Assembly: GCA_900317155.1 (NCBI GenBank)
Contig: ONFO01000022.1
Span: 22,234 to 86,233 of the forward strand
Direction: 5' to 3'
Length of the DNA stretch: 64,000 nt
DNA from: an uncultured Bacteroidales bacterium
GTDB lineage: Bacteria > Bacteroidota > Bacteroidia > Bacteroidales > F082
The position numbers were made by a program, and so were the translations under genes. Positions 1-64,000 of the stretch are shown in pieces. Under the pieces are notes generated by a model. The model did not search any database. It had not been told where the DNA came from and saw only the letters and a program-made list of their open reading frames with translations. Each line of letters begins with the position of its first letter. Position 1 is the stretch's first letter.

Positions 1-658
1 GGTCCATCTTCTCGGCCCAGTCTTTCACCCTCGAAATCTTTTGTCCAGGCTTATAGAAAGCCTCGAACCACGACGGTATCTTGCCCGCCGAAATACCAGA
101 AAGGTCACCGGCGTAATAACCAAACTCCTCATTGTATTGCAAGTCAGTGCTGCCACCAATCATCAAGACACCACGGTTATAAAAGCCCACAGGAAAGTCG
201 TAGCGAGTGGCTGAAACCAGTTGGCGGATGCCAGCACGAGTGATTTTGTTGTTCAAACCTTTGGTAATGGGGATGTATTTGCTGGACGCCTCTGATGTTC
301 CTGAACTGAGTGCAAAATACTTGATTTTGCCTGGCCAGGCGATGTTGCGCTTGCCTTGCAGATTGAGATACCACCACTCATCATGCATCTTATTGTAGTC
401 AAACACGGGCACACGCTTGCGGAAATTCTCCATGATGTCACCTGAAAGGAGAATTTCGTCAAAATGGTAGAACTTTCCAAACTCCGTGAACTGTGCACGG
501 GTCAGCAATTTACGCAACTCGCGCTTTTGAGCGCGGATAGGATTGGTATGGTTCTGACGAATCTCGACAGGTATATTTTTAATCTCAGCAGCAGCCTTCA
601 CCAAAGCACCCACCACAGGAATGGGCATATTTTTTCTTCCAATAATTGGTAGTTTCAT
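1..658 (-). CDS. GH3 auxin-responsive-promoter family protein (adenylate-forming), 3' part missing
   Basis: The frame is open from the ATG at 658 to the window edge, giving the first 219 residues; the family is usually about 500 residues, so the C-terminal half lies outside. Residues 118-130 read SSGTSEASSKYIP, the phosphate-binding loop of the firefly-luciferase/GH3 acyl-adenylate superfamily, and the start MKLPIIGRKNMP is typical of bacterial GH3-like proteins. Members adenylate a carboxylic acid and may conjugate it to an amine; the bacterial substrate is not known. No signal peptide, so cytoplasmic. A TAnnTTTG box lies 23 bp upstream. Family assignment is firm, function open. Confidence 0.85.
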   Translation of the reverse strand, partial: MKLPIIGRKNMPIPVVGALVKAAAEIKNIPVEIRQNHTNPIRAQKRELRKLLTRAQFTEFGKFYHFDEILLSGDIMENFRKRVPVFDYNKMHDEWWYLNLQGKRNIAWPGKIKYFALSSGTSEASSKYIPITKGLNNKITRAGIRQLVSATRYDFPVGFYNRGVLMIGGSTDLQYNEEFGYYAGDLSGISAGKIPSWFEAFYKPGQKISRVKDWAEKMD

Positions 659-680
659 AACGCTCAGTAAAAAAACGGTG

Positions 681-688
681 CAAAGATA
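681..688 (-). promoter_or_regulatory. Promoter -7 box for the GH3-like gene
   Basis: Reads TATCTTTG on the minus strand, matching the Bacteroidetes -7 consensus TAnnTTTG, 22 bp before the start codon at 658. It is back to back with a plus-strand box at 701-708. Confidence 0.6.
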
Positions 689-700
689 ATGAAAAAGCCT

Positions 701-708
701 TACTTTTG
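701..708 (+). promoter_or_regulatory. Promoter -7 box for the beta-helix/acyltransferase operon
   Basis: Reads TACTTTTG, matching TAnnTTTG, 27 bp upstream of the ATG at 736. It forms a divergent promoter pair with 681-688. Confidence 0.6.
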
Positions 709-735
709 CGCCACAATCTATCATACTAACTTTAT

Positions 736-2316
736 ATGAAAGCAAGATTACTTTTTTTACTATTGGTTCTCAGTCTTTTGTCAAAAGCACAAACCATCGA
801 AGTGTCAGGTTTACAATCCGGTGTTTGGAATGCCGACACCGTCTTCGTCACCGGTAATGTAACCGTTGAAGAATCGTTGAGTATCATGCCTGGAACGACC
901 ATCCTATTCAATGACTTTTACAGTATCAGCATTGAAAAAAACGCCACATTAGACGCCATAGGCACCGAAACCGATTCCATTCTCTTTACCGTGGCCGACA
1001 CGACAGGATTCCACATTTTCAATGCAGGTCGTGGCGGCTGGAACGGTTTACGTATGGACAAAGCAGGAGCGTGTAAATTGGATTACTGCCGTTTCCAATA
1101 CGGGAAGGCTGCCTTCGACAATGACCAAGATGGTGGGGCCTTGCGCATCTTTGACTGCGACAATGTGGAAATCAGCCACAGCACCCTGTTTTGCAACTTC
1201 TCGCGCGAACATGGCGGAGCCCTGAACGCAGAATGGTCGACCGTCAAAATATACGACTGTAATGTAAGCAACAATTTGACTTACACAGAGTTGGACACTG
1301 TTTATTTCATGTACGGAGGCGGTTTGCGTTTTATCAACTGCGAGGTTGACATTACCAAGACCGACTTCCGTTACAATATCGGCGAAACCGCCATCGGAGG
1401 TGCTTTGAGCATCGACAGTTGTTCTGTCAATATTGACCGTTGCCGTTTTGAACACAACTATGGCATCAATGGCGGCGGACTTTACCTTATTCGCTGTTAC
1501 GACAACCCTTGCAGCATCACTAACTCGCTCTTTGCCAACAACACCTCAGGCCACTTTGGCGGCGGACTGGCCATCAGCGACTCCTCGCCCTTGGTGAGTA
1601 ACCTCACCGTGACAAACAACCTCTCCATCGGAGTCAATTGCGGCGGCATCTTCTTCTACCAACAAAGTTCGCCTTCCGTATGGAACTGCATCGTCTATGG
1701 CAACGCCAATGATATTCCGCTTGAAGAGCCTGTACAAATGTGGTCATGGACTTACGAAGGTTATGCGCCCGAGTTCCACAACTGCTTGGTACAATACGGT
1801 TTAGAGAACATCTCGAACAACGAAATCATCCAGGTTTATGAAAGCTGCCTTGATGAAGACCCGTTATTTGCAGCGCCTGAAGACGAAAACTACCGGCTAA
1901 GTGCTGAAAGTCATTGCATCAATGCGGGTTCACTTGAGACACCTGCCGAAATTCTCACCGGCCTTGACCTTGATGGCCACCAACGCGTAAGCGATGGCCG
2001 TATCGATTTAGGAGCTTACGAATTCGACTTCACGGGCATTCATGAAACCGCGCAAAATGAGAATCTTGCCCGTATTGTTGGCAACCCTGTTACGGCTTCA
2101 AGCTACGCTGAAATCGAGTTGGAAAGCTCTTGCAATATGTTTGCCAAGATCTATTCATTAGATGGAAAACTGTTGGTCGACAAAAATTTAGGGAACGTTC
2201 AAACAGGTTTCAACCGTATAGAAATCGGTGAAATGTTCCAAACGCTGGCACAAGGGTCTTATCTGCTCCTGTTGCGGGGTTCAAACCAACAGTTTGCTGC
2301 CAAAGTAATCAAGTAA
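736..2316 (+). CDS. Secreted right-handed beta-helix protein with T9SS sorting domain
   Basis: A 526-residue protein with a signal peptide (about residues 1-19, ending SKAQ). Residues 30-370 hold degenerate repeats rich in Asn, Cys and GGG/GGA turns (GGALRI, GGGLRF, GGALSI, GGGLYL, GGGLAI), typical of parallel beta-helix or polymorphic-outer-membrane-type repeats. Around residues 395-430 the segment CINAGS ... DGRIDLGAYEFD matches the choice-of-anchor Q region found at the end of such helices. The last 80 residues look like a T9SS type A C-terminal domain (GNPVTASS ... IYSLDGKLL ... GSYLLLL ... KVIK). Expected location is the cell surface or outside; binding partner or substrate unknown. The stop is one base before the next start, so the two genes are co-transcribed. 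Confidence 0.85.
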   Translation: MKARLLFLLLVLSLLSKAQTIEVSGLQSGVWNADTVFVTGNVTVEESLSIMPGTTILFNDFYSISIEKNATLDAIGTETDSILFTVADTTGFHIFNAGRGGWNGLRMDKAGACKLDYCRFQYGKAAFDNDQDGGALRIFDCDNVEISHSTLFCNFSREHGGALNAEWSTVKIYDCNVSNNLTYTELDTVYFMYGGGLRFINCEVDITKTDFRYNIGETAIGGALSIDSCSVNIDRCRFEHNYGINGGGLYLIRCYDNPCSITNSLFANNTSGHFGGGLAISDSSPLVSNLTVTNNLSIGVNCGGIFFYQQSSPSVWNCIVYGNANDIPLEEPVQMWSWTYEGYAPEFHNCLVQYGLENISNNEIIQVYESCLDEDPLFAAPEDENYRLSAESHCINAGSLETPAEILTGLDLDGHQRVSDGRIDLGAYEFDFTGIHETAQNENLARIVGNPVTASSYAEIELESSCNMFAKIYSLDGKLLVDKNLGNVQTGFNRIEIGEMFQTLAQGSYLLLLRGSNQQFAAKVIK

Positions 2317-2317
2317 G

Positions 2318-3418
2318 GTGAGAGGTTTCTTTGACATTGAAGTTGACCGCAAGCGTGTTTTCGGCTTGGATTTGCTTAGGGCTTTCGCCATTTTCTGTGT
2401 TGTACACGGACACGGCGAGCGATTGCTCTACGACACTCGATTAAACTGCTTCACCGATCTACCTTTGCCCCATGGCGTCGACATCTTCTTCGTCATGAGC
2501 GGCTTCCTCATCGGGAAATCGTTACTGTCCTATATGCAGAAACACGATGAATCACTCGACCGACCAAAAATCCTTTCTTTTTATCTCAGGACCGCTTTGC
2601 GCATCTTGCCCAACTACCTTTTCATACTGATTGTCAATTATATTTTGGTTGAGAGTCATGTCATTCAAGGCAACACGCAAACTTTTTCAGTATGGTATTT
2701 TGTCACCTTCACCCAAAACCTTTTCACGCCTTTTTGGGATTTCTATTGGGAGTCGTGGTCGCTGCCTGTGCAGTGGTGGTTCTATATCCTTTTCCCTTTG
2801 ATGTTGGCACTGTTTTGCCGTTTCTTGAAACCCAAACAATTTGTGCCTTTTCTCTGTCTTTTCTTCGTCATATTTTCTATGGGTTACCGTATCATCGTGA
2901 CCCCAAAGACAACCGATTTCTTTTGGTGGGACATCTGGTTGCGCAAAACCGTGGCTTCAAGAATGGATAACATTTTCATCGGAGTGATGGCGGCTTGGGT
3001 ACAACATTATTATCCTGAGTTTTGGGACCGGAATGCGCTCAAGAGTCTCATCTTTGGCTTGGTATTGTTCGTCATCACCAATCTCATCCCTCGCGTCATC
3101 GGTTCGCTCTATTTCAATGTTCTCCATCTAACCCTTTCAGCTTTAGCCATCGCGCTATGGTTTCCGATTTTTACAAAAATCAAATCTTACAAAACCGTGG
3201 CCGGAAGCATCGTTTCTCGTGTCAGCATCTTGTCGTACGCTATGTTTCTCACCAATTCGCTGATAATCCAAGTGATGGATAAGGTTTGTCCAAAACTAAT
3301 TGAAGAACAAGGTGTTGCAGCTTATTTTATATATTGGCTAGTGGTGATGGTGGTTTCTTACCTTTTATACATCCTTTTGGAGCGCACTTTTATTCGAATC
3401 AGAAGCAAAATCCAATGA
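2318..3418 (+). CDS. Acyltransferase 3 family membrane protein
   Basis: A 366-residue integral membrane protein with about ten hydrophobic segments. It carries the two family signatures: DLLRAFAIFCVVHGHG (residues 18-33, with the HGH thought to be catalytic) and GVDIFFVMSGFLIGKSLL (53-70). OafA/YrhL-type enzymes transfer acyl groups, often acetyl, to extracytoplasmic polysaccharide or lipid-linked sugars. The start is GTG at 2318, one base after the upstream stop; no earlier in-frame start exists without overlap, and the signature begins by residue 15. Co-transcribed with the beta-helix protein; whether that protein is related to its substrate is unknown. Confidence 0.88.
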   Translation: MRGFFDIEVDRKRVFGLDLLRAFAIFCVVHGHGERLLYDTRLNCFTDLPLPHGVDIFFVMSGFLIGKSLLSYMQKHDESLDRPKILSFYLRTALRILPNYLFILIVNYILVESHVIQGNTQTFSVWYFVTFTQNLFTPFWDFYWESWSLPVQWWFYILFPLMLALFCRFLKPKQFVPFLCLFFVIFSMGYRIIVTPKTTDFFWWDIWLRKTVASRMDNIFIGVMAAWVQHYYPEFWDRNALKSLIFGLVLFVITNLIPRVIGSLYFNVLHLTLSALAIALWFPIFTKIKSYKTVAGSIVSRVSILSYAMFLTNSLIIQVMDKVCPKLIEEQGVAAYFIYWLVVMVVSYLLYILLERTFIRIRSKIQ

Positions 3419-3438
3419 CTATAAAAGACCGAAAACCA

Positions 3439-4062
3439 TTATTTTATTGCGTTTTCATAGAAGCTGCACCTTTGCGCCTTGTTAACCTTGATTTTCCGAT
3501 ATTGCCCCGTTTCAAGATTGCAGTCGAACAATGTCTGGATTTGTGAAAGGAAGAGTCGTGAATAGAAGCGGTTCTGGTAAGCTTGTTTCTCCATCATGAA
3601 GGCGATGGTCTGCTTGACTTGGTCAAGGTCCAAGTCTTCTTTAGTGAAGACGAAAAGGCCAAACTCATCGAAATCGCCGTAAAAGCCGTTGTTCACCTTG
3701 TCCATCTTGATTTCGAGAATGCGCTTCAGAGGCAAAGCCAACGACCAGAATTCGTACTCGTTGCGACCAACGAGGGTGCCATCGCCCAAGCCATAGGCAT
3801 AACCGCTTTGGTTGATGTGGCGCAAATCCTCCGCATTCACTTCCTTGATATCCTCGCCCGCCATCTCGTTGACCAAGGCATTGGCCACGTTTTTGTTCTC
3901 GCGGATGGCCCGGGTCACCTCGATGCCAATACTTTGTGTTTCATCCTGCAGGTCAGGTCGGTCACGGTTGACTAAATGGGCATAATGATCGCCCAACAGT
4001 GTGGCCAACGAGACCATGGCGTAGCGCTCAAAGAAACAAGTGTCGAATTTCGGGGTCAGCAT
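3439..4062 (-). CDS. Conserved-looking hypothetical protein
   Basis: A 207-residue soluble protein of mixed alpha/beta character with no signal peptide or membrane segment. I do not recognise the family. The middle (residues 75-140) has a well-formed pattern with many acidic and aromatic residues (GYAYGLGDG, RNEYEFWSLALP, GDFDEFGLFVFTKEDLDL). It ends convergently 20 bp from the acyltransferase gene and starts 12 bp after the esterase stop, so it is probably the last gene of the long minus-strand operon. A start at the internal ATG for MVSLATLLGDHY (residue 16) is also possible. Confidence 0.7.
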   Translation of the reverse strand: MLTPKFDTCFFERYAMVSLATLLGDHYAHLVNRDRPDLQDETQSIGIEVTRAIRENKNVANALVNEMAGEDIKEVNAEDLRHINQSGYAYGLGDGTLVGRNEYEFWSLALPLKRILEIKMDKVNNGFYGDFDEFGLFVFTKEDLDLDQVKQTIAFMMEKQAYQNRFYSRLFLSQIQTLFDCNLETGQYRKIKVNKAQRCSFYENAIK

Positions 4063-4074
4063 CGGTTTTACATT

Positions 4075-5175
4075 TTATTTCATAAGTAAAAGTTTCTGTA
4101 CTTTACCGTTTTCGCCTTTGATGAAATATAAGCCTTCAGGAAGGTCTTCCAAGTCAATGTGATTGTTGCCAGATTTCAATGGATACTGTGCAACTTTGCG
4201 ACCCTGAATGTCGAAAACCTCAACGGCTGTATTTGTCGCCACTTCAATGGTGACTTGCCCCGAAGTCGGGTTGGGCCAAAGTTGTAGTGTGTTTTGCCCA
4301 AGTTCGGCAACACCGTCGTTTCCGTTGTTGATGTTGAAGAATTTATGAATCTCTGTAAGATAGCCGATGTCGTATTGGTTTTCACTCATATACCAAGTGT
4401 GGTTGCCGCCAATCACCTTGATGTGTTGCAGTTCGGCATCACCCTCATAAGTATAACGCACAAAACGCAACCCATCGTTTTTGAGATCGGGGAAGGTGTC
4501 GATGACGGGTTCGGCAACGCAATGGTTGGCGTTTTTCCAATAATCAAGGATGGCGTCGACGCTGAGACCCAAGTTACCACCAAAGTATTGCGAATTGCCG
4601 TCGTAACCCACCACAGGATCCGTAGTGCCATGAATGTGCAGCATTCGCACAGGAGCCACTGCCGTTTGGTTGGCCATGGAATGCGTGATCAGTCCGCTGA
4701 CAGGTGCACAGGCGGTGATGCGGTCGCCATGCTCGATGGCCATGCGGTGCGTCATGAAACCGCCCATCGAGAAGCCCGTGAAGAAAACGCTGTCAAGATT
4801 GATGGGATATTGTTCGGCCAACGAATCAAGCAGCGCCATCAGGAAGCCCGAGTCATCAATGCTACTTGCCATCAGTCCAGCATTCCACATGGTTGCACCC
4901 GACTGCGACAAGGCTTGAGGGAGCACAACTGCCCACTGAAACTCATCGGCCACCTGTTGGAAATGGAACTCATTGTCCAACCGAGTGATGTTGTCACCCA
5001 AACCATGCAAGAAATACAGGATAGGCATTGTTTCAGAATGGTTTTCTGGTATCTTAATGAGATATTGCCGTTGCGTGCCTTGCCATTCAAAAGTCTGAAT
5101 CTGTGAGAAGAGTTGACCGCAAAACAGCAGAAGAGTAGATAATACACTGATTTTAAGTAGGTTTCTTGTTTTCAT
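4075..5175 (-). CDS. Secreted esterase of the PHB-depolymerase/LpqC type with T9SS sorting domain
   Basis: A 366-residue alpha/beta hydrolase with a signal peptide (to about residue 25). The oxyanion-hole segment FLHGLGDN is at 55-62. The nucleophile is Ser136 in GFSMG, with Asp186 in GTTDP and His259 in GGNHTW completing the triad; the pattern fits the secreted esterase family that includes feruloyl and acetyl-xylan esterases. The last 75 residues are a T9SS type A domain (LWPNPTSGQ ... VFDIQGRKV ... GLYFIKGENGKVQKLLL). It probably hydrolyses ester decorations on polymers outside the cell, but the substrate cannot be read from sequence. It sits 46 bp downstream of another secreted hydrolase in the same operon. 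Confidence 0.88.
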   Translation of the reverse strand: MKTRNLLKISVLSTLLLFCGQLFSQIQTFEWQGTQRQYLIKIPENHSETMPILYFLHGLGDNITRLDNEFHFQQVADEFQWAVVLPQALSQSGATMWNAGLMASSIDDSGFLMALLDSLAEQYPINLDSVFFTGFSMGGFMTHRMAIEHGDRITACAPVSGLITHSMANQTAVAPVRMLHIHGTTDPVVGYDGNSQYFGGNLGLSVDAILDYWKNANHCVAEPVIDTFPDLKNDGLRFVRYTYEGDAELQHIKVIGGNHTWYMSENQYDIGYLTEIHKFFNINNGNDGVAELGQNTLQLWPNPTSGQVTIEVATNTAVEVFDIQGRKVAQYPLKSGNNHIDLEDLPEGLYFIKGENGKVQKLLLMK

Positions 5176-5221
5176 AGTGATGAGTGTAATTGGATTAATT
5201 TTGGCAAAGATACACTTTTTC

Positions 5222-6259
5222 CTATTGCTTGACTATTCTTTTGACTACAATTCCTTGATGCGTAACCAATTTGAGAAGATAGACACCAGTAGGCATCCCA
5301 TCTAACGAAAGACGAGTGGCACCTTGTGTTGTTTTGCGCAAAAGGATTCTATTATCGACACTGAAAAGAAAGATGTCGGCTTTTATCCCTTCAGGCAAAT
5401 GAAGCGTTACTTCACCATGGGTCGGATTCGGGCTAACATAAATCTCAAGATCTTGTCCATCGATAGGCAACGCACTCGGTTCTGGACGCTGCCATTTCCA
5501 CAATGAGTCGTAAACCACATCGTGAACGGCCGTACGGATAAGATGGGCTGTCTTTGGACTCAAACCTGCTTCGTATGTGATGCTGTCGGGGTCGCGACCA
5601 AACATCATAGTATAGAAAGCGCAAGCAGCGGCATAACTCCCCGCCATTGAAGGATGGCTTCCGTCAGGCATATACAGCTCTATCTCACTGTGGTTGTCAC
5701 GGAGGTAATGCCACACGCATCCAACAGGACACACCGACGCATCGTTGGCCTCGGCCATGTACATGTAACGCGCATAGAGCAAGCTGTCCATGCCCTCGTA
5801 GGTGCTCATCATGGGATACATCGAGCCGTATTCCGTATCGCCGTTCTTGCGACCCCAGGTCATGTAAAACATGGCCTCGCCTTCGGGATTGAATGCGTAT
5901 ATGGAATCGACCAACCGTTCCGCAAAAGGATAGACCATCTCCTCCACCATTTCAATAGGGAAAGCCGGCAACTGGCTCTGTTCCTGCAGCACCACGAAAT
6001 CCCATCCGCCCTGACAAATCTTGTCCATTGTAGCGTTGGAACAATGCAATTCAAAGGTACAGGAACCGGGTGTATTGCTTGCATAGACCAACTCATCGTC
6101 CATGCTTTGGGCTATGTCGGCCACCATCCGAGGCAAGTCATTGACCGACGTGTAACTGTTACCCACGAAAAACACCCGTTTGCTTTGCTGCGCCCTCAAC
6201 GGTCCACAGCAAAGCAAAACAATAAGTATAATGCTGATTTTAATGCAATTAGTCTTCAT
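5222..6259 (-). CDS. Secreted SGNH-like hydrolase with T9SS sorting domain
   Basis: A 345-residue protein with a signal peptide (about 1-24). Residues 29-37 read VFFVGNSYT, an SGNH block I with the probable nucleophile Ser35; VVLQEQSQ (89-96) stands where block III lies; DGSHPS (199-204) supplies the Asp/His of block V. This resembles the DUF4886-type SGNH hydrolases of Bacteroidetes. The C-terminus is a T9SS type A domain (VSPNPTHGEV ... GVYLLKLVTHQGIVVKRIVK). Its start overlaps the GNAT stop by four bases (ATGA), indicating translational coupling, and the esterase gene follows, so two exported ester hydrolases are made together. Confidence 0.8.
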   Translation of the reverse strand: MKTNCIKISIILIVLLCCGPLRAQQSKRVFFVGNSYTSVNDLPRMVADIAQSMDDELVYASNTPGSCTFELHCSNATMDKICQGGWDFVVLQEQSQLPAFPIEMVEEMVYPFAERLVDSIYAFNPEGEAMFYMTWGRKNGDTEYGSMYPMMSTYEGMDSLLYARYMYMAEANDASVCPVGCVWHYLRDNHSEIELYMPDGSHPSMAGSYAAACAFYTMMFGRDPDSITYEAGLSPKTAHLIRTAVHDVVYDSLWKWQRPEPSALPIDGQDLEIYVSPNPTHGEVTLHLPEGIKADIFLFSVDNRILLRKTTQGATRLSLDGMPTGVYLLKLVTHQGIVVKRIVKQ

Positions 6260-6783
6260 CGTTCAATTTCTAACCTCATCACTCTTGTTGGTTTTGTGGT
6301 CCCCGTCAGCTTCTCGTCGATGCAGGTCTCACCAGTAGGCTTGAACCCGCATTTCTCCATCACTTTTCCTGAAGCGGGATTATCAAAGTAATGGCTGCTA
6401 ATCAGCGATTTGATGTCGGTCGTCTTGCGAATATGTTCGAGCATTACTCCAAGAGCTTCTGTGCAGATGCCTTGGTTCCAATAGGGTTTGCCCACCCAAT
6501 AGCCCACCAATGGCTCACCTTCGCGTGCCGGGAGCTCACTTTCGGGCGCAGGCAAATAGCCTATTGCACCGATGGCCTCACCTGTCGCCTTGAGTTCAAT
6601 AGCCCAATTGGTGTCGTTATGAAACACAGTGTGGATAATCTCCAGGCTCTCTTCCACACTCTTATGTGGTGGCCAGCCGGCGCGAGGACCCACATCGGGG
6701 TCGGAGGCGTATTTGAAAAGCGCCATTGCGTCATCGTCGCACCAAGGGCGGAGTAAGATTCTTTCGGTTTCCATTGTTATCAT
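6256..6783 (-). CDS. GNAT-family N-acetyltransferase (RimJ/RimL type)
   Basis: A 175-residue cytoplasmic enzyme. The N-terminus TERILLRPWCDDDAMALFKYASDP is the RimL-like beginning; GAIGYLP and VGYWVGKPYWNQGICTEALGVML form the acetyl-CoA-binding motif A region; NPASGKVMEKCGFKPTGE is the characteristic motif near the end. It transfers an acetyl group from acetyl-CoA to an amine, possibly of a protein or small molecule. It overlaps both neighbours by four bases (ATGA at 6256-6259 and 6780-6783). Confidence 0.88.
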   Translation of the reverse strand: MITMETERILLRPWCDDDAMALFKYASDPDVGPRAGWPPHKSVEESLEIIHTVFHNDTNWAIELKATGEAIGAIGYLPAPESELPAREGEPLVGYWVGKPYWNQGICTEALGVMLEHIRKTTDIKSLISSHYFDNPASGKVMEKCGFKPTGETCIDEKLTGTTKPTRVMRLEIER

Positions 6784-8006
6784 TTGTTTTGTCTTTTCTT
6801 CCTATCGTAATATTCTGCCGTAGCTGTGAAGAACACATCGCCACTGCTGTTGAGGGCGGTCTCGACTGAGTCTTGCACCACACCGATGATGAAACCGATG
6901 GCGACTGCTTGCATGGCCACATCATTGCCGATGCCGAAGAAAGAGCAGGCCATGGGGATGAGCAGCAATGAGCCGCCAGCCACACCCGAGGCACCGCAAG
7001 CGCCGAGGGTGGCGATGAGCCCCAGAAAGACCGCAGAAGCAAAACTGACCTCCACACCCATGGTGTGCGCCACGGCGAGAGCAAAGACGGTAATGGTCAC
7101 AGCGGCACCATCCATGTTTATGGTGGCACCCAAAGGGATGCTCACGGAATAGAAGTCTTCGTCAAGGTTGAGTTTCTTGCACAAAGCCATGTTGATGGGG
7201 ATATTGGCCGCCGACGAGCGCGTGAAGAATGCGTTCAGTCCGCTCTCCTTCAAGCAAGTGAACAAGAGCGGATAAGGATTCTTCCGCAACATCACAAAGG
7301 AAATGAGCGGATTGAAAATCAAAGCGTTGAATAACATACAACCTACTAAGAGTAGCAGCAGGTGACCATAGGTGGTGAAGACTTCAAGGCCGTTTTCCGA
7401 CACCGTTGTAAAGACCAGTCCTAGAATACCGAATGGGGCGAACTCAATGATCCACTTCACCACTTTGGAAATCACTGTGGCAAAATCGTGAACCACTGCG
7501 ATGGTAGACTTATTTGCCAGTTTTTTGAGGGCAATGCCGATGATAATGGACCAAAACAAGATGGCGATGTAGTTGGCATTGGCGATGGCCATGATAGGAT
7601 TGGTGAGCATTCCCGTCAGCAGGTTGGTGAACACCTCGGATAACGAGCCCACGCCTCCTTCCATCTCGGGCACTTCGCCCAGCTGCAAAGTAACGGGGAA
7701 CATGAAACTGCCCACCACCGCACAGATGGCCGCGATGAAAGTGCTTAACATATAAACCCCTATCAAGGCAGCGAAGCGATGCCCGTGACCTTTACCGGCC
7801 TTAGCGATGGAAGAAGTCACCAACACCGCCACCAATACGGGAGCGATGCCTTTCAAGGCACTGACAAACATCCTGCCTAGGATGCCAATGCCAGTCCAGG
7901 AAGGCACAAGCAATCCCAATAGCGCACCGATGACCAATCCGATGAAAATACGCAGCACCAAACTGACGTTGGTGTATTTCTTTATGATTTGGGAGGGCCT
8001 TTTCAT
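6780..8006 (-). CDS. sstT: Serine/threonine:Na+ symporter SstT
   Basis: A 408-residue inner-membrane transporter of the dicarboxylate/amino acid:cation symporter (DAACS) family. The start and motif order match SstT: LVLRIFIGLVIGALLGLL, LGRMFVSALKGIAPVLVAVLV, FFTRSSAANIPINMALCKKL (the serine-rich re-entrant loop) and GATINMDGAAVTITVFALA (the Na+/substrate site). It imports serine and threonine with sodium. It is translationally coupled to the GNAT gene and lies 6 bp after the S41 peptidase stop, so it belongs to the same operon. A glutamate/aspartate symporter is the alternative, but the N-terminal features favour SstT. Confidence 0.88.
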   Translation of the reverse strand: MKRPSQIIKKYTNVSLVLRIFIGLVIGALLGLLVPSWTGIGILGRMFVSALKGIAPVLVAVLVTSSIAKAGKGHGHRFAALIGVYMLSTFIAAICAVVGSFMFPVTLQLGEVPEMEGGVGSLSEVFTNLLTGMLTNPIMAIANANYIAILFWSIIIGIALKKLANKSTIAVVHDFATVISKVVKWIIEFAPFGILGLVFTTVSENGLEVFTTYGHLLLLLVGCMLFNALIFNPLISFVMLRKNPYPLLFTCLKESGLNAFFTRSSAANIPINMALCKKLNLDEDFYSVSIPLGATINMDGAAVTITVFALAVAHTMGVEVSFASAVFLGLIATLGACGASGVAGGSLLLIPMACSFFGIGNDVAMQAVAIGFIIGVVQDSVETALNSSGDVFFTATAEYYDRKKRQNK

Positions 8007-8011
8007 TACAA

Positions 8012-8893
8012 TTATCTTATTTCTTGATTCTTAAGCCACTCCAACGCATCCTCGAAAGGTGTTTCCGTCAACATGTCGGGGGCAATGGGGTCGTCACAAA
8101 AAGCTTCTCCCGTGCGGGCAATGTCTTCGCCAATGGTGAGCACAAGTTGTGAGCCACCAGGAAGTGCAAAAGGCTGATTGCAAGAGCAATAACCTGCTGT
8201 AGGCGAGCCAAAAGTGCGCGTATTGGGCAACCCTCTGAAGCAAATAAGGACTGCCTCGCCCGAACTGCCTGTCCAATCGTCGGTCAGCAGGGCAACAGGG
8301 CAATTGATAGGAGCTTGTTCTTCCAGTCCAACCGTTTGCAAGACGAAGAAAGTGTTGATACTCATCGGTCTTTTACGCGAAGAGAATTTCAAGACGACAT
8401 CATCGGGAAGGAGGCGATGAACAGCGGCAATCATTGGATACATGTTGCCTCCTCGGTTGCCACGAAGGTCAATAATGGCACCTTGCAAGGCATCGGGAAG
8501 GCCGTTAAGCACCGTGTTGGCATATTTGATGCCCTCTTCCGCATTTCCAGAGAACGCTGGTAACTTGATGAAAGCGATGTTGTTTTCCAGCAACTCAACC
8601 GTCGGCATTTCCCATGAGGAGGTGTCGTTTTCTGTCACTTCATCGGTAGTCATCAGGTAGGTATGCTTACCTCCAGCCACCTTGCCTGCTTGGACGACAA
8701 TTTCTTGTGCCTCATCAAGATTTGTTGGCTTTGCCGAGAGCGCTTCTTGTTTGGCTTTCTCCCATTCAGGTCCTTGGGCATAAATGCCGTGTTTGTCCAT
8801 GATGCGGACGGCTTTCTTGACATACTTTGCGTTCGGGTCGCTGCAGGAGAACATGACAAGGATGCTCAGTAAAAGGATTAGGGTTTTTCGCAT
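8012..8893 (-). CDS. S41-family peptidase lipoprotein (C-terminal-processing-protease-like)
   Basis: A 293-residue protein with a lipobox (MFSCS, Cys17), so probably an envelope lipoprotein. The S41 core is present: AFIKLPAF, IDLRGNRGGNMYP, then GSSGEA (209-214, catalytic serine) and FGSPTAGYCSCN. The usual PDZ domain is absent, so it resembles the short tricorn-like S41 proteins common in Bacteroidetes rather than full-length CtpA. Its role is probably proteolysis or peptide trimming in the periplasm. It lies directly upstream of sstT with a 5-bp gap, which could suggest linked peptide breakdown and amino-acid uptake, but this is inference. Confidence 0.85.
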   Translation of the reverse strand: MRKTLILLLSILVMFSCSDPNAKYVKKAVRIMDKHGIYAQGPEWEKAKQEALSAKPTNLDEAQEIVVQAGKVAGGKHTYLMTTDEVTENDTSSWEMPTVELLENNIAFIKLPAFSGNAEEGIKYANTVLNGLPDALQGAIIDLRGNRGGNMYPMIAAVHRLLPDDVVLKFSSRKRPMSINTFFVLQTVGLEEQAPINCPVALLTDDWTGSSGEAVLICFRGLPNTRTFGSPTAGYCSCNQPFALPGGSQLVLTIGEDIARTGEAFCDDPIAPDMLTETPFEDALEWLKNQEIR

Positions 8894-8917
8894 GACATGT
8901 ATTCCAATCCTGAAGTG

Positions 8918-9223
8918 TTAAAACGCATAATCCAGGCATGACCGTTGAACAGTAAATGGCCGTACCTTCGTGTTGGCTACCGCCAAATGCTCGGGATGCT
9001 GCGCATAGCCTTTCAATGCTTCTTCGTTCTCCAGTGTGCAGTCGAGCATCAAGTCGGCAGTGGATGAGCTCAGTCGTCCGTTAATTTGGACTTTTACATC
9101 AATCAATCCAGGCACCTTGCCAACAAGGCCTTCAAGACCTTCCTTGATCCCCGCTTTTACAGTTTGCATTTCTTCCTCCGTCAGCTCTGGATTCAATGTC
9201 CATAATATAATGTGCTTTACCAT
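8918..9223 (-). CDS. Dabb-family (stress-responsive A/B barrel) protein
   Basis: A 101-residue protein that begins MVKHIILWTLNPELTEEE and has the spacing of the dimeric alpha/beta-barrel (Dabb) fold: LVGKVPGLIDVKVQ, DLMLDCTLENEEALKGYAQHPEH, and a C-terminal RSCLDY strand. Such proteins occur as small homodimers; some act in polyketide cyclisation or stress, but the bacterial stand-alone versions have no settled reaction. Cytoplasmic. It lies between the flavin-reductase-like lipoprotein gene and the S41 gene in one direction. Confidence 0.85.
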   Translation of the reverse strand: MVKHIILWTLNPELTEEEMQTVKAGIKEGLEGLVGKVPGLIDVKVQINGRLSSSTADLMLDCTLENEEALKGYAQHPEHLAVANTKVRPFTVQRSCLDYAF

Positions 9224-9269
9224 ATTGAATTACTTTTTTGTATTTTGTTTTACGCGAATTGACTTCATA

Positions 9270-9878
9270 TTATCTCTTCCAAGCCCCAATCACTTCGCCC
9301 ACATAGACTGTATGAATGCCTGCATCAAAGCCATCGTACCACTTCTTCGGTGTGTCGTTGCGGAAGTCTTGTTCCGTTTGATGCCAAACAGTCATGGTTT
9401 CGCACTCGATGACCAGATTGGCTTCTTCATAATAGGGTGTGCCGTGTTCGGTGTAAGCTACATGCAAGCCGAGTGCGGCAGCCTTGTCGCCATCGCGACC
9501 GCTGTTGCTACCCATGTATTGCCACACTTTCGGGTCGTCGAACTGCATGATGGTGAAGCGTGGGTGCTTCTCCATAAATTCCCAGGTGTAGCGTCCAGGA
9601 GCCACATAAACAGTCACGGCAGGACGGTCGTGGCCAAGGTAATTGCCTATGCCGCCCCAGCCGATGGTCATGGCGTTGTTCTCGGTCGTGTCGCCCGAGC
9701 ATACAATGAGGTTCTCGGTGAACCAGCTGAAGCCGTTTTTCTGAAACTCCTGCTGCACGTCGAAGGCTGTCAGTTCGTTGTTTTCTTTATCCATGGTTGT
9801 ATCGATTTGTTCTTGTTGTTGAGGACTGGCACAGCCGATGAGGGCGATGCATAATACAATAATAAGATTGTGTTTCAT
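9270..9878 (-). CDS. Flavin-reductase-like domain lipoprotein
   Basis: 202 residues from the ATG at 9878; an upstream in-frame ATG at 9905 would spoil the signal sequence. The N-terminus is hydrophobic and ends in a lipobox (ALIGCAS). The rest matches the flavin-reductase/FMN-binding split-barrel family: WFTENLIVCSGD, NAMTIGWGGIGNYLG, RPAVTVYVAPGRYTWEFMEK, FTIMQFDD. These proteins normally bind FMN in the cytoplasm, so a lipid-anchored copy is unusual. An internal ATG at 9794 (MDKENNELTAF) could give a soluble form. First gene of the long minus-strand operon. Confidence 0.8.
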   Translation of the reverse strand: MKHNLIIVLCIALIGCASPQQQEQIDTTMDKENNELTAFDVQQEFQKNGFSWFTENLIVCSGDTTENNAMTIGWGGIGNYLGHDRPAVTVYVAPGRYTWEFMEKHPRFTIMQFDDPKVWQYMGSNSGRDGDKAAALGLHVAYTEHGTPYYEEANLVIECETMTVWHQTEQDFRNDTPKKWYDGFDAGIHTVYVGEVIGAWKR

Positions 9879-9902
9879 TGAAATGATGAGTTTATTGAGT
9901 TG

Positions 9903-9910
9903 CAAAGATA
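9903..9910 (-). promoter_or_regulatory. Promoter -7 box for the 9878-3439 operon
   Basis: Minus-strand TATCTTTG (TAnnTTTG), 24 bp before the ATG at 9878. It is back to back with the plus-strand box at 9922-9929. Confidence 0.6.
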
Positions 9911-9921
9911 AACATTTTTCT

Positions 9922-9929
9922 TACTTTTG
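9922..9929 (+). promoter_or_regulatory. Promoter -7 box for the 9959 gene
   Basis: TACTTTTG (TAnnTTTG), 29 bp upstream of the ATG at 9959. Confidence 0.6.
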
Positions 9930-9958
9930 CCGCAAGAAATCAAAGCAAATTTAGCGAT

Positions 9959-11317
9959 ATGAAAAGAGCTTTATGTTTATGGATGACCGTTATGTTAATG
10001 GCCATTCTTGGTATTGCCCATGCGCAAAACACCCAGTGGTACGGCTATGCCCGTACTTGTTTCAACGGTGAAACCTGGCAGAACAAATTCATCACCTTTA
10101 CCGCACAGAATCCTAATGAGGTACAAGCGGTTTCCGAAACGCTCCCCGAGCTCTGGGCCGCCACCTATTTGGATGGTTATGTGTGGTTCGTCACCCAGAC
10201 AAGAAGTCTGTGCAAAGCACCTTTTGACCCAGAGACACAAACCATAGGCGCATACGAGACGGTTGTCCCAGCATTGGAACCCTATAACTTGTACATCGAC
10301 ATGGCCTACAACCCTGTGGATGGCATGATGTACTATTTATGTCAAGACAGCCAGTACAATTGCTACCTGAAACGCTCTAATCTTGCCACCCCTTCAGACG
10401 TTGAAGTCGTTGGGGTTTTTGACGTAAGAATGTGGACGTTGGCCATCAATGCCCAAGGACAAGCATACGGCGTGGCATACGAGGGTGGTAACCTATACGA
10501 AATAGACCTCAACAACGCGGCCACTACCTTGGTCGGACCTACAGGCAAAGAGGTGTGGTACACGCAAAGCATGGCCTTCGACCTCGACACAGGGGAACTT
10601 TATTGGGCACAGTTTGCCACCACGAGCGACCAAGGATTTTACCAAGTGAATACAGAAACAGGTGCGGCGACTTCACTCGGCGAGATTGGCCTCGGCACCC
10701 AGCTCACAGGCTTGTTTATGGTGCCTCAACCGACGCCTCCTGAGCCTGAGATTATCAACGAGATTTACGTGGAAGGCTTCACGGCTCCTGTTTGGGGCGA
10801 GCATCCCGATTACGACATAGAGGTGAGTCCAACAGAACCCTATACCATAGTTGATGTTTCATGGCATCGCTATGTTAGTTATGATGATCATGTGCTTGAG
10901 CCAGACGATTATTTCGATCTTGAATATGTAAATTACTATTTGCTTGTTTTACTTTCCCCAAAGGAAGGCTTTGTTTTTGGTGAGGATCCTGTGGTCTATT
11001 TTGACGGTGACCATTCCGTTTTTGATTCTGGAGGGTTTTCCGGTAATAATTATCGGGTATATACCATTGATTATCAGGTAACCGATCCTACTGGCATTGC
11101 TGAACTAACATTGGAAAACATTGCCGTTTGGCCAAATCCAGCGACAAACGTCCTATATTTGGATATCGTGGATGGAACAACTGTCAGCGTTTTCGACATG
11201 ACGGGGCGTAGGGTGATGCAGGAGCGTTACGAAGGCCAGCTTGATGTGAGCAACCTGACTCCTGGCCTTTATGCCATCAAAGCCGAGGGCTACACAGTAA
11301 AAATCGTGAAAGAATAA
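9959..11317 (+). CDS. Secreted propeller-like protein with T9SS sorting domain
   Basis: A 452-residue protein with a signal peptide (about 1-22, ending AHAQ). Residues 60-260 contain repeating strands of the type seen in beta-propellers (YLDGYVWFVTQ, YNPVDGMMYYLCQDS, INAQGQAYGVAYEGGNLYEIDL, FDLDTGELYWAQF). Residues 270-370 are Pro/Glu-rich and lack a recognisable fold. The last 75 residues are a T9SS type A domain (VWPNPATNVLYL ... VFDMTGRRVM ... GLYAIKAEGYTVKIVKE). Surface-exposed or released; no enzymatic motif seen. Confidence 0.8.
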   Translation: MKRALCLWMTVMLMAILGIAHAQNTQWYGYARTCFNGETWQNKFITFTAQNPNEVQAVSETLPELWAATYLDGYVWFVTQTRSLCKAPFDPETQTIGAYETVVPALEPYNLYIDMAYNPVDGMMYYLCQDSQYNCYLKRSNLATPSDVEVVGVFDVRMWTLAINAQGQAYGVAYEGGNLYEIDLNNAATTLVGPTGKEVWYTQSMAFDLDTGELYWAQFATTSDQGFYQVNTETGAATSLGEIGLGTQLTGLFMVPQPTPPEPEIINEIYVEGFTAPVWGEHPDYDIEVSPTEPYTIVDVSWHRYVSYDDHVLEPDDYFDLEYVNYYLLVLLSPKEGFVFGEDPVVYFDGDHSVFDSGGFSGNNYRVYTIDYQVTDPTGIAELTLENIAVWPNPATNVLYLDIVDGTTVSVFDMTGRRVMQERYEGQLDVSNLTPGLYAIKAEGYTVKIVKE

Positions 11318-11329
11318 TTATTGTGACTA

Positions 11330-11355
11330 TTTGTAGAACCTTATAAATCTACAAA
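11330..11355. terminator. Stem-loop after the 9959 gene
   Basis: Perfect 8-bp arms TTTGTAGA (11330-11337) and TCTACAAA (11348-11355) with a 10-nt loop, starting 13 bp after the stop at 11317. There is no T-run afterwards, so it may only be a 3'-end stabilising hairpin. Confidence 0.35.
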
Positions 11356-11421
11356 TGGACAAGCAAACATCATGGTGTACCTTGATACGACACCTTGATT
11401 TCCATTTATTTGTGAAATAAA

Positions 11422-11823
11422 CTAATTATTTACAAGTTGCCTGCGCATATTCACAATGTCCATCACATTGCCGAAGATGCTGAAAACGCCGAAACCCATA
11501 AACAGGGAAAGTGCGGTGGTGACGATGATTCTGGAGTGTTCACTCAACCACAACAGCATGACTGACTGTACATTGAATGTGAAAAGCGGAATCTCGGCAG
11601 GCATGGAAAGCACGAAAGCGATGGTGATGGCACCACTGATGATGCCCACGACAAAGGCTGCCACCATAGCCCATTTGTAGCGGCGAATCGTGGCCTCTTG
11701 ATGCTGTTTGACATACTCCACGGCATCCAAACGCTTGTTGAGCGATGCCATAAAGGCATCGTTGTCATCGAAATGCGGTTGCTGGGCGAGGAAGAGTTCC
11801 TCAAGTTCTTTGTCTTTGTTCAT
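11422..11823 (-). CDS. Small membrane protein coupled to an ECF sigma factor (possible anti-sigma)
   Basis: 133 residues: a charged N-terminal part (1-45), then membrane helices at about 47-70 and 100-120. Its start codon overlaps the sigma-factor stop by four bases (ATGA at 11820-11823). Small membrane proteins translated right after an ECF sigma gene are often anti-sigma factors, but I see no zinc-binding HxxxCxxC or FecR domain, so this role rests on position only. Confidence 0.75.
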   Translation of the reverse strand: MNKDKELEELFLAQQPHFDDNDAFMASLNKRLDAVEYVKQHQEATIRRYKWAMVAAFVVGIISGAITIAFVLSMPAEIPLFTFNVQSVMLLWLSEHSRIIVTTALSLFMGFGVFSIFGNVMDIVNMRRQLVNN

Positions 11824-12296
11824 GGCTTCAGTTTCTCCTTTAGTTTGTCGCGTCCGCGCGAGAGTTGTTTTTTGACGGCATCTTCAGAGGTGTCGGTGAT
11901 GGCCGCTATCTCCTTGATATTGTATCCGTTGAAATAGAATAGCGTGATAGCCGAGCGTTCCTTGGGCGGCAGGGTGCGCAGGGCAAGATAAAGGTCTTGG
12001 TGCGCAAAGGAAGCATCGGTGGAAGTGTTGCTGACGAGTGCACGTGCCTCGTCGAGGCTTTCTGTTGTGCGGCAACTGGCCTTGTGGCTGAGGAAGGTGT
12101 TGTGGGCAATCTTGAACAGCCACGAGCGGAACCGTCCCTTCTCCTGATAGCCAGCCGACGAAAGGTAAGCCTTGACCAATGCGTCTTGCGCAAGGTCGTC
12201 GGCTTCGTCCTTGTTGCCGCAGCAGAGGTAGAGCAAGAAGCCTCGAAGTGCCTCCTGCTCTTGTTCCACAAGTTCTATGAATCCTTCGCGGGTCAC
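11820..12296 (-). CDS. ECF RNA polymerase sigma factor
   Basis: A 158-residue sigma-70 family protein with only regions 2 and 4. Region 2: YLCCGNKDEADDLAQDALVKAY and GRFRSWLFKIAHNTFLSHKA. Region 4: LPPKERSAITLFYFNGYNIKEIAAIT ... VKKQLSRGRDKLKEKL, the -35-binding helix-turn-helix. It should direct RNA polymerase to a specific promoter set under envelope or other stress. Gene order is membrane protein (12300-12782), sigma, membrane protein, with gaps of -4 to +3 bp, so the three are one operon. Confidence 0.92.
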   Translation of the reverse strand: MTREGFIELVEQEQEALRGFLLYLCCGNKDEADDLAQDALVKAYLSSAGYQEKGRFRSWLFKIAHNTFLSHKASCRTTESLDEARALVSNTSTDASFAHQDLYLALRTLPPKERSAITLFYFNGYNIKEIAAITDTSEDAVKKQLSRGRDKLKEKLKP

Positions 12297-12299
12297 GGG

Positions 12300-12782
12300 T
12301 TAGGCCTGTGTGGTTGTTTTGCTTTCTTCGGCTTCAATCTCCTTGGCGAGCATCTTTCTACCTACGCCATAGTTGATAATGAAGGCGGCACCTATGGCCA
12401 GAAGAATCACGCCGAAAGCAATGGCGGTCTGAACATCGTCTGCCATGTGAATCTTCTGCGTATCTTTGCTTATTGTATTAATAAGGAAGATGCCAAATCC
12501 AATCAAGCCGATGCCCGATATGGTGGTGATGCAGCCCCAAAGCAGTTTCGAAAGTAGCTTCTCCTTCAAGAGCTTTTTCTTAGGGGACATTTTTTTGAGC
12601 AGTTCCTCGACATCCATGTCGGGATTTTTCTCCAAGGCCGCCGTGACGATTTGCGTGCGAGCATTGGTCTCGTTCATTTTACGACGTGTTTCCATCCAAA
12701 TGAAGATAATGGGGAGTACGCATCCGCATAAAATGATGGGTAACATACTGATGAGTTCATCCCAAATAATAAAGCTATTCAT
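12300..12782 (-). CDS. DUF6249-like membrane protein
   Basis: 160 residues with an N-terminal membrane helix (about 9-28), a cytoplasmic charged segment containing NPDMDVEELLKKMSPKKKLLKEKLLSKLLWG, and two more helices (about 82-102 and 112-135). This layout and the motif around MDVEELLKKM match the DUF6249 family, often found next to ECF sigma genes in Bacteroidetes. Molecular role unknown. It is the first gene of the sigma operon and ends 3 bp before the sigma start. Confidence 0.75.
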   Translation of the reverse strand: MNSFIIWDELISMLPIILCGCVLPIIFIWMETRRKMNETNARTQIVTAALEKNPDMDVEELLKKMSPKKKLLKEKLLSKLLWGCITTISGIGLIGFGIFLINTISKDTQKIHMADDVQTAIAFGVILLAIGAAFIINYGVGRKMLAKEIEAEESKTTTQA

Positions 12783-12875
12783 TTTCTTTTGTTTTAAGTG
12801 TTAGACTTCTGTTTTCTGTGTTTATTTCATTGTCGCAATCTGCGTCCCCGCAGATTGGTTGTTTATGTCACCTTA

Positions 12876-14624
12876 TCAATCCAGCAAAACCATATTATGC
12901 TTTTCTTTGTCATAATAAAACCCAACGGCAAGGACTTTATTCTTCACAAGACACAATCCTGTGATTTCCAACTGATGTGACTCTATCATGTTCGGAACAA
13001 GAATCGTGTTTTTAAGGTTTCCATCCCTGTCGAATGTCTTTTTGAAGCAGCAGCCGCTTTCAATTGACAATGTATAAATGCTTGTTTCATCTATTAAGAT
13101 GTCAACAATCAAGTCCTGGAAATTGTCCTGAAACTGATAAGCGTATTCTTCTGTACCGTATAGAGTGCTGTCAATCGTAAAATCATCGGCAGAAACATTG
13201 AACACTTCTAAAGTTGACAGCGGTTTTCCCCAATCGTTATTATCGTATATTGATAGGATCCCTGATGTGCCATCTGTTACCGCTATTGTGCTTCCATGGC
13301 TTGTTATTTTTGGGTTGCAGTAGGCATAGCCCAAATGCAAGTCCATGTGGATTTGTCCCAACTGCCCAATGCGTCCGACAGGCTTTTTATCGGTATCATA
13401 AACAGTGTATAATGGTGTTTCCTTATAAAAGCATTCTTCAAAAGGATTTTGATGCTCATTGGTCAATTCAAAATACGGATAGCCTTTGAACGAGGCAAAA
13501 AACAACAAGTCAAGTTTCTCTGAATAATAAAAGCTTTCATGCCCTATGTATGTGATGCTGTCAATACTTCCGAACAATTCCATTGGAATAAATTCTCTCA
13601 TCTTTTCGTTGTGAATGTTTTGGAAAATAACGGCAGGGGCGTTGCTATAGGCCATGTTGTTTCCTTCTTTGTATTTAAGATTGGGCACAGAGACGGAAAA
13701 CACCAGCGTATCCGGGTTAATCATGGAACCAGTAAGACACATGGCAAGTACCATGTTATTGGCTCGCAATTGGAAATACTTTTCATGCTCGATAGAGACA
13801 AACGCCAATTCTTCACTCTCATTCGGAACAAATCTTCCCACAAACGAAAGATTGTCAGCGTTTTCGGATAACGAATACAAATAAATGCTATTGTCCAGCT
13901 CGTCGGTAAATGAAAGATAGCCTTTGCTTATCTTAGGGAAAGTGATGTTTGACACGATGGTGTTGCTATCGGAAGGCACCATCATCCTGCTGAATAGTTC
14001 GGCTTTCTTATAATGACCGTCTTCACAATCTGAAGCGGCAGGCTGGAATGAGATGGTTCCTTCCCATAACTCGCCGTAATAGGGCATTGGCTCTGTATGT
14101 CGAATTAAGGCATCTGCAAATTCATCGTTGATGACGATATAATCGCCGCCGGTAAGCAAACGCCCCGATTTCCTGTCTATTTTCATGATGAAAGGTATGC
14201 GCGGCTCTTCTGTCCTGAAAGCAAGAAACGACTTGAAAGACAAATCTGTGTCGTAAATCACGTCTTCAAAATAGAATTTCTTTGCCACATATTTTCTTGC
14301 TGCCTGTTCATTGGGAGAAGATGCTATCATAACCATAGGGTTGTCCGGTTTACGCATATAAAGCAATTCTTGAACGACGCCAATTTCTGCCTCACAGCGC
14401 GGACAGAACATCAACGGGCAGAGAACGACATAAAGCGTATCGTTTTCGTTAGATATTCCCGAGAAATAATCTCTAAGGAGATTTTCCGTGCCTTTAATTT
14501 GCGCAACCTTGTGAAATGGTTCGGCATCGGCAATCTCATTTAGGTTCATTTGGGCTTCAGCCGCATCAAGCACCAGAAACAAGGCCAATAGTATAAATGT
14601 CGTTTTGATGATGATAGTTTTCAT
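12876..14624 (-). CDS. Exported thioredoxin-like plus beta-propeller protein
   Basis: 582 residues with a signal peptide (about 1-24, ending AEAQ). Residues 60-170 look thioredoxin-like: DTLYVVLCPLMFCPRCEAEIG has a CPRC pair where the active-site CxxC sits, followed by PMVMIASSPNEQAARKYVAKKF and a cis-Pro-like RIPFIMK. Residues 190-582 show strand repeats of the 6-bladed propeller type found in Bacteroidetes. The CxxC lies after the strand as in resident redoxins, but redox function is unproven. Codon use is more AT-rich than the neighbouring sigma operon. Stands alone on the minus strand. Confidence 0.7.
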   Translation of the reverse strand: MKTIIIKTTFILLALFLVLDAAEAQMNLNEIADAEPFHKVAQIKGTENLLRDYFSGISNENDTLYVVLCPLMFCPRCEAEIGVVQELLYMRKPDNPMVMIASSPNEQAARKYVAKKFYFEDVIYDTDLSFKSFLAFRTEEPRIPFIMKIDRKSGRLLTGGDYIVINDEFADALIRHTEPMPYYGELWEGTISFQPAASDCEDGHYKKAELFSRMMVPSDSNTIVSNITFPKISKGYLSFTDELDNSIYLYSLSENADNLSFVGRFVPNESEELAFVSIEHEKYFQLRANNMVLAMCLTGSMINPDTLVFSVSVPNLKYKEGNNMAYSNAPAVIFQNIHNEKMREFIPMELFGSIDSITYIGHESFYYSEKLDLLFFASFKGYPYFELTNEHQNPFEECFYKETPLYTVYDTDKKPVGRIGQLGQIHMDLHLGYAYCNPKITSHGSTIAVTDGTSGILSIYDNNDWGKPLSTLEVFNVSADDFTIDSTLYGTEEYAYQFQDNFQDLIVDILIDETSIYTLSIESGCCFKKTFDRDGNLKNTILVPNMIESHQLEITGLCLVKNKVLAVGFYYDKEKHNMVLLD

Positions 14625-14708
14625 TTTGATTTAAGAGTGAAATGTTAGACTTCTGTTTTCTTGAACCAGTTCGCCCTTATAACAAGTCTGGATGGCAAAA
14701 GGTGACGT

Positions 14709-15215
14709 TTATTCTAATTTTTTCTTTTTTTTCCTAATGACATGTCCTTCTTGAATGGCGGAAAATGTCGCAACAACGGCTATAATGACCATCGGAACAA
14801 TCGATTCCAGAAATACCGTCAAAGGAGCTCCAACAAAAAGCAGGATCCCCGTTACTTTATTTGCAATGGTGTGAGGAAAGATGCATTTCTTGTACATCAC
14901 TAACGCAGAGATTTGATTGATGATTTTGGTGGCGACAATCACTCCGCCCCAGATCCACAGCCATTTTGGCAATGCCAGAGCAGGTATCAACTTAAAGCAG
15001 CAACATATCACGAAGGCCAAATCTGCTAAACTATCCAGCATTGCACCTGTTTTGCTTTCGCATCCGAGTTTTCGTGCGAGATAGCCATCTGCCATATCGC
15101 TGAGGCCACAGACAAAATAAATGACCCAGAAAGCACAACTCTCGACGCCGAAAAATAGAAGGCAAACGGCCCCTAAATATCGAAGTGCCGATATAGCATT
15201 TGGCATGGATTTCAT
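14709..15215 (-). CDS. CDP-alcohol phosphatidyltransferase family protein
   Basis: 168 residues from the ATG at 15215 (an upstream TTG at 15221 is possible). The family signature is complete: D-x2-DG-x2-AR-x8-G-x3-D-x3-D, seen as DMADGYLARKLG ... GAMLDSLAD. With several membrane helices, it would transfer a phosphoalcohol from a CDP-alcohol to another alcohol at the inner membrane, as in phospholipid synthesis; the substrates are not readable. Its start lies 9 bp downstream of the PNPOx gene stop, so the two are co-transcribed. Confidence 0.88.
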   Translation of the reverse strand: MKSMPNAISALRYLGAVCLLFFGVESCAFWVIYFVCGLSDMADGYLARKLGCESKTGAMLDSLADLAFVICCCFKLIPALALPKWLWIWGGVIVATKIINQISALVMYKKCIFPHTIANKVTGILLFVGAPLTVFLESIVPMVIIAVVATFSAIQEGHVIRKKKKKLE

Positions 15216-15224
15216 CAACAAACC

Positions 15225-15956
15225 TTACTCTAACACAAAGCTCCTCGGATAGAAGTCGCTGTAGAAACGGCCATCTGTGGCGGTGAACTTCAGCACGCAA
15301 TAGTTTGGGTCGGTCACACCACCTGGGTAGTATTCCGTGTCGCCATCGCGCCAAATCATCTCTTTGCTCTTGGCATCTGTCAGCACCTCCATCGTGCCTC
15401 GCAGCATCATGCCCTTGAAACCCTCGGCATCGCAGAAATAGATGCTGGCCTTGGGGTTGGCCTTGTAGTGGGCCACACGCAGCGAGAAGGTGTTGGTGGT
15501 GAAATAGAACACCTTGATGCCTTCGCGGACCCGAGGTGACAGCATGGCCTTGGTGCAAGGGAAGCCCTCCTCATCTACAGATGAAATCATAGTAATTGGC
15601 AGTGTATCTGCCATTTGTGAAATAAGGTCTTTAACACCCGCCAAAGCAGGGTTTTCAGGTATTTTTTCGTTTCCCGTTACTGTCAGAGACTTGCGCCAGC
15701 GTTTCAAATGCGGGAAGTACATCTTCATCTGGCCGATGTATTCTTCCCTCGTGATGGGCTGTGGCAGTCCTTTGTTTACCTCGTCCACAAACTGGGCACA
15801 ATGCTCTATCATCTCATCCATCGTGCAGTCTTGCAGGAACTTGCCATCCTTGTAGCAATAGATGCAATAATCCTCATTTTTGCTTCCATCGGCATTGGTG
15901 CCGAGGATTTCGTTAGTGAGCGGCATACCGCAGCTTTGACAAAACTTTTGTTCCAT
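15225..15956 (-). CDS. Zinc-ribbon plus PNPOx-like (FMN-binding split barrel) fusion protein
   Basis: 243 residues from the ATG at 15956 (MEQKFCQSCG); longer upstream readings have no family match. Residues 1-90 are a Zn_ribbon_2-type domain with CQSCGMPL and YCIYCY as the four-cysteine site. Residues 105-243 match the pyridoxamine-phosphate-oxidase-like/general-stress-protein fold: TMISSVDEEGFPCTKAM, VFYFTTNTFSLRVAHYKANPKASIYF, GTMEVLTDAKSKEMIW, ATDGRFYSDFYPRSF. It probably binds FMN or another flavin/heme ligand. A stand-alone copy of the zinc-ribbon domain lies at 35649-35918. Its promoter region is nearly identical to that of the CAT-like gene at 20727. Confidence 0.88.
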   Translation of the reverse strand: MEQKFCQSCGMPLTNEILGTNADGSKNEDYCIYCYKDGKFLQDCTMDEMIEHCAQFVDEVNKGLPQPITREEYIGQMKMYFPHLKRWRKSLTVTGNEKIPENPALAGVKDLISQMADTLPITMISSVDEEGFPCTKAMLSPRVREGIKVFYFTTNTFSLRVAHYKANPKASIYFCDAEGFKGMMLRGTMEVLTDAKSKEMIWRDGDTEYYPGGVTDPNYCVLKFTATDGRFYSDFYPRSFVLE

Positions 15957-15984
15957 GGCTAAATAGTTTATATCTAAACGTCTG

Positions 15985-16042
15985 CAAAAATACAGTATTC
16001 TCCGTTCCAAAATGAAAACCATATATGGACAATTCTATGGAC
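15985..16042 (-). promoter_or_regulatory. Promoter and operator of the zinc-ribbon/PNPOx gene
   Basis: Minus-strand -7 box TATTTTTG at 15985-15992. Centred upstream is TGGACAATTCTATGGAC (plus-strand reading, 16026-16042), a TGGAC direct repeat with 12-bp period. The same arrangement, with the box-to-repeat distance identical (34 bp), precedes the CAT-like gene (20760-20817), and the bases between are also largely conserved. This points to a shared regulator. The TetR-like gene starting at 16131 is divergent and is the obvious candidate. Confidence 0.7.
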
Positions 16043-16091
16043 TTTGCGACATTTTGTTCCTAAAACGCGTTGAAATTGCGTATGATTTCCC

Positions 16092-16099
16092 TACTTTTG
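16092..16099 (+). promoter_or_regulatory. Promoter -7 box for the TetR-like regulator
   Basis: TACTTTTG (TAnnTTTG), 31 bp upstream of the ATG at 16131, divergent from the PNPOx promoter. Confidence 0.6.
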
Positions 16100-16130
16100 C
16101 AGCGGATAATAACGGAACGCTTGTTTTATT

Positions 16131-17054
16131 ATGGCACGACCGACAAGCATATCGAAAGAAAAAATACTCGCTGCTGCTATTGACATCGTGAGAAAAGGCG
16201 GCACTTCCGCACTTACTGCCCGAAACCTTTCCTCGGTGTTAGGTTGTGGCGTCAATGCCGTTTTCTCGAAATTTGGCTCCATGGAAGGTGTTATGGAGGC
16301 CGTCCGCACTGAAGCCCGCCGTTTGTTCAAGGAGCGTGTCGGCGCAGGTTTTTCCTTGAACCCTCCTTTCAAGGGCATGGGGTTGGCTTTCGTTTGGTTT
16401 GCGATAGACGAGCCTCAACTCTTCAAATTGGTGATGGACGACAGGGCTTCGGCAGCCTCTTTCGAGGATTACATCGACACCCAAGTGGGTTTCAAGCAGG
16501 AGTCGATTGCCGCCATTGGCCAGTCTTTCGGTTTGCAGGGAAAAGACGCAGAAATGCTGTATTACCAACTGATGCTTGTCGGAATCGGGCTGGCGCATAC
16601 TTGCGTGGAAGGCGGTGCGGCGCTCAGCATCCCGCAAGTTTCCGAAATCTTCGGCAAAAATGTTAGGGCATTCCTGATGGTCATTCGCGCCGGCAATGAT
16701 GAGCGCGAATCGTTTATGCCTCATGAAGGCAAGGGACCCGAAGGCGACGTTGAATCCTATCTCCTGATACATTCCCTTGCGGGCCAGAACCACCTGCTGC
16801 AAGAGCTTCACGCTGCGCCACGTTATATCCAGGACAATGAATGGGTTGAAATGGAACGTGTGTTCCGAAACGGTTTCTCCCTCACGCCTGAATCGCTTCG
16901 GGAGAAGCATCCCAACCTCACCCGTGGCGATATCCGCCTGATCATGCTTTCTCGACTTCAGTTTTCCGTGACAGAACAGGCCCTTCTTTTGGGCATCTCG
17001 CCCGCCTCGGTCACGAAAGCCAGACAAAGGCTCAAAGCCAAGTTGGGAATGTGA
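16131..17054 (+). CDS. TetR-type regulator with an extra C-terminal helix-turn-helix
   Basis: A 307-residue protein. Residues 1-60 are a TetR-type DNA-binding domain (SKEKILAAAIDIVRKGG, ALTARNLSSVLGCGVNAVFSKFGSMEGVM). Residues 80-195 form the helical ligand/dimer domain, of the kind seen in WHG-type TetR proteins. The tail from about 240 adds a second DNA-binding-like unit: NLTRGDIRLIMLSRLQFSVTEQALLLGISPASVTKARQRLK, a LuxR/sigma-region-4-like helix-turn-helix. TetR proteins are normally about 200 residues, so this is a fusion. Likely controls its divergent neighbour and perhaps the CAT-like gene through the shared TGGAC repeats. Confidence 0.82.
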   Translation: MARPTSISKEKILAAAIDIVRKGGTSALTARNLSSVLGCGVNAVFSKFGSMEGVMEAVRTEARRLFKERVGAGFSLNPPFKGMGLAFVWFAIDEPQLFKLVMDDRASAASFEDYIDTQVGFKQESIAAIGQSFGLQGKDAEMLYYQLMLVGIGLAHTCVEGGAALSIPQVSEIFGKNVRAFLMVIRAGNDERESFMPHEGKGPEGDVESYLLIHSLAGQNHLLQELHAAPRYIQDNEWVEMERVFRNGFSLTPESLREKHPNLTRGDIRLIMLSRLQFSVTEQALLLGISPASVTKARQRLKAKLGM

Positions 17055-17070
17055 TGAACCCTCCTCCCAC

Positions 17071-19419
17071 CTATGATTTCATTCTTTCCTGCGCATCCTT
17101 ACCAGCACCAGTTCCTTTGTATTTGCTACGGGTCGAGTTTAGACGATAATACACCGACACTTGGAACTTATGCGTTGAGAAAACATTGTTTTGCTGAATT
17201 TGGTAGTAACCCATGTCGCTGTATTCGTTCATTCCACAATGTCGCAGGATGTCGAGTACCGCGGCACGGATGGTGAGCGACTTGTCCTTCAAGAAGCTCT
17301 TCTGCACGACAACGCCAAGGTTCATGTAGTTGTAATCGTTGTAGAAATTCAACTGATGGCCGCGCGAGCGAAACATGAAATTGATGTCAACTTTCCAATC
17401 GTGCTTGAAACTGAAGGTGTTGAAGGCATTGAAGGTAAAGACTGGTTTGTCGAAATAGGCCCTGCGTGTACCTTCTGGAACGTGAATGTCTTCGAGGTCG
17501 AGCCAAAGGTCTTGTTTCTCCATGCCTGCGGTGGCGTTGAGCGACCAAATGCCCGCTCTTGGTGTTGCCGAAATGTAGGCGCCAATCGTATTCACAGGTT
17601 TGTCGAGGTTGATATGTTTGATGAGGGCGGCATCGCCATCGGTGAGGTAAGCCCACTGCGTGATGGGGTTCTTGCAATGTCCGTAGGAAGCCGTGAACGC
17701 GAGCCATTTGTAGCCCACATTCAGCGTGAGGTCCTGAATTCGCTCGTTGAGCAGTTGCGAGTTGCCCGCCTGCATCGAATAGCGACTGATGTAGGTGACG
17801 GCGTCGTTCATCGCGAAAAAACTCGGGCGGTTGGTCTTGATGCCATACGACAGGCCCATCTCCACCTTGCCCAAAGCAACGGAATAGGAGGCCGTCGGGA
17901 AGAACTCGTCCTGCGGACGATAGAGGAAATCGTTGTTGGTCACATCTCTATAGTCCAAAAGCGTGTGTTCGTAACGCATTCCAATACTGGCTTGTCCCCA
18001 TTTCCCGAAATCGCAGGCATATTGCGCAAAGGCAGCGATATTGTTTTCCGTGATGTCGGCATCGGTGTTGGCAATGGTTTGTTTGTCAATCCAATAGGTG
18101 TTGTGACGTTTGGCGAAGGTCATCTCCGTGCCTGCCTCGATACTGCCTTTCCAAACGGGATAGGAAAGCACCAACTTGGAAGCATAGAGCCTGCTCTCCG
18201 CTCCCGACCTGCTTCTGACAAAGTCATCTTCTATCAGGCTTTGCTCCACATTTTCACGGTCGGTGTTGGTCGCCGTGTTCAGGAAGTCGAAGTTGAAGTC
18301 GATGCCGAGTTTGCCCGATGTGCCATTGTAATAGGCATTGGTGAGGATTCCGAGCGGCTTGGTTTCCTTGCTGGTCTGCACGCTGTAGAGATGGTCGAGG
18401 AAGACATCGTTTTCAAAGACATTCTCATCATAGATGACCTTATTCTCGCCGCCGAGATAATGCGTCAGGTCGGCGCGGATGCCCAAGGAATGATTGTCGG
18501 AAACTTGCCAGTTGGCGCCAGTGGTATAAACGAGTTGGTCGTTTTTCCAGGTCATGGTGTAGGGCCCTGCCTGACGGAACACCTTAGTGGTGTTGGCGAT
18601 TTCCTCCAAGCTGCTGTATTGGCGGTAATCCGTATGCCTGTAATACACCGAGCCAAACACATCGACACCGTTTTTGCGGTAGTTCAAGCCAAGTTTTCCG
18701 CGGGGTGTGTTGCAACCGTACTGCAAATCTTGGTCGTCGGTCAGGTTCAGGTCAAGGCTGAGGCCATCGCCTTGTTGTTTCTTAGTGCGGATGCGGACCA
18801 CAGCCCGCACCGTAGCATCATATTGCGCTCCTGGGTTGTTGATGACTTCCACATCGCGGATGTCATCGCTGCGCAGGCGGCGCAGTTCGCTGTCATCGCG
18901 CATCAGCCGCCCGTTGATATAGATAATCGGTGAGCCTTTGCCCAAGACCTCCAAACCATCCTCACTGCCGGTCATTCCAGGCACTTTGGTTAGCATTTCT
19001 TGTGCCGTCCCCGAATCCTCAAGCACCGAACCTTGGATGGTGGTAATCATCGAGTTACCTGTCAGCCGCGTTTGGGGCAACTGGCTCTTCACAACCACCT
19101 CGCCCAGCATTTGTGCATCCATCGTCATCTGGATGGTCAAGCCGTTTGTGGGCTTTGCATATTGGGTTTGGTAGCCCACGCACGACACTTTCAGCAGGCC
19201 GTCTTTTTTGTCGGTCGGCAAGAGGAATGAGCCTTGCTCATCGGTTACCGTTCCTTGCACAAAGGTCGAGTCGGGAAGCGAAAGCAGCATCACATTCACG
19301 AAGGGCATAGGTTCGCCGTTTTCATCGGTGATGTGGCCAACCAGGTTTTGGTTTTGAGCCAATGCTGAAACCGTCATCAGCAATGCAGCGGTAAGAGTTA
19401 TTAATTTCAGTGTTTTCAT
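17071..19419 (-). CDS. Outer-membrane beta-barrel receptor (CarboxypepD_reg plus plug plus barrel)
   Basis: 782 residues from the ATG at 19419; an upstream ATG at 19440 would overlap the preceding gene and lengthen the signal peptide. After the signal peptide (ending ALAQ) come a carboxypeptidase-regulatory-like domain (NLVGHITDENGEPMPFVNVML ... VSCVGYQ), a TonB plug-like segment (VVVKSQLPQTRLTGNSM ... IYINGRLM ... IRDVEVINNPGAQYD) and a barrel of the OMP_b-brl_3 type ending in aromatic strands. Usually such proteins move substrates across the outer membrane or act as surface receptors. No SusD partner is adjacent, so it is not a typical polysaccharide-utilisation pair. It follows the Cys-rich gene by 10 bp. 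Confidence 0.88.
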   Translation of the reverse strand: MKTLKLITLTAALLMTVSALAQNQNLVGHITDENGEPMPFVNVMLLSLPDSTFVQGTVTDEQGSFLLPTDKKDGLLKVSCVGYQTQYAKPTNGLTIQMTMDAQMLGEVVVKSQLPQTRLTGNSMITTIQGSVLEDSGTAQEMLTKVPGMTGSEDGLEVLGKGSPIIYINGRLMRDDSELRRLRSDDIRDVEVINNPGAQYDATVRAVVRIRTKKQQGDGLSLDLNLTDDQDLQYGCNTPRGKLGLNYRKNGVDVFGSVYYRHTDYRQYSSLEEIANTTKVFRQAGPYTMTWKNDQLVYTTGANWQVSDNHSLGIRADLTHYLGGENKVIYDENVFENDVFLDHLYSVQTSKETKPLGILTNAYYNGTSGKLGIDFNFDFLNTATNTDRENVEQSLIEDDFVRSRSGAESRLYASKLVLSYPVWKGSIEAGTEMTFAKRHNTYWIDKQTIANTDADITENNIAAFAQYACDFGKWGQASIGMRYEHTLLDYRDVTNNDFLYRPQDEFFPTASYSVALGKVEMGLSYGIKTNRPSFFAMNDAVTYISRYSMQAGNSQLLNERIQDLTLNVGYKWLAFTASYGHCKNPITQWAYLTDGDAALIKHINLDKPVNTIGAYISATPRAGIWSLNATAGMEKQDLWLDLEDIHVPEGTRRAYFDKPVFTFNAFNTFSFKHDWKVDINFMFRSRGHQLNFYNDYNYMNLGVVVQKSFLKDKSLTIRAAVLDILRHCGMNEYSDMGYYQIQQNNVFSTHKFQVSVYYRLNSTRSKYKGTGAGKDAQERMKS

Positions 19420-19429
19420 CTTTTTGAGT

Positions 19430-19861
19430 TTATTTTTCAACTTCTATTCTCATTTTGCAATCCGCTCCCCCACCCAAGATGGAGTGACAAAGCGTTACGG
19501 TGAAATTTTTGCCTTTCCACAAACTTTGCATCGAATACATCACGCTTTGGCGCGAACATTCACAGAGCAAAGGTGTTGTGACATATCCTTTTTTGCACAA
19601 TTCACAAGTGCATTCCAAAAAAACCAGCCGATAGACACGACCTTTTTCGACAACCTCACCTTTCACTCCTGGCAAATCATTGGCCATCTCAAAGAAAACA
19701 TCCATGTCACCTTTAGCGTCCTCATAGAGTTTTTGGTAAACCGAAAGCGTACCACCTTTCACACAGTTCTTTCCGCATTCCGCGAAGAAAACTGACCGTT
19801 GTTCTGGTGAAAGCTGTGCAACGCCTTTCTCGAATCCCTTAAACCAATTTGATAATTCCAT
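19430..19861 (-). CDS. Cysteine-rich hypothetical protein
   Basis: 143 residues, no signal peptide. Nine cysteines include FAECGKNCVKGG near residue 30 and ECTCELCKKGYV ... LCECSRQS around 85-105, suggesting metal or Fe-S binding. The form resembles DUF6144-like Bacteroidetes proteins but I cannot confirm a family. It is the first gene of a two-gene unit with the outer-membrane barrel protein. Confidence 0.72.
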   Translation of the reverse strand: MELSNWFKGFEKGVAQLSPEQRSVFFAECGKNCVKGGTLSVYQKLYEDAKGDMDVFFEMANDLPGVKGEVVEKGRVYRLVFLECTCELCKKGYVTTPLLCECSRQSVMYSMQSLWKGKNFTVTLCHSILGGGADCKMRIEVEK

Positions 19862-19891
19862 AACGATGTGATTTTAAACCTGTAAGAATCT

Positions 19892-20062
19892 TAGGGACAC
19901 GGGACAACGGGACTTATAAAACTATGACCATTGACCATGACCACTTTCACAGGAATGTTGAGGCTTCTGCCCTTGGTTGAAGTGGTCATAGTCATAGTCA
20001 CAAGTCATAGTCCCTTAGTCTCGCGTCCAATATGTAAACTAAAGTTGTTCATCTACTTATTC
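19892..20062. repeat. Dispersed hairpin repeat, copy A
   Basis: Arms at 19921-19950 and 19979-20012 (ACTATGACCATTGACC-type against its complement) enclose a spacer containing GCCCTTGGTTGAAG. The right flank (AGTCTCGCGTCC ... GTTCATCTACTTATT) is the reverse complement of the left flank of copy B at 52629-52795, whereas the spacer has the same plus-strand orientation in both. The centre is therefore inverted relative to the flank between copies. Confidence 0.75.
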
Positions 20063-20079
20063 ACTATATGGTTGATCAT

Positions 20080-20727
20080 TCAGCGGGCGAGTACAATATT
20101 ATTGTCATACTCAAAGACCTTTATGGTTTTTTGTAATTCATCCAAAAATCTTGCTCCATGTCCACCATCCATCTGCACATGATGGAACTGGAAGGATATG
20201 GGTAAGGTGACCTTGAGCCAACCTTTGCGATATTTGCCCCACATTACCATAGGATTGCAAAACTGGTCTGTATATTGGTTGATGATGCCATCCAACTCGG
20301 TAATAGTCATTGCCGAAGTCCCGATGACCATAGAATCAGCCTCGAAAGTGCTTTTACAAGACAAACTCACCGATTGAGTCGAAGTCAAGTATTCAGTACT
20401 AAACTGCTCAAAATCATCAGTATAAGGAATGTCGCACGAATTGATACCACCAACCTTGTTGTTTACGATGATATTGACGGCTAAACGGTCGTACTTGAAC
20501 AATTTCCCATGCTCGGGAAGCAAGTAGAATTCTTCCATCTGGCTTGCTGCCTTGCCGATGCACCAACACAAAATCGCATTGAATTTCAACCCTTTTCGTC
20601 TACTCACCTTATAAAGCCGCGTCACGTCGAAGGTCTTGGTGAGTGTCACCATCGGCATGGGCGACTTCATCCATAGCTCAAATGCCTGAGCCCGATTCGT
20701 GTCTTGTGGGTTGATTTCTTGTTTCAT
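20080..20727 (-). CDS. Chloramphenicol-acetyltransferase-like (CatA-type) O-acetyltransferase
   Basis: 215 residues from the ATG at 20727 (MKQEINPQDTNR). The length and order match trimeric CAT proteins: N-terminal FELWMKSPMPMVTLTKTFDVT, GLKFNAILCWCIGKA, and FQFHHVQMDGGHGARFLDEL carrying the catalytic HHxxxDG motif (His182-His183, Asp187, Gly188). It would transfer acetyl from acetyl-CoA to a hydroxyl. Chloramphenicol resistance should not be assumed: many Bacteroidetes homologues are uncharacterised. Its promoter is a near duplicate of the PNPOx gene promoter. Confidence 0.85.
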   Translation of the reverse strand: MKQEINPQDTNRAQAFELWMKSPMPMVTLTKTFDVTRLYKVSRRKGLKFNAILCWCIGKAASQMEEFYLLPEHGKLFKYDRLAVNIIVNNKVGGINSCDIPYTDDFEQFSTEYLTSTQSVSLSCKSTFEADSMVIGTSAMTITELDGIINQYTDQFCNPMVMWGKYRKGWLKVTLPISFQFHHVQMDGGHGARFLDELQKTIKVFEYDNNIVLAR

Positions 20728-20759
20728 TAGAAATATGTTTTTTCCAATCAAAGCGAATG

Positions 20760-20817
20760 CAAAATTAGGGTATTATCCGTCACGAAGCGAAAACCCAATG
20801 TGGACAATTACGTGGAC
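20760..20817 (-). promoter_or_regulatory. Promoter and operator of the CAT-like gene
   Basis: Minus-strand box TAATTTTG at 20760-20767 and the plus-strand repeat TGGACAATTACGTGGAC at 20801-20817. Sequence and spacing match the promoter at 15985-16042, including GGTTTTC and ACGGA segments between operator and box. Confidence 0.7.
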
Positions 20818-20854
20818 ATTATTAATCAAATCACCATTGATAATGAAAATGTTG

Positions 20855-20862
20855 TAGTTTTG
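20855..20862 (+). promoter_or_regulatory. Promoter -7 box for the C10 protease gene
   Basis: TAGTTTTG (TAnnTTTG), giving a leader of about 160 nt that contains the hairpin at 20920-20995. Confidence 0.5.
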
Positions 20863-20919
20863 CGGTGTAAATCAAATTTTGAGCAAAATGAGTTTGTAGA
20901 TACGAGAAAATAGCTGTTT

Positions 20920-20995
20920 GGCTGTCAGCCTTCAGCCATCAGCAATCAGCTATAGTGCTACCAAGCTGAAAGCTGACGGCTGATAGCTTACAGCC
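20920..20995. repeat. Long imperfect palindrome in the C10 protease leader
   Basis: Two 32-bp arms (20920-20951 and 20964-20995) pair with six mismatches around a 12-nt loop; each arm is made of CAGC/CAGCC sub-repeats. It lies between the promoter at 20855 and the start at 21029, so it should form a strong stem in the mRNA leader. Confidence 0.75.
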
Positions 20996-21028
20996 AATGA
21001 ACCAATAGAAATTGAAAAAACACATAAT

Positions 21029-22111
21029 ATGTCAAAAGTTCTTTCCTTATTACTAATTGCTCTTTGCGCTTTGAACAGCTGGGCGCAAGCTCCTCTTCTG
21101 AAAACCGTTGAAAAACCTGTTGCGGCTACTACAACGCTTCGCGCGGATGGATTGCTTCATTCGCATTGGACACAGGATTATCCATACAACCAGCTTTGCC
21201 CCAGAGACCCAGTGAATGGCAATGCCTACAGCGTTGCTGGCTGTCCTGCCGTTGCCATGGGGCAGATTATCAACTATTTGCGAACAACAGAATGCACCCG
21301 CTTTACCGACGATGACGACTACAACCATTACTATGCGGGTCGCAATTATGTCATCGACGACGATTGGGCAAGCTTGAAATTTCCGTCCTTCCCGATGCTG
21401 AACGAAATGTTGGATTCCATCGACGCCACTTTCCAACGCGGTGAGGAACTGCCTGACGAGTTGGCCGCCGCCTTGGTCTTTGCTTGCGGCACGGCCTGCA
21501 CGCAGGTCTATACTTCGGAGGGTTCGGGCACCTTCTATGTGGACCAAGCATTTGAGGCCTACCAACGCTTTGGCTTTACGGACTGCGTGCTGTATCGCGA
21601 GCCCAGTGACGAAATGTACGCCACCTTGATTTCCAATCTGCAAGCTGGTTATCCCGCCCATCTAGCTGTTGAAAATCCTGCTGGAACAGTAGGACACAAT
21701 GTAGTGGTCGATGGCTATCGCGAGTCGGATGGCAAGTTCCATATCAACTTCGGCTATGGCGGCACTCTAGACAACTGGTACGACATCCCCGACCCGAATT
21801 TCTATTACGGCATGACCAAGGTGGAAGGTATCATCTTGAATATTATTCCTAAAGATGGACCTTTGGCCGTTCACGAAAACGCCAAACAACAACCGCTTGA
21901 AGTTTATCCCAACCCCGTTTCCGATGTCCTCTTTATTAAAAACCTTCCTTGCAAAAAGGTAGAGTTTTCCATTTTCAATATGTTAGGCCAGGAAGTGACT
22001 ACAGGTTACTCAACTGGAACCATTTCCGTGGCCGGATTGGAAAAGGGGCTTTATTTCTTGCAGGTTAAGGGAGAAGGCATCTGTGAGACGGTGAAATTTG
22101 TGGTGAAGTAA
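21029..22111 (+). CDS. C10-family (streptopain-like) cysteine protease with T9SS sorting domain
   Basis: 360 residues with a signal peptide (1-20). The catalytic cysteine is Cys72 in AGCPAVAMGQIINYL and the catalytic histidine His223 in GTVGHNVVVDGY, followed by HINFGYGGTLDNWYDIP, where the Gly-Tyr replaces the usual Gly-Trp before the conserved GG. Spacing between Cys and His (151) is close to that of streptococcal SpeB. There is little N-terminal propeptide: only about 20 residues separate the signal peptide from the core, so it may lack the usual inhibitory pro-domain. C-terminal 75 residues are T9SS type A (VYPNPVSDVLF ... NMLGQEV ... GLYFLQVKGE). A secreted proteinase. Confidence 0.87.
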   Translation: MSKVLSLLLIALCALNSWAQAPLLKTVEKPVAATTTLRADGLLHSHWTQDYPYNQLCPRDPVNGNAYSVAGCPAVAMGQIINYLRTTECTRFTDDDDYNHYYAGRNYVIDDDWASLKFPSFPMLNEMLDSIDATFQRGEELPDELAAALVFACGTACTQVYTSEGSGTFYVDQAFEAYQRFGFTDCVLYREPSDEMYATLISNLQAGYPAHLAVENPAGTVGHNVVVDGYRESDGKFHINFGYGGTLDNWYDIPDPNFYYGMTKVEGIILNIIPKDGPLAVHENAKQQPLEVYPNPVSDVLFIKNLPCKKVEFSIFNMLGQEVTTGYSTGTISVAGLEKGLYFLQVKGEGICETVKFVVK

Positions 22112-22130
22112 TCAACGCTTGCGTATTCTT

Positions 22131-22172
22131 GCAACGGCAAAAACTAATAGTCGCAAGACAAAATAAACTAAT
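22131..22172 (+). repeat. Degenerate upstream copy of the Fic promoter-operator
   Basis: TATTCTTGCAACGGCAAAA followed by ACTAAT at 22143 and again at 22167, 24 bp apart. It aligns with the Fic promoter and first operator repeats (22267-22315) about 143 bp downstream, which suggests a decayed duplication. Confidence 0.6.
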
Positions 22173-22266
22173 AAAAAAAGCCACAATTATTGAAATTCTG
22201 CAGCAAAAAGTGGAGTGTTTTTTCACTTTTTGAGGTATGTAGTTTATTGAAATAGAAAAAGATTTG

Positions 22267-22274
22267 TATCTTTG
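22267..22274 (+). promoter_or_regulatory. Promoter -7 box for the Fic gene
   Basis: TATCTTTG (TAnnTTTG). Transcription would start near 22280, immediately before the operator array at 22286. Confidence 0.65.
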
Positions 22275-22285
22275 CAGCGTCAAAA

Positions 22286-22363
22286 ACTAATGTTAGTAAG
22301 ACAAAATATACTAATGTTAGTAAAGCAAAATAAACTAATAACAGCGGTGCAAAATATACTAAT
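22286..22363 (+). promoter_or_regulatory. Four 24-bp tandem repeats between the Fic promoter and start codon (candidate operator)
   Basis: ACTAAT begins at 22286, 22310, 22334 and 22358: exactly 24 bp apart each time. The first two units contain the palindrome ACTAATGTTAGT and share the tail AAGACAAAATA/AAAGCAAAATA. The last ACTAAT abuts the ATG at 22364. Four sites on the same helical face downstream of the transcription start are well placed for repression by an oligomerising DNA-binding protein, most simply the Fic protein through its own N-terminal domain. Confidence 0.75.
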
Positions 22364-23875
22364 ATGGCAACAATACAAGAGAAATTGGCGGAGTCATTGG
22401 CGGTGTTGAAGGCATATCAGGACGCCCACGGGGACAATCTGGTGATTCAAGGAGCGGACACACTAGGACGGACACATACAGAACGGTTGGTGAACAGCGG
22501 ATACCTTCAGATGGTCATGAAGGGATGGTATATCCCGTCATCGCCAGGGAGCGAGGGTGATTCAACGGTGTGGTATGTGTCGTACTGGCACTTCATTACG
22601 GCTTATTTAGACAAGAGATTCAATGGGGCTTGGTGCCTGTCGCCGGAGCTGTCACTCTATTTCCACAGCGGGAAGACGGTGATTCCCAAACAATTGATTG
22701 TGCGCTGCGAGAACGGAACAAACAACATCCTGCAACTGCCTTTCGGAACTTCGCTTGTGGACATCAAGGCAAGCCTTCCGCCAGAGGTGATACGGGAGCC
22801 GCGTTATGGCGTGCGATTGTATCCCATGGAATATGCCTTGTTGATGGTGGGACCGGATTATTATCGCCGTGATGCGTTGGAGGCAAGGACTTGTCTGGCC
22901 AGCTTGCGCGATGTCTCGCCCATCGTCTTGGCGGCCATCGACGGAGGACATACCACCCGGGCGGGTCGCGTGGCAGGTGCGTTGCGCTCCATCGGACGCG
23001 AGGAGATGGCTGATGAGTTATTGCGTATGATGCGCCAAGTGGGGCATACCGTGACGGAGGAGAATCCGTTTGAGGAGAATATGCGGATAGCGACATTTGT
23101 GGAATCGCCATACGCATCGCGTATCCGCTTGATGTGGATGCAGATGCGGAAGGTGGTAATAAACACGATAAAAATCCAGCCAGTACAGCAAGATGCGGCA
23201 TCGGTGCTGGCGATGATGGATGCAACGTATGTTAAGGACAGCTATAACTCCTTGTCGATAGAAGGCTATAAGATTACGGAAGGTCTGCTAGAGCGTGTTC
23301 GGAGTGGCAACTGGGATCCTGAGAAAAACGAGGAGGACAAGGAACGCAGGAATGCTTTGGCCGCCCGTGGATATTATCAAGCATACGAATTGCTGAAGCA
23401 AGGCGTAAAGGAATGTTTTTCGGGCAAGGCACCTGCGCAGTTGTATGTGAAAGGGCATCAGGACTGGCACTTTCAGTTGTTTGAGCCATGCGTCAGGGCA
23501 GGCATAGTGAAGGCATCGGATTTGATAGGATACCGCAGGCATCAGGTATATATCCGGAATTCCATGCACACGCCATTGAATCCTGACGCTGTGTTGGATG
23601 CGATGAGTGCCTTGTCGGATTTGATGATGGAAGAGGAGAACGCGTTGGTGCGTGCCATTTTAGGGCATTTCTTCTTCGTTTATATCCATCCCTACATGGA
23701 CGGCAACGGACGCACGGCGCGTTTCGTGATGAACAGCCAATTGGTGACGGCTGGTTACCCCTGGGTAGTGGTTCCCGTGGCACGCCGACAGGAGTATATG
23801 GCGGCATTAGAACAGGCCAGTGTGGAGGGAAATATTGAAGGGTTTGTGAGGTTTATTGGGAGGGAGATGGGATAA
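22364..23875 (+). CDS. Fic-domain enzyme with AbiEi-like N-terminal winged helix
   Basis: 503 residues. Residues 1-60 resemble an AbiEi-type winged helix (LGRTHTERLVNSGYLQMVMKGWYIP), and 60-220 continue the AbiEi-like antitoxin architecture. The Fic core follows: the inhibitory-helix motif S/TxxxE(G/N) is present as Ser296-Leu-Ser-Ile-Glu300-Gly301, and the catalytic loop HPYMDGNGR spans 442-450. Fic enzymes usually move AMP from ATP to a protein hydroxyl. Having the inhibitory motif on the same chain places it with class II Fic proteins, held off until released. The fused DNA-binding part and the 24-bp repeat array upstream suggest autoregulation. No separate antitoxin gene is visible. Confidence 0.88.
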   Translation: MATIQEKLAESLAVLKAYQDAHGDNLVIQGADTLGRTHTERLVNSGYLQMVMKGWYIPSSPGSEGDSTVWYVSYWHFITAYLDKRFNGAWCLSPELSLYFHSGKTVIPKQLIVRCENGTNNILQLPFGTSLVDIKASLPPEVIREPRYGVRLYPMEYALLMVGPDYYRRDALEARTCLASLRDVSPIVLAAIDGGHTTRAGRVAGALRSIGREEMADELLRMMRQVGHTVTEENPFEENMRIATFVESPYASRIRLMWMQMRKVVINTIKIQPVQQDAASVLAMMDATYVKDSYNSLSIEGYKITEGLLERVRSGNWDPEKNEEDKERRNALAARGYYQAYELLKQGVKECFSGKAPAQLYVKGHQDWHFQLFEPCVRAGIVKASDLIGYRRHQVYIRNSMHTPLNPDAVLDAMSALSDLMMEEENALVRAILGHFFFVYIHPYMDGNGRTARFVMNSQLVTAGYPWVVVPVARRQEYMAALEQASVEGNIEGFVRFIGREMG

Positions 23876-23977
23876 TGTGAATTGCATCTTTCCCTCACAT
23901 ATATAAGTTTCACTCTCACATGGTATAAAAGCAATATAAGGTCTAATCTACTCTTGTGGTTTTAGCCTAAAAACGCA

Positions 23978-26900
23978 TTAACAAGCATCATCATTGTTAC
24001 TTGAGTTGTTTTGTTCCGTCAAAGTGCCTCCGTTTTTTACGAATAGATAGTTTGATATGAATGTCTGATAACATTTTACTATGCGCTCTTTCGAAATATT
24101 TTTATTAACATTATTCTTTTTAGTATACTCTATTAATGCTAGAGGTATCAGGCTTTCCGTATGTTCTGATACATATTTTCGAACATCATCAATAGTTGAG
24201 CCTATTATATCCGATGTGTACAAGGAAAAATCAAACAATCTTGTAAATGGCGATATTATTCTCAATCTACCTATTTGTTCTTTACCTTCTCCTTTATCAA
24301 TCACGGCCAAATCAACATAATCTTTAATGGCTAAATAAGATTCTCTGAATTCATCATAGTATTCATTTTCCATGTACATCATGTGATATTTCCATAAATT
24401 AGCACAATCAACTACAGATGCAGCGTCTTTTCCCTTTTTTGCAAAGAAATAAAGGCGTTGACCATCTTCCATGAATACGAGTTTTTCTAATACCTTATCA
24501 CGCGCAAATATCTCCTTCAAATAATAATTTGTTATTATAATGCAATCATTGGTGTTTTGCAAAATCTTTTCTGTAATTTTCTCTTCTCCTTCAGAATTAT
24601 ATAAAACAGCAATCGTATCTGCATTTAATAACTTTTGAAGAATCACTTGTTTTCGTCCCTCTTGTGCATATGATTTTGGCAATTTGAGGTTGAGCAAATA
24701 TGTTGTTTCATTATAACAGTAGCCTAATCTTATACAGGTTAGAATATAATGCAAATATTGCAAATCTAATAATGCATTCTCATTACTAGTATTATTATGA
24801 ATTCTTTTCTCAAATTCATTTTGAATGGGAGCAAAAATCATCGGTAATACTTTATCAAACAGCAACCCTTTTATAGTGAAAAAACCTTGTAGAGTTATAT
24901 TATCCCTTGAAATATCAACAATTTTATCACTCGCTTCACTATATAAATCCCAAGAAAGTGTGGATAAATCTAAATCAGAAATCAAATGTTCTGCATTTTT
25001 CACAGCAACACCTCTTACAAGAAACTGAACACCATAGGAATATCTGGGGACATTTGTGGTTTCGTTAAAAGAAATAGAAACCCTTGACCCAACCTCACTT
25101 TCAATAAAATGAAATCTTAGAATGTTTTTGTCAACCTCACTGCTCATTTTATATTTCTCTTGACAAGAATCAAACTTAGGAAATCGCAATGATAACGTTT
25201 CTATTGCTGCACCTGGGTTTACCGAATGGTAAGATAATTTGTTTGTTCCATTAGTATTAAATGTAGACGAAACATAGGCATCAATCATAGAAATATATTT
25301 GTCGTCATTATCATTCAAAATACTATCAATTTGACTCCTAATCTCCCAACGACACTGGTCATCATATAATGTTTTAAAAAGACTTCGATTGATCTCTACA
25401 GTCACACGTGTACCACGACTAATATCCGTTCCATACTCCAAAATTGTACTATATTGACCATGTTCCGCTGATCTAAAAAGTATTCGTTTCGACTCTTCTC
25501 CGATACATTTTGTTTCCACAATAAAAGAATCAGCAACAAAGAAAATAGATTGCAAACCGACCCCAAAAGTTCCCGTCGGCTTTAACCAATATGGTATATC
25601 TTTATCGATTCTATTTCTGTTGCTTTCTCCAACTTTCTGAGTCATGTGCAATAATGACTCTTCTGAAATACCTGTTCCTTTATCTTCACAAATAACAACT
25701 ATTGTATCTTTATGATCGTTTTTCCATCGGACAGTTAAATCTATTGGATATTGATTATATACTTCAGTTGGAATGTCATCTGGGAACTGCAAATCTGATA
25801 GTTTTTTCCCATTTAACGCATAAGAATGTGTTCCCATACGGATATCATTGCACAACTGAATATTACTTGCATCAAACGCATTTTGCACCATTTCTCTGAT
25901 AAAAACAAAGCCAGGGTCTCTATAGATGCCGCCCCCTCTAAGAATATTAAAAATCTTCTGTTGTGACATCGTGAATTTAAGATTCATCAACTCCGGCTTC
26001 ACTTTCAAACCATTAAATAGAATCTTTATATTTCCCTTACTAATCATTGGCGGCAATCCACTTAAATCTTCAGGTGCTATATTTGACCATTCTCTACTTT
26101 GAAAGGACACTTCGTCTTCCAGCCAATCAAACCATTTCCTAGCCACTCTATATACAGCATCTGACTTACAGTTCAATTCTGCTTCTATTGAGGTGGGAGA
26201 TACCAACATGTGTCGCACTGAAGAATGTTTCTCTTTATGCATCGCTGAAGTGTCTGGAATTTCCTTGAGCAATGCAAGTGAGTATTCATCAAATCTATCA
26301 CTATCAAAATCCAATAGATCACCTAATCGGATCATACATGCTATAAAACGAGGATGAATATAATCCCCCTTCCATCCATCGGCCCTTTGGTATAATTTTT
26401 CCATTACTTCAGTCGATGATGCACCATGCAAATAAGCTACGGCTGCTAACATATCCATATATCGTCGTGGTAGTTTTTCTGCATGGAAGCCCGAAGCTAA
26501 TTTTGAGAATTCATCTTGCCCTGACAAATGAGAACTTCCCATTAATGCGTGATTTCCTCTACAAATCTCAGATGTTATTATTGTCACAGCATTTTTTACA
26601 TCCAACGCCCAAACTAAACTGTTTTCATCCTCTTTTGTAAATGATTCTCCTCTTTTTAGAATTAGTTTTGCAGCATCAGAAATTACCTTATCTTCATTTT
26701 GTGATAAACGTTCAACAATTTCTCTTATTTCCTCGCTATTCCATACTTTTTCAATCATTCTATATGTCAAAATCATACCAACATCATGTGTCAGTCCCGC
26801 CATTAACAACAAAAAAGTATCTGTTGCTCCAAGTTCTTTTATACGTTGTTCTCCAAGGAAGCATTGTATCTTATCAATTATTTTATTTGAATGGGTTATA

Positions 26901-27058
26901 CCATGGTCACTAAAATGAGGATAATTACTTTTTATTGTAGCCAATCCTTCTTTTAAATTCGAACGATTTAATTCCCAAATTGAAGCTAAAATATCATAAT
27001 CATGGTCTTCTGATGCCAGCGTTTTAAGATGTTTTTCAAGTGTATAGTTTTTATCCAT
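23978..27058 (-). CDS. HD-domain plus HSP90-like ATPase protein (probable defence protein)
   Basis: 1026 residues. Residues 45-340 hold an HD-type hydrolase: HFSDHGITHSNKII (49-62), AGLTHDVGM with His91-Asp92, and later YIHPRF / RLGDLLDFDSDR. From about 380 comes a GHKL (HSP90-like) ATPase: REMVQNAFDASN (N box, near 388), EDKGTGIS (near 461) and GTFGVGLQSIF (near 496). The C-terminal 450 residues are unassigned. It is clearly more AT-rich than its neighbours and sits alone in reverse orientation between the Fic gene and the restriction cluster. HD/HSP90-like fusions occur in prokaryotic conflict systems; nucleotide or nucleic-acid cleavage gated by ATP is a reasonable guess but unproven. Confidence 0.82.
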   Translation of the reverse strand: MDKNYTLEKHLKTLASEDHDYDILASIWELNRSNLKEGLATIKSNYPHFSDHGITHSNKIIDKIQCFLGEQRIKELGATDTFLLLMAGLTHDVGMILTYRMIEKVWNSEEIREIVERLSQNEDKVISDAAKLILKRGESFTKEDENSLVWALDVKNAVTIITSEICRGNHALMGSSHLSGQDEFSKLASGFHAEKLPRRYMDMLAAVAYLHGASSTEVMEKLYQRADGWKGDYIHPRFIACMIRLGDLLDFDSDRFDEYSLALLKEIPDTSAMHKEKHSSVRHMLVSPTSIEAELNCKSDAVYRVARKWFDWLEDEVSFQSREWSNIAPEDLSGLPPMISKGNIKILFNGLKVKPELMNLKFTMSQQKIFNILRGGGIYRDPGFVFIREMVQNAFDASNIQLCNDIRMGTHSYALNGKKLSDLQFPDDIPTEVYNQYPIDLTVRWKNDHKDTIVVICEDKGTGISEESLLHMTQKVGESNRNRIDKDIPYWLKPTGTFGVGLQSIFFVADSFIVETKCIGEESKRILFRSAEHGQYSTILEYGTDISRGTRVTVEINRSLFKTLYDDQCRWEIRSQIDSILNDNDDKYISMIDAYVSSTFNTNGTNKLSYHSVNPGAAIETLSLRFPKFDSCQEKYKMSSEVDKNILRFHFIESEVGSRVSISFNETTNVPRYSYGVQFLVRGVAVKNAEHLISDLDLSTLSWDLYSEASDKIVDISRDNITLQGFFTIKGLLFDKVLPMIFAPIQNEFEKRIHNNTSNENALLDLQYLHYILTCIRLGYCYNETTYLLNLKLPKSYAQEGRKQVILQKLLNADTIAVLYNSEGEEKITEKILQNTNDCIIITNYYLKEIFARDKVLEKLVFMEDGQRLYFFAKKGKDAASVVDCANLWKYHMMYMENEYYDEFRESYLAIKDYVDLAVIDKGEGKEQIGRLRIISPFTRLFDFSLYTSDIIGSTIDDVRKYVSEHTESLIPLALIEYTKKNNVNKNISKERIVKCYQTFISNYLFVKNGGTLTEQNNSSNNDDAC

Positions 27059-27118
27059 AATTTCATTGGTTTACAAGTTGTCATCCTAAGATAACTTATT
27101 CATATATTTCTTTTTTTG

Positions 27119-27126
27119 CAAAGATA
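27119..27126 (-). promoter_or_regulatory. Promoter -7 box for the HD-ATPase gene
   Basis: Minus-strand TATCTTTG, 60 bp upstream of the start at 27058. Confidence 0.5.
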
Positions 27127-27177
27127 CGCTTTTTCTTTAGATTGAGAAAAATATTCTGTCATCTCGTGAGATTTGCA

Positions 27178-27185
27178 TATCTTTG
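27178..27185 (+). promoter_or_regulatory. Promoter -7 box for the restriction cluster
   Basis: TATCTTTG, 224 bp upstream of the ATG at 27410, leaving a long leader that contains the large hairpin at 27271-27391. Confidence 0.5.
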
Positions 27186-27270
27186 CACCCATAAACCAAC
27201 AAAAACACCCAACATATCGAACAAACAAAATAGAACATAACTAACATATTATAAAAGCGTTTTCGCTCTA

Positions 27271-27391
27271 ACTTGCCTACTTGAAGTTCCACAAACAAGC
27301 CAAGCAATAGTATAGCGGTAAACGCCTACGAGTAATCGTGGGCTTTACTTACTTGCTTGGCAGGTCGTGGAACACCTAAGTAGGCGTAAGA
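27271..27391. repeat. Large nested palindrome upstream of the methylase
   Basis: Outer arms GCCTACTT ... GTTCCAC ... GCCAAGCAA (27275-27307) and their complement (27353-27385), with an inner stem GTAAACGCCTACGA / TCGTGGGCTTTAC. A third piece, GTTCCACG then GCCAAGCAA, repeats directly after it and runs into the first codons of the gene at 27410. The rest of 27059-27270 is AT-rich with only the two promoter boxes recognised. Confidence 0.65.
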
Positions 27392-27409
27392 AAAGTTCCA
27401 CGATTTTTT

Positions 27410-28060
27410 ATGCCAAGCAACGAAAACACAACACAAATCAAAAGCCGCCAAAGGGTGGCTGACCATGGCGAGGTGTTCACCAATCCGCGCGAGGTGAACG
27501 CCATGCTTGACTTGGTGCGCGACGAGTCGTTTCGGCTCGACAGCCGCTTTCTTGAGCCTGCCTGCGGTGACGGGAATTTCCTTATCGAGATTCTGCGCCG
27601 CAAACTCTCTCTTTTGAATGACATCAAAACCCCAACCGAGTGGGAGTTCAAGAGCCTGATCGCCGTAGGCTCCTGCTATGGCATTGACATCCTGCCCGAC
27701 AACGCCGAGGCTTGTCGTGAGCGGTTGTTTGCCGAAGTGATTGACCAAATTGGCAAAAAGGGCTGTACAAACGGTTACGAAAAAAGCCTCAGATACATGC
27801 TGCAAAAGAATATCGTCTGCGGCGATGCGCTGACCTATCGTACTGCCGAGGACAAGCCCATCACTTTCTGCGAGTGGACACCCATCGCGGGCAGCATGCA
27901 GTTCTCGCGGCGCGACTTCCAGTTTGATTTCCTTGTCACAAAAAACCACCAGTACAGCCTCTTCGACGAGCAAGGCGAAGTGCAAAGTTTTGACGAGCCT
28001 GTGCGTACCTATCCCCCATTGCATTACACTCAACTTTACCGATATGAAGAACAACTATAG
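27410..28060 (+). CDS. Partial N6-adenine methylase-like protein (motif I only)
   Basis: 216 residues. EVFTNPREVNAMLDLV and RFLEPACGDGNFLIEILRRKL form the SAM-binding motif I with its leading helix, followed by GSCYGIDILPDNAEACRERL (motif II-like acidic residue). There is no NPPY/DPPY catalytic motif, so it cannot methylate alone. The fold matches the first third of the next gene's product, suggesting an ancient duplication or a split partner. It overlaps that gene by 17 bp. Confidence 0.75.
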   Translation: MPSNENTTQIKSRQRVADHGEVFTNPREVNAMLDLVRDESFRLDSRFLEPACGDGNFLIEILRRKLSLLNDIKTPTEWEFKSLIAVGSCYGIDILPDNAEACRERLFAEVIDQIGKKGCTNGYEKSLRYMLQKNIVCGDALTYRTAEDKPITFCEWTPIAGSMQFSRRDFQFDFLVTKNHQYSLFDEQGEVQSFDEPVRTYPPLHYTQLYRYEEQL

Positions 28061-29597
28061 CCCCGACATCCTCAATTGCTTGGCCAATCTGAGCAGCGAT
28101 GAGGTCTTCACCTCGCCCGAGTTGGCTAACCGAATGCTCGACCTGCTGCCACAGGAGTTGTTCCGTTCCAGCAAGACGCGCTTTCTTGACCCTTGCAGCA
28201 AGAGCGGTGTCTTCCTGCGCGAGATTGCCAAACGACTGCTGACTGGGCTGGAAGAGCAGATTCCCGACTTGCAACAGCGCATCGACCATATTATGACCAA
28301 GCAAGTCTTCGGCATTGCCTGCACCGACCTCACCGCCGAGATGAGCCGCCGCACGCTCTATTGCACCAAGCAGGCCAATGGTGAGTATAGTGTGGCCACC
28401 TGTTTCGACGATGCGCAAGGCAACTTGCGCTATATGCGTTGCCAACACACTTGGGAGAACGGCAAGTGTAAACATTGTGGGGCCAACCGAGCCCAATACG
28501 ACCGCATAGAAACTATCGAGACCTACGCTTATCCATTCATTCACAAAGATATAAACGAAATCTTCAAAAACATGCAATTCGATGTAATTATAGGAAATCC
28601 GCCGTATCAGATGGGAGATGGAGGAAATGGTGCGAGTGCGCTCCCTGTTTATCATAAGTTTATTGAACAAACAATAGAGCTAAAGCCAAAGTATATGATT
28701 TTTATAGTTCCTGCTAGGTGGCTTAATGGTGGACGTGGATTAGATGATTTTCGAAAGAAAATGTTGGAAGATTCAAAGATTCGTGTTCTCCATGACTATC
28801 TTAATTCGACAGATTGTTTTTCTGGCGTTGAGATTAAAGGAGGAGTTTGTTATTTCCTTTGGGAAAAGGACTATAAAGGGATCTGTAGTGTATACACCCA
28901 TAACCAAGATAATGTTTATCATTCTGAAAGACCGCTGCTTGAAAATGGAGCAGAAATCTTCATTAGAAGCGAAGAACAAGTGACTATATTTCACAAAGTT
29001 CTTGCTAAACAAGAAGAATCTTTATCAACATGGTTAAATGCTGGTAGATACTTTGGCTTCCATACAAAAGTAGAGTGGGTCTCTGAAACTGAAGGGAAAA
29101 TACAGTCAGCTGATGGTAAAGCGTTCTATCCAATTAGAAAGGTTAGAAATGACATATTCTCTACAAAAGTGTATGTTCATGGCGGGCAATGTTGGATTTC
29201 GCCCAAAACTATACCAAGGAATGCCCATAGAATCTCTTCATATAAGGTACTTATTCCAAGATCGGGAAATCCTGGATTTGGAAATACAATTATTGGTAAA
29301 CCAAAAATATCAGAACCTAACTCTTGTAGTTCTAATACATACATGGTTGCTATTCCTCCACAAGCTGATATGTCTATTGGTGAAGCAACTAATCTTTGTT
29401 CATATTTGAATACCAAGTTTGTCCGTCTATTAGTAGCAACAAAAACCTCTACACAAAGTACACCTCCAGATGCATTCGAATTTGTTCCTTTACAAAACTT
29501 CTCCCACCCCTGGACAGACGAGATGCTATACAAGAAATACGGCTTGGACAAGGACGAAATTGCCTTTATTGAGAGTATGATTCGCCCAATGGAATGA
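28044..29597 (+). CDS. Eco57I-type N6-adenine DNA methyltransferase
   Basis: 517 residues from the ATG at 28044; longer upstream readings of this frame would lie inside the previous gene. Motif I is RFLDPCSKSGVFLREIA, a zinc-knuckle-like CQHTWENGKCKHCGAN follows near 135-150, and the catalytic FDVIIGNPPYQMG is near 185. The C-terminal half would be the target-recognition domain. Base composition is mosaic: GC-rich to about 28550, strongly AT-rich from there to about 29500 (NPPY and recognition domain), then GC-rich again in the last 30 codons. This is what exchange of a recognition cassette would leave. It should methylate adenine in the site recognised by the downstream nuclease-helicase. 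Confidence 0.85.
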   Translation: MKNNYSPDILNCLANLSSDEVFTSPELANRMLDLLPQELFRSSKTRFLDPCSKSGVFLREIAKRLLTGLEEQIPDLQQRIDHIMTKQVFGIACTDLTAEMSRRTLYCTKQANGEYSVATCFDDAQGNLRYMRCQHTWENGKCKHCGANRAQYDRIETIETYAYPFIHKDINEIFKNMQFDVIIGNPPYQMGDGGNGASALPVYHKFIEQTIELKPKYMIFIVPARWLNGGRGLDDFRKKMLEDSKIRVLHDYLNSTDCFSGVEIKGGVCYFLWEKDYKGICSVYTHNQDNVYHSERPLLENGAEIFIRSEEQVTIFHKVLAKQEESLSTWLNAGRYFGFHTKVEWVSETEGKIQSADGKAFYPIRKVRNDIFSTKVYVHGGQCWISPKTIPRNAHRISSYKVLIPRSGNPGFGNTIIGKPKISEPNSCSSNTYMVAIPPQADMSIGEATNLCSYLNTKFVRLLVATKTSTQSTPPDAFEFVPLQNFSHPWTDEMLYKKYGLDKDEIAFIESMIRPME

Positions 29598-29690
29598 TTA
29601 TTATAAAACATAAACAGAACGTTCTTTGAAATTTTAGGAGAAAACTGGCATGGTTTAAGAAAGATGTGTGTCTGCAAAAAATCAACAATT

Positions 29691-29858
29691 ATGGAATATA
29701 AGTATTCACAAGAAATATCTGAGAAACAAAAAGTTATCGATTCAATTGTTCCAAGAGTGTATTCTATCAAAGAAGCACAGCGCAGAAGCATGACGATCAA
29801 CCAGTTTACCAGCAAGTTACATGCAATGGTAGATACATTTTACAGTACAAAGGTATGA
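29691..29858 (+). CDS. Small helical protein between methylase and nuclease-helicase
   Basis: 55 residues from the ATG at 29691 (MEYKYSQEISEKQ). It is charged and predicted mostly helical (SIKEAQRRSMTINQF ... LHAMVDTFYSTK), AT-rich like the preceding recognition domain. No family recognised. It lies between two restriction genes in the same direction, so it could be an accessory or regulatory factor. Moderate confidence that it is translated. Confidence 0.5.
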   Translation: MEYKYSQEISEKQKVIDSIVPRVYSIKEAQRRSMTINQFTSKLHAMVDTFYSTKV

Positions 29859-29932
29859 AGATTCTTTTCTCCTAACTATTTCTGCATAAGGACGCTCGCT
29901 TATAAAAACGTAAACGAACAAACTGACATATT

Positions 29933-32427
29933 ATGCAGACGATAGACCAGATACTTCCTAACGAGCGGCGGACGATACCGCAGATTTACATGTACGACGA
30001 CACATCCTTTCCAGGATGGATTAAGATAGGACAAACCACCCGCGCCGATGTGCGGAAACGCATTGATGAACAACACCCCATCACCGAGCCACACAAGACC
30101 TACCACCTTTTGTGGCACGACAATGCTTTTTATGCCGACGGCAGCGGCGAGAGTTTCAGCGACCACGACCTGCACGAATGCTTGCGCCGCATGGGCAAGG
30201 AACTCATCGGTGAGTGGTGCCGTTGCTCGCTACGCGAAGCACAAGCAGCCTATATGGCCGTGCGTCACCGCGACACACAGGTGAAGACGGATCGTGACCT
30301 TGACTACAAGATGCGCGACGAACAAGCACAGGCAGTAAAACAAACCGCCGACTACTTCGCCAAGATGGACATAGAGGAACCTAACCGTCCCAGCCATTAC
30401 CTTTGGAATGCCAAGATGCGTTTCGGCAAGACCTTCGCCACCTATCAACTCGCCAAACGGATGGGTGCCAAACGTGTGTTGGTGCTCACCTTCAAACCCG
30501 CCGTGGAAGACTCGTGGCGCGACGACCTCTTGCGCCACCGCGATTTCGAAGGCTGGCGGTATTACAGCAGTCGCATGGATGAAGAGTTTCCTTCATTGTC
30601 CTCGCCCAAACCATTGGTGGTGTTTGGTTCGTTTCAAGACTATCTCGGCAGAGACCGTTACGGTAACATCAAGCCCAAAAACGAGTGGGTGCATTGTGTC
30701 AATTGGGATTTGATTGTGTTGGATGAGTATCATTTTGGGGCCTGGAACGACAACGCCAAGAGCCTTCTCGACCTTGGGGATGCCGATGCCAAAAAGCGAC
30801 AGACAGAAGAGGACGAGGTGATGACAGAAAGCGGCATCGATGTGGAAAGTGGTCGCGCTTGGGACGACGAGGATGTGCCCATCACTGGCAACCATTACCT
30901 CTACCTCAGCGGTACGCCGTTCCGAGCATTGGCCACTGGCGAGTTTATGGAAAGTCAAATCTTTAACTGGACTTATCAGGACGAACAGGCACGGAAAGAA
31001 GCAGTTGGCGGTCCCTATCTGGAGATGCCCACCATGGTGATGATGACCTACCAGATGCCGCAAGACCTTGGAGCCATGATTGAGCAATGGGACATGGATG
31101 GCTTTGACCTCAATGAGTTTTTCCGCGCAGAAGGAAAGAAATTTGTTCATGAAAAAGCCGTCCAAAAATGGCTCGACATCATCCGTGGCAAAGCCTCCAT
31201 GTGCGACCTGCTCTGCCATTCGAGGACACCCGTCTGCTTGACCTCTGCGCCCACACGATGTGGTTCCTGCCCAATGTGGCCTCATGCGATGCCATGGAAG
31301 CACTGCTTCACCGTCCGGCTAACGGATTCTATCAGAACTACACCATCATCAACTGTAGCGGCACCAAGGCAGGCATCGGAATTGATGCCCTAGGACCAGT
31401 GCGTGAGGCTATGGGCGACAACCCTTTGAAAACACGCACCATCACGCTGACATGCGGCAAACTGACCACAGGAGTAACGCTGCGTCCGTTGGGAGGACTG
31501 CTGATGTTGCGTAACTGCTCTAGTCCCGAAACCTACTTTCAGACGGCTTTCCGTGTGCAAAGTCCATGGACGGCCACCGACAAGGACGACCCCACGAAGC
31601 ATACGATTCTCAAACCCACCTGTTATGTGTTCGACTTCGCACCCAACCGTGCCCTGCGCGAAATGGTGACCTACGCCAACCAGTTGGATGTGGACAGCAA
31701 CCGTCGGATCACTGACAAAGTAGATGAGTTCATCAACTTCCTGCCTATCCTTCAGTTTGATGGCAGTTCCATGAAACGGGTTGATGCCACCGAGATACTT
31801 GATTTCGTTGACAATGGCACCAGTGGAACGTTGCTTGCACGTCGTTGGAACAGCGCACAATTAGTCAATGTGGACAACGCCACCCTGCAACGAGTGCTTG
31901 ACAATCCCGAGGCATTGGCCACCATCATGAAGATTGAAGGCTTCCGCGCCTTGGGTAGCGACATCATCGAAAACATCGTGAACCGAGCCGAGAAAATCAA
32001 GAAGTTGAAACGAGAAGCGGGCGACAATAACGACCCCAAGAAGAAGAAAGAACTCACTGCTGAGGAGAAAGAATACCGTTCCAAGCGGCGCGAGGTGCAG
32101 GAAAAACTGATGAAATTCGCCACCAGAATCCCCATCTTCATGTACCTCACCGATTATCGTGAAGAAAGTCTGGAAGATGTCATCCGCAAACTAGAACCAA
32201 GATTATTTGAGCGCGTCACAGGCCTCACCATCGACGACTTCAACCTGCTTTTGAGTGTCGGTGTCTTCAACCGCGCCCAAATGAACGACGCCATCCTGAA
32301 ATTCCGCCGCTACGAGGATGCCTCATTAGAATACACTGGCGTAAACCGCCACGCCTCCGACACGCGCATCGGCTTGATGGACAGCACCGTGCCGATTGAG
32401 GCGATGCTGGGGAGTGGAATGGGGTAA
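29933..32427 (+). pseudogene. GIY-YIG nuclease/superfamily 2 helicase of the restriction cluster, frameshifted
   Basis: The N-terminal reading frame (29933 to about 31215) encodes a GIY-YIG-type start (IYMYDDTSFPGWIKIGQT), then a helicase: Walker A region NAKMRFGKTFATYQLA, a DEYHFG box II and YLSGTPFRAL. The rest of the helicase, LLDLCAHTMWFLPNVASCDAM onward, is read one frame back from about 31213 to 32427 and ends with the C-terminal domain (FERVTGLTIDDFNLLLSVGVFN). Joining them needs +1 base around 31200-31220, where the sequence GACCTGCTCTGCC lies. Intact it would have about 830 residues and cleave unmethylated DNA with ATP. Either a true inactivating deletion or a sequencing or assembly error. 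Confidence 0.85.
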
Positions 32428-32506
32428 TATGGCTTCTCAGCCATAAACTTCATACGAAAAAACAATTAATTTTCAACAAAGCACTTGCGAAATGGGAAAA
32501 TGTTTG

Positions 32507-32514
32507 TATTTTTG
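32507..32514 (+). promoter_or_regulatory. Promoter -7 box of a candidate small RNA
   Basis: TATTTTTG with CTTG about 19 bp upstream, in the gap after the helicase gene. Confidence 0.5.
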
Positions 32515-32520
32515 CAGTGT

Positions 32521-32630
32521 CAGATTGTCGTCAGAGGGCGCGAACAATTTGCTTTCGCAGCATTATTCAAGCTGGACCTTTCTGACCCCCATATGAGGAC
32601 ATAGCCCCAAAGGTTATGTCCTCAGTTTTT
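32521..32630 (+). ncRNA. Candidate structured small RNA
   Basis: A plus-strand unit with its own promoter (32507-32514) and terminator (32593-32630), containing no ORF. Predicted pairing: GTCAGAGGG (32530-32538) with CCTTTCTGAC (32577-32586), inner stem GCGAA/TTCGC (32540-32544 and 32554-32558), then the terminator hairpin. The 3' end overlaps the end of the opposite gene. No known RNA family is recognised. Confidence 0.45.
32593..32630 (+). terminator. Rho-independent terminator
   Basis: TGAGGACATAGCC and GGTTATGTCCTCA pair around CCAAA, followed by GTTTTT on the plus strand. It ends the small-RNA or helicase transcript and overlaps the last codons of the minus-strand gene at 32614. Confidence 0.75.
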
Positions 32631-33126
32631 CTATTTCATCCTCTATCTGGTTTTTTACTGTATCCTTGTCAGAAACGGCAAATAAATCGGGCTTTACGAC
32701 AACAGCCTTGCTGTTGTGAACTACATAACATTCGTTGATGTTACCACTCGTAAAATCCTCATGCCTACCATAAAGACCCGAAGCTATCTTTTTGGTTTTG
32801 AGTATGCTTTCAGCCATGTGCATATCAAAATCGAGCACCACAGTCTGGCAACCTTGTTCTTTGGCTTTGCGAAAGGCAGATTTAATTCCGTTTTCACTTT
32901 CTATGCCTTTTCTATCACCAAGTTTCTCATTGATGGTATACTCTGGATTCTTATGGCCAAAAACCAGCAAATGCTCATTAATACGAATATTCATGTCGGC
33001 AAAGCAGCCAAGTAGCACCCTTGCCACACGAATGTTTTCAACAAGTTCTGTTTGGTCAGCTTGCTTGCTAATCAATAGCCGTTCACCATAAATCTCATCA
33101 ACTAGAAAATCCTCTATTCTAAACAT
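32614..33126 (-). CDS. Hypothetical protein, possible CdiA-C/ColE5-like fold
   Basis: 170 residues from the ATG at 33126. Seems soluble. Residues 40-165 alternate strands and helices (VLLGCFADMNIRINEHLLVFG, AFRKAKEQGCQTVVLDFDMHM, CYVVHNSKAVVVKP), recalling the C-terminal nuclease-fold of CdiA-type or barnase/EndoU/ColE5-like proteins, but no catalytic residues can be assigned and I do not claim a function. A TACCTTTG box ends only 5 bp before the ATG, so the message may be leaderless. It borders the restriction cluster convergently. Confidence 0.6.
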   Translation of the reverse strand: MFRIEDFLVDEIYGERLLISKQADQTELVENIRVARVLLGCFADMNIRINEHLLVFGHKNPEYTINEKLGDRKGIESENGIKSAFRKAKEQGCQTVVLDFDMHMAESILKTKKIASGLYGRHEDFTSGNINECYVVHNSKAVVVKPDLFAVSDKDTVKNQIEDEIEKLRT

Positions 33127-33130
33127 GGTG

Positions 33131-33138
33131 CAAAGGTA
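33131..33138 (-). promoter_or_regulatory. Promoter -7 box adjoining the 33126 start codon
   Basis: Minus-strand TACCTTTG; transcription would begin at or within a few bases of the ATG at 33126. Confidence 0.5.
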
Positions 33139-33241
33139 AAAAGAATTGCGAGAAGTGCAATAACTGTATCTGCACGAGAAAATAAAGAACAGATAATTGA
33201 TGTTCATTACAATATCAAATGTTGTTTAACCGAAAACTTTG

Positions 33242-33249
33242 TATCTTTG
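33242..33249 (+). promoter_or_regulatory. Promoter -7 box for the prolyl-aminopeptidase-like gene
   Basis: TATCTTTG, 24 bp before the ATG at 33274. Confidence 0.6.
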
Positions 33250-33273
33250 CCCCAAACAAAAACACCTAACCCT

Positions 33274-34155
33274 ATGAATCACCCCATTCAAGAAGGCTAT
33301 ATGCCTTATCTCGGCTACCAGACCTACTACCGCATTGTCGGTGAACCTTCAAGCAAGCCCGCATTGCTTTGTCTGCACGGCGGACCGGGCAGCACACACA
33401 ACTATTTCGAGGTGCTGGACCGCATCGCCGACACAGGCCGTCAGGTCATCTCCTACGACCAAATCGGCTGCGGCAACTCCTACCTCGACGGCCACCCCGA
33501 ACTGTGGACCCAAGAGACCTGGATCAACGAACTCATCGCCCTGCGCGAGCACCTGCACCTCGACCAGATCCACCTCCTCGGCCAGTCATGGGGCGCCATG
33601 CAGGCTATCGCCTACATCATCGACTGCCAGCCCAAGGGCATCAAGTCGGTCATCCTCTCTTCGGGCCATGCCTCCAGCTCGCTGTGGGCCAGCGAGCAGC
33701 ACCGCCTCATCAAATACATGTCGGCAGAAGACCAAGAGGCCATCCGCCATGCCGAAGCCACCGGGAAATGGGACGACCCCGACTATCTCCGCGCCAACGA
33801 GCATTATTATGAGCGTTATGTCATCAGCGTGGATGAAAACTCGCCCGAGTGTATCCGTCGCCCGAAACGCGCCGGCAACGAAGCCTACCTTTACGGCTGG
33901 GGACCCAACGAATACCAACCCCTAGGCGATCTGGCCGACTTCGAATACACCGACCGTCTGCACCAAATCACACAGCCTTGCCTGATATGCAGTGGCACCC
34001 GCGACATCTGCACCCCCGTGGTGGCTGCCTCGCTCTACGAGAACATCCCCAACAGCCGTTGGGAAGTCTTCAAAGGCGCACGCCACACCTGCTTCGTCGA
34101 ACAGACCGACAAGTACTGCGAGATACTGGAAAAATGGCTGGAGGAATTTGATTAA
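33274..34155 (+). CDS. Proline iminopeptidase-family alpha/beta hydrolase
   Basis: 293 residues from the ATG at 33274; an in-frame TTG upstream overlaps the promoter box. HGGPGSTHNYFE is the oxyanion-hole motif typical of the prolyl aminopeptidase family, GQSWGAMQ carries the nucleophilic serine (about residue 105), SGTRDICTP the aspartate and GARHTCFVEQ the histidine. The family removes N-terminal proline from peptides, and related members are epoxide hydrolases or lactonases. No signal peptide, so cytoplasmic. Codon use is unusually GC-rich with many CCG/GCC codons compared with the preceding island. Confidence 0.87.
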   Translation: MNHPIQEGYMPYLGYQTYYRIVGEPSSKPALLCLHGGPGSTHNYFEVLDRIADTGRQVISYDQIGCGNSYLDGHPELWTQETWINELIALREHLHLDQIHLLGQSWGAMQAIAYIIDCQPKGIKSVILSSGHASSSLWASEQHRLIKYMSAEDQEAIRHAEATGKWDDPDYLRANEHYYERYVISVDENSPECIRRPKRAGNEAYLYGWGPNEYQPLGDLADFEYTDRLHQITQPCLICSGTRDICTPVVAASLYENIPNSRWEVFKGARHTCFVEQTDKYCEILEKWLEEFD

Positions 34156-34177
34156 ACTTCATCTTTTCCATGCTGAA

Positions 34178-35644
34178 TTATGCCCCGACGAACTCCACAC
34201 CAAGGTCCTTGCAAACCGTTTGTGCAGTGGTGCGACCGCTTTGGGCTGCCGGGGGAAGTCCGCCGGAATAGGCCGTCCGTTGCCCCGTAAAATATAAGCC
34301 TTCGCGGTAACGAACAGGCGCGTGGTACAAGCGTCGGAAGGGCGGCCAGTCCGTCATGTAGCTTCCCTCAAAGGTGCCGCAATAACGCTCGTATGTGAGC
34401 GGCGTGGCCATGTCGGTCACAGCCACAGCATCCTTGATTACGGGAATAACCTCACTGATGGCTGCAATGAAATCAGCCATCACCTCTTTTTTCTTGTCTG
34501 CATAGCTGCCGTCTTCCTTGGCCGCTTTCCAATAACCGTAAGTGGGGCCGTGAAGCAGACAAGTGATGACGCTGCAACCTTCGGGAGCATAGCCTTCCTC
34601 TGTGACATAGTTGTTCACGACAATTGTTTTGTAGGTGCGCCTAGCAGCTTGCAGAGGATGAGGCAGCACAATCTGCATGGAGCGAGGCCACGAAGACAAA
34701 TCGGCCTTGACTCCGATACCGAGAAACATGCATTGAGTCGTCCGAAGCCCCGACCGCATCTTTTTGGCCCAGCTGTCTTGTAATGGCTCTTTGAAAAGCG
34801 TGTCGATGGCACTTCGGGCATCCGCCGAAATGACTACGACATCTGCCGTAAGCATCTCGTCCTTGGTACGAACCGACCACTGTTTCCCTTCAAGGAAGAT
34901 CTCCTCCGCAGGGGTCTGGTATCGAATTATTCCACCACAACTTTTGAACGTTTCGGCTATGTTTTGCGCCATGCGTAGCGAGCCGCCTTTAGGATAGCCG
35001 CTATCGCCCACATTGAAGGTGCCAAGGGTGTAGATGAACGACAACGCATTGATTTCAGGCTCCACAACGGCGGCCAAAAGTGCCCTTATCCGTGGATTTT
35101 TGAACCATTTGGCATAGGCTCGCGCCGACTGGGCCATCAAAAATGGTGTGACGAGGACGGCGGGCAACATTTTGACATATTCCCAAACGGAAAACGGCTT
35201 GGGGTTTTGGACTTTTAGGCTCCATAAATCTCCGATAGGCTGATGGAAATGCTTGAAACAGGCCAAGTGAAAACGGAGACGCCACAAGGCAAACTTATCC
35301 ATCAAGCCAGTGATTTCCAGCCCATGCAAGTCGCGAAACAGGGGCATGGTACCTTTTTCGTCCACCAAGGTATAGATAGGATCTTTGAAAAAGACGGGGT
35401 TGTTATCCTGCAATGCGCCGGTTTCCAACCAAACCTGATGCAAAGGGATTTCCTTCTTGGCTCCGATGAGCCAGTGGATGCCACCCTCGAAGGTGTAGCC
35501 CTTGCGCTTCCAGCTGGTTGAGACTCCTCCTGGACCAGCAGCCTTCTCCAACACAAGCGTATGGATGCCTGAACGTTGCAGATAGACAGCGGTAGTGAGT
35601 CCCGAGATGCCTGCGCCGATGATTATTGCTGTCCGTTGAGCCAT
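34178..35644 (-). CDS. FAD-dependent oxidoreductase of the phytoene desaturase/carotenoid isomerase type
   Basis: 488 residues. The Rossmann FAD-binding motif IIGAGISGLTTAVYLQRSG starts at residue 7. The C-terminus has MTDWPPFRRLYHAP and GLYFTGQRTAYSGGLPPAAQSGRTTAQ, the family's second FAD contact. Members desaturate or isomerise carotenoids or saturate retinol-like polyenes. No other carotenoid genes are near, so the substrate is open. Cytoplasmic or membrane-associated. It starts 4 bp after the zinc-ribbon gene stop, so the two are co-expressed. Confidence 0.85.
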   Translation of the reverse strand: MAQRTAIIIGAGISGLTTAVYLQRSGIHTLVLEKAAGPGGVSTSWKRKGYTFEGGIHWLIGAKKEIPLHQVWLETGALQDNNPVFFKDPIYTLVDEKGTMPLFRDLHGLEITGLMDKFALWRLRFHLACFKHFHQPIGDLWSLKVQNPKPFSVWEYVKMLPAVLVTPFLMAQSARAYAKWFKNPRIRALLAAVVEPEINALSFIYTLGTFNVGDSGYPKGGSLRMAQNIAETFKSCGGIIRYQTPAEEIFLEGKQWSVRTKDEMLTADVVVISADARSAIDTLFKEPLQDSWAKKMRSGLRTTQCMFLGIGVKADLSSWPRSMQIVLPHPLQAARRTYKTIVVNNYVTEEGYAPEGCSVITCLLHGPTYGYWKAAKEDGSYADKKKEVMADFIAAISEVIPVIKDAVAVTDMATPLTYERYCGTFEGSYMTDWPPFRRLYHAPVRYREGLYFTGQRTAYSGGLPPAAQSGRTTAQTVCKDLGVEFVGA

Positions 35645-35648
35645 GAAA

Positions 35649-35918
35649 TCATTGTTTCCAACGCTTGAGCGTCGGGAAATACTGCCGCATCATGCCCTTG
35701 TACTCGTCCTTGGTCATGGGTTTGGGCATGTTCTTGTTGACTACATCCACGAACTGCGAGCAGAACTCTATCATCTCGTCCATGGTGCAGTCCTGCGTAA
35801 ACTTGCCGTCTTTGTAGCAATACATGCAGTAGTCTTCGTTCTTGCTTCCGTCGGCATTGGTGCCGAGAATTTCCTCTGTGAGCGGCATTCCGCAGCTCTG
35901 ACAAAATTTTAGTTCCAT
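35649..35918 (-). CDS. Zn_ribbon_2-type zinc-binding protein
   Basis: 89 residues that consist only of the zinc-ribbon domain (CQSCGMPL, YCMYCYKDGKF) and the following helices (MTKDEYKGMMRQYFPTLKRW). It is about 80% identical to the N-terminal domain of the PNPOx fusion at 15225-15956, so the two are paralogues or one derived from the other. A role in metal sensing or storage can only be guessed. First-to-last order with the oxidoreductase is continuous. Confidence 0.85.
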   Translation of the reverse strand: MELKFCQSCGMPLTEEILGTNADGSKNEDYCMYCYKDGKFTQDCTMDEMIEFCSQFVDVVNKNMPKPMTKDEYKGMMRQYFPTLKRWKQ

Positions 35919-35927
35919 TTTTTAGTG

Positions 35928-36677
35928 TTATTTGATTGTCTGTTTGTCCTGTTCAAGCTTCTCTTTGGCCTGACGGATTATTTCATCAGCTTCTATCGTC
36001 TCTTGAAACAACTGTTGGCTAGAAGTTCCTTCTTCGTCGTGTTCATTATTCACTGAACGCATTTGGCTGAATTCTTTCAGTTCCTCTTCGCTTACTTTCA
36101 TCATCTGCATACAACGGTTGCGTGTTGTCTGTAAGGACTTCAAAAACGCGTAACTGACATAATAATACATTGGAAAACCGAGGTCAAGGAAGCTTTCTAT
36201 GTATTGAGCGTATCCCGATTCGAGTACATCCTTTTTCAATTCATCCAACACTTGTTGTTGGTAAGAACGACGCAGGCTGTAAAAAGAAGAGACCTCGTGG
36301 ACAAAGTTGACATTGCCGAGGGTGTTGAACGTCTCGATATTAGAAGAAAAAATGTTTTCTGTCGTTTCAGAAAACTCCTCAGCGGCAACCGTAACGGCTG
36401 GCATGATATTGAAACGCAGGCTGTCGAAATACTCGGGGTGACGCGCAACCTCTAATTCTGCTTCTTTTGCCCGATGAATTGCGGATTCGGCTTTTTGCAC
36501 CTGTTCAATGGTCTTGTCAAAGTCATAGAGGATCATCATGACCATTTCCTTCTTGGCCGCTGCTTTATGGCGCCTGTCGATGATGGCAGAGGTGCCGAAG
36601 GTGAGTATGATGGAGAAGGTTGTCGCGAGAAGCGTCAACAGAAACTGTTTGGTGCCGGACGAAGGTTTTTCTTTCAT
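35928..36677 (-). CDS. Membrane-anchored hypothetical protein (DUF6090-like layout)
   Basis: 249 residues: one N-terminal membrane helix (about 11-32), then a long helical part rich in Glu, Lys and Gln. It resembles DUF6090-type Bacteroidetes proteins in layout but lacks a motif I can name. The remainder is probably exposed outside or in the periplasm as a coiled-coil-like domain. It lies 9 bp upstream of the zinc-ribbon gene and 7 bp downstream of the HTH_42 gene, in one apparent operon from 37752 to 34178. Confidence 0.65.
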   Translation of the reverse strand: MKEKPSSGTKQFLLTLLATTFSIILTFGTSAIIDRRHKAAAKKEMVMMILYDFDKTIEQVQKAESAIHRAKEAELEVARHPEYFDSLRFNIMPAVTVAAEEFSETTENIFSSNIETFNTLGNVNFVHEVSSFYSLRRSYQQQVLDELKKDVLESGYAQYIESFLDLGFPMYYYVSYAFLKSLQTTRNRCMQMMKVSEEELKEFSQMRSVNNEHDEEGTSSQQLFQETIEADEIIRQAKEKLEQDKQTIK

Positions 36678-36684
36678 ATACTTT

Positions 36685-37752
36685 TCATTTTAGTTGGTAT
36701 GTCTTATATCGTTTCCATTCTTCTTGTATGTCAGTCTCGTGCTCACCCATGAAGAATGTGGCTTGTAATTCATCCTTGAAAGGCGTCCAGTTGCCGCAAA
36801 TCACGCCGTCATGGGCAATGATAGGCTGGAAGATGCCGCTGTTGTTGTGCGCCTTGTGGCTATAGTCTGGCGAGAGGACGATGTCGCGGCTCTTGTAGCC
36901 GATGAGGTATTCGTCGTAAGGCGGAATCAGGAGATATTTGCCTTTGCGGAAACCACGGGTGCGGCAATCGTCTGTAAAATAATATTCCCTGCGTGGTAGA
37001 GACGCACGGTCGTGCGTCTCAACATACAGGTAATCTCCTAAAATCTCAATTCCCCGCCTGCAATCATTGATATTCAGCCCCGACCACCACACAAAATCCT
37101 CCAAGGTGGCAGGCTGGCGGCTTTGGAAATATTTCCGCGCAAGCATCGCCAAAGCCTCGTCGCGGTCGGCAGAGGATGTATTGCAACGCTTGGAAGCGTT
37201 GCCTACCTTATCGGCGGCAAGGGCATAGGTCGCCTTCATCGGCAACAAGTCGCCGCTGCAAAGCGTGCCTGACAGTTCAGCATAGCGGATGTGATACGAC
37301 AGGCGATGGTCGTCCATGTAGATGTCTTTCTCCGCCAAGGCCTCAACGAAGTCTTCCTTGGTGACGCTGCCCTTTTCGGCAGCCGTCTGGACAAGAATCT
37401 CCCTAATGCGTTTCACTTCCTCTTCAGGAATGGTAATCTTGTTACTACTCATCCATCCCTTGATGACCGCCAATGCCTTCGCCGAACAGAGTTCGAGCAA
37501 GGGCCAATAGTCCTCGGCCGACACGAGTTGCCAAGTGCCGCGCATCAGGTGCATACGGATGATCTGACCGCTGTCGAAGGCCTTCTTAAAGGCTTTGGAA
37601 GAGGGTTTCTTGGTCCGCATCGCCACCGCCCAACGCATCAGGCGATATTCCTGCGCCTGCATCGCGCCCATGTGTTTGACCACCTCTTCGGGCTTGTCAA
37701 ATTGGGGGCAGATGAGCTGCTGGTTGAGTAAACGAAGGGCTATGGAGTTCAT
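36685..37752 (-). CDS. Winged-helix HTH_42 (YcaQ-like) DNA-binding protein with two palindrome-encoded inserts
   Basis: 355 residues. Signature segments include MGAMQAQEYRLMRWAVAMR, IIRMHLMRGTWQLVSAEDYWPLL, PATLEDFVWWSGL and YLLIPPYDEYLIGYKSRD, as in HTH_42 proteins such as E. coli YcaQ, a DNA glycosylase acting on interstrand crosslinks. Two short in-frame stretches break the family pattern: THDRASLPRR around residue 247 and KVGNASKRCNTSS around 187. Each corresponds to a perfect palindrome in the DNA (36999-37020 and 37183-37202). It is transcribed ahead of the membrane, zinc-ribbon and oxidoreductase genes. Confidence 0.85.
   Translation of the reverse strand: MNSIALRLLNQQLICPQFDKPEEVVKHMGAMQAQEYRLMRWAVAMRTKKPSSKAFKKAFDSGQIIRMHLMRGTWQLVSAEDYWPLLELCSAKALAVIKGWMSSNKITIPEEEVKRIREILVQTAAEKGSVTKEDFVEALAEKDIYMDDHRLSYHIRYAELSGTLCSGDLLPMKATYALAADKVGNASKRCNTSSADRDEALAMLARKYFQSRQPATLEDFVWWSGLNINDCRRGIEILGDYLYVETHDRASLPRREYYFTDDCRTRGFRKGKYLLIPPYDEYLIGYKSRDIVLSPDYSHKAHNNSGIFQPIIAHDGVICGNWTPFKDELQATFFMGEHETDIQEEWKRYKTYQLK
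36999..37020. repeat. Palindrome within the HTH_42 gene (1)
   Basis: GAGACGCACG-GT-CGTGCGTCTC: perfect 10-bp arms with a 2-nt loop, in frame, encoding part of THDRASLP on the minus strand. Confidence 0.8.
37183..37202. repeat. Palindrome within the HTH_42 gene (2)
   Basis: GCAACGCTT-GG-AAGCGTTGC: perfect 9-bp arms with a 2-nt loop, in frame, encoding GNASKRC on the minus strand. Confidence 0.8.
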
Positions 37753-37755
37753 GCG

Positions 37756-39021
37756 TCAATGGTATTGTTCAACAAAATCGCGCACCAGGCGAAACACTGG
37801 TTCGTAACTGTCGAAAATGGCGTTTTCGTAGGTATCGTAAATGGTGTGGTAGTATTTATAAGCATCGCCTTCTTGGTTCTCCAAAAAAATGCACGGTACA
37901 TGTCGCGTCGCAAAAGAATAATGGTCGCTATTGGCGGCCAACTTGCCCCGATTTAAGGCTTTGAAGTAGTGTTTCTCATTATTGATTTGCTCAAACAAAG
38001 CGAATCCGCACAAACCTTCATCGCTGGTCTCACAATATTGCACCGGGTTATTGTCGCCAATCATATCGATGTTGAAGAGGTACTTGATCTGCTCCAACGG
38101 CACGATGGGATTCTTTGCGAAATATTCCGAGCCACGCAGGTTGGCGTCTTCGCCCGAGAAGGCGATGAAATACATGTCGTATTCGGGTTTGTTTTTGGCA
38201 TAATAGGCGGCCAAAGTGACGATGGCGGCCGTGCCCGAGGCGTTGTCGTTGGCGCCAGCGTAATACACTCTGCGGCCAAGGTTGCCCAAATGGTCGTAAT
38301 GCGCCGTGAAGACATAGCAGCTATCGTGTCGGCGACCTTCCACCTTGGCGATGACGTTAAAGCACTCGTAATCCTTCAGGAATTTGTTGTCCACTTTCAC
38401 ACGGATGTTTTTCACGCCATCGATGGCTTCGGGCGTTACCCAGATAATGGGTTTATCGACCACACGATGACCATAAGCCTTGAAGAACTTGATGGGCGAC
38501 GGCCAAATATAGAGAAATCCAGCATTGGGGGCTTCCTTTTTTTGCAGCGGCTTAAAAACATCACCATGCCGATAAGTGAACCAGAACTCACAAGCAACGA
38601 GACAGTTGACATACTCGGGCTTGGCTAAGTCGGCCATCATCTTTTCAGCATCGAAGTTCAGCGTATCAACGTGATACACAGGGAATGTACCATAGATGCC
38701 AGGTGAGTATTCACGCATGGAGAAATCATGTCCAGGCTTAAGTTTCTTTCCATCGGCCCACATCTTCATCTTGCCAGAGAAGGTGTTGATATCCAACGTG
38801 AAAGGCTGGCAAACCACCTCATCAACACCAGCCTTGACAAATTCTTTTTCAAGGTACTTTCCAGCCTTGTTGGCCCCATCCTTGGCATAACCTCGACCTT
38901 GGTATTTCGAAGAGCTCAATTCCTTGACAATCTGCTTGTAATGCACCAAATCCTGAGCATTTAACTGTATCGTAGCAAAGAAAAAGGCGAACAGGATCCC
39001 GATAATTACTCTTTTTGTCAT
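37756..39021 (-). CDS. Exported M28-family metallopeptidase
   Basis: 421 residues from the ATG at 39021; the frame extends upstream to 39192 but the signal peptide (MTKRVIIGILFAFFF ... LNAQ) starts here. Metal-site segments of the M28 family follow: TAHYDHLG (about 238), GANDNASGTA (about 254), AFSGEDANLRGSEYF, FNIDMIGD and SDHYSFATRHVP. It should bind two zinc ions and remove N-terminal residues from peptides in the periplasm or outside. No T9SS domain is present. It overlaps neither neighbour and lies only 3 bp downstream of the HTH_42 gene start, in the same direction. Confidence 0.88.
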   Translation of the reverse strand: MTKRVIIGILFAFFFATIQLNAQDLVHYKQIVKELSSSKYQGRGYAKDGANKAGKYLEKEFVKAGVDEVVCQPFTLDINTFSGKMKMWADGKKLKPGHDFSMREYSPGIYGTFPVYHVDTLNFDAEKMMADLAKPEYVNCLVACEFWFTYRHGDVFKPLQKKEAPNAGFLYIWPSPIKFFKAYGHRVVDKPIIWVTPEAIDGVKNIRVKVDNKFLKDYECFNVIAKVEGRRHDSCYVFTAHYDHLGNLGRRVYYAGANDNASGTAAIVTLAAYYAKNKPEYDMYFIAFSGEDANLRGSEYFAKNPIVPLEQIKYLFNIDMIGDNNPVQYCETSDEGLCGFALFEQINNEKHYFKALNRGKLAANSDHYSFATRHVPCIFLENQEGDAYKYYHTIYDTYENAIFDSYEPVFRLVRDFVEQYH

Positions 39022-39045
39022 GACTTTTTTGTTTAAAAATCGTCG

Positions 39046-39053
39046 CAAAAATA
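39046..39053 (-). promoter_or_regulatory. Promoter -7 box for the M28 peptidase gene
   Basis: Minus-strand TATTTTTG, 24 bp upstream of the ATG at 39021. Apart from the palindrome at 39317-39376, the rest of 39054-39401 shows nothing. Confidence 0.55.
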
Positions 39054-39316
39054 GGGTTTTCCTGTTTTTCCAACAAATTTCTCGTAACATACGGCACTGT
39101 CCTAATGATTTTTTTGGAAAAGGAGTCTCAAATCGCCTTGATGTGTTCGAAAGCCAATCCATCGAAATGCCATCATTTTGCCCTTGTCTCACGTTATTTC
39201 CGTTCGTGTTTTTTTGAAACTAACGGTTGTTGTAGCATCTCTTAGACCAAAAAGAATGGTAATCAATACGTTACAAAACCAATAATTCTTAAGTTTCAAA
39301 GTCAGGAAAATATAAA

Positions 39317-39376
39317 GCTGTCATACCATGCAAGCCGCACTGGAATCCAACTATGCGACTGCCATGATATGACAGC
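39317..39376. repeat. Intergenic palindromic element related to the polyprenyl synthetase insert
   Basis: GCTGTCATA (39317-39325) and TATGACAGC (39368-39376) are perfect 9-bp arms. Internal segments AAGCCGCA and TGCGACTGCCATGATATGACAGCC align with the reverse complement of the element at 48748-48817, so both belong to one dispersed family. Confidence 0.65.
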
Positions 39377-39401
39377 CTTACCATTTCCGTTTTTCGGATA
39401 A

Positions 39402-39980
39402 TTATCTACCACTCAAGAACGAGTCTTCTCTGTATGGACGCGAAGGCTGGCTCTTTCTGCTTTCCGATTTCGAAGTCGTATTGGAAAGACGCTTCAAATA
39501 GGCCTTTTCCACATAGTCTGTACCATATTCATTCTCATAAATGAACGAATCCTTGTTCAAATCGACAATATTCATCTTATAGGTTTTAACAGGATGTTCG
39601 ATATTCATATAAAGAATGGCATCAGATTTATCATACGAATAGGTGAATTTGGTAACCAAAGTAGTGTCAGGGCAAATGATGGTATCGTAAACCGCTGGAT
39701 TGTCGCTGATTTTCTTTATAATGGTGTCTTGGCTTCTGTCGCGCATCTCACCCGTCTTGTCTTCCCTGAAAATCAAGTCAATACCACTCTGTGAGTCACC
39801 AGGAACCATGTCGTAAGTTTCCATGGAAGCAGCAATGGGGTTGCCTGCATAGTCAATGTTGTAATACTGAATTTTTTCCACACCCCAAGTGCCTACAAAC
39901 GACTTATAGTCATTCTTCCCGCATGAGGTGAACAAAACTGTGGCAATAGCACACAATGTCAATAATTTAATTCTCTTCAT
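39402..39980 (-). CDS. Lipocalin-like lipoprotein (1)
   Basis: 192 residues from the ATG at 39980 with a lipobox (LFTSCGK), so probably lipid-anchored. The start FVGTWGVEKIQYYN and later strands (DPGT-like loop, FTYSYDKSDAILYMNI) look like the lipocalin-like small lipoproteins of Bacteroidetes. No ligand is known. It forms a pair with the similar gene at 40000-40482 in the same direction. Confidence 0.75.
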   Translation of the reverse strand: MKRIKLLTLCAIATVLFTSCGKNDYKSFVGTWGVEKIQYYNIDYAGNPIAASMETYDMVPGDSQSGIDLIFREDKTGEMRDRSQDTIIKKISDNPAVYDTIICPDTTLVTKFTYSYDKSDAILYMNIEHPVKTYKMNIVDLNKDSFIYENEYGTDYVEKAYLKRLSNTTSKSESRKSQPSRPYREDSFLSGR

Positions 39981-39999
39981 TTTTAGATTTATTTTATAG

Positions 40000-40482
40000 T
40001 TAATCAATTCGTTTCAAGAAAAACCTTTCAAAGAAAGGCGTAGGCTCTGAGAAATAGTTGATCCACGAAGCAGTAATGCTGCTGTCAGTCAATTCCTCAA
40101 TGTCCATATTGGCACTGGTCGCATCCGAAAAAACGGAAACAATCCAAGAGGTGTTGTAAATGGTAAGTATATGATTTACAGAATCATAATCATAATCACA
40201 ATTAAACTTCTTAATCAAGGCGGGACTGTCGTTCAGCAAGAGTCTACCCGTGCCGTCGGCATAAAAAAACACCTCATAGCCATGACCTTCGCCTACCTCA
40301 TATTGGAAAGTCTCCCATTTTTCGTAGCCTGTACTATCGGTCCGACAACTGACATATTGTTCACATCCCCAATGTCCTACCAAAGGTGAGTTGGCATATT
40401 TCTCCTGTTTGCGACATGAGGTCATCGCAAGCAAAACCATGGTCATCAGGGCCAAGACATCGATTTGAATCTTTTTTTTCAT
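40000..40482 (-). CDS. Lipocalin-like lipoprotein (2)
   Basis: 160 residues with a lipobox (AMTSCRK). LVGHWGCEQYVSC and GRLLLNDSPALIKKFNCDYDYDSVNHILTIY follow the same plan as the downstream protein, so the two are tandem paralogues. Envelope-anchored; function unknown. Confidence 0.75.
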   Translation of the reverse strand: MKKKIQIDVLALMTMVLLAMTSCRKQEKYANSPLVGHWGCEQYVSCRTDSTGYEKWETFQYEVGEGHGYEVFFYADGTGRLLLNDSPALIKKFNCDYDYDSVNHILTIYNTSWIVSVFSDATSANMDIEELTDSSITASWINYFSEPTPFFERFFLKRID

Positions 40483-40496
40483 TGTATTTTTCGTTG

Positions 40497-40504
40497 CAAA
40501 AATA
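40497..40504 (-). promoter_or_regulatory. Promoter -7 box for the lipoprotein pair
   Basis: Minus-strand TATTTTTG, 14 bp before the start at 40482; divergent from the box at 40535-40542. Confidence 0.55.
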
Positions 40505-40534
40505 GGATTAATTCAAATATCGCGCCAAATTTTC

Positions 40535-40542
40535 TAATTTTG
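40535..40542 (+). promoter_or_regulatory. Promoter -7 box for the secreted nuclease/phosphatase gene
   Basis: TAATTTTG, 19 bp upstream of the ATG at 40562. Confidence 0.55.
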
Positions 40543-40561
40543 CATCATTAATTCTCACAAA

Positions 40562-41860
40562 ATGAAACGAAAAATACACCTTCTTATTATAATTTTGTGG
40601 ACGACCTTGTTCGTTCAAGCCCAAGATACGCTCACGGTGATGCAGTACAATCTGTTGTATTACGGCAATTATAATAGCGGATATGCTGATTGCTTCGAGA
40701 CCAACAATAACACGCAACGCAAAGACGAATGCATTCGCACCATCGTCAATTATGTGAAGCCCGACATCTTCACCGTCTGCGAGTTTGGTGCCACGCAACA
40801 GCTACAGAATGATTTTTTGCGGCACAACTTGAATATTAATGGCGCCGACTATTGGCAATCCGATAACATTATTAATAGTGCAGGCAGCAATATCATCAAC
40901 CACATCTTCTTTGACTCGCGCAAGATGGGTCTGAAGAAACACGTAGCCCTACGTACCCAACCTCGCGATACCGATGTCTACGAGCTTTATCTGAAGACCC
41001 CTAGCTTGGCTGCCGGCGACACCATCAAGCTCGTGTGCATCGTGGCGCATCCAAAGGCTGGAATGGGCTTTGAAAGCGACCGCCGCGCATTAATGCAAAA
41101 GGCCATGGATTATGTCAACGCAAGCTATCCCACCGACAACGTGCTGATTATGGGCGATTTCAATATGTATGGAGCCAGTGAACCAGGTTATCGTTTGCTC
41201 ACCCAGACCTACAGCAATCCGAGCATCTGTTTCATGGATCCTTTGGCACTGGTAGGCGGCGTAGGAGAGTGGAACAACAATGCATCGTTTACCCCTTTCC
41301 ACACACAGTCTACAAGGAGTTATTCTGACGAATGTTTCTCCAGTGGCGGTCTCGACGATCGCTTCGACTTCATCCTGATGGCTGATGAGATTGCCTTTAG
41401 CTACAATCATATGCGCTATGTCCAGGGCTCTTATCATGCCGTGGGCAACGACGGCAACCATTTTAACCAAAGTGTAAACCAAGGATATAACTCAGCTGTG
41501 CCCGCCGAGGTCGCAGAAGCCCTCTTCAATAGTTCCGACCACCTCCCCGTGACGATGAAAATCGCGGTGGATGTGCATCTTGGTGTGGAAGACCACGAGA
41601 TACAGAGCCTCTACGCCACTGTGGCTCCCAACCCTGCATCCGACAGGGCTGTCGTGGCTTTCTTCAATCCCTTACAAGGACAGGTACAATTTGAATTATA
41701 TTCGCTGCAAGGGCAATTAATGCAACGTGAAGCAGCCGCTTTTGACGAGGGTTCGCAGCAATATGAGCTTTCGTTTCATGACCTCACTAAAGGGTTTTAT
41801 TTGCTGAGAATCAAACATAGTGGTGGCTGGGAGCAAACGGTGAAGCTTATTGTTCAGTAA
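40562..41860 (+). CDS. Secreted endonuclease/exonuclease/phosphatase-family protein with T9SS sorting domain
   Basis: 432 residues with a signal peptide (1-20). The metal-dependent EEP fold is shown by LTVMQYNLLYYG, CEFGATQQL (catalytic Glu), LIMGDFNMYGA (about 197) and FNSSDHLPVTMKI (about 327, catalytic Asp-His). It could hydrolyse DNA, sphingolipid or inositol phosphates outside the cell. The C-terminal 80 residues are T9SS type A (APNPASDRAVV ... YSLQGQLM ... GFYLLRIKHSGGWEQTVKLIVQ). Confidence 0.87.
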   Translation: MKRKIHLLIIILWTTLFVQAQDTLTVMQYNLLYYGNYNSGYADCFETNNNTQRKDECIRTIVNYVKPDIFTVCEFGATQQLQNDFLRHNLNINGADYWQSDNIINSAGSNIINHIFFDSRKMGLKKHVALRTQPRDTDVYELYLKTPSLAAGDTIKLVCIVAHPKAGMGFESDRRALMQKAMDYVNASYPTDNVLIMGDFNMYGASEPGYRLLTQTYSNPSICFMDPLALVGGVGEWNNNASFTPFHTQSTRSYSDECFSSGGLDDRFDFILMADEIAFSYNHMRYVQGSYHAVGNDGNHFNQSVNQGYNSAVPAEVAEALFNSSDHLPVTMKIAVDVHLGVEDHEIQSLYATVAPNPASDRAVVAFFNPLQGQVQFELYSLQGQLMQREAAAFDEGSQQYELSFHDLTKGFYLLRIKHSGGWEQTVKLIVQ

Positions 41861-41867
41861 AAGCGGG

Positions 41868-42060
41868 CCTCAACAGGTATGTCATTCCTACGAGGGCAGA
41901 AGCAGGCAGCAGAAAGCATGTCATTCCTACGTAAGGCGGTGTGTTGGCAGGAATCTATGCTTTCTGATGCCGTGTCAATAAGGTTTTCTGCTTTGTACCG
42001 CCTCCCATAGATTGACTACGTCGAATGCAAAGCATTTCCCTCTCCCGCACATACCTTTGC
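41868..42060. repeat. Dispersed repeat block, copy 1
   Basis: The gap between 41861 and 42081 is filled with short modules: GCCTCAACAGGTATGTCATTCC, AGAAAGCAT (41911-41919) pairing with ATGCTTTCT (41957-41965), and CCATAGATTGACTACGTCGAATGC. The same modules recur in a different order at 49133-49340. Confidence 0.6.
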
Positions 42061-42081
42061 TGGAATGACATGGGGCTGGCT

Positions 42082-45000
42082 TTACTCACCTACCTTCACC
42101 CGCATCCCATCCGAATAAGCACTAAATTCCGGCGCATACTGGCATTGGATCAAGGCGTAGCCGTTGTTGAGGTGGCCTTCCTTGGTGACGAACATGCTAT
42201 ACTCCAACTGGTGCGTGCCCTTGGGCAGGAACTCGATGAAGAACTCCATGTCGGTGTCGGTGTTGCTCTGGTAGTAGCTCATGCGATCGTTGTACTCGTA
42301 GTGCGAGATTTGCTCCAAAGGCTCGAAACCGGCAGCACGAAGGTCCTTGACGAAGACGAAACTCATGTCTTGCTGGTTCGTGAAGGTGATCTTCACGGTC
42401 AGTTTGTCGCCGACCTTTAAGGCTTGCTTCTCAACAGGAACGAGTTTCTTACCCTTGTCCGTCACCGTCTCCACAAACAGCTCGCGCTTGATGGTGAAGC
42501 CCGACTCGTCGCTCTTGACTTCATCGATCGGGACGAAATACTGGCGGAACAAACCGCCCCAGACCAAGTGGTTAGTCGGGTTGTTGACGGTGAGCTGGCG
42601 CATGTCTTGGGTCACCTCGTTGGCGTTCCAGCGGCGCTGGATGAAGCCCGTGCCGGCCACGCCGCCCTCGGTGCTGATAGGCGTGTTGCCGAAGCGCAGG
42701 GTGACTTCCTTACCTTCCTCGAACCAGTCGCTGCCGCGCATGAGCAGGGCATAGATGGCATCAGCGGTGGAAGCGGAATTTTCCCACATCGTGGTCTGCT
42801 TTTGGGTGAGCAGCCACACACGCAACTCGTCAATCATCTCCTGGTTCTGGTCGATTTCGGCGAAGGCAGCCATGATGTTGGCATGGGTGGCGATGTGCGA
42901 CTCAAACGAGAAGTATTTCTTCGGCCAGTACATTCCGATTTGCTCGTTCTTCTGGGCGCACTCCTTGAACGACTGAATCATCAACTTGGCGGTCTTTTCG
43001 TTGCCGCTGCGGTAGAGCACCAAGGCACCCTTCGAGCGTTGGTTGAAGTTGAACGAGGTCCATTCCTTGTCGAGGCTGCTGAGGTAGTATTTCTTGGCCG
43101 TGGCAAAGTCCTTGTCGGAGTTTTGCTCCTTGAAGAAACTCAAAGCGTAGAGTTCGTTCAAAGTGCTGGAACCAATAGGCCAGTCTTTTCCTTTGCTGTG
43201 GGCTTTCATATAGCGGTAGGTCTCGGCCACCTCATATTCGAGATAACGCACGGCCTTGTCGCAGATGCTTTGGGCGGTGTTTTGGTCGGCTTTGCTCAAC
43301 GAACTCCAAGCTCCCATCTTCTGCAATTTGCCGAAGCCGCTCAAGATATAGGTGCTGATATACGGGCTCTCCGGCATACCGTCCATCCAAGGCCAGCCGC
43401 CATTGTACTTCTGTTTTTGCTCGATGAGTTTCAGGGCGTTGGTCTGTTGGTTGCGGATGGTGTTCACCTCGAAGAGGGTGGCGATGCGGCTACGTTGCTC
43501 TGTCTCGCTCTTAGCCTCAAGCACCCATGGCGTCTCTTGCAGCATGATGGCTTTCAGGTCTTGGTCTTTCTCGAGTTGCGAGAGCAGAGCATCAGGCGTT
43601 TCGATCTGCCATTTCTTGATGTAATTCAAGAGGTTCGGGATGTGGTCGGCGATGTATGACGAGAGCGTATTGGCGTAGAACACGTAGAAGGCGGTCTCGG
43701 CGCGGTCGGTGCTGATGTTGGCCAGGTAAGGCAGGGCCTGCACAGCATACCACACGGGGTTGGTGCTGAAGTTCAAGGTCAGGCTGTAGTCGCGCTCATG
43801 GCTGTCGGGGTTGGCGATGGCCTCGAAGTCAAAGGTTTTTTCGGTTTCGGCCTTCACGGTGATGGGCAGAGTTTGCGTCATGAAGATTTCGCTGCTCAAC
43901 ACGGGCAGAAGGTGCTGCTCGGCATCGCTGAACTGTCCCGCATAGGCCGTGAAACGGAAAGCCAAGAGGCTCAAATCATACTGTCCCTTTACCTTCCAGC
44001 GCACTTCCTTGCTGCGACCGGGTTGGATTGTTTCCATCGGGATTGTGGCGTCGGAGACAATCATATTAATGGGTTGCATCGTTCCCGCATCAAAGATTTC
44101 GAGTTTCGCCTTGGGCGTGACAGGCTCGTCGCCCGTGTTGATGACGTTGGCCACAAACCAAAGCTCATCGTTGTCGTACATATAACGCGGCATATCAGCC
44201 ATGATCATCACAGGCTTCGAGGAAGTGAAGGTGTAGTCCTTGCTGCCCGTCTTGCGGTCCTTGGTATAGGCCATCAGCATCAGACGCCAACGCGTGAGGG
44301 CATCGGGCATAGTGAAGCTGAAGGTCGCGCTACCATCATTGTTGGTGCGCAGCTGCGGGAAGAAGAAGGCCGTCTCGTTGAAGTTCTCGCGGAGGGTAGG
44401 CTCGACAGGTTCTTTGGGCTTTTCGTTCTGACCTCCTGATTCATAAGGATAAGAACCTTCTTGTTTCGTTATTTCTACCATTTCTTCATCCGCCGCGTTC
44501 TGCGCCACCAAGGGAATTTCGTAATCCACTGCATTAGAAGACTTTTCCAACACCGCTCCAGTCATCATAGGTGCTGATTCCTCAACATAATCATAAAGCA
44601 CACGTCCGCCTTTTCTATATCGGCGCGCGCCAAAGCCATATCCGAAATCGAAGAAAGGCGCATCCGAGGGCAGGCTGAAGTTGAAGAGTTCTATGAATGT
44701 AAAGTAATCCAAGCCCGTGTTGGACGAGGTAAAACCATGTCTGTCGGTGCCGAAACCATTAGCATAAATGCCTGTAGGCGACATGTTGAACCACCAATAA
44801 TTCCTGGCAAACTCATCCAATGAAGCGTCATACATTCCTGCAAGCAAGGCAGCTTCCAAAGGCTTGTCCTTGTAGTCGCGGACGGTCACTTCCCAGGTCT
44901 CCTCGGCACCAGGATTAAGCTTGTCGCGCACGGTGGCCAATTTCACGTCCAAATCATAGTTGTCGAAAGGCACGGAAATATGATTGTCCATCGTTCTGAA

Positions 45001-48000
45001 AGCGTTTTCCTTCACGAGGACATAACGGAAATTGAGGCCGCCACGGTCGCCTTCGGTCACCTTATAAGTAAAGGTCTGCACCGCGTTGCTGACAGTGATT
45101 TTCTTGTCCAAGCGGATTTCGTCGCCGTGGAGCAACTGCACCCAAATGTCCACATCCTTGGCCGAACTGCCGATGCTGAAATGAATTTCGTCGCCAGGAT
45201 GGGCGGTTGATTTGTCCTCATCACTCCAAACCATAGCGGTGTAAGGCATCTTTTTGGCCTCGTTTTCGTAAACGGTAAATTCCTCCGTCGTAACGGCCAA
45301 AGGATCGTCCAAACTCTTCAGTTCCACCACATATTCTCCGGGTTCCAAAGTCTTGCCTTCCAAGAACTTGGCCTTGTCGTCCACCATAATTTCGGCCTCA
45401 TCCACCAAGGTCTTGGTTCGCTTGTCATAGAAACTGTATTCAGGGAAGAGTTTGTTCAATTGTTCATCACTATACAATTGTCGGTCAAGGACTTCCAAAT
45501 GTTGCATAGCTTCAAAATAATTAATCTTGGCTTTGTCATCGTAGCGGTAAATTTTCCGCGAAATGCGGCTCTTGGCGGGCTGGTAGCTGAGGTTGCTCAC
45601 GGTGATTTGGTACTTGCCGAGGTCTGATTTCTCGATGGTGCGAGGCAAGTCAGAGCTGATGGCGATTTCGTTGTAGCCCGCGCGGATGCTGTAAGTGTCG
45701 GCGTGGGTCTCGCCCTGCTTGCTCGTGGCGGTCACCTCAATTTCGTAGGTGAACATAGGCTGTTTCTCGGGTGCGATGGTCTTGGAAGGTTTCAGGTTGA
45801 AGATTATGGCAAACTTGCCGTTTTCATCGGTGCGGGCCTTACCGTGGGTGATTTGCTCGTCATCGACGACTGGGTACCACCACCACCAGCAACGCCACGG
45901 GAAGGAGGTCTTGCGAACGACTCGATAAGTGTATTCCACATCGTCCAAGCCGAAACCGGCGTAGGCTTTTACGTCGCCGCGCACCGTAACTTCTTGGTTC
46001 AGTTTGTATTGCTCTTTCGGCTGTTCAAAAGTCACCTCGAAGGTCGGGCGTTTGTATTCCTCCACGCGGATGGTGGCGCTACCTTGCTTGGCGTTGAGGT
46101 GGAACACACCATTCAGCCTGTCGGTGGGGATGACAAAAGAGCCGCTGAACGAGCCGTATTCGTCGGTGGTGAAATTGGCCGAAGTAATCTCTTGCCAGTT
46201 GGCATCGCGGAAAGAAACCTTTTCCGAATATTTGTTCACAAGGCTCAAATCCTCACCTTGACGGCGTGTCGTAATGCCTTGGAAATAGACGGTTTGTCCG
46301 GGGCGATAAATGGCGCGGTCGGTGAAGAGTTTCGTTTCGTACACCTCGTTGTTGTTTCTGTACTGCTCATTGAGGCGGAAGTGCCTTTCTGAAAGCAGGT
46401 TGTCATCTCCTTTGCGCAGGTTGATGCCAAAAGAGTTGTTGCTGCCCACTTTCCCATCAAACACGGCGCGACCGTTTTTGTCGGACTTCATCGTGGCAAG
46501 GATGATGGTCTTATGTTCGCGGGCTTTGTAGTCCCACTCGCGACGGTAGAGTTCCACGGTGACGCCTTCCACAGTTTTCCCCGTTTTGCGGTCAACGGTC
46601 ACCACGGTCATTTTTTCGTCCTTTTGGTCCACAATGTAACCGAGGTTGGAGACTTGGAAATTGAGTACCAACGTTTTATCCTCGCTCTTGACACCTTGTT
46701 TGGTGGTGGCAGTCAGGTAGTAGATGCCTTCCTCCAAAGCGGGCAAGGCAATCAAGGTGCTGTGGCTGCGATAGTCGGTTTCGGTGGCCAAAATGAGTTC
46801 CTGCTCCGCAACAGGCGTTTTTTTGTTCAATTCCTTGAGCAAATCCTCCTTTTGCATATTGTCGAGTTTGCTCAACTCTTTCTCGCTGACTTTCACGATT
46901 CTATAATAAGGTGCGGTCGTGTTCTTGTATTCCAGCACGGCGGGGATAGCCTCGTTGGGCAGCTGTACCGATTTCAGCGTGATGTCGATTTGCGGCTCCT
47001 CAATGTGCTTGATGAGGTTTCCACAGTTTTTCGCGCCTTTTGACTTCGGGAATTTGGCTATAGCCTCCTCGCACATCGTCTTGGCTTTCTTGTAGTTGTC
47101 GAAATAGGTGCTGTCTTCGCTGTTACTCTCGTACTGGCTCATCATATTGCCCGCAATCAGGGAAGTGATTTCGGCGGAAAGCGGATTGTCCTTGTGCTGC
47201 GCTTTCAAGTCTTCCATCGCGGCCTGATATTGGGCATCCTTCTGCAAGATGGAGTTGACGAAGCCAAAACGCTTGAAGTCGTTGTAAATCAGCACATCCT
47301 CATTCTTTTCCTTAAGGTTGTAGGCAATCAGTTCCTGATAGATTTTCAGGCATTTGATGAGCGGGTCGTCGAAATCGCCCAAGTCGGCTTTCACGAAATC
47401 CTTGGCAGGTAGCCACCAAGCATCGGTCTCACCTTCTACGTCATCGGCATTGGCCTCGCCTTGGTAGTAGTTGGCCACGCGGTGGAACATAAATTCAAAC
47501 AAAGAGGCTTCATAATTAATGTAATCCTCGTTGTTGTTTTTGTTCTCGTACAACACCATGAAATCTTCGGTCTTGGACTTTTTCAATGCCTCGACGGGTT
47601 TCAAAGCCTCGGCATAATGCTGGTTGATGCGCGTTTTGAAACTCTCCTTGTCCCAATATTTCATCTCCACCTTGGAAATGTCGCCGTCGATGGGCAGGTT
47701 CTCGCTGATGCGCCATTCGTTTTGGTCCAAATACTCGGCGTAGGCGCGGGCGATTTCCTCGTGCAGCAAGGCATTGTGCACCTCATCCAACTGCCCGACC
47801 TTGGTCTCAATGTACTGGATGAAGGCCTGGTCGGGATCTTCCTCCACGGTGAATTGGTAAATCTTTTGCCGATAGAGCCAGGTCTTCAGCAGTTGGGTTG
47901 GGTTGTTGTCCTTCGAAGCTTGTTCCTCGATGGCAACAAGCTCTTTTTCAGCCGATTCCGGCAGGTTTTTCTCAAGGTTTTCCTTTACTTTCTTCCACAT

Positions 48001-48129
48001 AGTCTCGTAATTGTTTTTTGGTGTTTTGGGGTTATCAGGAGTATTGGGAGTCTTGTTTGGCGTTGCGAATGCCAACAATCCGATGGCCACTAAGGCCACG
48101 GTCGCGATGATGATTCCAGTGCGTTTCAT
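42082..48129 (-). CDS. Alpha-2-macroglobulin family protein lacking the thioester
   Basis: 2015 residues from the ATG at 48129 (the reading frame continues to 48198 but the signal or anchor sequence MKRTGIIIATVALVAIGLLA starts here). An N-terminal helical region (50-400) precedes macroglobulin-type beta domains: FTDRAIYRPGQTVYFQG is the hallmark MG segment, AYAGFGLDDVEYTYRV and PMFTYEIEVTATSKQGE follow, and FFPQLRTNNDGSATFSFTMPDALTRWRLM is the alpha-2-macroglobulin core. GGWPWMDG begins the helical thioester domain. Where the CxEQ thioester normally stands (about residue 1475) the sequence is TDRAETAFYVFYAN, with no Cys. Such bacterial forms are thought to trap or regulate proteases in the envelope, here without covalent trapping. 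Confidence 0.88.
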   Translation of the reverse strand: MKRTGIIIATVALVAIGLLAFATPNKTPNTPDNPKTPKNNYETMWKKVKENLEKNLPESAEKELVAIEEQASKDNNPTQLLKTWLYRQKIYQFTVEEDPDQAFIQYIETKVGQLDEVHNALLHEEIARAYAEYLDQNEWRISENLPIDGDISKVEMKYWDKESFKTRINQHYAEALKPVEALKKSKTEDFMVLYENKNNNEDYINYEASLFEFMFHRVANYYQGEANADDVEGETDAWWLPAKDFVKADLGDFDDPLIKCLKIYQELIAYNLKEKNEDVLIYNDFKRFGFVNSILQKDAQYQAAMEDLKAQHKDNPLSAEITSLIAGNMMSQYESNSEDSTYFDNYKKAKTMCEEAIAKFPKSKGAKNCGNLIKHIEEPQIDITLKSVQLPNEAIPAVLEYKNTTAPYYRIVKVSEKELSKLDNMQKEDLLKELNKKTPVAEQELILATETDYRSHSTLIALPALEEGIYYLTATTKQGVKSEDKTLVLNFQVSNLGYIVDQKDEKMTVVTVDRKTGKTVEGVTVELYRREWDYKAREHKTIILATMKSDKNGRAVFDGKVGSNNSFGINLRKGDDNLLSERHFRLNEQYRNNNEVYETKLFTDRAIYRPGQTVYFQGITTRRQGEDLSLVNKYSEKVSFRDANWQEITSANFTTDEYGSFSGSFVIPTDRLNGVFHLNAKQGSATIRVEEYKRPTFEVTFEQPKEQYKLNQEVTVRGDVKAYAGFGLDDVEYTYRVVRKTSFPWRCWWWWYPVVDDEQITHGKARTDENGKFAIIFNLKPSKTIAPEKQPMFTYEIEVTATSKQGETHADTYSIRAGYNEIAISSDLPRTIEKSDLGKYQITVSNLSYQPAKSRISRKIYRYDDKAKINYFEAMQHLEVLDRQLYSDEQLNKLFPEYSFYDKRTKTLVDEAEIMVDDKAKFLEGKTLEPGEYVVELKSLDDPLAVTTEEFTVYENEAKKMPYTAMVWSDEDKSTAHPGDEIHFSIGSSAKDVDIWVQLLHGDEIRLDKKITVSNAVQTFTYKVTEGDRGGLNFRYVLVKENAFRTMDNHISVPFDNYDLDVKLATVRDKLNPGAEETWEVTVRDYKDKPLEAALLAGMYDASLDEFARNYWWFNMSPTGIYANGFGTDRHGFTSSNTGLDYFTFIELFNFSLPSDAPFFDFGYGFGARRYRKGGRVLYDYVEESAPMMTGAVLEKSSNAVDYEIPLVAQNAADEEMVEITKQEGSYPYESGGQNEKPKEPVEPTLRENFNETAFFFPQLRTNNDGSATFSFTMPDALTRWRLMLMAYTKDRKTGSKDYTFTSSKPVMIMADMPRYMYDNDELWFVANVINTGDEPVTPKAKLEIFDAGTMQPINMIVSDATIPMETIQPGRSKEVRWKVKGQYDLSLLAFRFTAYAGQFSDAEQHLLPVLSSEIFMTQTLPITVKAETEKTFDFEAIANPDSHERDYSLTLNFSTNPVWYAVQALPYLANISTDRAETAFYVFYANTLSSYIADHIPNLLNYIKKWQIETPDALLSQLEKDQDLKAIMLQETPWVLEAKSETEQRSRIATLFEVNTIRNQQTNALKLIEQKQKYNGGWPWMDGMPESPYISTYILSGFGKLQKMGAWSSLSKADQNTAQSICDKAVRYLEYEVAETYRYMKAHSKGKDWPIGSSTLNELYALSFFKEQNSDKDFATAKKYYLSSLDKEWTSFNFNQRSKGALVLYRSGNEKTAKLMIQSFKECAQKNEQIGMYWPKKYFSFESHIATHANIMAAFAEIDQNQEMIDELRVWLLTQKQTTMWENSASTADAIYALLMRGSDWFEEGKEVTLRFGNTPISTEGGVAGTGFIQRRWNANEVTQDMRQLTVNNPTNHLVWGGLFRQYFVPIDEVKSDESGFTIKRELFVETVTDKGKKLVPVEKQALKVGDKLTVKITFTNQQDMSFVFVKDLRAAGFEPLEQISHYEYNDRMSYYQSNTDTDMEFFIEFLPKGTHQLEYSMFVTKEGHLNNGYALIQCQYAPEFSAYSDGMRVKVGE

Positions 48130-48163
48130 TATGTTGAAGTGTTGATTGTTGAAGTGTTTATAA

Positions 48164-48234
48164 CTGCGGGACTTCGAGACGCGAGACTTCGGGAACATAT
48201 CTTGTTCGTTGTCTCGCAGTCACGTAGTCTCGCA
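48164..48234. repeat. Hairpin repeat upstream of the macroglobulin gene
   Basis: TGCGGGACTTCGAGACGCGAGAC (48164-48186) pairs imperfectly with GTCTCGCAGTCACGTAGTCTCGCA (48211-48234). The GACGCGAGAC core also appears in the flanks of the repeats at 19892 and 52629. It lies in the leader after the minus-strand box at 48245. Confidence 0.65.
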
Positions 48235-48244
48235 TTAATAAACG

Positions 48245-48252
48245 CAAAATTA
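48245..48252 (-). promoter_or_regulatory. Promoter -7 box for the macroglobulin gene
   Basis: Minus-strand TAATTTTG, 115 bp upstream of the start, with the hairpin at 48164-48234 in between. Confidence 0.5.
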
Positions 48253-48277
48253 GCAAATATCGTGCAAAATTATTCCC

Positions 48278-48285
48278 TATTTTTG
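48278..48285 (+). promoter_or_regulatory. Promoter -7 box adjoining the polyprenyl synthetase start
   Basis: TATTTTTG, followed by only 4 bases before the GTG at 48290; the transcript is probably leaderless. Confidence 0.6.
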
Positions 48286-48289
48286 CCGC

Positions 48290-49126
48290 GTGAAAAAATT
48301 GGAGCATATCATCGAGCCCATTCGCGCTGAGTTGGCACAGTTTGAAGCTTTTTTCGAGCAAACCATGAAGGCTGAAACCGAGCCCATGAATTCCATCATG
48401 CAATATGTGCTTGACTCAAGAGGCAAACGCCTACGACCCATTTTGGTGCTACTCAGCGCGAGACTTTTGGGCGAAATCAATGAACAGACGTTGCGTGCCG
48501 CCACTTTCGTCGAGATGGTCCACAGCGCAACATTAATTCATGACGATGTGGTTGACAACGCAAACCAACGAAGGGGCAAGGCCTCAGTGAAGGCGGAGTT
48601 CGGTAACCTCTCAGCGGTATTGGCAGGCGACTACCTCTTGGCCAAGGCGATGCTCCTCCTCTCCCACCCCATCGACCATGCTATCCTGCGAGAAATGCTC
48701 AACACCACGGCTGCCATGAGCGAAGGGGAATTGATACAGGGGTCTGTTGGGCTGTCGTATCACGGTAGCCGCAGTGATGCAAATCCGCAAACGCGGCTGC
48801 CACAGTGTGACAGCCCAACAGCCCAATATTTGGACATCATCACCCGCAAGACCGCCCTGTTGATGCGCTCCTGCTGTGTTGCAGGCGCCCTTTCTGTGAA
48901 TGCTTCGCCCGAACAAGTCCAGCAAATCGCTGACTTCGGCCTCAATTTCGGCATCCTCTTCCAGCTTCGCGACGACCTTATCGATGGCGAGAACATGGAA
49001 CACGCCCGGACTTTGTTGCCCACCTATTATAATAAAGCTTTGAAAGCCTTGGAAGGCTTTCCTCCTTCGGAAATCGCTGCTGCATTGCATAATTTGACTG
49101 TGTTTTGTGCGGAACGGGAATCTTAA
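48290..49126 (+). CDS. Polyprenyl synthetase family protein, shortened and with a palindrome insert
   Basis: 278 residues from a GTG at 48290; the next ATG would cut into conserved N-terminal helices. The family motifs are DDVVDNANQRRGKAS (85-99, first aspartate-rich motif) and FQLRDDLIDG (224-233, second). Prenyl synthases join isopentenyl diphosphate to allylic diphosphates for quinones and undecaprenyl carriers. Two oddities: residues 153-177 are encoded by the palindrome at 48748-48817 and have no family match, and after Asp232 the conserved GKPxGND/EGKxTLPL segment and roughly 50 residues are missing, giving 278 instead of about 325. Loss of those lysines could impair activity. Confidence 0.82.
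   Translation: MKKLEHIIEPIRAELAQFEAFFEQTMKAETEPMNSIMQYVLDSRGKRLRPILVLLSARLLGEINEQTLRAATFVEMVHSATLIHDDVVDNANQRRGKASVKAEFGNLSAVLAGDYLLAKAMLLLSHPIDHAILREMLNTTAAMSEGELIQGSVGLSYHGSRSDANPQTRLPQCDSPTAQYLDIITRKTALLMRSCCVAGALSVNASPEQVQQIADFGLNFGILFQLRDDLIDGENMEHARTLLPTYYNKALKALEGFPPSEIAAALHNLTVFCAERES
48748..48817. repeat. Palindromic element inserted in frame in the polyprenyl synthetase gene
   Basis: 25-bp arms at 48748-48772 and 48793-48817, each ending in TGGGCTGTC/GACAGCCCA, with 9 perfect outer pairs, mostly G-T wobbles among the inner differences, and a 20-nt loop. It encodes residues 153-177 without a frameshift. Related to the intergenic element at 39317-39376. Confidence 0.75.
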
Positions 49127-49132
49127 GTCGCT

Positions 49133-49340
49133 TTCCATAGATTACACCCGCACACACATACCTCTGCTGGAAATCGAAGATTGGCTTCGCCGAATGCAGA
49201 GCATTTCGATGGAGTCAATGACATGAAAGGCTAGCTTCTATAAAAGCTCAAGCAGACTTTAGAAAGCATGTCACCCCCGCCTTAGTTGCAGGCCTCAACA
49301 GGTGTGTCAAGCCCGCGCTAGCCATGTGGACAAAGGCATG
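49133..49340. repeat. Dispersed repeat block, copy 2
   Basis: Shares CCATAGATT, CGAATGCAGAGCATTTC, GAAAGCATGTCA and GCCTCAACAGGTGTGTCA with 41868-42060, but rearranged. It fills most of the gap 49127-49389. Confidence 0.6.
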
Positions 49341-49389
49341 AAAGTGTGTATTATTTTTCCATTTTTTTGATTTTCCCATTATTTGTTCA

Positions 49390-49397
49390 TATCTTTG
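49390..49397 (+). promoter_or_regulatory. Promoter -7 box for the BspA-like gene
   Basis: TATCTTTG followed by TTTGAAGCCTCAAAA in the leader. The same leader words follow the box at 52972, suggesting coordinated control. Confidence 0.6.
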
Positions 49398-49466
49398 AAG
49401 CCTCAAAAGACATAAAAAACATGAACATGAAAGTTTACCATTTTATTCACTAAAAACCTTATCACT

Positions 49467-52400
49467 ATGAAAAACAAAGTTTTACACTTCCTTTTCCTCC
49501 TCCTATGCACTGCCGGAGTGACGAATCTGTTTGCGCAATCCTTCAATGAGGGGATCCTCAATTACACCGTCAATGCCGATGGGACGACCGTGACGGTGAA
49601 GCTCAAGCAGGGCGCTACCTCCTCGGGCTCGCTTTCCATCCCCAGCACCGTGACTTACAACGACAACACCTACACCGTTACCGCTATAGCCAATTACGCT
49701 TTCTATAACTGTAGCGGCTTCACAGGCACGCTGACCCTCCCGAACACCTTGGTTACCATAGGCAACTATGCTTTTGGATCATGCAACCATTTCGTGGGTT
49801 CGCTGACCATTCCCAATTCCGTGACCACGATAGGTAACAGTGCTTTCAGTTATTGCTCTTCATTCACCGGCTCGCTGACCATCGGCAGTTCCGTGTCCTC
49901 AATAGGTAATGAGGCTTTCAAGAACTGCACCAGCCTGACTTCCATAATGGTATATCCCGAGTCAGTGCCTACCATGGGTACAAATGTGTTCCTTAATGTG
50001 CCAACGGACATCCCGGTGACGGTGCCATCCGTCTCATTGGCAGACTATCAATCGGCCTCGGGCTGGAGCGACTTCACCAACATGCACTGCATGGAAACCC
50101 TCACCGTGTATGACGGTACGACCACCAAAAACACAGTCCCCGCCTATATCTTCTATTTCGACGACTTCACCAGGAGCCAGTTCGTCATCCCTGCCGGGGA
50201 ATTGACGGAGATGATGGGCACACCCATCAGCAGTATGACGTTCTATACCAACAGTGGCAATGTACCCTACACCACGGTAAGCCCTGCGGATGTCTACCTG
50301 AAGGAGGTGGATTACACCTCGATTAGTGCCTACGAGCCCAAATCGTCCGCCACCATCGTCTATAGCGGCTTTTTCGACATCGAGAGCACAGATAACGGTG
50401 GTAAAATGACCATCAACTTCAGCACGCCCTTCACTTACCAAGGCGGTAATCTTTTAGTGGGCATAGAGAACACCGTTGACGTGGATTACAAAAATATAAA
50501 TTTTTATGGTCAAACGGTGAATGGAGCATCCATTTCTGGTTCAAATACCACTAGTTTGGATAATGTGCAACCCACCCAGCGGAACTTTATCCCCAAGACC
50601 ACATTCGGCTTCATTCCCGCTTGTGATCCCAAGAGTTTGCCATACGCATACGGCTTTGAAGACCCTGATGAATTCGACTGCTGGACCATGCTGAATTGCG
50701 ATGACGGTTCAACCATCTCCAATAGTTCCGCTTACGAAGGACAATATGGCTTTGGTTTCCATTGGAACTACACTCCGCCTCAATACCTCATTTCACCTAA
50801 GTTTGATGGAACCACAGGCATGAACGTGTCGTTCTTCTACAAGAACGCTTCAAACGACTGGCCTGAGACTTTCCAAGTGGGTTATTCCACAACCACAAAA
50901 TCGCCTAATGCCTTCGTTTGGGGCGAGGAGGTGACTGCCAATGACCAATACACTTGGCAGCTTTATGAAAAGATTTTCCCCACAGGCACCAAATATGTCG
51001 CTGTCAAACTCACTTCTTCCGACGAGTATTATCTTTACCTCGACAACTTCAACTTCGAACCGGTCTTTTCGAGTATCTTCCTCACCGACGGCTACTGGAA
51101 CGACGGCGACAACTGGGATATCGGCGAAGTGCCCGAAGAAGGCAGCGATGTCATCATCCAAGCCGATGCTGTCATCCCCGAAGGTTATACTGCATACGCA
51201 TGGGATGTTACCCTCGACGGCGGCAGCATCACCGTTGAAGACGGCGGCCAACTTTGGCATCGTACAAGCGACCTTGTGGTCACCATGAAGAAAAACATCG
51301 TAGGCTACGGCAACGCGAACAACCAGGACCACTATTACCTGCTGGCCTCCCCGTTCATTGAGGACATACCTGTACCGACAGCAATGACCTCCCCAGGCTG
51401 CGACTTGTATATGTTCGACGAGAGCGAGCCGAATGCCGAGTGGCGCAACAACCGCGATACGCCCATCGACGAGCTTGTACAGCCATATGGCTATCTTTTT
51501 GCCAGCCCCAATGACCTGGAGCTATCGCTGACGGGCAGTACAAAGATGTCAGGCTCTTATAATCTCCCCAATGTGCATTATTATGAGAATCCAAACAACA
51601 ACTTCAACGGATGGTACCTCTTGGGTAATTTCCTCACCTGCGACGTTTATATCTACAGGCAAGACGATGACGGCGAATACATACCGATGGAGCTCATGGT
51701 CTACAACGAAGAGGGTGAAAAGGTGACGCTTTCGGCTGGGCCTATTTCGCCAATGAGTGCCTTCTTTGTAAAACTGACGGAAACGACAACGATCAAATAC
51801 TACTATTATCCCATATCCTATGCAAGGCCAGCAGGCGCCCTCAAAGGCAAGTTTACCGTGAATAGCAATGGCGACCAAGTGCGGTTCTCGCAAGGCAACC
51901 TGCAATACATCGGTAGTGCCAGCACGCCTTACTGGAAGTTTGCCGACAAACAGTGGGAGACATTGGGCAACAATGGACAAGGCAGTACGAACCAAAACGT
52001 CGACCGCGACCTCTTTGGCTGGGGCACGAGCGGCTATGACCACGGCGCCGTTTGTTACCAACCTTGGAGCACGAGCCAAACAAACAGCGACTACCTTGTT
52101 TATAACAACCGTTACTCTAACCTCTATAACTCGACAGGCAAGGCCGACTGGGGCTACAACGCGATACGTAACGGCGGCAACCAAGAAAACAGCGGATGGC
52201 GCACACTGACCAACGACGAATGGACCTATATTATCAATGGACGTAATACTCCTTCAGGTATCCGATTTGCTTTGGGTAGTGTGAATGGTGTGGATGGCCT
52301 CATCTTGTTGCCCGACAATTGGGACGCCTCTACCTACACGCTGAACAAAACAAATGATGCTTATGGGGGTTTCTACGCTAACACCATAAGTGCAACGGAT

Positions 52401-52622
52401 TGGACTACGATTCTTGAAGCCAATGGAGCTGTCTTCTTGCCCAAAACAGTTGGCCGCGAAGGGACTTCAATAACCACTTACTGCAATTACTGGTCATCCA
52501 CTCATAGTACTATTAACCAAGCGTACTGTGTTTATTTTGCCAATTATATCGGTTATAGTAATTCTGTGAATGATCGAAGTACTGGAAATGTTGTTCGTTT
52601 GGTAAACCCTGTAAACAATTGA
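49467..52622 (+). CDS. BspA-like leucine-rich-repeat surface protein with FISUMP/C-type-lectin-like C-terminus
   Basis: 1051 residues with a signal peptide (1-24). Residues 60-185 are BspA-type (LRR_5) repeats: ANYAFYNCSGFTGTLTLPNTLVTIGNYAF and variants. Residues 195-385 form a beta domain also seen in the C25 protein. Residues 395-535 are a MAM/cleaved-adhesin-like domain (YGFEDPDEFDCW ... YLYLDNFNFEP), similar to the start of the protein at 60191. The last 220 residues resemble FISUMP domains (FSQGNLQYIG, WRTLTNDEWTYI, LILLPDNWD, NYWSSTHS, VVRLV), a fold used as variable target of diversity-generating retroelements. There is no T9SS type A tail. A surface adhesin is likely. Confidence 0.85.
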   Translation: MKNKVLHFLFLLLCTAGVTNLFAQSFNEGILNYTVNADGTTVTVKLKQGATSSGSLSIPSTVTYNDNTYTVTAIANYAFYNCSGFTGTLTLPNTLVTIGNYAFGSCNHFVGSLTIPNSVTTIGNSAFSYCSSFTGSLTIGSSVSSIGNEAFKNCTSLTSIMVYPESVPTMGTNVFLNVPTDIPVTVPSVSLADYQSASGWSDFTNMHCMETLTVYDGTTTKNTVPAYIFYFDDFTRSQFVIPAGELTEMMGTPISSMTFYTNSGNVPYTTVSPADVYLKEVDYTSISAYEPKSSATIVYSGFFDIESTDNGGKMTINFSTPFTYQGGNLLVGIENTVDVDYKNINFYGQTVNGASISGSNTTSLDNVQPTQRNFIPKTTFGFIPACDPKSLPYAYGFEDPDEFDCWTMLNCDDGSTISNSSAYEGQYGFGFHWNYTPPQYLISPKFDGTTGMNVSFFYKNASNDWPETFQVGYSTTTKSPNAFVWGEEVTANDQYTWQLYEKIFPTGTKYVAVKLTSSDEYYLYLDNFNFEPVFSSIFLTDGYWNDGDNWDIGEVPEEGSDVIIQADAVIPEGYTAYAWDVTLDGGSITVEDGGQLWHRTSDLVVTMKKNIVGYGNANNQDHYYLLASPFIEDIPVPTAMTSPGCDLYMFDESEPNAEWRNNRDTPIDELVQPYGYLFASPNDLELSLTGSTKMSGSYNLPNVHYYENPNNNFNGWYLLGNFLTCDVYIYRQDDDGEYIPMELMVYNEEGEKVTLSAGPISPMSAFFVKLTETTTIKYYYYPISYARPAGALKGKFTVNSNGDQVRFSQGNLQYIGSASTPYWKFADKQWETLGNNGQGSTNQNVDRDLFGWGTSGYDHGAVCYQPWSTSQTNSDYLVYNNRYSNLYNSTGKADWGYNAIRNGGNQENSGWRTLTNDEWTYIINGRNTPSGIRFALGSVNGVDGLILLPDNWDASTYTLNKTNDAYGGFYANTISATDWTTILEANGAVFLPKTVGREGTSITTYCNYWSSTHSTINQAYCVYFANYIGYSNSVNDRSTGNVVRLVNPVNN

Positions 52623-52628
52623 TTTCCC

Positions 52629-52795
52629 AATAAGTAGATGAACAAATATAGTTTACATAATAGACGCGAGACTGCGAGACTTTTTGACTATGACCATTGA
52701 CAATGACTATGACCATTTCCACGGGGATGCTAAGGTTTCAGCCCTTGGTTGAAGCGGTCATTGTCATAGTCACAAGTCATCGTCTCGAAGTCAAA
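52629..52795. repeat. Dispersed hairpin repeat, copy B
   Basis: Begins just after the BspA-like gene stop: AATAAGTAGATGAACAA, GTTTACATAATAGACGCGAG, then the GACTATGACCATTGAC arm, the spacer GCCCTTGGTTGAAG and the opposite arm TCATTGTCATAGTC. Compare copy A at 19892-20062. The following 52796-52970 is AT-rich with nothing recognised. Confidence 0.75.
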
Positions 52796-52971
52796 GGATA
52801 ATGCAGTTTAATTTTGAATAGTTACTTATAATAAAAGCGAACAAATTGAACTAATGAATAAACGAACAAAAATAGGACCCACCCTCCTCCCGCTCCGAAG
52901 GCGTTTCATCAAATATTCAATATTTTTTTCTCATTTTGTTTGTGTATATCAAATTTATCCTTACCTTTGAA

Positions 52972-52979
52972 GCCTCAAA
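52972..52979 (+). promoter_or_regulatory. Promoter -7 box for the small two-repeat secreted protein
   Basis: TACCTTTG, then GAAGCCTCAAAA, a leader word shared with the BspA-like gene. The start is 151 bp away; the leader 52980-53130 shows no other motif. Confidence 0.55.
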
Positions 52980-53130
52980 ACAACCCAAAATAACAGACAA
53001 AACGACTCAATAAAACACAAATCTATTTGAAACACAGAATATTACACTATACAACACTATGCTACTTCGTTGTTTGGGCTTGACAATAAAAACGCACACC
53101 TATTTAAATTAATAATTAAAACACCATATC

Positions 53131-53856
53131 ATGAAAACTAAATTATTGACAATTGCAACGATGGTTGCCCTCATGTTGGGGACCATGACAAAGGTGCAGG
53201 CTCAGGCTCCTTGCCTGCCGCAAATGCACGGACTTATTGAACACCAGAGCGCTTCGTGTGGCATCACACAGATGCTTGCCTTGACAACAGGCTGGAACTG
53301 GATAAGTCTGTCCATCGATACAGGTAATCCCATCGAAATGCTCCAGATGCTGGAGACAGCCTTGGGTGACAATGCTGTACAAATCCAATCGTTTGACGAC
53401 AACACCGAGTTTGATGGCGAAGAATGGTTTGGTGGTCTGGACGACACAGGCATCTCCAACGCACAGATGTATATGATTGAAGTCGTTAACGACTGCACGG
53501 TGGAGCTGCAAGGCCCGGCTGCCAATCCTACCAACTACCAAATCACCATTGAGCCCGGCCAATGGAACTGGATCGGATTCCCCTCCACGGTGGAACTGGG
53601 CATTGCTAATGCGCTCTCCGAATTCAATCCTGAAGAGGCAGACCAGATTCAAGCCGGTAATATCATGACCGAGTTCGACGGCGAGGAATGGTTCGGCGAT
53701 TTCGAGACACTTGTGCCTGGACAAGGTTACATGTACTACTCCAACAGCGATGAGACCAAGATTCTGGTCATCCAAACAGGTTCCAAGGCCCGTCGCACTT
53801 ACCCCAATTTTGGAAAGATTAATAAGCAACCTATTGAGATAGTGCCGACCCGTTAA
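53131..53856 (+). CDS. Secreted protein made almost entirely of the WNW/TEFDGEEWFG double module
   Basis: 241 residues: a signal peptide (1-25), a 23-residue linker with two cysteines (CLPQMHG ... SASCGITQM), then the double module (49-225). Half one has GWNWISLSID, ALGDNAVQIQSF, NTEFDGEEWFGG and NAQMYMI; half two has QWNWIGFP, ADQIQAG, MTEFDGEEWFGD and GQGYMYY. The halves are clearly homologous. The same module ends the C25 protease (54134) and the large protein at 60191, which follow on the same strand. Its function is unknown; it could be a surface anchor, a partner of those proteins or a substrate-binding unit. Confidence 0.85.
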   Translation: MKTKLLTIATMVALMLGTMTKVQAQAPCLPQMHGLIEHQSASCGITQMLALTTGWNWISLSIDTGNPIEMLQMLETALGDNAVQIQSFDDNTEFDGEEWFGGLDDTGISNAQMYMIEVVNDCTVELQGPAANPTNYQITIEPGQWNWIGFPSTVELGIANALSEFNPEEADQIQAGNIMTEFDGEEWFGDFETLVPGQGYMYYSNSDETKILVIQTGSKARRTYPNFGKINKQPIEIVPTR

Positions 53857-53894
53857 GTAATATCTTAGGTCAAACATCTTACACAACATGATAT

Positions 53895-53926
53895 GGAGCC
53901 CACGGTGTGCCGTGGGCTCCTATTTT
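53895..53926 (+). terminator. Rho-independent terminator
   Basis: GGAGCCCACGG and CCGTGGGCTCC pair over a TGTG loop (53895-53920), followed by TATTTTG, 38 bp after the stop at 53856. Confidence 0.8.
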
Positions 53927-54054
53927 GTCACACACCGATTCGCTTATAGAGCCCTTCCCTTGGGGTTATAATCATTCATAAATACATAATAACCAAATAG
54001 CTATACACTTTTTTATTTTTTTTGCTTATTAATCCAATTGTTTTTATCTTTGCT

Positions 54055-54062
54055 GCCAAATC
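54055..54062 (+). promoter_or_regulatory. Promoter -7 box for the C25 protease gene
   Basis: TATCTTTG, 71 bp upstream of the ATG at 54134. Confidence 0.55.
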
Positions 54063-54133
54063 TTGAAGCTGGATTTGCATATTGAGATTGTATTTCAAAA
54101 AACCAAATATTGTCATTTTTTAAAACTACTGTT

Positions 54134-57100
54134 ATGAGGAGATTTTTACAAACCATGGTTCTCATTGCGGTGATTGCTATGTCGACAAGTCTCGCAATGG
54201 CACAGACCTTTACTTATCCGGTAAAGGGCAAACAAGGTTTCTCATTGTCAGAGAAAACCAGAGATGGGCTGCATGTTAGCTACAACTTGGGCCAGTTCAC
54301 CTTGAGCCCACTTAACTATCGAGGTGAGAGCATGTCAGAAATCAGTATTTCAGGCATGGTCTTGCCCAACAATGAAGGTTGTCCTAACTTGCCAGTGGAG
54401 AGTCGCCTGTTGGCGGTTCCACAAGGGGCAAATGCACAACTAAATGTTGTCAATGTTGAGAGCGAGATCGTACGGAATGTGGATATCGCACCCGCCTTAC
54501 GCATCCAAGCCGAAAACGAGGAACCTGAATTCAATTATGTGAAAAACCGGGAGGTTTATTCGAAAAATGCTTTTTATCCCGAACAACCTTTCACAATTGA
54601 AAGGACGTCTATTCGTGGCGTTGATGTCGTTGCGGTTTCGGTTTCACCTTTCCAGTATAACCCGGTGACCAAGGAACTGAAGGTGTACACCAACATCGAG
54701 CTGTCGGTAAACTACGAAGGCGGCAACGGGCATTTTGGTGACGACCGTCTGCGCTCACCTTATTGGGATCCCATCCTCGCCGCTGAGCTGATGAACTACG
54801 ATCAGTTGCCCGTCATCGACTACGCCGCCCGTATGCAACAATGGTTGCGCGATGAGGCCGATGGTGCCGAATACCTCATCATCACGCCCAACAATGACGG
54901 CTGGGCAGAGTATGCCAACCAACTGAAGGACTACCGCACGCGCCAAGGCATCCTCACCAAAGTGTATCGCCTTGATGAACTGCCTGCCTCCACTACGGAT
55001 GAAATGAAGGCTTGGTTCCACAACGCCTATAACACTTGGACGATACCGCCTGTCGCCATTTTGCTGTTTGGCGACCATAACTCTAACATGGCTGAGGGTA
55101 TTCCAGCCGAATACACCTACCACTCATCAACCTATGGCAACTGCATCACCGACAATGGCTATGCTGATGTCACTGGCGATAACCTGCCCGATATTGTGTT
55201 TTCGCGCCTTGTGGCTGCCAATGCCACGGAAGCCCAAATGATGGTGAGCAAGCAAATAGAATACGAGTATTCCAATCCCAACATGGATGCATCCACCTAC
55301 GACCACCCCATCACCGCCTTAGGATGGCAAACCGTGCGTTGGTTCCAAATCTGTTCGGAAGTCGTGGGAGGCTATTGGAGAAACCAAGGGAAACATCCTG
55401 TTCGTATCAACGAAATCTATGATGGCACGCCTGGTGATATCTGGTCGTCTAACCAAAACACGGCTACTGTTGTAGAATATTTTGGCCCCAACGGACAAGG
55501 TTACATTCCTGCCACCCCCAGTGAACTCGGAGGTTGGACAGGAGGTACCGGCACCCAAGTTGTCAATGCAGTAAACAGTGGTTCCATGTTGCTCCAACAC
55601 CGTGACCATGGCTATTATCAGGGATGGGGCGAACCCGACTTCAACAACAGCTATGTCAACCAAATGAACAATGTAGGCAAGATGACTTTTGTAAATACCA
55701 TCAATTGTCAGACAGGAGCCTTTGACTATAGTTCAAACTGTCTCATCGAAGCTTTCATGAGGCGCACTTACAATGGCCAAAATGCAGGTGCTGTGGGCTG
55801 TATTGGACCTACACAGACCTCTTATTCGTTCGTCAACGATACATACGTTTGGGGATTGATGGATCAATATGACCCCAATTTCCTTCCCGATTACGGCCCA
55901 TACGCCAGCTACGAGGGCAACTGGCAACCTGCATTCGGTAATGTCGCAGGAAAGTATTTCCTTCAACAAAGCTCATGGCCATACAACTCCAGCGATAAAG
56001 CCATCACCCACAAGATGTTCACCGCCCACTGCGATGCTTTCTTGAGACTTTACACACAAGTGCCCAGGACAATGAATGTTGTACACTCCTCTGCAGTTGT
56101 GGCTGGTTATGGTGCTGTAACGGTTTCGGCACCGGAAGGATGCACGATCAGCTTAGTGAAAGCTAATCTTGACGGAGGTTGGGACATTATTGCTGTGGCA
56201 ACGGCTACAGGTAGCTCGCAAACAGTCGAGTTTGAGCCTCAAGTGCCGCCTACAGTTATTAATATAGTGGTTACGGGTCAAGACTATCTTCGTTATGAAG
56301 ACACCATTGAGGTGGTGCCGGCGGATGGATCATACATTGTGGTGGATAGCTATACTCCCAATGCCACTCCTGTCAATCAGCAAACTTCGCTTAGCGTGAA
56401 TTTCAAGAATGTTGGATTGGATGCCACGTCAGGTACAACTTCTGTAACCATTAATTCGACTGACGACAGACTGACCATTATTGACGGAACAGGTCAATTT
56501 GGTGCACTGGGCAGCAATCAAGTCGTTTCGTTGGAAAACGAATTCAGCTTCATCATTGCACAAGATGTTCCCGACAATACAAAATTCCACCTCAATGTCA
56601 CCATGACTTGTGGAGGTGACACTTGGACAGGCATATTGTCCATCACGGCTAACCAAGCTGTACTGGAATACGTCGGTGTGTCATGGCCAGAGATTTTCAA
56701 CCCAGGAGAGACCATGACCGTCACAGCCACTTTCAGGAACAAAGGTCACTATATGGCTACCAATGCTGTTGCCCACATCGCTTCTTCAAGCCCTTATGTC
56801 AGTTTCGCCAGCAACAACTACACGGTAGGTACTTTAGAGGTTGGTGAGCAAGTTGAATGCACATTCAATGTGAATGTTGCATCTGGCTGTCCTGAATCTG
56901 AGCAGTTGCCCTTCACTTTCACTTTGAATGCTGACGGCGGCATGGTCGCTGAAGGTTCGGTGGTTCTGAAAAACACCATTATCGCAACTGCGGCAAATCC
57001 AGAGGAAGGCGGTACACTTTCTGGAGCTGGAAAATATGTTCCAGGTTCAACTTGTACTATCACCGCAACAGCAAATGATGGTTATGTTTTTGTGAGGTGG

Positions 57101-59947
57101 ACATTGAATGGCAATGTGGTTTCGGGCCTTTCCACTTATAGTTTCACAGTGACATCTGATGCAGAATATGTGGCCGAATTTGAATGGGTCACGCAGGGCA
57201 TTGCCATTGGCGACGCAGCTATGTCAGATGGTTATCTTCCTAGTTATTCCTTCTATAATTACACTTTGTCACAGCAAATTTATACCACTGACGAAATCGG
57301 AACGGCATGTGAAATTGCAAGTATAGCCTTCTTCAACGCAGGTTCACAGAAAACCCGTTCCTATACAATTTACATGACCCATACCGACAAGTCCACTTTC
57401 GAGAATGCCAACGATTGGATCAATGTCACTGAGGAAGATATGGTATATAGCGGAAGTGTCACCATGATGGCTAACAGATGGACAACGGTTTTCTTTGACA
57501 CTCCTTTTTACTACAATGGCACCTCCAACCTTGCCCTTATTGTAGATGACAACACGGGCTCTTGGTCAAGTGGAATGTCCTGTAGAGTGTTTGGCACTTC
57601 TGGTAGTCAGGCCATCCGCATTTACAGCGATAACACCAATTATGATCCCTATAATCCTTCGGGATATAATGGAACCCTTATGTCTGTGAAAAACCAAATT
57701 ATCCTCGGCATACCTTATACCATTACTGCATCTGCCAATCCTGCCGAATATGGCACGGTGAGTGGCGCTGGTCATTATGCCTATGGAGCGCCATGCACTT
57801 TGACAGCCATACCCAATGATGGCTACTACTTCGTCAATTGGACAGAAGATGGCACGGTGGTTTCATACGACATCAACTACTCCTTTACCGTTAGCGGAGA
57901 CAGAAATTTGGTGGCCAACTTTGTTGAAGAAGGCGCTATGTGCAGGGTGTATTTCGATTTGCACGACTCCTTTGGCGACGGATGGAATGGTAATTACTTG
58001 GTCGTTGACTTCGGTGATGGCCATTCCGAACAGTTCACCATTACAAGTGGTTCATCGGCTTCCTATTATCGATTGCTCGAAACCGGTAGCAACATTACCT
58101 TGACATGGATTGCTGGCTCATGGATAAACGAATGTTCTTTCGACATCAGGTTTGAAAACGACGTTCCGATATACCATGGTGCGAATCTCAGTGCCAGTTT
58201 CCAACATGAACTTACTATTGATTGTGAAAATGCCTATACCCCAGTCTCCATTTCTGTAGCTGCCAATCTCGAAGAAGCCGGTATTGTTGCTGGTGGTGGT
58301 GTCTATGAGCCTGGCACCGTTGTCAACCTGAAAGCCACCCCCTATGTGGGCTACCGCTTCGTCAACTGGACCAAGAACGGCACTATGGTTTCCACCAATC
58401 GCGCTTACAGTTTCACTGTGACGGAAGATGGCGATTTCGTGGCCAATTTCGCTGAACTTTCACAGTCACTGCAGGTCGTGGCTCAATACTATCCCGATGC
58501 AACCAACTCCAATAGCCAATATGTGAAAGTTAGCTGGGCGAGTTCTGCATCATCGGCCCTTGATTCTGGTACATCATCCGACCGCTCCACCTACTGTATC
58601 TATCGCGCCTTCTGTGACGGTAGCGGACAGCAAATGATTGCCGAAAACGTAACCGGTAACCAATACATTGATACCGAATGGGCTACATTGCCCCCAGGCA
58701 ACTACGCCTATGGCGTCAGCCTCATGGATGGCAAAGGCCAAGTGAGCGAAATCCATTGGAACAATTCTGTTGCGACAGACGACAACCAAATCATCAACCT
58801 TTCGGATTATGTCAGTCCACTGGCCAACCTCAGTAATCCTGACGAGCCCTCAAGGGTGAACTTCGAAGACGGCTGGTTCTATTACGACAACGGTACTATT
58901 TCCACAAATGTCGGCATGTTGAGTGGTACAATGTACTGGGGCATCATGATACCTGCGGCCAATCTCCTTCCCAATGCTGGTAATAATCTGACAAAAGTGG
59001 CCTTATATACTACATATTCAGGTGCCACCACGCTGAGCATTTATCTGGGTGGTGACACGGCACCTGCTGGAGACCCCGTTGTTGTCCAAGATTTTGATAT
59101 GCTTGGAAACAGAAGCTTTATGGAGATTGACCTGAACGATCCAATACCCATCGATGGCACTCAGAACCTATGGATTACTTTCTTTAACCAAACTACGTCC
59201 TTCCCTGCCGCTACATGCGGCAACATGGGCGAACCTAACGGAAGCTGGTTAAGTTCTACCGGCTCATATTGGTCTACTTCATCTAGTTACACTTGGATGA
59301 TCCGCGCTTTTGTTGAAGACGGGGGTAATGCCATCAGCTGGTCTAACCGCATTGGGAAACCCATCGTATTGAATGAAGGCTGGAACTGGTTCAGTACATA
59401 TATCGAGGTGGACGACCCCGTTGCCATGCTTGACATGTTGAAAGCAGGATTGGGCAATAATGCCACCGAAATCCAATCGTTTAACAACAACACGGAGTTT
59501 GACGGTGAAGAATGGTTCGGTGGATTGGACGACATCGGTATTTCAAACGAACAGATGTATATGATTCTGGTCGATTCCGACTGTACGGTTGAGTTGTCAG
59601 GCATACCTGCCAACCCTGCCAACCATGAAATCGCCATCAATCCTGGCTGGAATTGGATCGGATTCCCCTGCGCCATGGAATTGAACGTCTCAGATGCCCT
59701 TGCCAACTTCCAAGCCGAAGAGGAAGACATGATTCAAATCAGCGAAAGCATGATCGAGTTCGACGGCGAGGAATGGTTCGGTGATTTTGAGACCTTGGTT
59801 CCCGGACAAGGCTACATGTACTATTCCAACAGCACCGAGCCTAAGACCTTAATCATCTCAACAGGAGCCAAGATGCATCGTGCCTATCCCAATTCCGGAA
59901 AGCTCCCGAAGCAAGTGAAAAAGGCGAAACCTACCGATGGTAACTAA
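54134..59947 (+). CDS. Giant C25 (gingipain-type) cysteine protease with Big-repeat modules and WNW double module
   Basis: 1937 residues from the ATG at 54134 (a TTG at 54110 would precede the signal peptide). After the signal peptide comes a gingipain propeptide-like region (about 30-240) and the C25 catalytic domain (about 240-620). His492 in HRDHG and Cys525 in INCQTG form the likely dyad; their 33-residue spacing equals that of RgpB. Then come about 300 residues of beta domains, three Listeria-Bacteroides-type repeats (VRWTLNGNVVSG, VNWTEDGTVVS, VNWTKNGTMVS) interleaved with other beta domains, and the WNW double module (about 1740-1925) in place of a T9SS type A domain. It should act as an extracellular endopeptidase; specificity is unknown. 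Confidence 0.88.
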   Translation: MRRFLQTMVLIAVIAMSTSLAMAQTFTYPVKGKQGFSLSEKTRDGLHVSYNLGQFTLSPLNYRGESMSEISISGMVLPNNEGCPNLPVESRLLAVPQGANAQLNVVNVESEIVRNVDIAPALRIQAENEEPEFNYVKNREVYSKNAFYPEQPFTIERTSIRGVDVVAVSVSPFQYNPVTKELKVYTNIELSVNYEGGNGHFGDDRLRSPYWDPILAAELMNYDQLPVIDYAARMQQWLRDEADGAEYLIITPNNDGWAEYANQLKDYRTRQGILTKVYRLDELPASTTDEMKAWFHNAYNTWTIPPVAILLFGDHNSNMAEGIPAEYTYHSSTYGNCITDNGYADVTGDNLPDIVFSRLVAANATEAQMMVSKQIEYEYSNPNMDASTYDHPITALGWQTVRWFQICSEVVGGYWRNQGKHPVRINEIYDGTPGDIWSSNQNTATVVEYFGPNGQGYIPATPSELGGWTGGTGTQVVNAVNSGSMLLQHRDHGYYQGWGEPDFNNSYVNQMNNVGKMTFVNTINCQTGAFDYSSNCLIEAFMRRTYNGQNAGAVGCIGPTQTSYSFVNDTYVWGLMDQYDPNFLPDYGPYASYEGNWQPAFGNVAGKYFLQQSSWPYNSSDKAITHKMFTAHCDAFLRLYTQVPRTMNVVHSSAVVAGYGAVTVSAPEGCTISLVKANLDGGWDIIAVATATGSSQTVEFEPQVPPTVINIVVTGQDYLRYEDTIEVVPADGSYIVVDSYTPNATPVNQQTSLSVNFKNVGLDATSGTTSVTINSTDDRLTIIDGTGQFGALGSNQVVSLENEFSFIIAQDVPDNTKFHLNVTMTCGGDTWTGILSITANQAVLEYVGVSWPEIFNPGETMTVTATFRNKGHYMATNAVAHIASSSPYVSFASNNYTVGTLEVGEQVECTFNVNVASGCPESEQLPFTFTLNADGGMVAEGSVVLKNTIIATAANPEEGGTLSGAGKYVPGSTCTITATANDGYVFVRWTLNGNVVSGLSTYSFTVTSDAEYVAEFEWVTQGIAIGDAAMSDGYLPSYSFYNYTLSQQIYTTDEIGTACEIASIAFFNAGSQKTRSYTIYMTHTDKSTFENANDWINVTEEDMVYSGSVTMMANRWTTVFFDTPFYYNGTSNLALIVDDNTGSWSSGMSCRVFGTSGSQAIRIYSDNTNYDPYNPSGYNGTLMSVKNQIILGIPYTITASANPAEYGTVSGAGHYAYGAPCTLTAIPNDGYYFVNWTEDGTVVSYDINYSFTVSGDRNLVANFVEEGAMCRVYFDLHDSFGDGWNGNYLVVDFGDGHSEQFTITSGSSASYYRLLETGSNITLTWIAGSWINECSFDIRFENDVPIYHGANLSASFQHELTIDCENAYTPVSISVAANLEEAGIVAGGGVYEPGTVVNLKATPYVGYRFVNWTKNGTMVSTNRAYSFTVTEDGDFVANFAELSQSLQVVAQYYPDATNSNSQYVKVSWASSASSALDSGTSSDRSTYCIYRAFCDGSGQQMIAENVTGNQYIDTEWATLPPGNYAYGVSLMDGKGQVSEIHWNNSVATDDNQIINLSDYVSPLANLSNPDEPSRVNFEDGWFYYDNGTISTNVGMLSGTMYWGIMIPAANLLPNAGNNLTKVALYTTYSGATTLSIYLGGDTAPAGDPVVVQDFDMLGNRSFMEIDLNDPIPIDGTQNLWITFFNQTTSFPAATCGNMGEPNGSWLSSTGSYWSTSSSYTWMIRAFVEDGGNAISWSNRIGKPIVLNEGWNWFSTYIEVDDPVAMLDMLKAGLGNNATEIQSFNNNTEFDGEEWFGGLDDIGISNEQMYMILVDSDCTVELSGIPANPANHEIAINPGWNWIGFPCAMELNVSDALANFQAEEEDMIQISESMIEFDGEEWFGDFETLVPGQGYMYYSNSTEPKTLIISTGAKMHRAYPNSGKLPKQVKKAKPTDGN

Positions 59948-59974
59948 TTCTTAATTAATGAGAAGTATTACTGA

Positions 59975-60006
59975 AGCCCGCAGCATGCTGCGGGCTTTTT
60001 TATTTA
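59975..60006 (+). terminator. Rho-independent terminator
   Basis: AGCCCGCAGCATGCTGCGGGCT is a 22-bp perfect palindrome (59975-59996), followed by TTTTTTATTT, 27 bp after the protease stop. Confidence 0.85.
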
Positions 60007-60077
60007 TCAATAGGTGAGATAAAAGATATTTTTTTCCCTTTTTTTTCATTTTTTTTCTCCATTTAAAAAAAAAGCCC

Positions 60078-60085
60078 TATTTTTG
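60078..60085 (+). promoter_or_regulatory. Promoter -7 box for the last gene
   Basis: TATTTTTG, 105 bp upstream of the ATG at 60191. Confidence 0.5.
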
Positions 60086-60190
60086 GCCGTTTAATAGTAT
60101 GCAATAATTATCTCATTATAACTCAACTACTTAACAATCAACAAGTTAATACCGACTAATTCACTTAATACTAACTAAATTCAAATCATC

Positions 60191-63100
60191 ATGAAAAGTA
60201 AAAGACTACTTCTCTTGCTGCTATTGGCACTCGTAGCGCCGTGGGCAGCAAATGCACAGAAAGCCCTACCTTATTCGTATGGCTTCGAAAACAATGATCT
60301 GGACGCAGAAGGTTGGACAGTCCAAAAATCCAGTGATTACACTGGCATTAGTACTCAAGCTGCCTATTCAGGCTCGTACGGATTCCTGTTCAACTATACC
60401 GAACAAAACGCTTATCTGGTATCACCTGTATTGACTGGTACTGAAAATGGTGTTACTGTAGGTTTCTACTACAAAGAAGCCGCTGACTACTACGGTGACG
60501 AACAATTCTACTTCGGCTATACCACAGACGAAACCGTTACAGACCCGAGTTCGTTTACGTATGGCAGTTTGACAACTGCTTCGCTGGAGTGGCAATTGTA
60601 TGAGGAAACACTTCCAGCAGGAACCAAAAAAATAGCTATCAAGTATGTGTATAACGATGCGTTATATCTCTACCTTGACGACTTCAGCTTCGAAGCTCCT
60701 TCCTCCTGCACCAAGCCAGTCAGCTTGGCAGGGACCGCAAACGGTCAAGAGGCCACCCTCACATGGACGGGCGATGCCTCTTCGTTTGATGTAGCCTACT
60801 CATTGGATGCCACTGCTAATCCCGACGACAACATCGTTGCCAACGTGAGCACCACATCCTACACCATGGATGGTTTAGAACTTGACAAAGACCACTATTT
60901 CTGGGTGCGTTCCAACTGCGGCAGCGAGATGAGCGCATGGGTTGGACCCAGGAGCATACATATCGGCTACTGCGTACCCGCTCCCACTTCGGTGGACGGC
61001 AATGGCATTTCTAACGTGACCTTCGGCATGGGCGACTATCAGGTCAACAACGACACCCCCAAGGCCACTTATGCCGACTTTTCCAGCATGATTGGTGCTG
61101 CGCAGGTTGGTGTTGAGTCAACCATCGCGATCACCCTTGAAACAGGTTTTACCTACAACACCTATGTCTGGGTTGACTTCGACAACAGTTTGAGCTTTGA
61201 TGCCGACGAAGTGATTTGCTATGGCGAAAGCTCAAGTGCTAACCCCACCACGCTGACACTCAGCTTCGTTGTCCCTAGCACTCAAGCTTTAGGCGACTTC
61301 CGTATGCGTATCGGTAGTGCAGATTCTGGTTTGGGCTCTGACCCAGAAACTGCCAATCCTTGTTATACGGGCGCCTATGGTTGCTTCCAAGACTACACCC
61401 TGCGTTTGCTTGAGGCTCCTTCCTGCCTGACTCCTACCAACCTTGTCGTGAACTACACTGGCGGCACTTCAGCCACCCTGACGTGGAACGAAAATGGTAC
61501 TGCCACCAGCTGGGATATCCAATACAGCACTGATCCTGAATTTAACGATATCATGACAGGCCAAGCCGACGGCGAACCGACCTATACTCTTACAGGACTC
61601 GCTCTTGCTACTACCTACTATGTGCGTGTGAGTGCTTGGTGTGAAGAAGTTGGAGCACCAAGCATGTTTAGTAACCCCGTCAATTTCACCACCGACGCTT
61701 GCATGCCTGAAAACATGTGCGAACTCACCATTACATTAACTGATGCATACGGTGACGGTGGCGGAAACATTCAGGTAGTGGATGTCCTCACCAATGTGGT
61801 TTTGGGATCCTTTACCAACAGTGGAGTGTCAACAACATACACTCTTGCTGTTTGTGACGGCAGAGAACTCAATTTTGTATATGCTTCAACCGACAACTGG
61901 TCGTATGAAAACGGTTGGGTCATAACGGATATCAATAATGAAATCATTTCCGAGCATGTTGGATGCTCCAGTTCTGGAAGCTGCGACGCTCCCACCAATG
62001 GTGTGATTACCAACTACACCGTCGACTGCACCATCACCAATTGCAAGACTCCTACCAACCTCGCTGTTTCAGAAGTTGGCCCTCACAGCGCCGTGCTGAG
62101 TTGGACCGAAAACGGCGAAGCCACCGCTTGGGTTGTTGAGGTTATTGATATGGATGGCGGTCAAACCACCTATTGGGATGCCAACGCCAACCCCTTCACA
62201 ATTCCTGGCCTGTTGCCCGAAACAAACTACAAAGTGAGAGTGCGCCCCATCTGCTCCGACTTCGACGACAAGTGGAGTGAGAGTCTCACCTTCCCCACCG
62301 AGGTGGCCTGCCCGAATCCTACGGATTTGAGCGTTACTCCGAATCCTTTCTCCGCCGATGTGACCTGGGCTGGCTTTGCCGAAAGCTACAACATCGAATG
62401 GGCTGAATCTCCCGCTACAAGAGAAGGTGGCCTCTGGCTGCAATACGACAATGGCACCCATTATACGAATATTGGTAATACCACTTCTGGTGTTCGCACT
62501 TGGGGTGTAATGTATCCCGCCGCCATGCTCGAAGGCAACAATACCCTCACAAAGGTTGCCGTCCAAGAATACGCCAATTACTACACATGCGAATCCTACA
62601 CGATTAATATTTACAACGGTGCCGACCAACCTGAAACGCTTATCGGTACAGAAATCGTTGTCCCCACCGGCGAATCCGGCATGCATGAAATCACCCTGTC
62701 AACGCCTATCACCATGGATCCTTTACAAAACTTGTGGATTACTTTGTCTGTGGAAGGCACCTACGTCATGGCTGCTTGCCAAAACACTGAACGCAATAAC
62801 CAGTGGTGGGACAACAATAACGACGGCGTATGGACATGCATGGCTGATGATAATTCCAGTCTGGCTGGTTATGGTTGGATGATTCGCGGCTATGTCGAGG
62901 GCTATGATGCTTCTGCATGGGATTGGAACCAAGCTACAAGCAACACGGCTTCCTATACCATCAACGGACTTGAACCCGAGACGACTTATGCTGTCAGAGT
63001 GCAAGCCAATTGCGGCGACGATGGCGTGAGCAACTGGATATGGGCTGTGTTCACCACGCCTTCGGCCTGCGACGCTCCTATCGAACTTGAAGCCACCGAC

Positions 63101-64000
63101 ATCACCGAGAATGCCGCCACCCTCAACTGGGTTGGCTATCAAGACAGCTACAATTTGCAATATAGAGAAGCTATGAAATACATACCTGTTTGGGAAGACG
63201 ACTTCGAAAACGGTATTGGTGAAGAATGGACCATCGTCGCTGGAGAAGAAGCTACCTATCCGTCTAGCGGAATTTGGTACACTATTAATCCTATTAGTGG
63301 CCTGAGCTTTGAAGCTCATAGCGGATCCTACTGTGCCAGCTCATGGAGTTGGAACTCTTCGGCATACGATGCCGACAACTGGCTCATCACTCCTCAGCTC
63401 GACCTCCAAGGCGTACTGAAGTACTATGTGAGAACCAGTACTGGTTATCCTGACAGCTACGAAGTGCTGCTCTCTCTCACTGATACCGAAACCACCAGCT
63501 TCGACGTCACTTTGAAAGCAATGGCACCTGCTCCTAACAATGGAGAATGGAATGAGGTCGTCATTGACCTGAGCGACTATGTTGGACGTCAAGGTTACAT
63601 CGCCATCCACCATGTGGATTATGACATGAACTACCTCTGCATCGACGACCTCGGCATCTATACTGTTGAGGAAGCCGGTGAATGGATCCCTGTCACCACC
63701 AACGAGCCCACCTATGCTCTTACCGGTCTGAATTCTAATACCGACTACGAATGGCAAGTTCAGGGTGTGAACGCCAGCTGCGAAGGCGGCCTCACCGAAT
63801 GGACTGAAATTGCCACCTTCACCACGCTTGCACCGACGTCATTCACCCAGACGCTCGAGTTGACCGAAGGCTGGAACTGGGTGAGTCTGTCCATCGAGGC
63901 GGGCGATCCTGTCGAGCTGCTCCAGATGCTGGAGGCTGCCCTGGGCGACAACGCCGTGCAAATCCAGTCGTTCGACGACAACACCGAGTTTGACGGTGAG
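60191..64000 (+). CDS. Giant fibronectin-type surface protein with WNW module, 3' end missing
   Basis: The frame is open to the window edge (1270 residues so far). It has a signal peptide (1-22, ending ANAQ) and a MAM/cleaved-adhesin-like domain (YGFENNDLDAEG ... YLYLDDFSF, about 26-175). Several fibronectin type III-like domains follow (repeated LTWNENGTATSWDIQYS, TYTLTGLALATTYYVRV and similar), then an Asp-rich DAYGDGGGNIQVVD, a domain shared with the C25 protein (YDNGTHYTNIG ... WMIRGYVEG) and a second MAM-like domain. At about 1225 the WNW module begins (GWNWVSLSIEAGDP, NAVQIQSFDDNTEFDGE) and the window ends. No catalytic motif; adhesion is likely. Confidence 0.85.
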   Translation, partial: MKSKRLLLLLLLALVAPWAANAQKALPYSYGFENNDLDAEGWTVQKSSDYTGISTQAAYSGSYGFLFNYTEQNAYLVSPVLTGTENGVTVGFYYKEAADYYGDEQFYFGYTTDETVTDPSSFTYGSLTTASLEWQLYEETLPAGTKKIAIKYVYNDALYLYLDDFSFEAPSSCTKPVSLAGTANGQEATLTWTGDASSFDVAYSLDATANPDDNIVANVSTTSYTMDGLELDKDHYFWVRSNCGSEMSAWVGPRSIHIGYCVPAPTSVDGNGISNVTFGMGDYQVNNDTPKATYADFSSMIGAAQVGVESTIAITLETGFTYNTYVWVDFDNSLSFDADEVICYGESSSANPTTLTLSFVVPSTQALGDFRMRIGSADSGLGSDPETANPCYTGAYGCFQDYTLRLLEAPSCLTPTNLVVNYTGGTSATLTWNENGTATSWDIQYSTDPEFNDIMTGQADGEPTYTLTGLALATTYYVRVSAWCEEVGAPSMFSNPVNFTTDACMPENMCELTITLTDAYGDGGGNIQVVDVLTNVVLGSFTNSGVSTTYTLAVCDGRELNFVYASTDNWSYENGWVITDINNEIISEHVGCSSSGSCDAPTNGVITNYTVDCTITNCKTPTNLAVSEVGPHSAVLSWTENGEATAWVVEVIDMDGGQTTYWDANANPFTIPGLLPETNYKVRVRPICSDFDDKWSESLTFPTEVACPNPTDLSVTPNPFSADVTWAGFAESYNIEWAESPATREGGLWLQYDNGTHYTNIGNTTSGVRTWGVMYPAAMLEGNNTLTKVAVQEYANYYTCESYTINIYNGADQPETLIGTEIVVPTGESGMHEITLSTPITMDPLQNLWITLSVEGTYVMAACQNTERNNQWWDNNNDGVWTCMADDNSSLAGYGWMIRGYVEGYDASAWDWNQATSNTASYTINGLEPETTYAVRVQANCGDDGVSNWIWAVFTTPSACDAPIELEATDITENAATLNWVGYQDSYNLQYREAMKYIPVWEDDFENGIGEEWTIVAGEEATYPSSGIWYTINPISGLSFEAHSGSYCASSWSWNSSAYDADNWLITPQLDLQGVLKYYVRTSTGYPDSYEVLLSLTDTETTSFDVTLKAMAPAPNNGEWNEVVIDLSDYVGRQGYIAIHHVDYDMNYLCIDDLGIYTVEEAGEWIPVTTNEPTYALTGLNSNTDYEWQVQGVNASCEGGLTEWTEIATFTTLAPTSFTQTLELTEGWNWVSLSIEAGDPVELLQMLEAALGDNAVQIQSFDDNTEFDGE

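Follow-up and report, generated by a model that had tools for sequence, protein, structure and literature searches.

PPAD and the gingipains of Porphyromonas are type A cargo of the type IX secretion system (T9SS), and in cohesin-dockerin scaffolds many enzymes that carry one docking module share a scaffold. One published account names the C-terminal signals (CTDs) of the T9SS as type A, B or C, describes type A structures as Ig-like with RgpB among the type A cargo, and states that type B signals need PorP/SprF, usually encoded nearby (PMC10202324). A second account describes type B shuttles as often encoded by a linked gene, with one shuttle serving three orphan substrates (PMC12618676), which offers a precedent for a single partner that serves many clients.

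The window, that is, the whole stretch of 64,000 nucleotides that was analysed, closes with three adjacent genes (P0001, P0002 and P0003), whose open frames each begin with a signal-like start as judged by eye. P0003 is incomplete because the window end is also the end of its contig (C37, position 86233). The features of the locus are as follows.

52962..52969, + strand: TACCTTTG box 5′ of P0001, 169 nt from the start
53131..53856, + strand: P0001 (241 aa), comprising a signal-like start, a 25-residue linker with two Cys, a double GWNW module and a basic tail
53281..53769, + strand: complete double GWNW module, P0001 residues 51-213
53770..53853, + strand: tail of P0001, 28 residues, net charge +5, probably disordered (low model confidence)
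53895..53920, + strand: terminator-like hairpin 3′ of P0001, 11 pairs, T-rich tail
54045..54052, + strand: TATCTTTG box 5′ of P0002, 89 nt from the start
54134..59947, + strand: P0002, a C25 peptidase with C25 propeptide and three InlB B-repeats, module C-terminal, without type A match
59369..59854, + strand: complete double GWNW module, P0002 residues 1746-1907
59855..59944, + strand: tail of P0002, 30 residues, net charge +6
59973..59998, + strand: terminator-like hairpin 3′ of P0002, 11 pairs, T-rich tail
60078..60085, + strand: TATTTTTG box 5′ of P0003, 113 nt from the start
60191..64000, + strand: P0003, with fn3, GEVED and choice-of-anchor J domains and then the module start, cut by the contig end
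63860..64000, + strand: partial GWNW module of P0003, its first 47 residues (1224-1270)

The initial annotation proposed that these three secreted proteins share one C-terminal module. The sharing was confirmed, with full copies in P0001 and P0002 (65% identity over 173 residues, E 2.7e-72, far above chance) and a partial copy in P0003; the C-terminal place holds for P0001 and P0002, where the module lies near the C-terminus, but P0003 is cut 47 residues into it. An identical stretch had also been reported for the first and third genes: the peptide NAVQIQSFDDNTEFDGE is indeed identical in both, but the underlying DNA is equal at only 43 of 51 bases. As had been stated, the type A signal is absent, neither PF18962 nor TIGR04183 matching any of the three proteins at E ≤ 1, with P0003 being incomplete. 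Each gene does possess a TAnnTTTG box of its own, of a kind common in the window (62 versus 41.5, s.d. 7, in shuffles), and the strong terminators described after the first two genes correspond to the 11-pair hairpins. Since shuffles yield more terminator-like sites (mean 7.2) than the three found in the scan, it is stem strength, not number, that supports these two hairpins. Boxes and hairpins, read from the DNA, suggest three transcription units at P0001-P0003. The strand opposite P0001 holds a 248-codon open frame (53143-53889), probably a composition effect. A genus relative encodes a 223-codon frame built like P0001. Five contigs of the source genome (C37, C47, C8, C52 and C18) stop inside a module copy; similar repeats appear to have broken the assembly at these points.

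The GWNW module comprises about 162 residues in two repeats that are homologous to each other (hhalign probability 99.4%, E 2e-21), and the earlier term "double module" is thus apt. By eye, each repeat proceeds from a GWNW start through an IKSQ-like strand and a GW.G.L stretch to a PG.GY.Y.S end. The AlphaFold model of P0001 residues 45-241 is confident and beta-rich (mean pLDDT 91), with low confidence in the last ~25 residues. No match to the module was found in Pfam, NCBIfam, PHROGs, PDB sequences or phage records, nor did a text search of the literature for the motifs GWNWIG, GWNWIS and GWNWFS return any. Foldseek comparison of the P0001 module model with PDB folds gave nothing at E ≤ 0.001; weak matches of single repeats to cupins and to a designed double-stranded beta-helix give no more than a hint. 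A model of a fused protein, in which the module precedes the ECRG domain described below and a type A signal, reached a pTM of 0.77 with the type A region at lower confidence; its four Foldseek matches at E ≤ 0.001 all had TM-scores of 0.09-0.18 and were of no use, and none of the 50 matches listed was a CTD structure by title, which makes it a weak control for the comparison with the Ig-like seven-strand fold of type A. With "not described" taken to mean Pfam, NCBIfam and PHROGs in the versions searched together with the literature searches, the undescribed look of the module persists, and we regard GWNW as a new domain, rich in beta structure and built of two repeats, that belongs to secreted proteins of T9SS bacteria.

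The supposition that the module is locus-specific did not survive wider searches. The source genome contains 19 matches, six of them half-modules near the N-terminus, and the module occurs in 34 of the 60 genomes searched as relatives: the source genome, 29 of 35 in the genus and 4 of 24 elsewhere in the order. A phylum survey matched 20 of 257 genomes at E ≤ 1e-8, the source genome included, and the other 19 have 1-3 copies. Named bearers (22 loci) include rumen-type Bacteroidales, Muribaculaceae, Prevotella, Tannerella, a Neomarinimicrobiota and a Cloacimonetes record. SprA was found in the source genome and in 48 of 49 other genomes tested, the single miss being 62% complete. As for the T9SS that the initial annotation suggested looking for, its translocon SprA is present in every module-bearing genome tested (the source genome and 43/43 others); because SprA is also common without the module (5/6 tested genus genomes that lack it), T9SS presence alone says little. 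The suggested signal-peptide check, for which many matches lacking one would count as adverse, came out in favour, a crude hydrophobic-start rule fitting 56/56 complete module proteins.

To describe where the module sits within its proteins, we assembled 147 distinct near-full copies, of which 139 had a stop codon in view and eight ran off the locus end. Copies with an identical module were dropped, and those from the genus were the best-scoring matches listed in chosen genomes plus one locus per genome. Two placements emerged. In 68/139 closed copies the module is terminal (tails of 0-9 aa in 53, 10-39 in 14 and 68 in one), and in 71/139 it lies 177-340 aa ahead of the stop; no closed copy has a tail of 69-176 aa. 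The terminal copies come mostly from G000 (the source genome), G018, G020, G002, G021 and G035 and the CTD-bearing ones mostly from G030 and G022; the balance between the classes reflects the genomes chosen, the 139 copies being a sample. The terminal count includes L074, possibly a broken frame, behind which a second partial module follows. Type A signals were recognised in 67/71 (TIGR04183) and 66/71 (PF18962) of the long tails, one of the remainder being a FISUMP domain, whereas the final 100 aa of the 68 terminal copies contained none of the signals of type A (PF18962/TIGR04183), B (PF13585/TIGR04131) or C (NF033708). Matches at E ≤ 0.01 of long tails to CHU_C (type B, 4/71) and NF033708 (type C, 7/71) were taken as cross-matches of the type A region. 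A profile check of C-terminal place and type A absence, as the initial annotation envisaged, thus upheld both for the 68 terminal copies but not for the 71 that stand before a long tail.

A quick tree built from the 139 modules requires eight changes of placement state, four of them forced by starred branches, versus a mean of 46.5 for shuffled labels on the same tree, a figure inflated by near-copies. The modules of P0001 and P0002 fall in a starred clade of 17 terminal copies, of which 11 have basic tails (net +4 to +7); the mean tail charge of the 51 other terminal copies is 0.3. The final residue is K or R in 34/68 terminal copies, 64/99 type A ends and 71/270 other frames. A further arrangement, the second repeat alone directly after a signal-like start, makes up the six half-module frames of the source genome. 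These frames lie at the loci L027, L028, L026 and L030 (G000 contigs C18, C32, C42 and C22). Among half-module frames scanned, 3/4 gave a sub-cut-off FISUMP match and 0/4 a type A match at E ≤ 0.01. We rejected the idea that the terminal class arose from long copies by frameshift: a long-tail-like stretch lies within 900 nt downstream in 14/68, and 13 of these stretches are separate same-strand frames with their own signal-like start (by eye), the 14th being a type A-bearing neighbour on the opposite strand. A simple replacement of type A by the module was rejected as well, given the 67 copies that carry type A in cis.

The long tails contain a second domain, ECRG (~110 aa, with a GAFxGxECRG motif), between the module and the type A signal, and neither Pfam nor NCBIfam has a model for it. 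ECRG follows the module in 68/71 long-tail copies and occurs anywhere in frame in 1/68 terminal copies. Among the 134 of 139 copies with at least 450 nt downstream (the other five having too little DNA), 39 are followed within 600 nt by an ECRG start on the same strand in another frame, 13/64 terminal and 26/70 with a CTD. The next gene after the module often opens with a signal peptide and ECRG. Type A was present in four of the five ECRG genes behind terminal copies whose end could be scanned, and TIGR04183 scored over cut-off in 7/9 ECRG genes scanned (the partners and the second ECRG gene of G003). Pfam at E ≤ 1e-4 gave nothing in three ECRG partners of the source genome, so their type A assignment rests on TIGR04183. 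The 3.8 Mb of the source genome contain four ECRG domains, three of them in the gene directly after a terminal module (contigs C45, C28 and C47, the C47 module being cut by the contig start) and the fourth near the start of C32 without an upstream module frame. Across the genus, ECRG was found in 18/18 tested (of 29) module genomes and in 0/5 tested (of 6) without the module (Fisher p 3e-5, a value that ignores relatedness and includes ECRG domains that are in part the fused ones).

Single-copy genomes and gene runs gave a similar picture of linkage. G012 and G029 have one module each and their sole ECRG in the next gene; in G024 it lies in the same frame. Gene runs were inspected in nine relatives, the G021 stretch running off its contig. 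In G020, six same-strand module genes, with one opposite-strand frame between the first and second, precede a single gene of ECRG-ECRG-GWNLxGNP-type A architecture. G018 has three module genes 18-21 nt apart and then an ECRG-ECRG-GWNLxGNP gene cut by the stretch end, and in G003 four module genes are followed by two ECRG-type A genes. Two phylum relatives (L179, 2809-3228; L180, 2732-3166) have, after the module gene, a small gene whose product, lipoprotein-like by eye, is little more than ECRG.

The GWNLxGNP double domain, present in several ECRG partner genes, resembles the module in profile over 52 columns (hhalign 87%, E 3.9e-6) but differs in motif spacing, and in the partner genes a further beta domain and often type A follow it. 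A C25 protease on contig C40 of the source genome (L097, 4178-9322) has at its C-terminus a GWNLxGNP double domain followed by a lysine-rich tail, with no type A visible; this end is perhaps a second kind of terminal module. Upstream in the window, the LRR protein P0004 (49467-52622) includes a YLLASPF...GWYLLGNF stretch that by eye resembles the same double domain, and a Pfam and NCBIfam scan gave neither a type A nor a FISUMP match for it.

Terminal-module proteins examined include C25 and C10 peptidases, an M14 carboxypeptidase, a PAD_porph deiminase and endonuclease I, and further ones are a Cthe_2159 carbohydrate-binding protein and LRR or fn3 proteins. We compared the C25 and C10 paralogues of the source genome, calling type A by matching contig and frame length to the type A matches listed and the rest by eye. 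Type A accompanies 10 of the 16 C25 domains (nine matched among the matches listed, one by eye); three end in the module (in the window, on C28 and on C8, where the copy runs off the contig), one has the GWNLxGNP double-domain end, and two, in neighbouring genes, we take to be PorU-like. Of 20 C10 domains, 17 have type A (15 matched among the matches listed, two by eye), one ends in the module and two have neither. One of the two endonuclease I proteins ends in the module and the other is type A-like by eye.

Module and ECRG are fused in some proteins, encoded by adjacent genes in others and jointly absent elsewhere, which points to a working pair of T9SS surface proteins, and the docking explanation as a whole is the reading that we tentatively prefer, as a possibility that still falls short of probable. 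In the fused class, ectodomain, module, ECRG and type A signal form one chain; in the split class, the protein ends at the module, and in 13/64 cases the next gene opens with a signal peptide and ECRG. Architecture, linkage and co-occurrence are observed, whereas docking, shared export and anchoring are inferred. On this reading the module would dock on ECRG, so that the enzyme would be held in, or exported with, a surface complex whose ECRG partner bears the T9SS signal, and one ECRG partner could serve several enzymes. P0001-P0003 would be clients of such a partner; no ECRG partner gene lies beside them on contig C37, which ends within P0003. The more explicit two-component form of this proposal appears rather unlikely to us: signal-less enzymes would end in a docking module, a co-encoded ECRG-type A protein would carry or anchor several of them in trans via type IX, and the fused proteins would be the one-chain version. 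Several observations weigh against the pair. In 51/64 terminal copies there is no ECRG gene directly downstream, although many lie within runs, and runs or genes in G002, G007, G035 (C36, C116), G010 (C64) and the source genome (C51, C54) have no closing ECRG gene. The source genome has eight closed terminal copies plus partial ones versus four ECRG domains, and in G255 and G258 modules occur without any ECRG at E ≤ 1e-5. Type A is unmatched in the ECRG partner of the C28 protease of the source genome, and the partner of L179 looks like a lipoprotein. Partners, moreover, follow proteins with a type A signal of their own no less often than they follow terminal copies (26/70), and they therefore do not simply compensate for its loss.

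Two other readings compete with the docking explanation. The terminal module could itself be a T9SS sorting signal beside types A, B and C, recognised instead of type A by the translocon or by a shuttle; this is the alternative sorting signal of the initial annotation, one of three live options and partly supported, yet in our estimate improbable. It draws on the 68/139 strictly C-terminal copies whose final 100 aa match none of types A, B and C, on C25, C10 and endonuclease I members that end in the module while their paralogues are mostly type A (10/16 for C25 and 17/20 for C10, among the matches listed), on the K or R that ends half of the terminal copies (34/68), and on SprA in all 43 other module genomes tested. 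Against it, SprA is also present in five of six tested genus genomes without the module, 67 copies precede a type A domain (in 67/71 of the remaining copies the signal is thus in cis), and half-modules stand at the N-terminus right after the signal peptide, 4/4 scanned lacking type A at E ≤ 0.01. The module also shows no profile similarity to type A-bearing tails (hhalign probability 0.3%) and no Foldseek match at E ≤ 0.001, although type A CTDs are Ig-like in the account cited above (PMC10202324), and the single PorP/SprF gene in the source genome lies on C63, which has no module match.

Alternatively, the module may be a plain extracellular binding or spacer domain with no export role, the copies without type A having lost their CTD and being periplasmic, released by lysis or vesicles, or exported by an unrecognised route, an account that we also regard as doubtful. 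Its varied positions, C-terminal, internal, N-terminal and even alone (P0001), fit such a domain, as do the eight state changes on the 139-copy tree, four forced by starred branches, and the existence of other signal-bearing proteins without type A (P0004, the half-module proteins and the two C10 peptidases). It is opposed by the missing tails of 69-176 aa, by the strong clustering of placement on the tree (8 versus 46.5 changes in shuffles, near-copies inflating the latter), by repeated use on unlike enzymes and by linkage and co-occurrence with ECRG. Through the ECRG partner it is the assembly option, in the initial list of sorting, anchoring or assembly, that has gained evidence.

Set beside the described systems, the module resembles the type A CTD (PF18962, TIGR04183) in being C-terminal on some of the same enzyme families, with a signal peptide, in T9SS genomes and often with K or R last, but it has no sequence or profile match to it and spans ~162 aa in two repeats versus ~75 aa. 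Like the type B CTD (PF13585, TIGR04131), it is a long C-terminal region whose partner sometimes comes from the next gene; unlike type B, which it does not match, its partner is the ECRG protein rather than PorP/SprF, and in the source genome no PorP/SprF lies beside a module gene (the only one is on C63). With the type C CTD (NF033708, ChiA) it shares a C-terminal region that differs from A and B, but none of the 68 terminal copies matches NF033708. If docking holds, the many module enzymes and their shared scaffold-like partner would recall cohesin-dockerin, as an analogy only.

Collectively, module and ECRG form a genuine pair of undescribed domains in secreted proteins of T9SS type. The proteins that end in the module, and not in an A, B or C signal, include gingipain-like, streptopain-like, carboxypeptidase, deiminase and nuclease proteins. 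If the proposed pairing is true, the known list of T9SS cargo would be too short, and a partner may convey or attach part of that cargo. Models for both domains would annotate many surface proteins of rumen and gut Bacteroidales.
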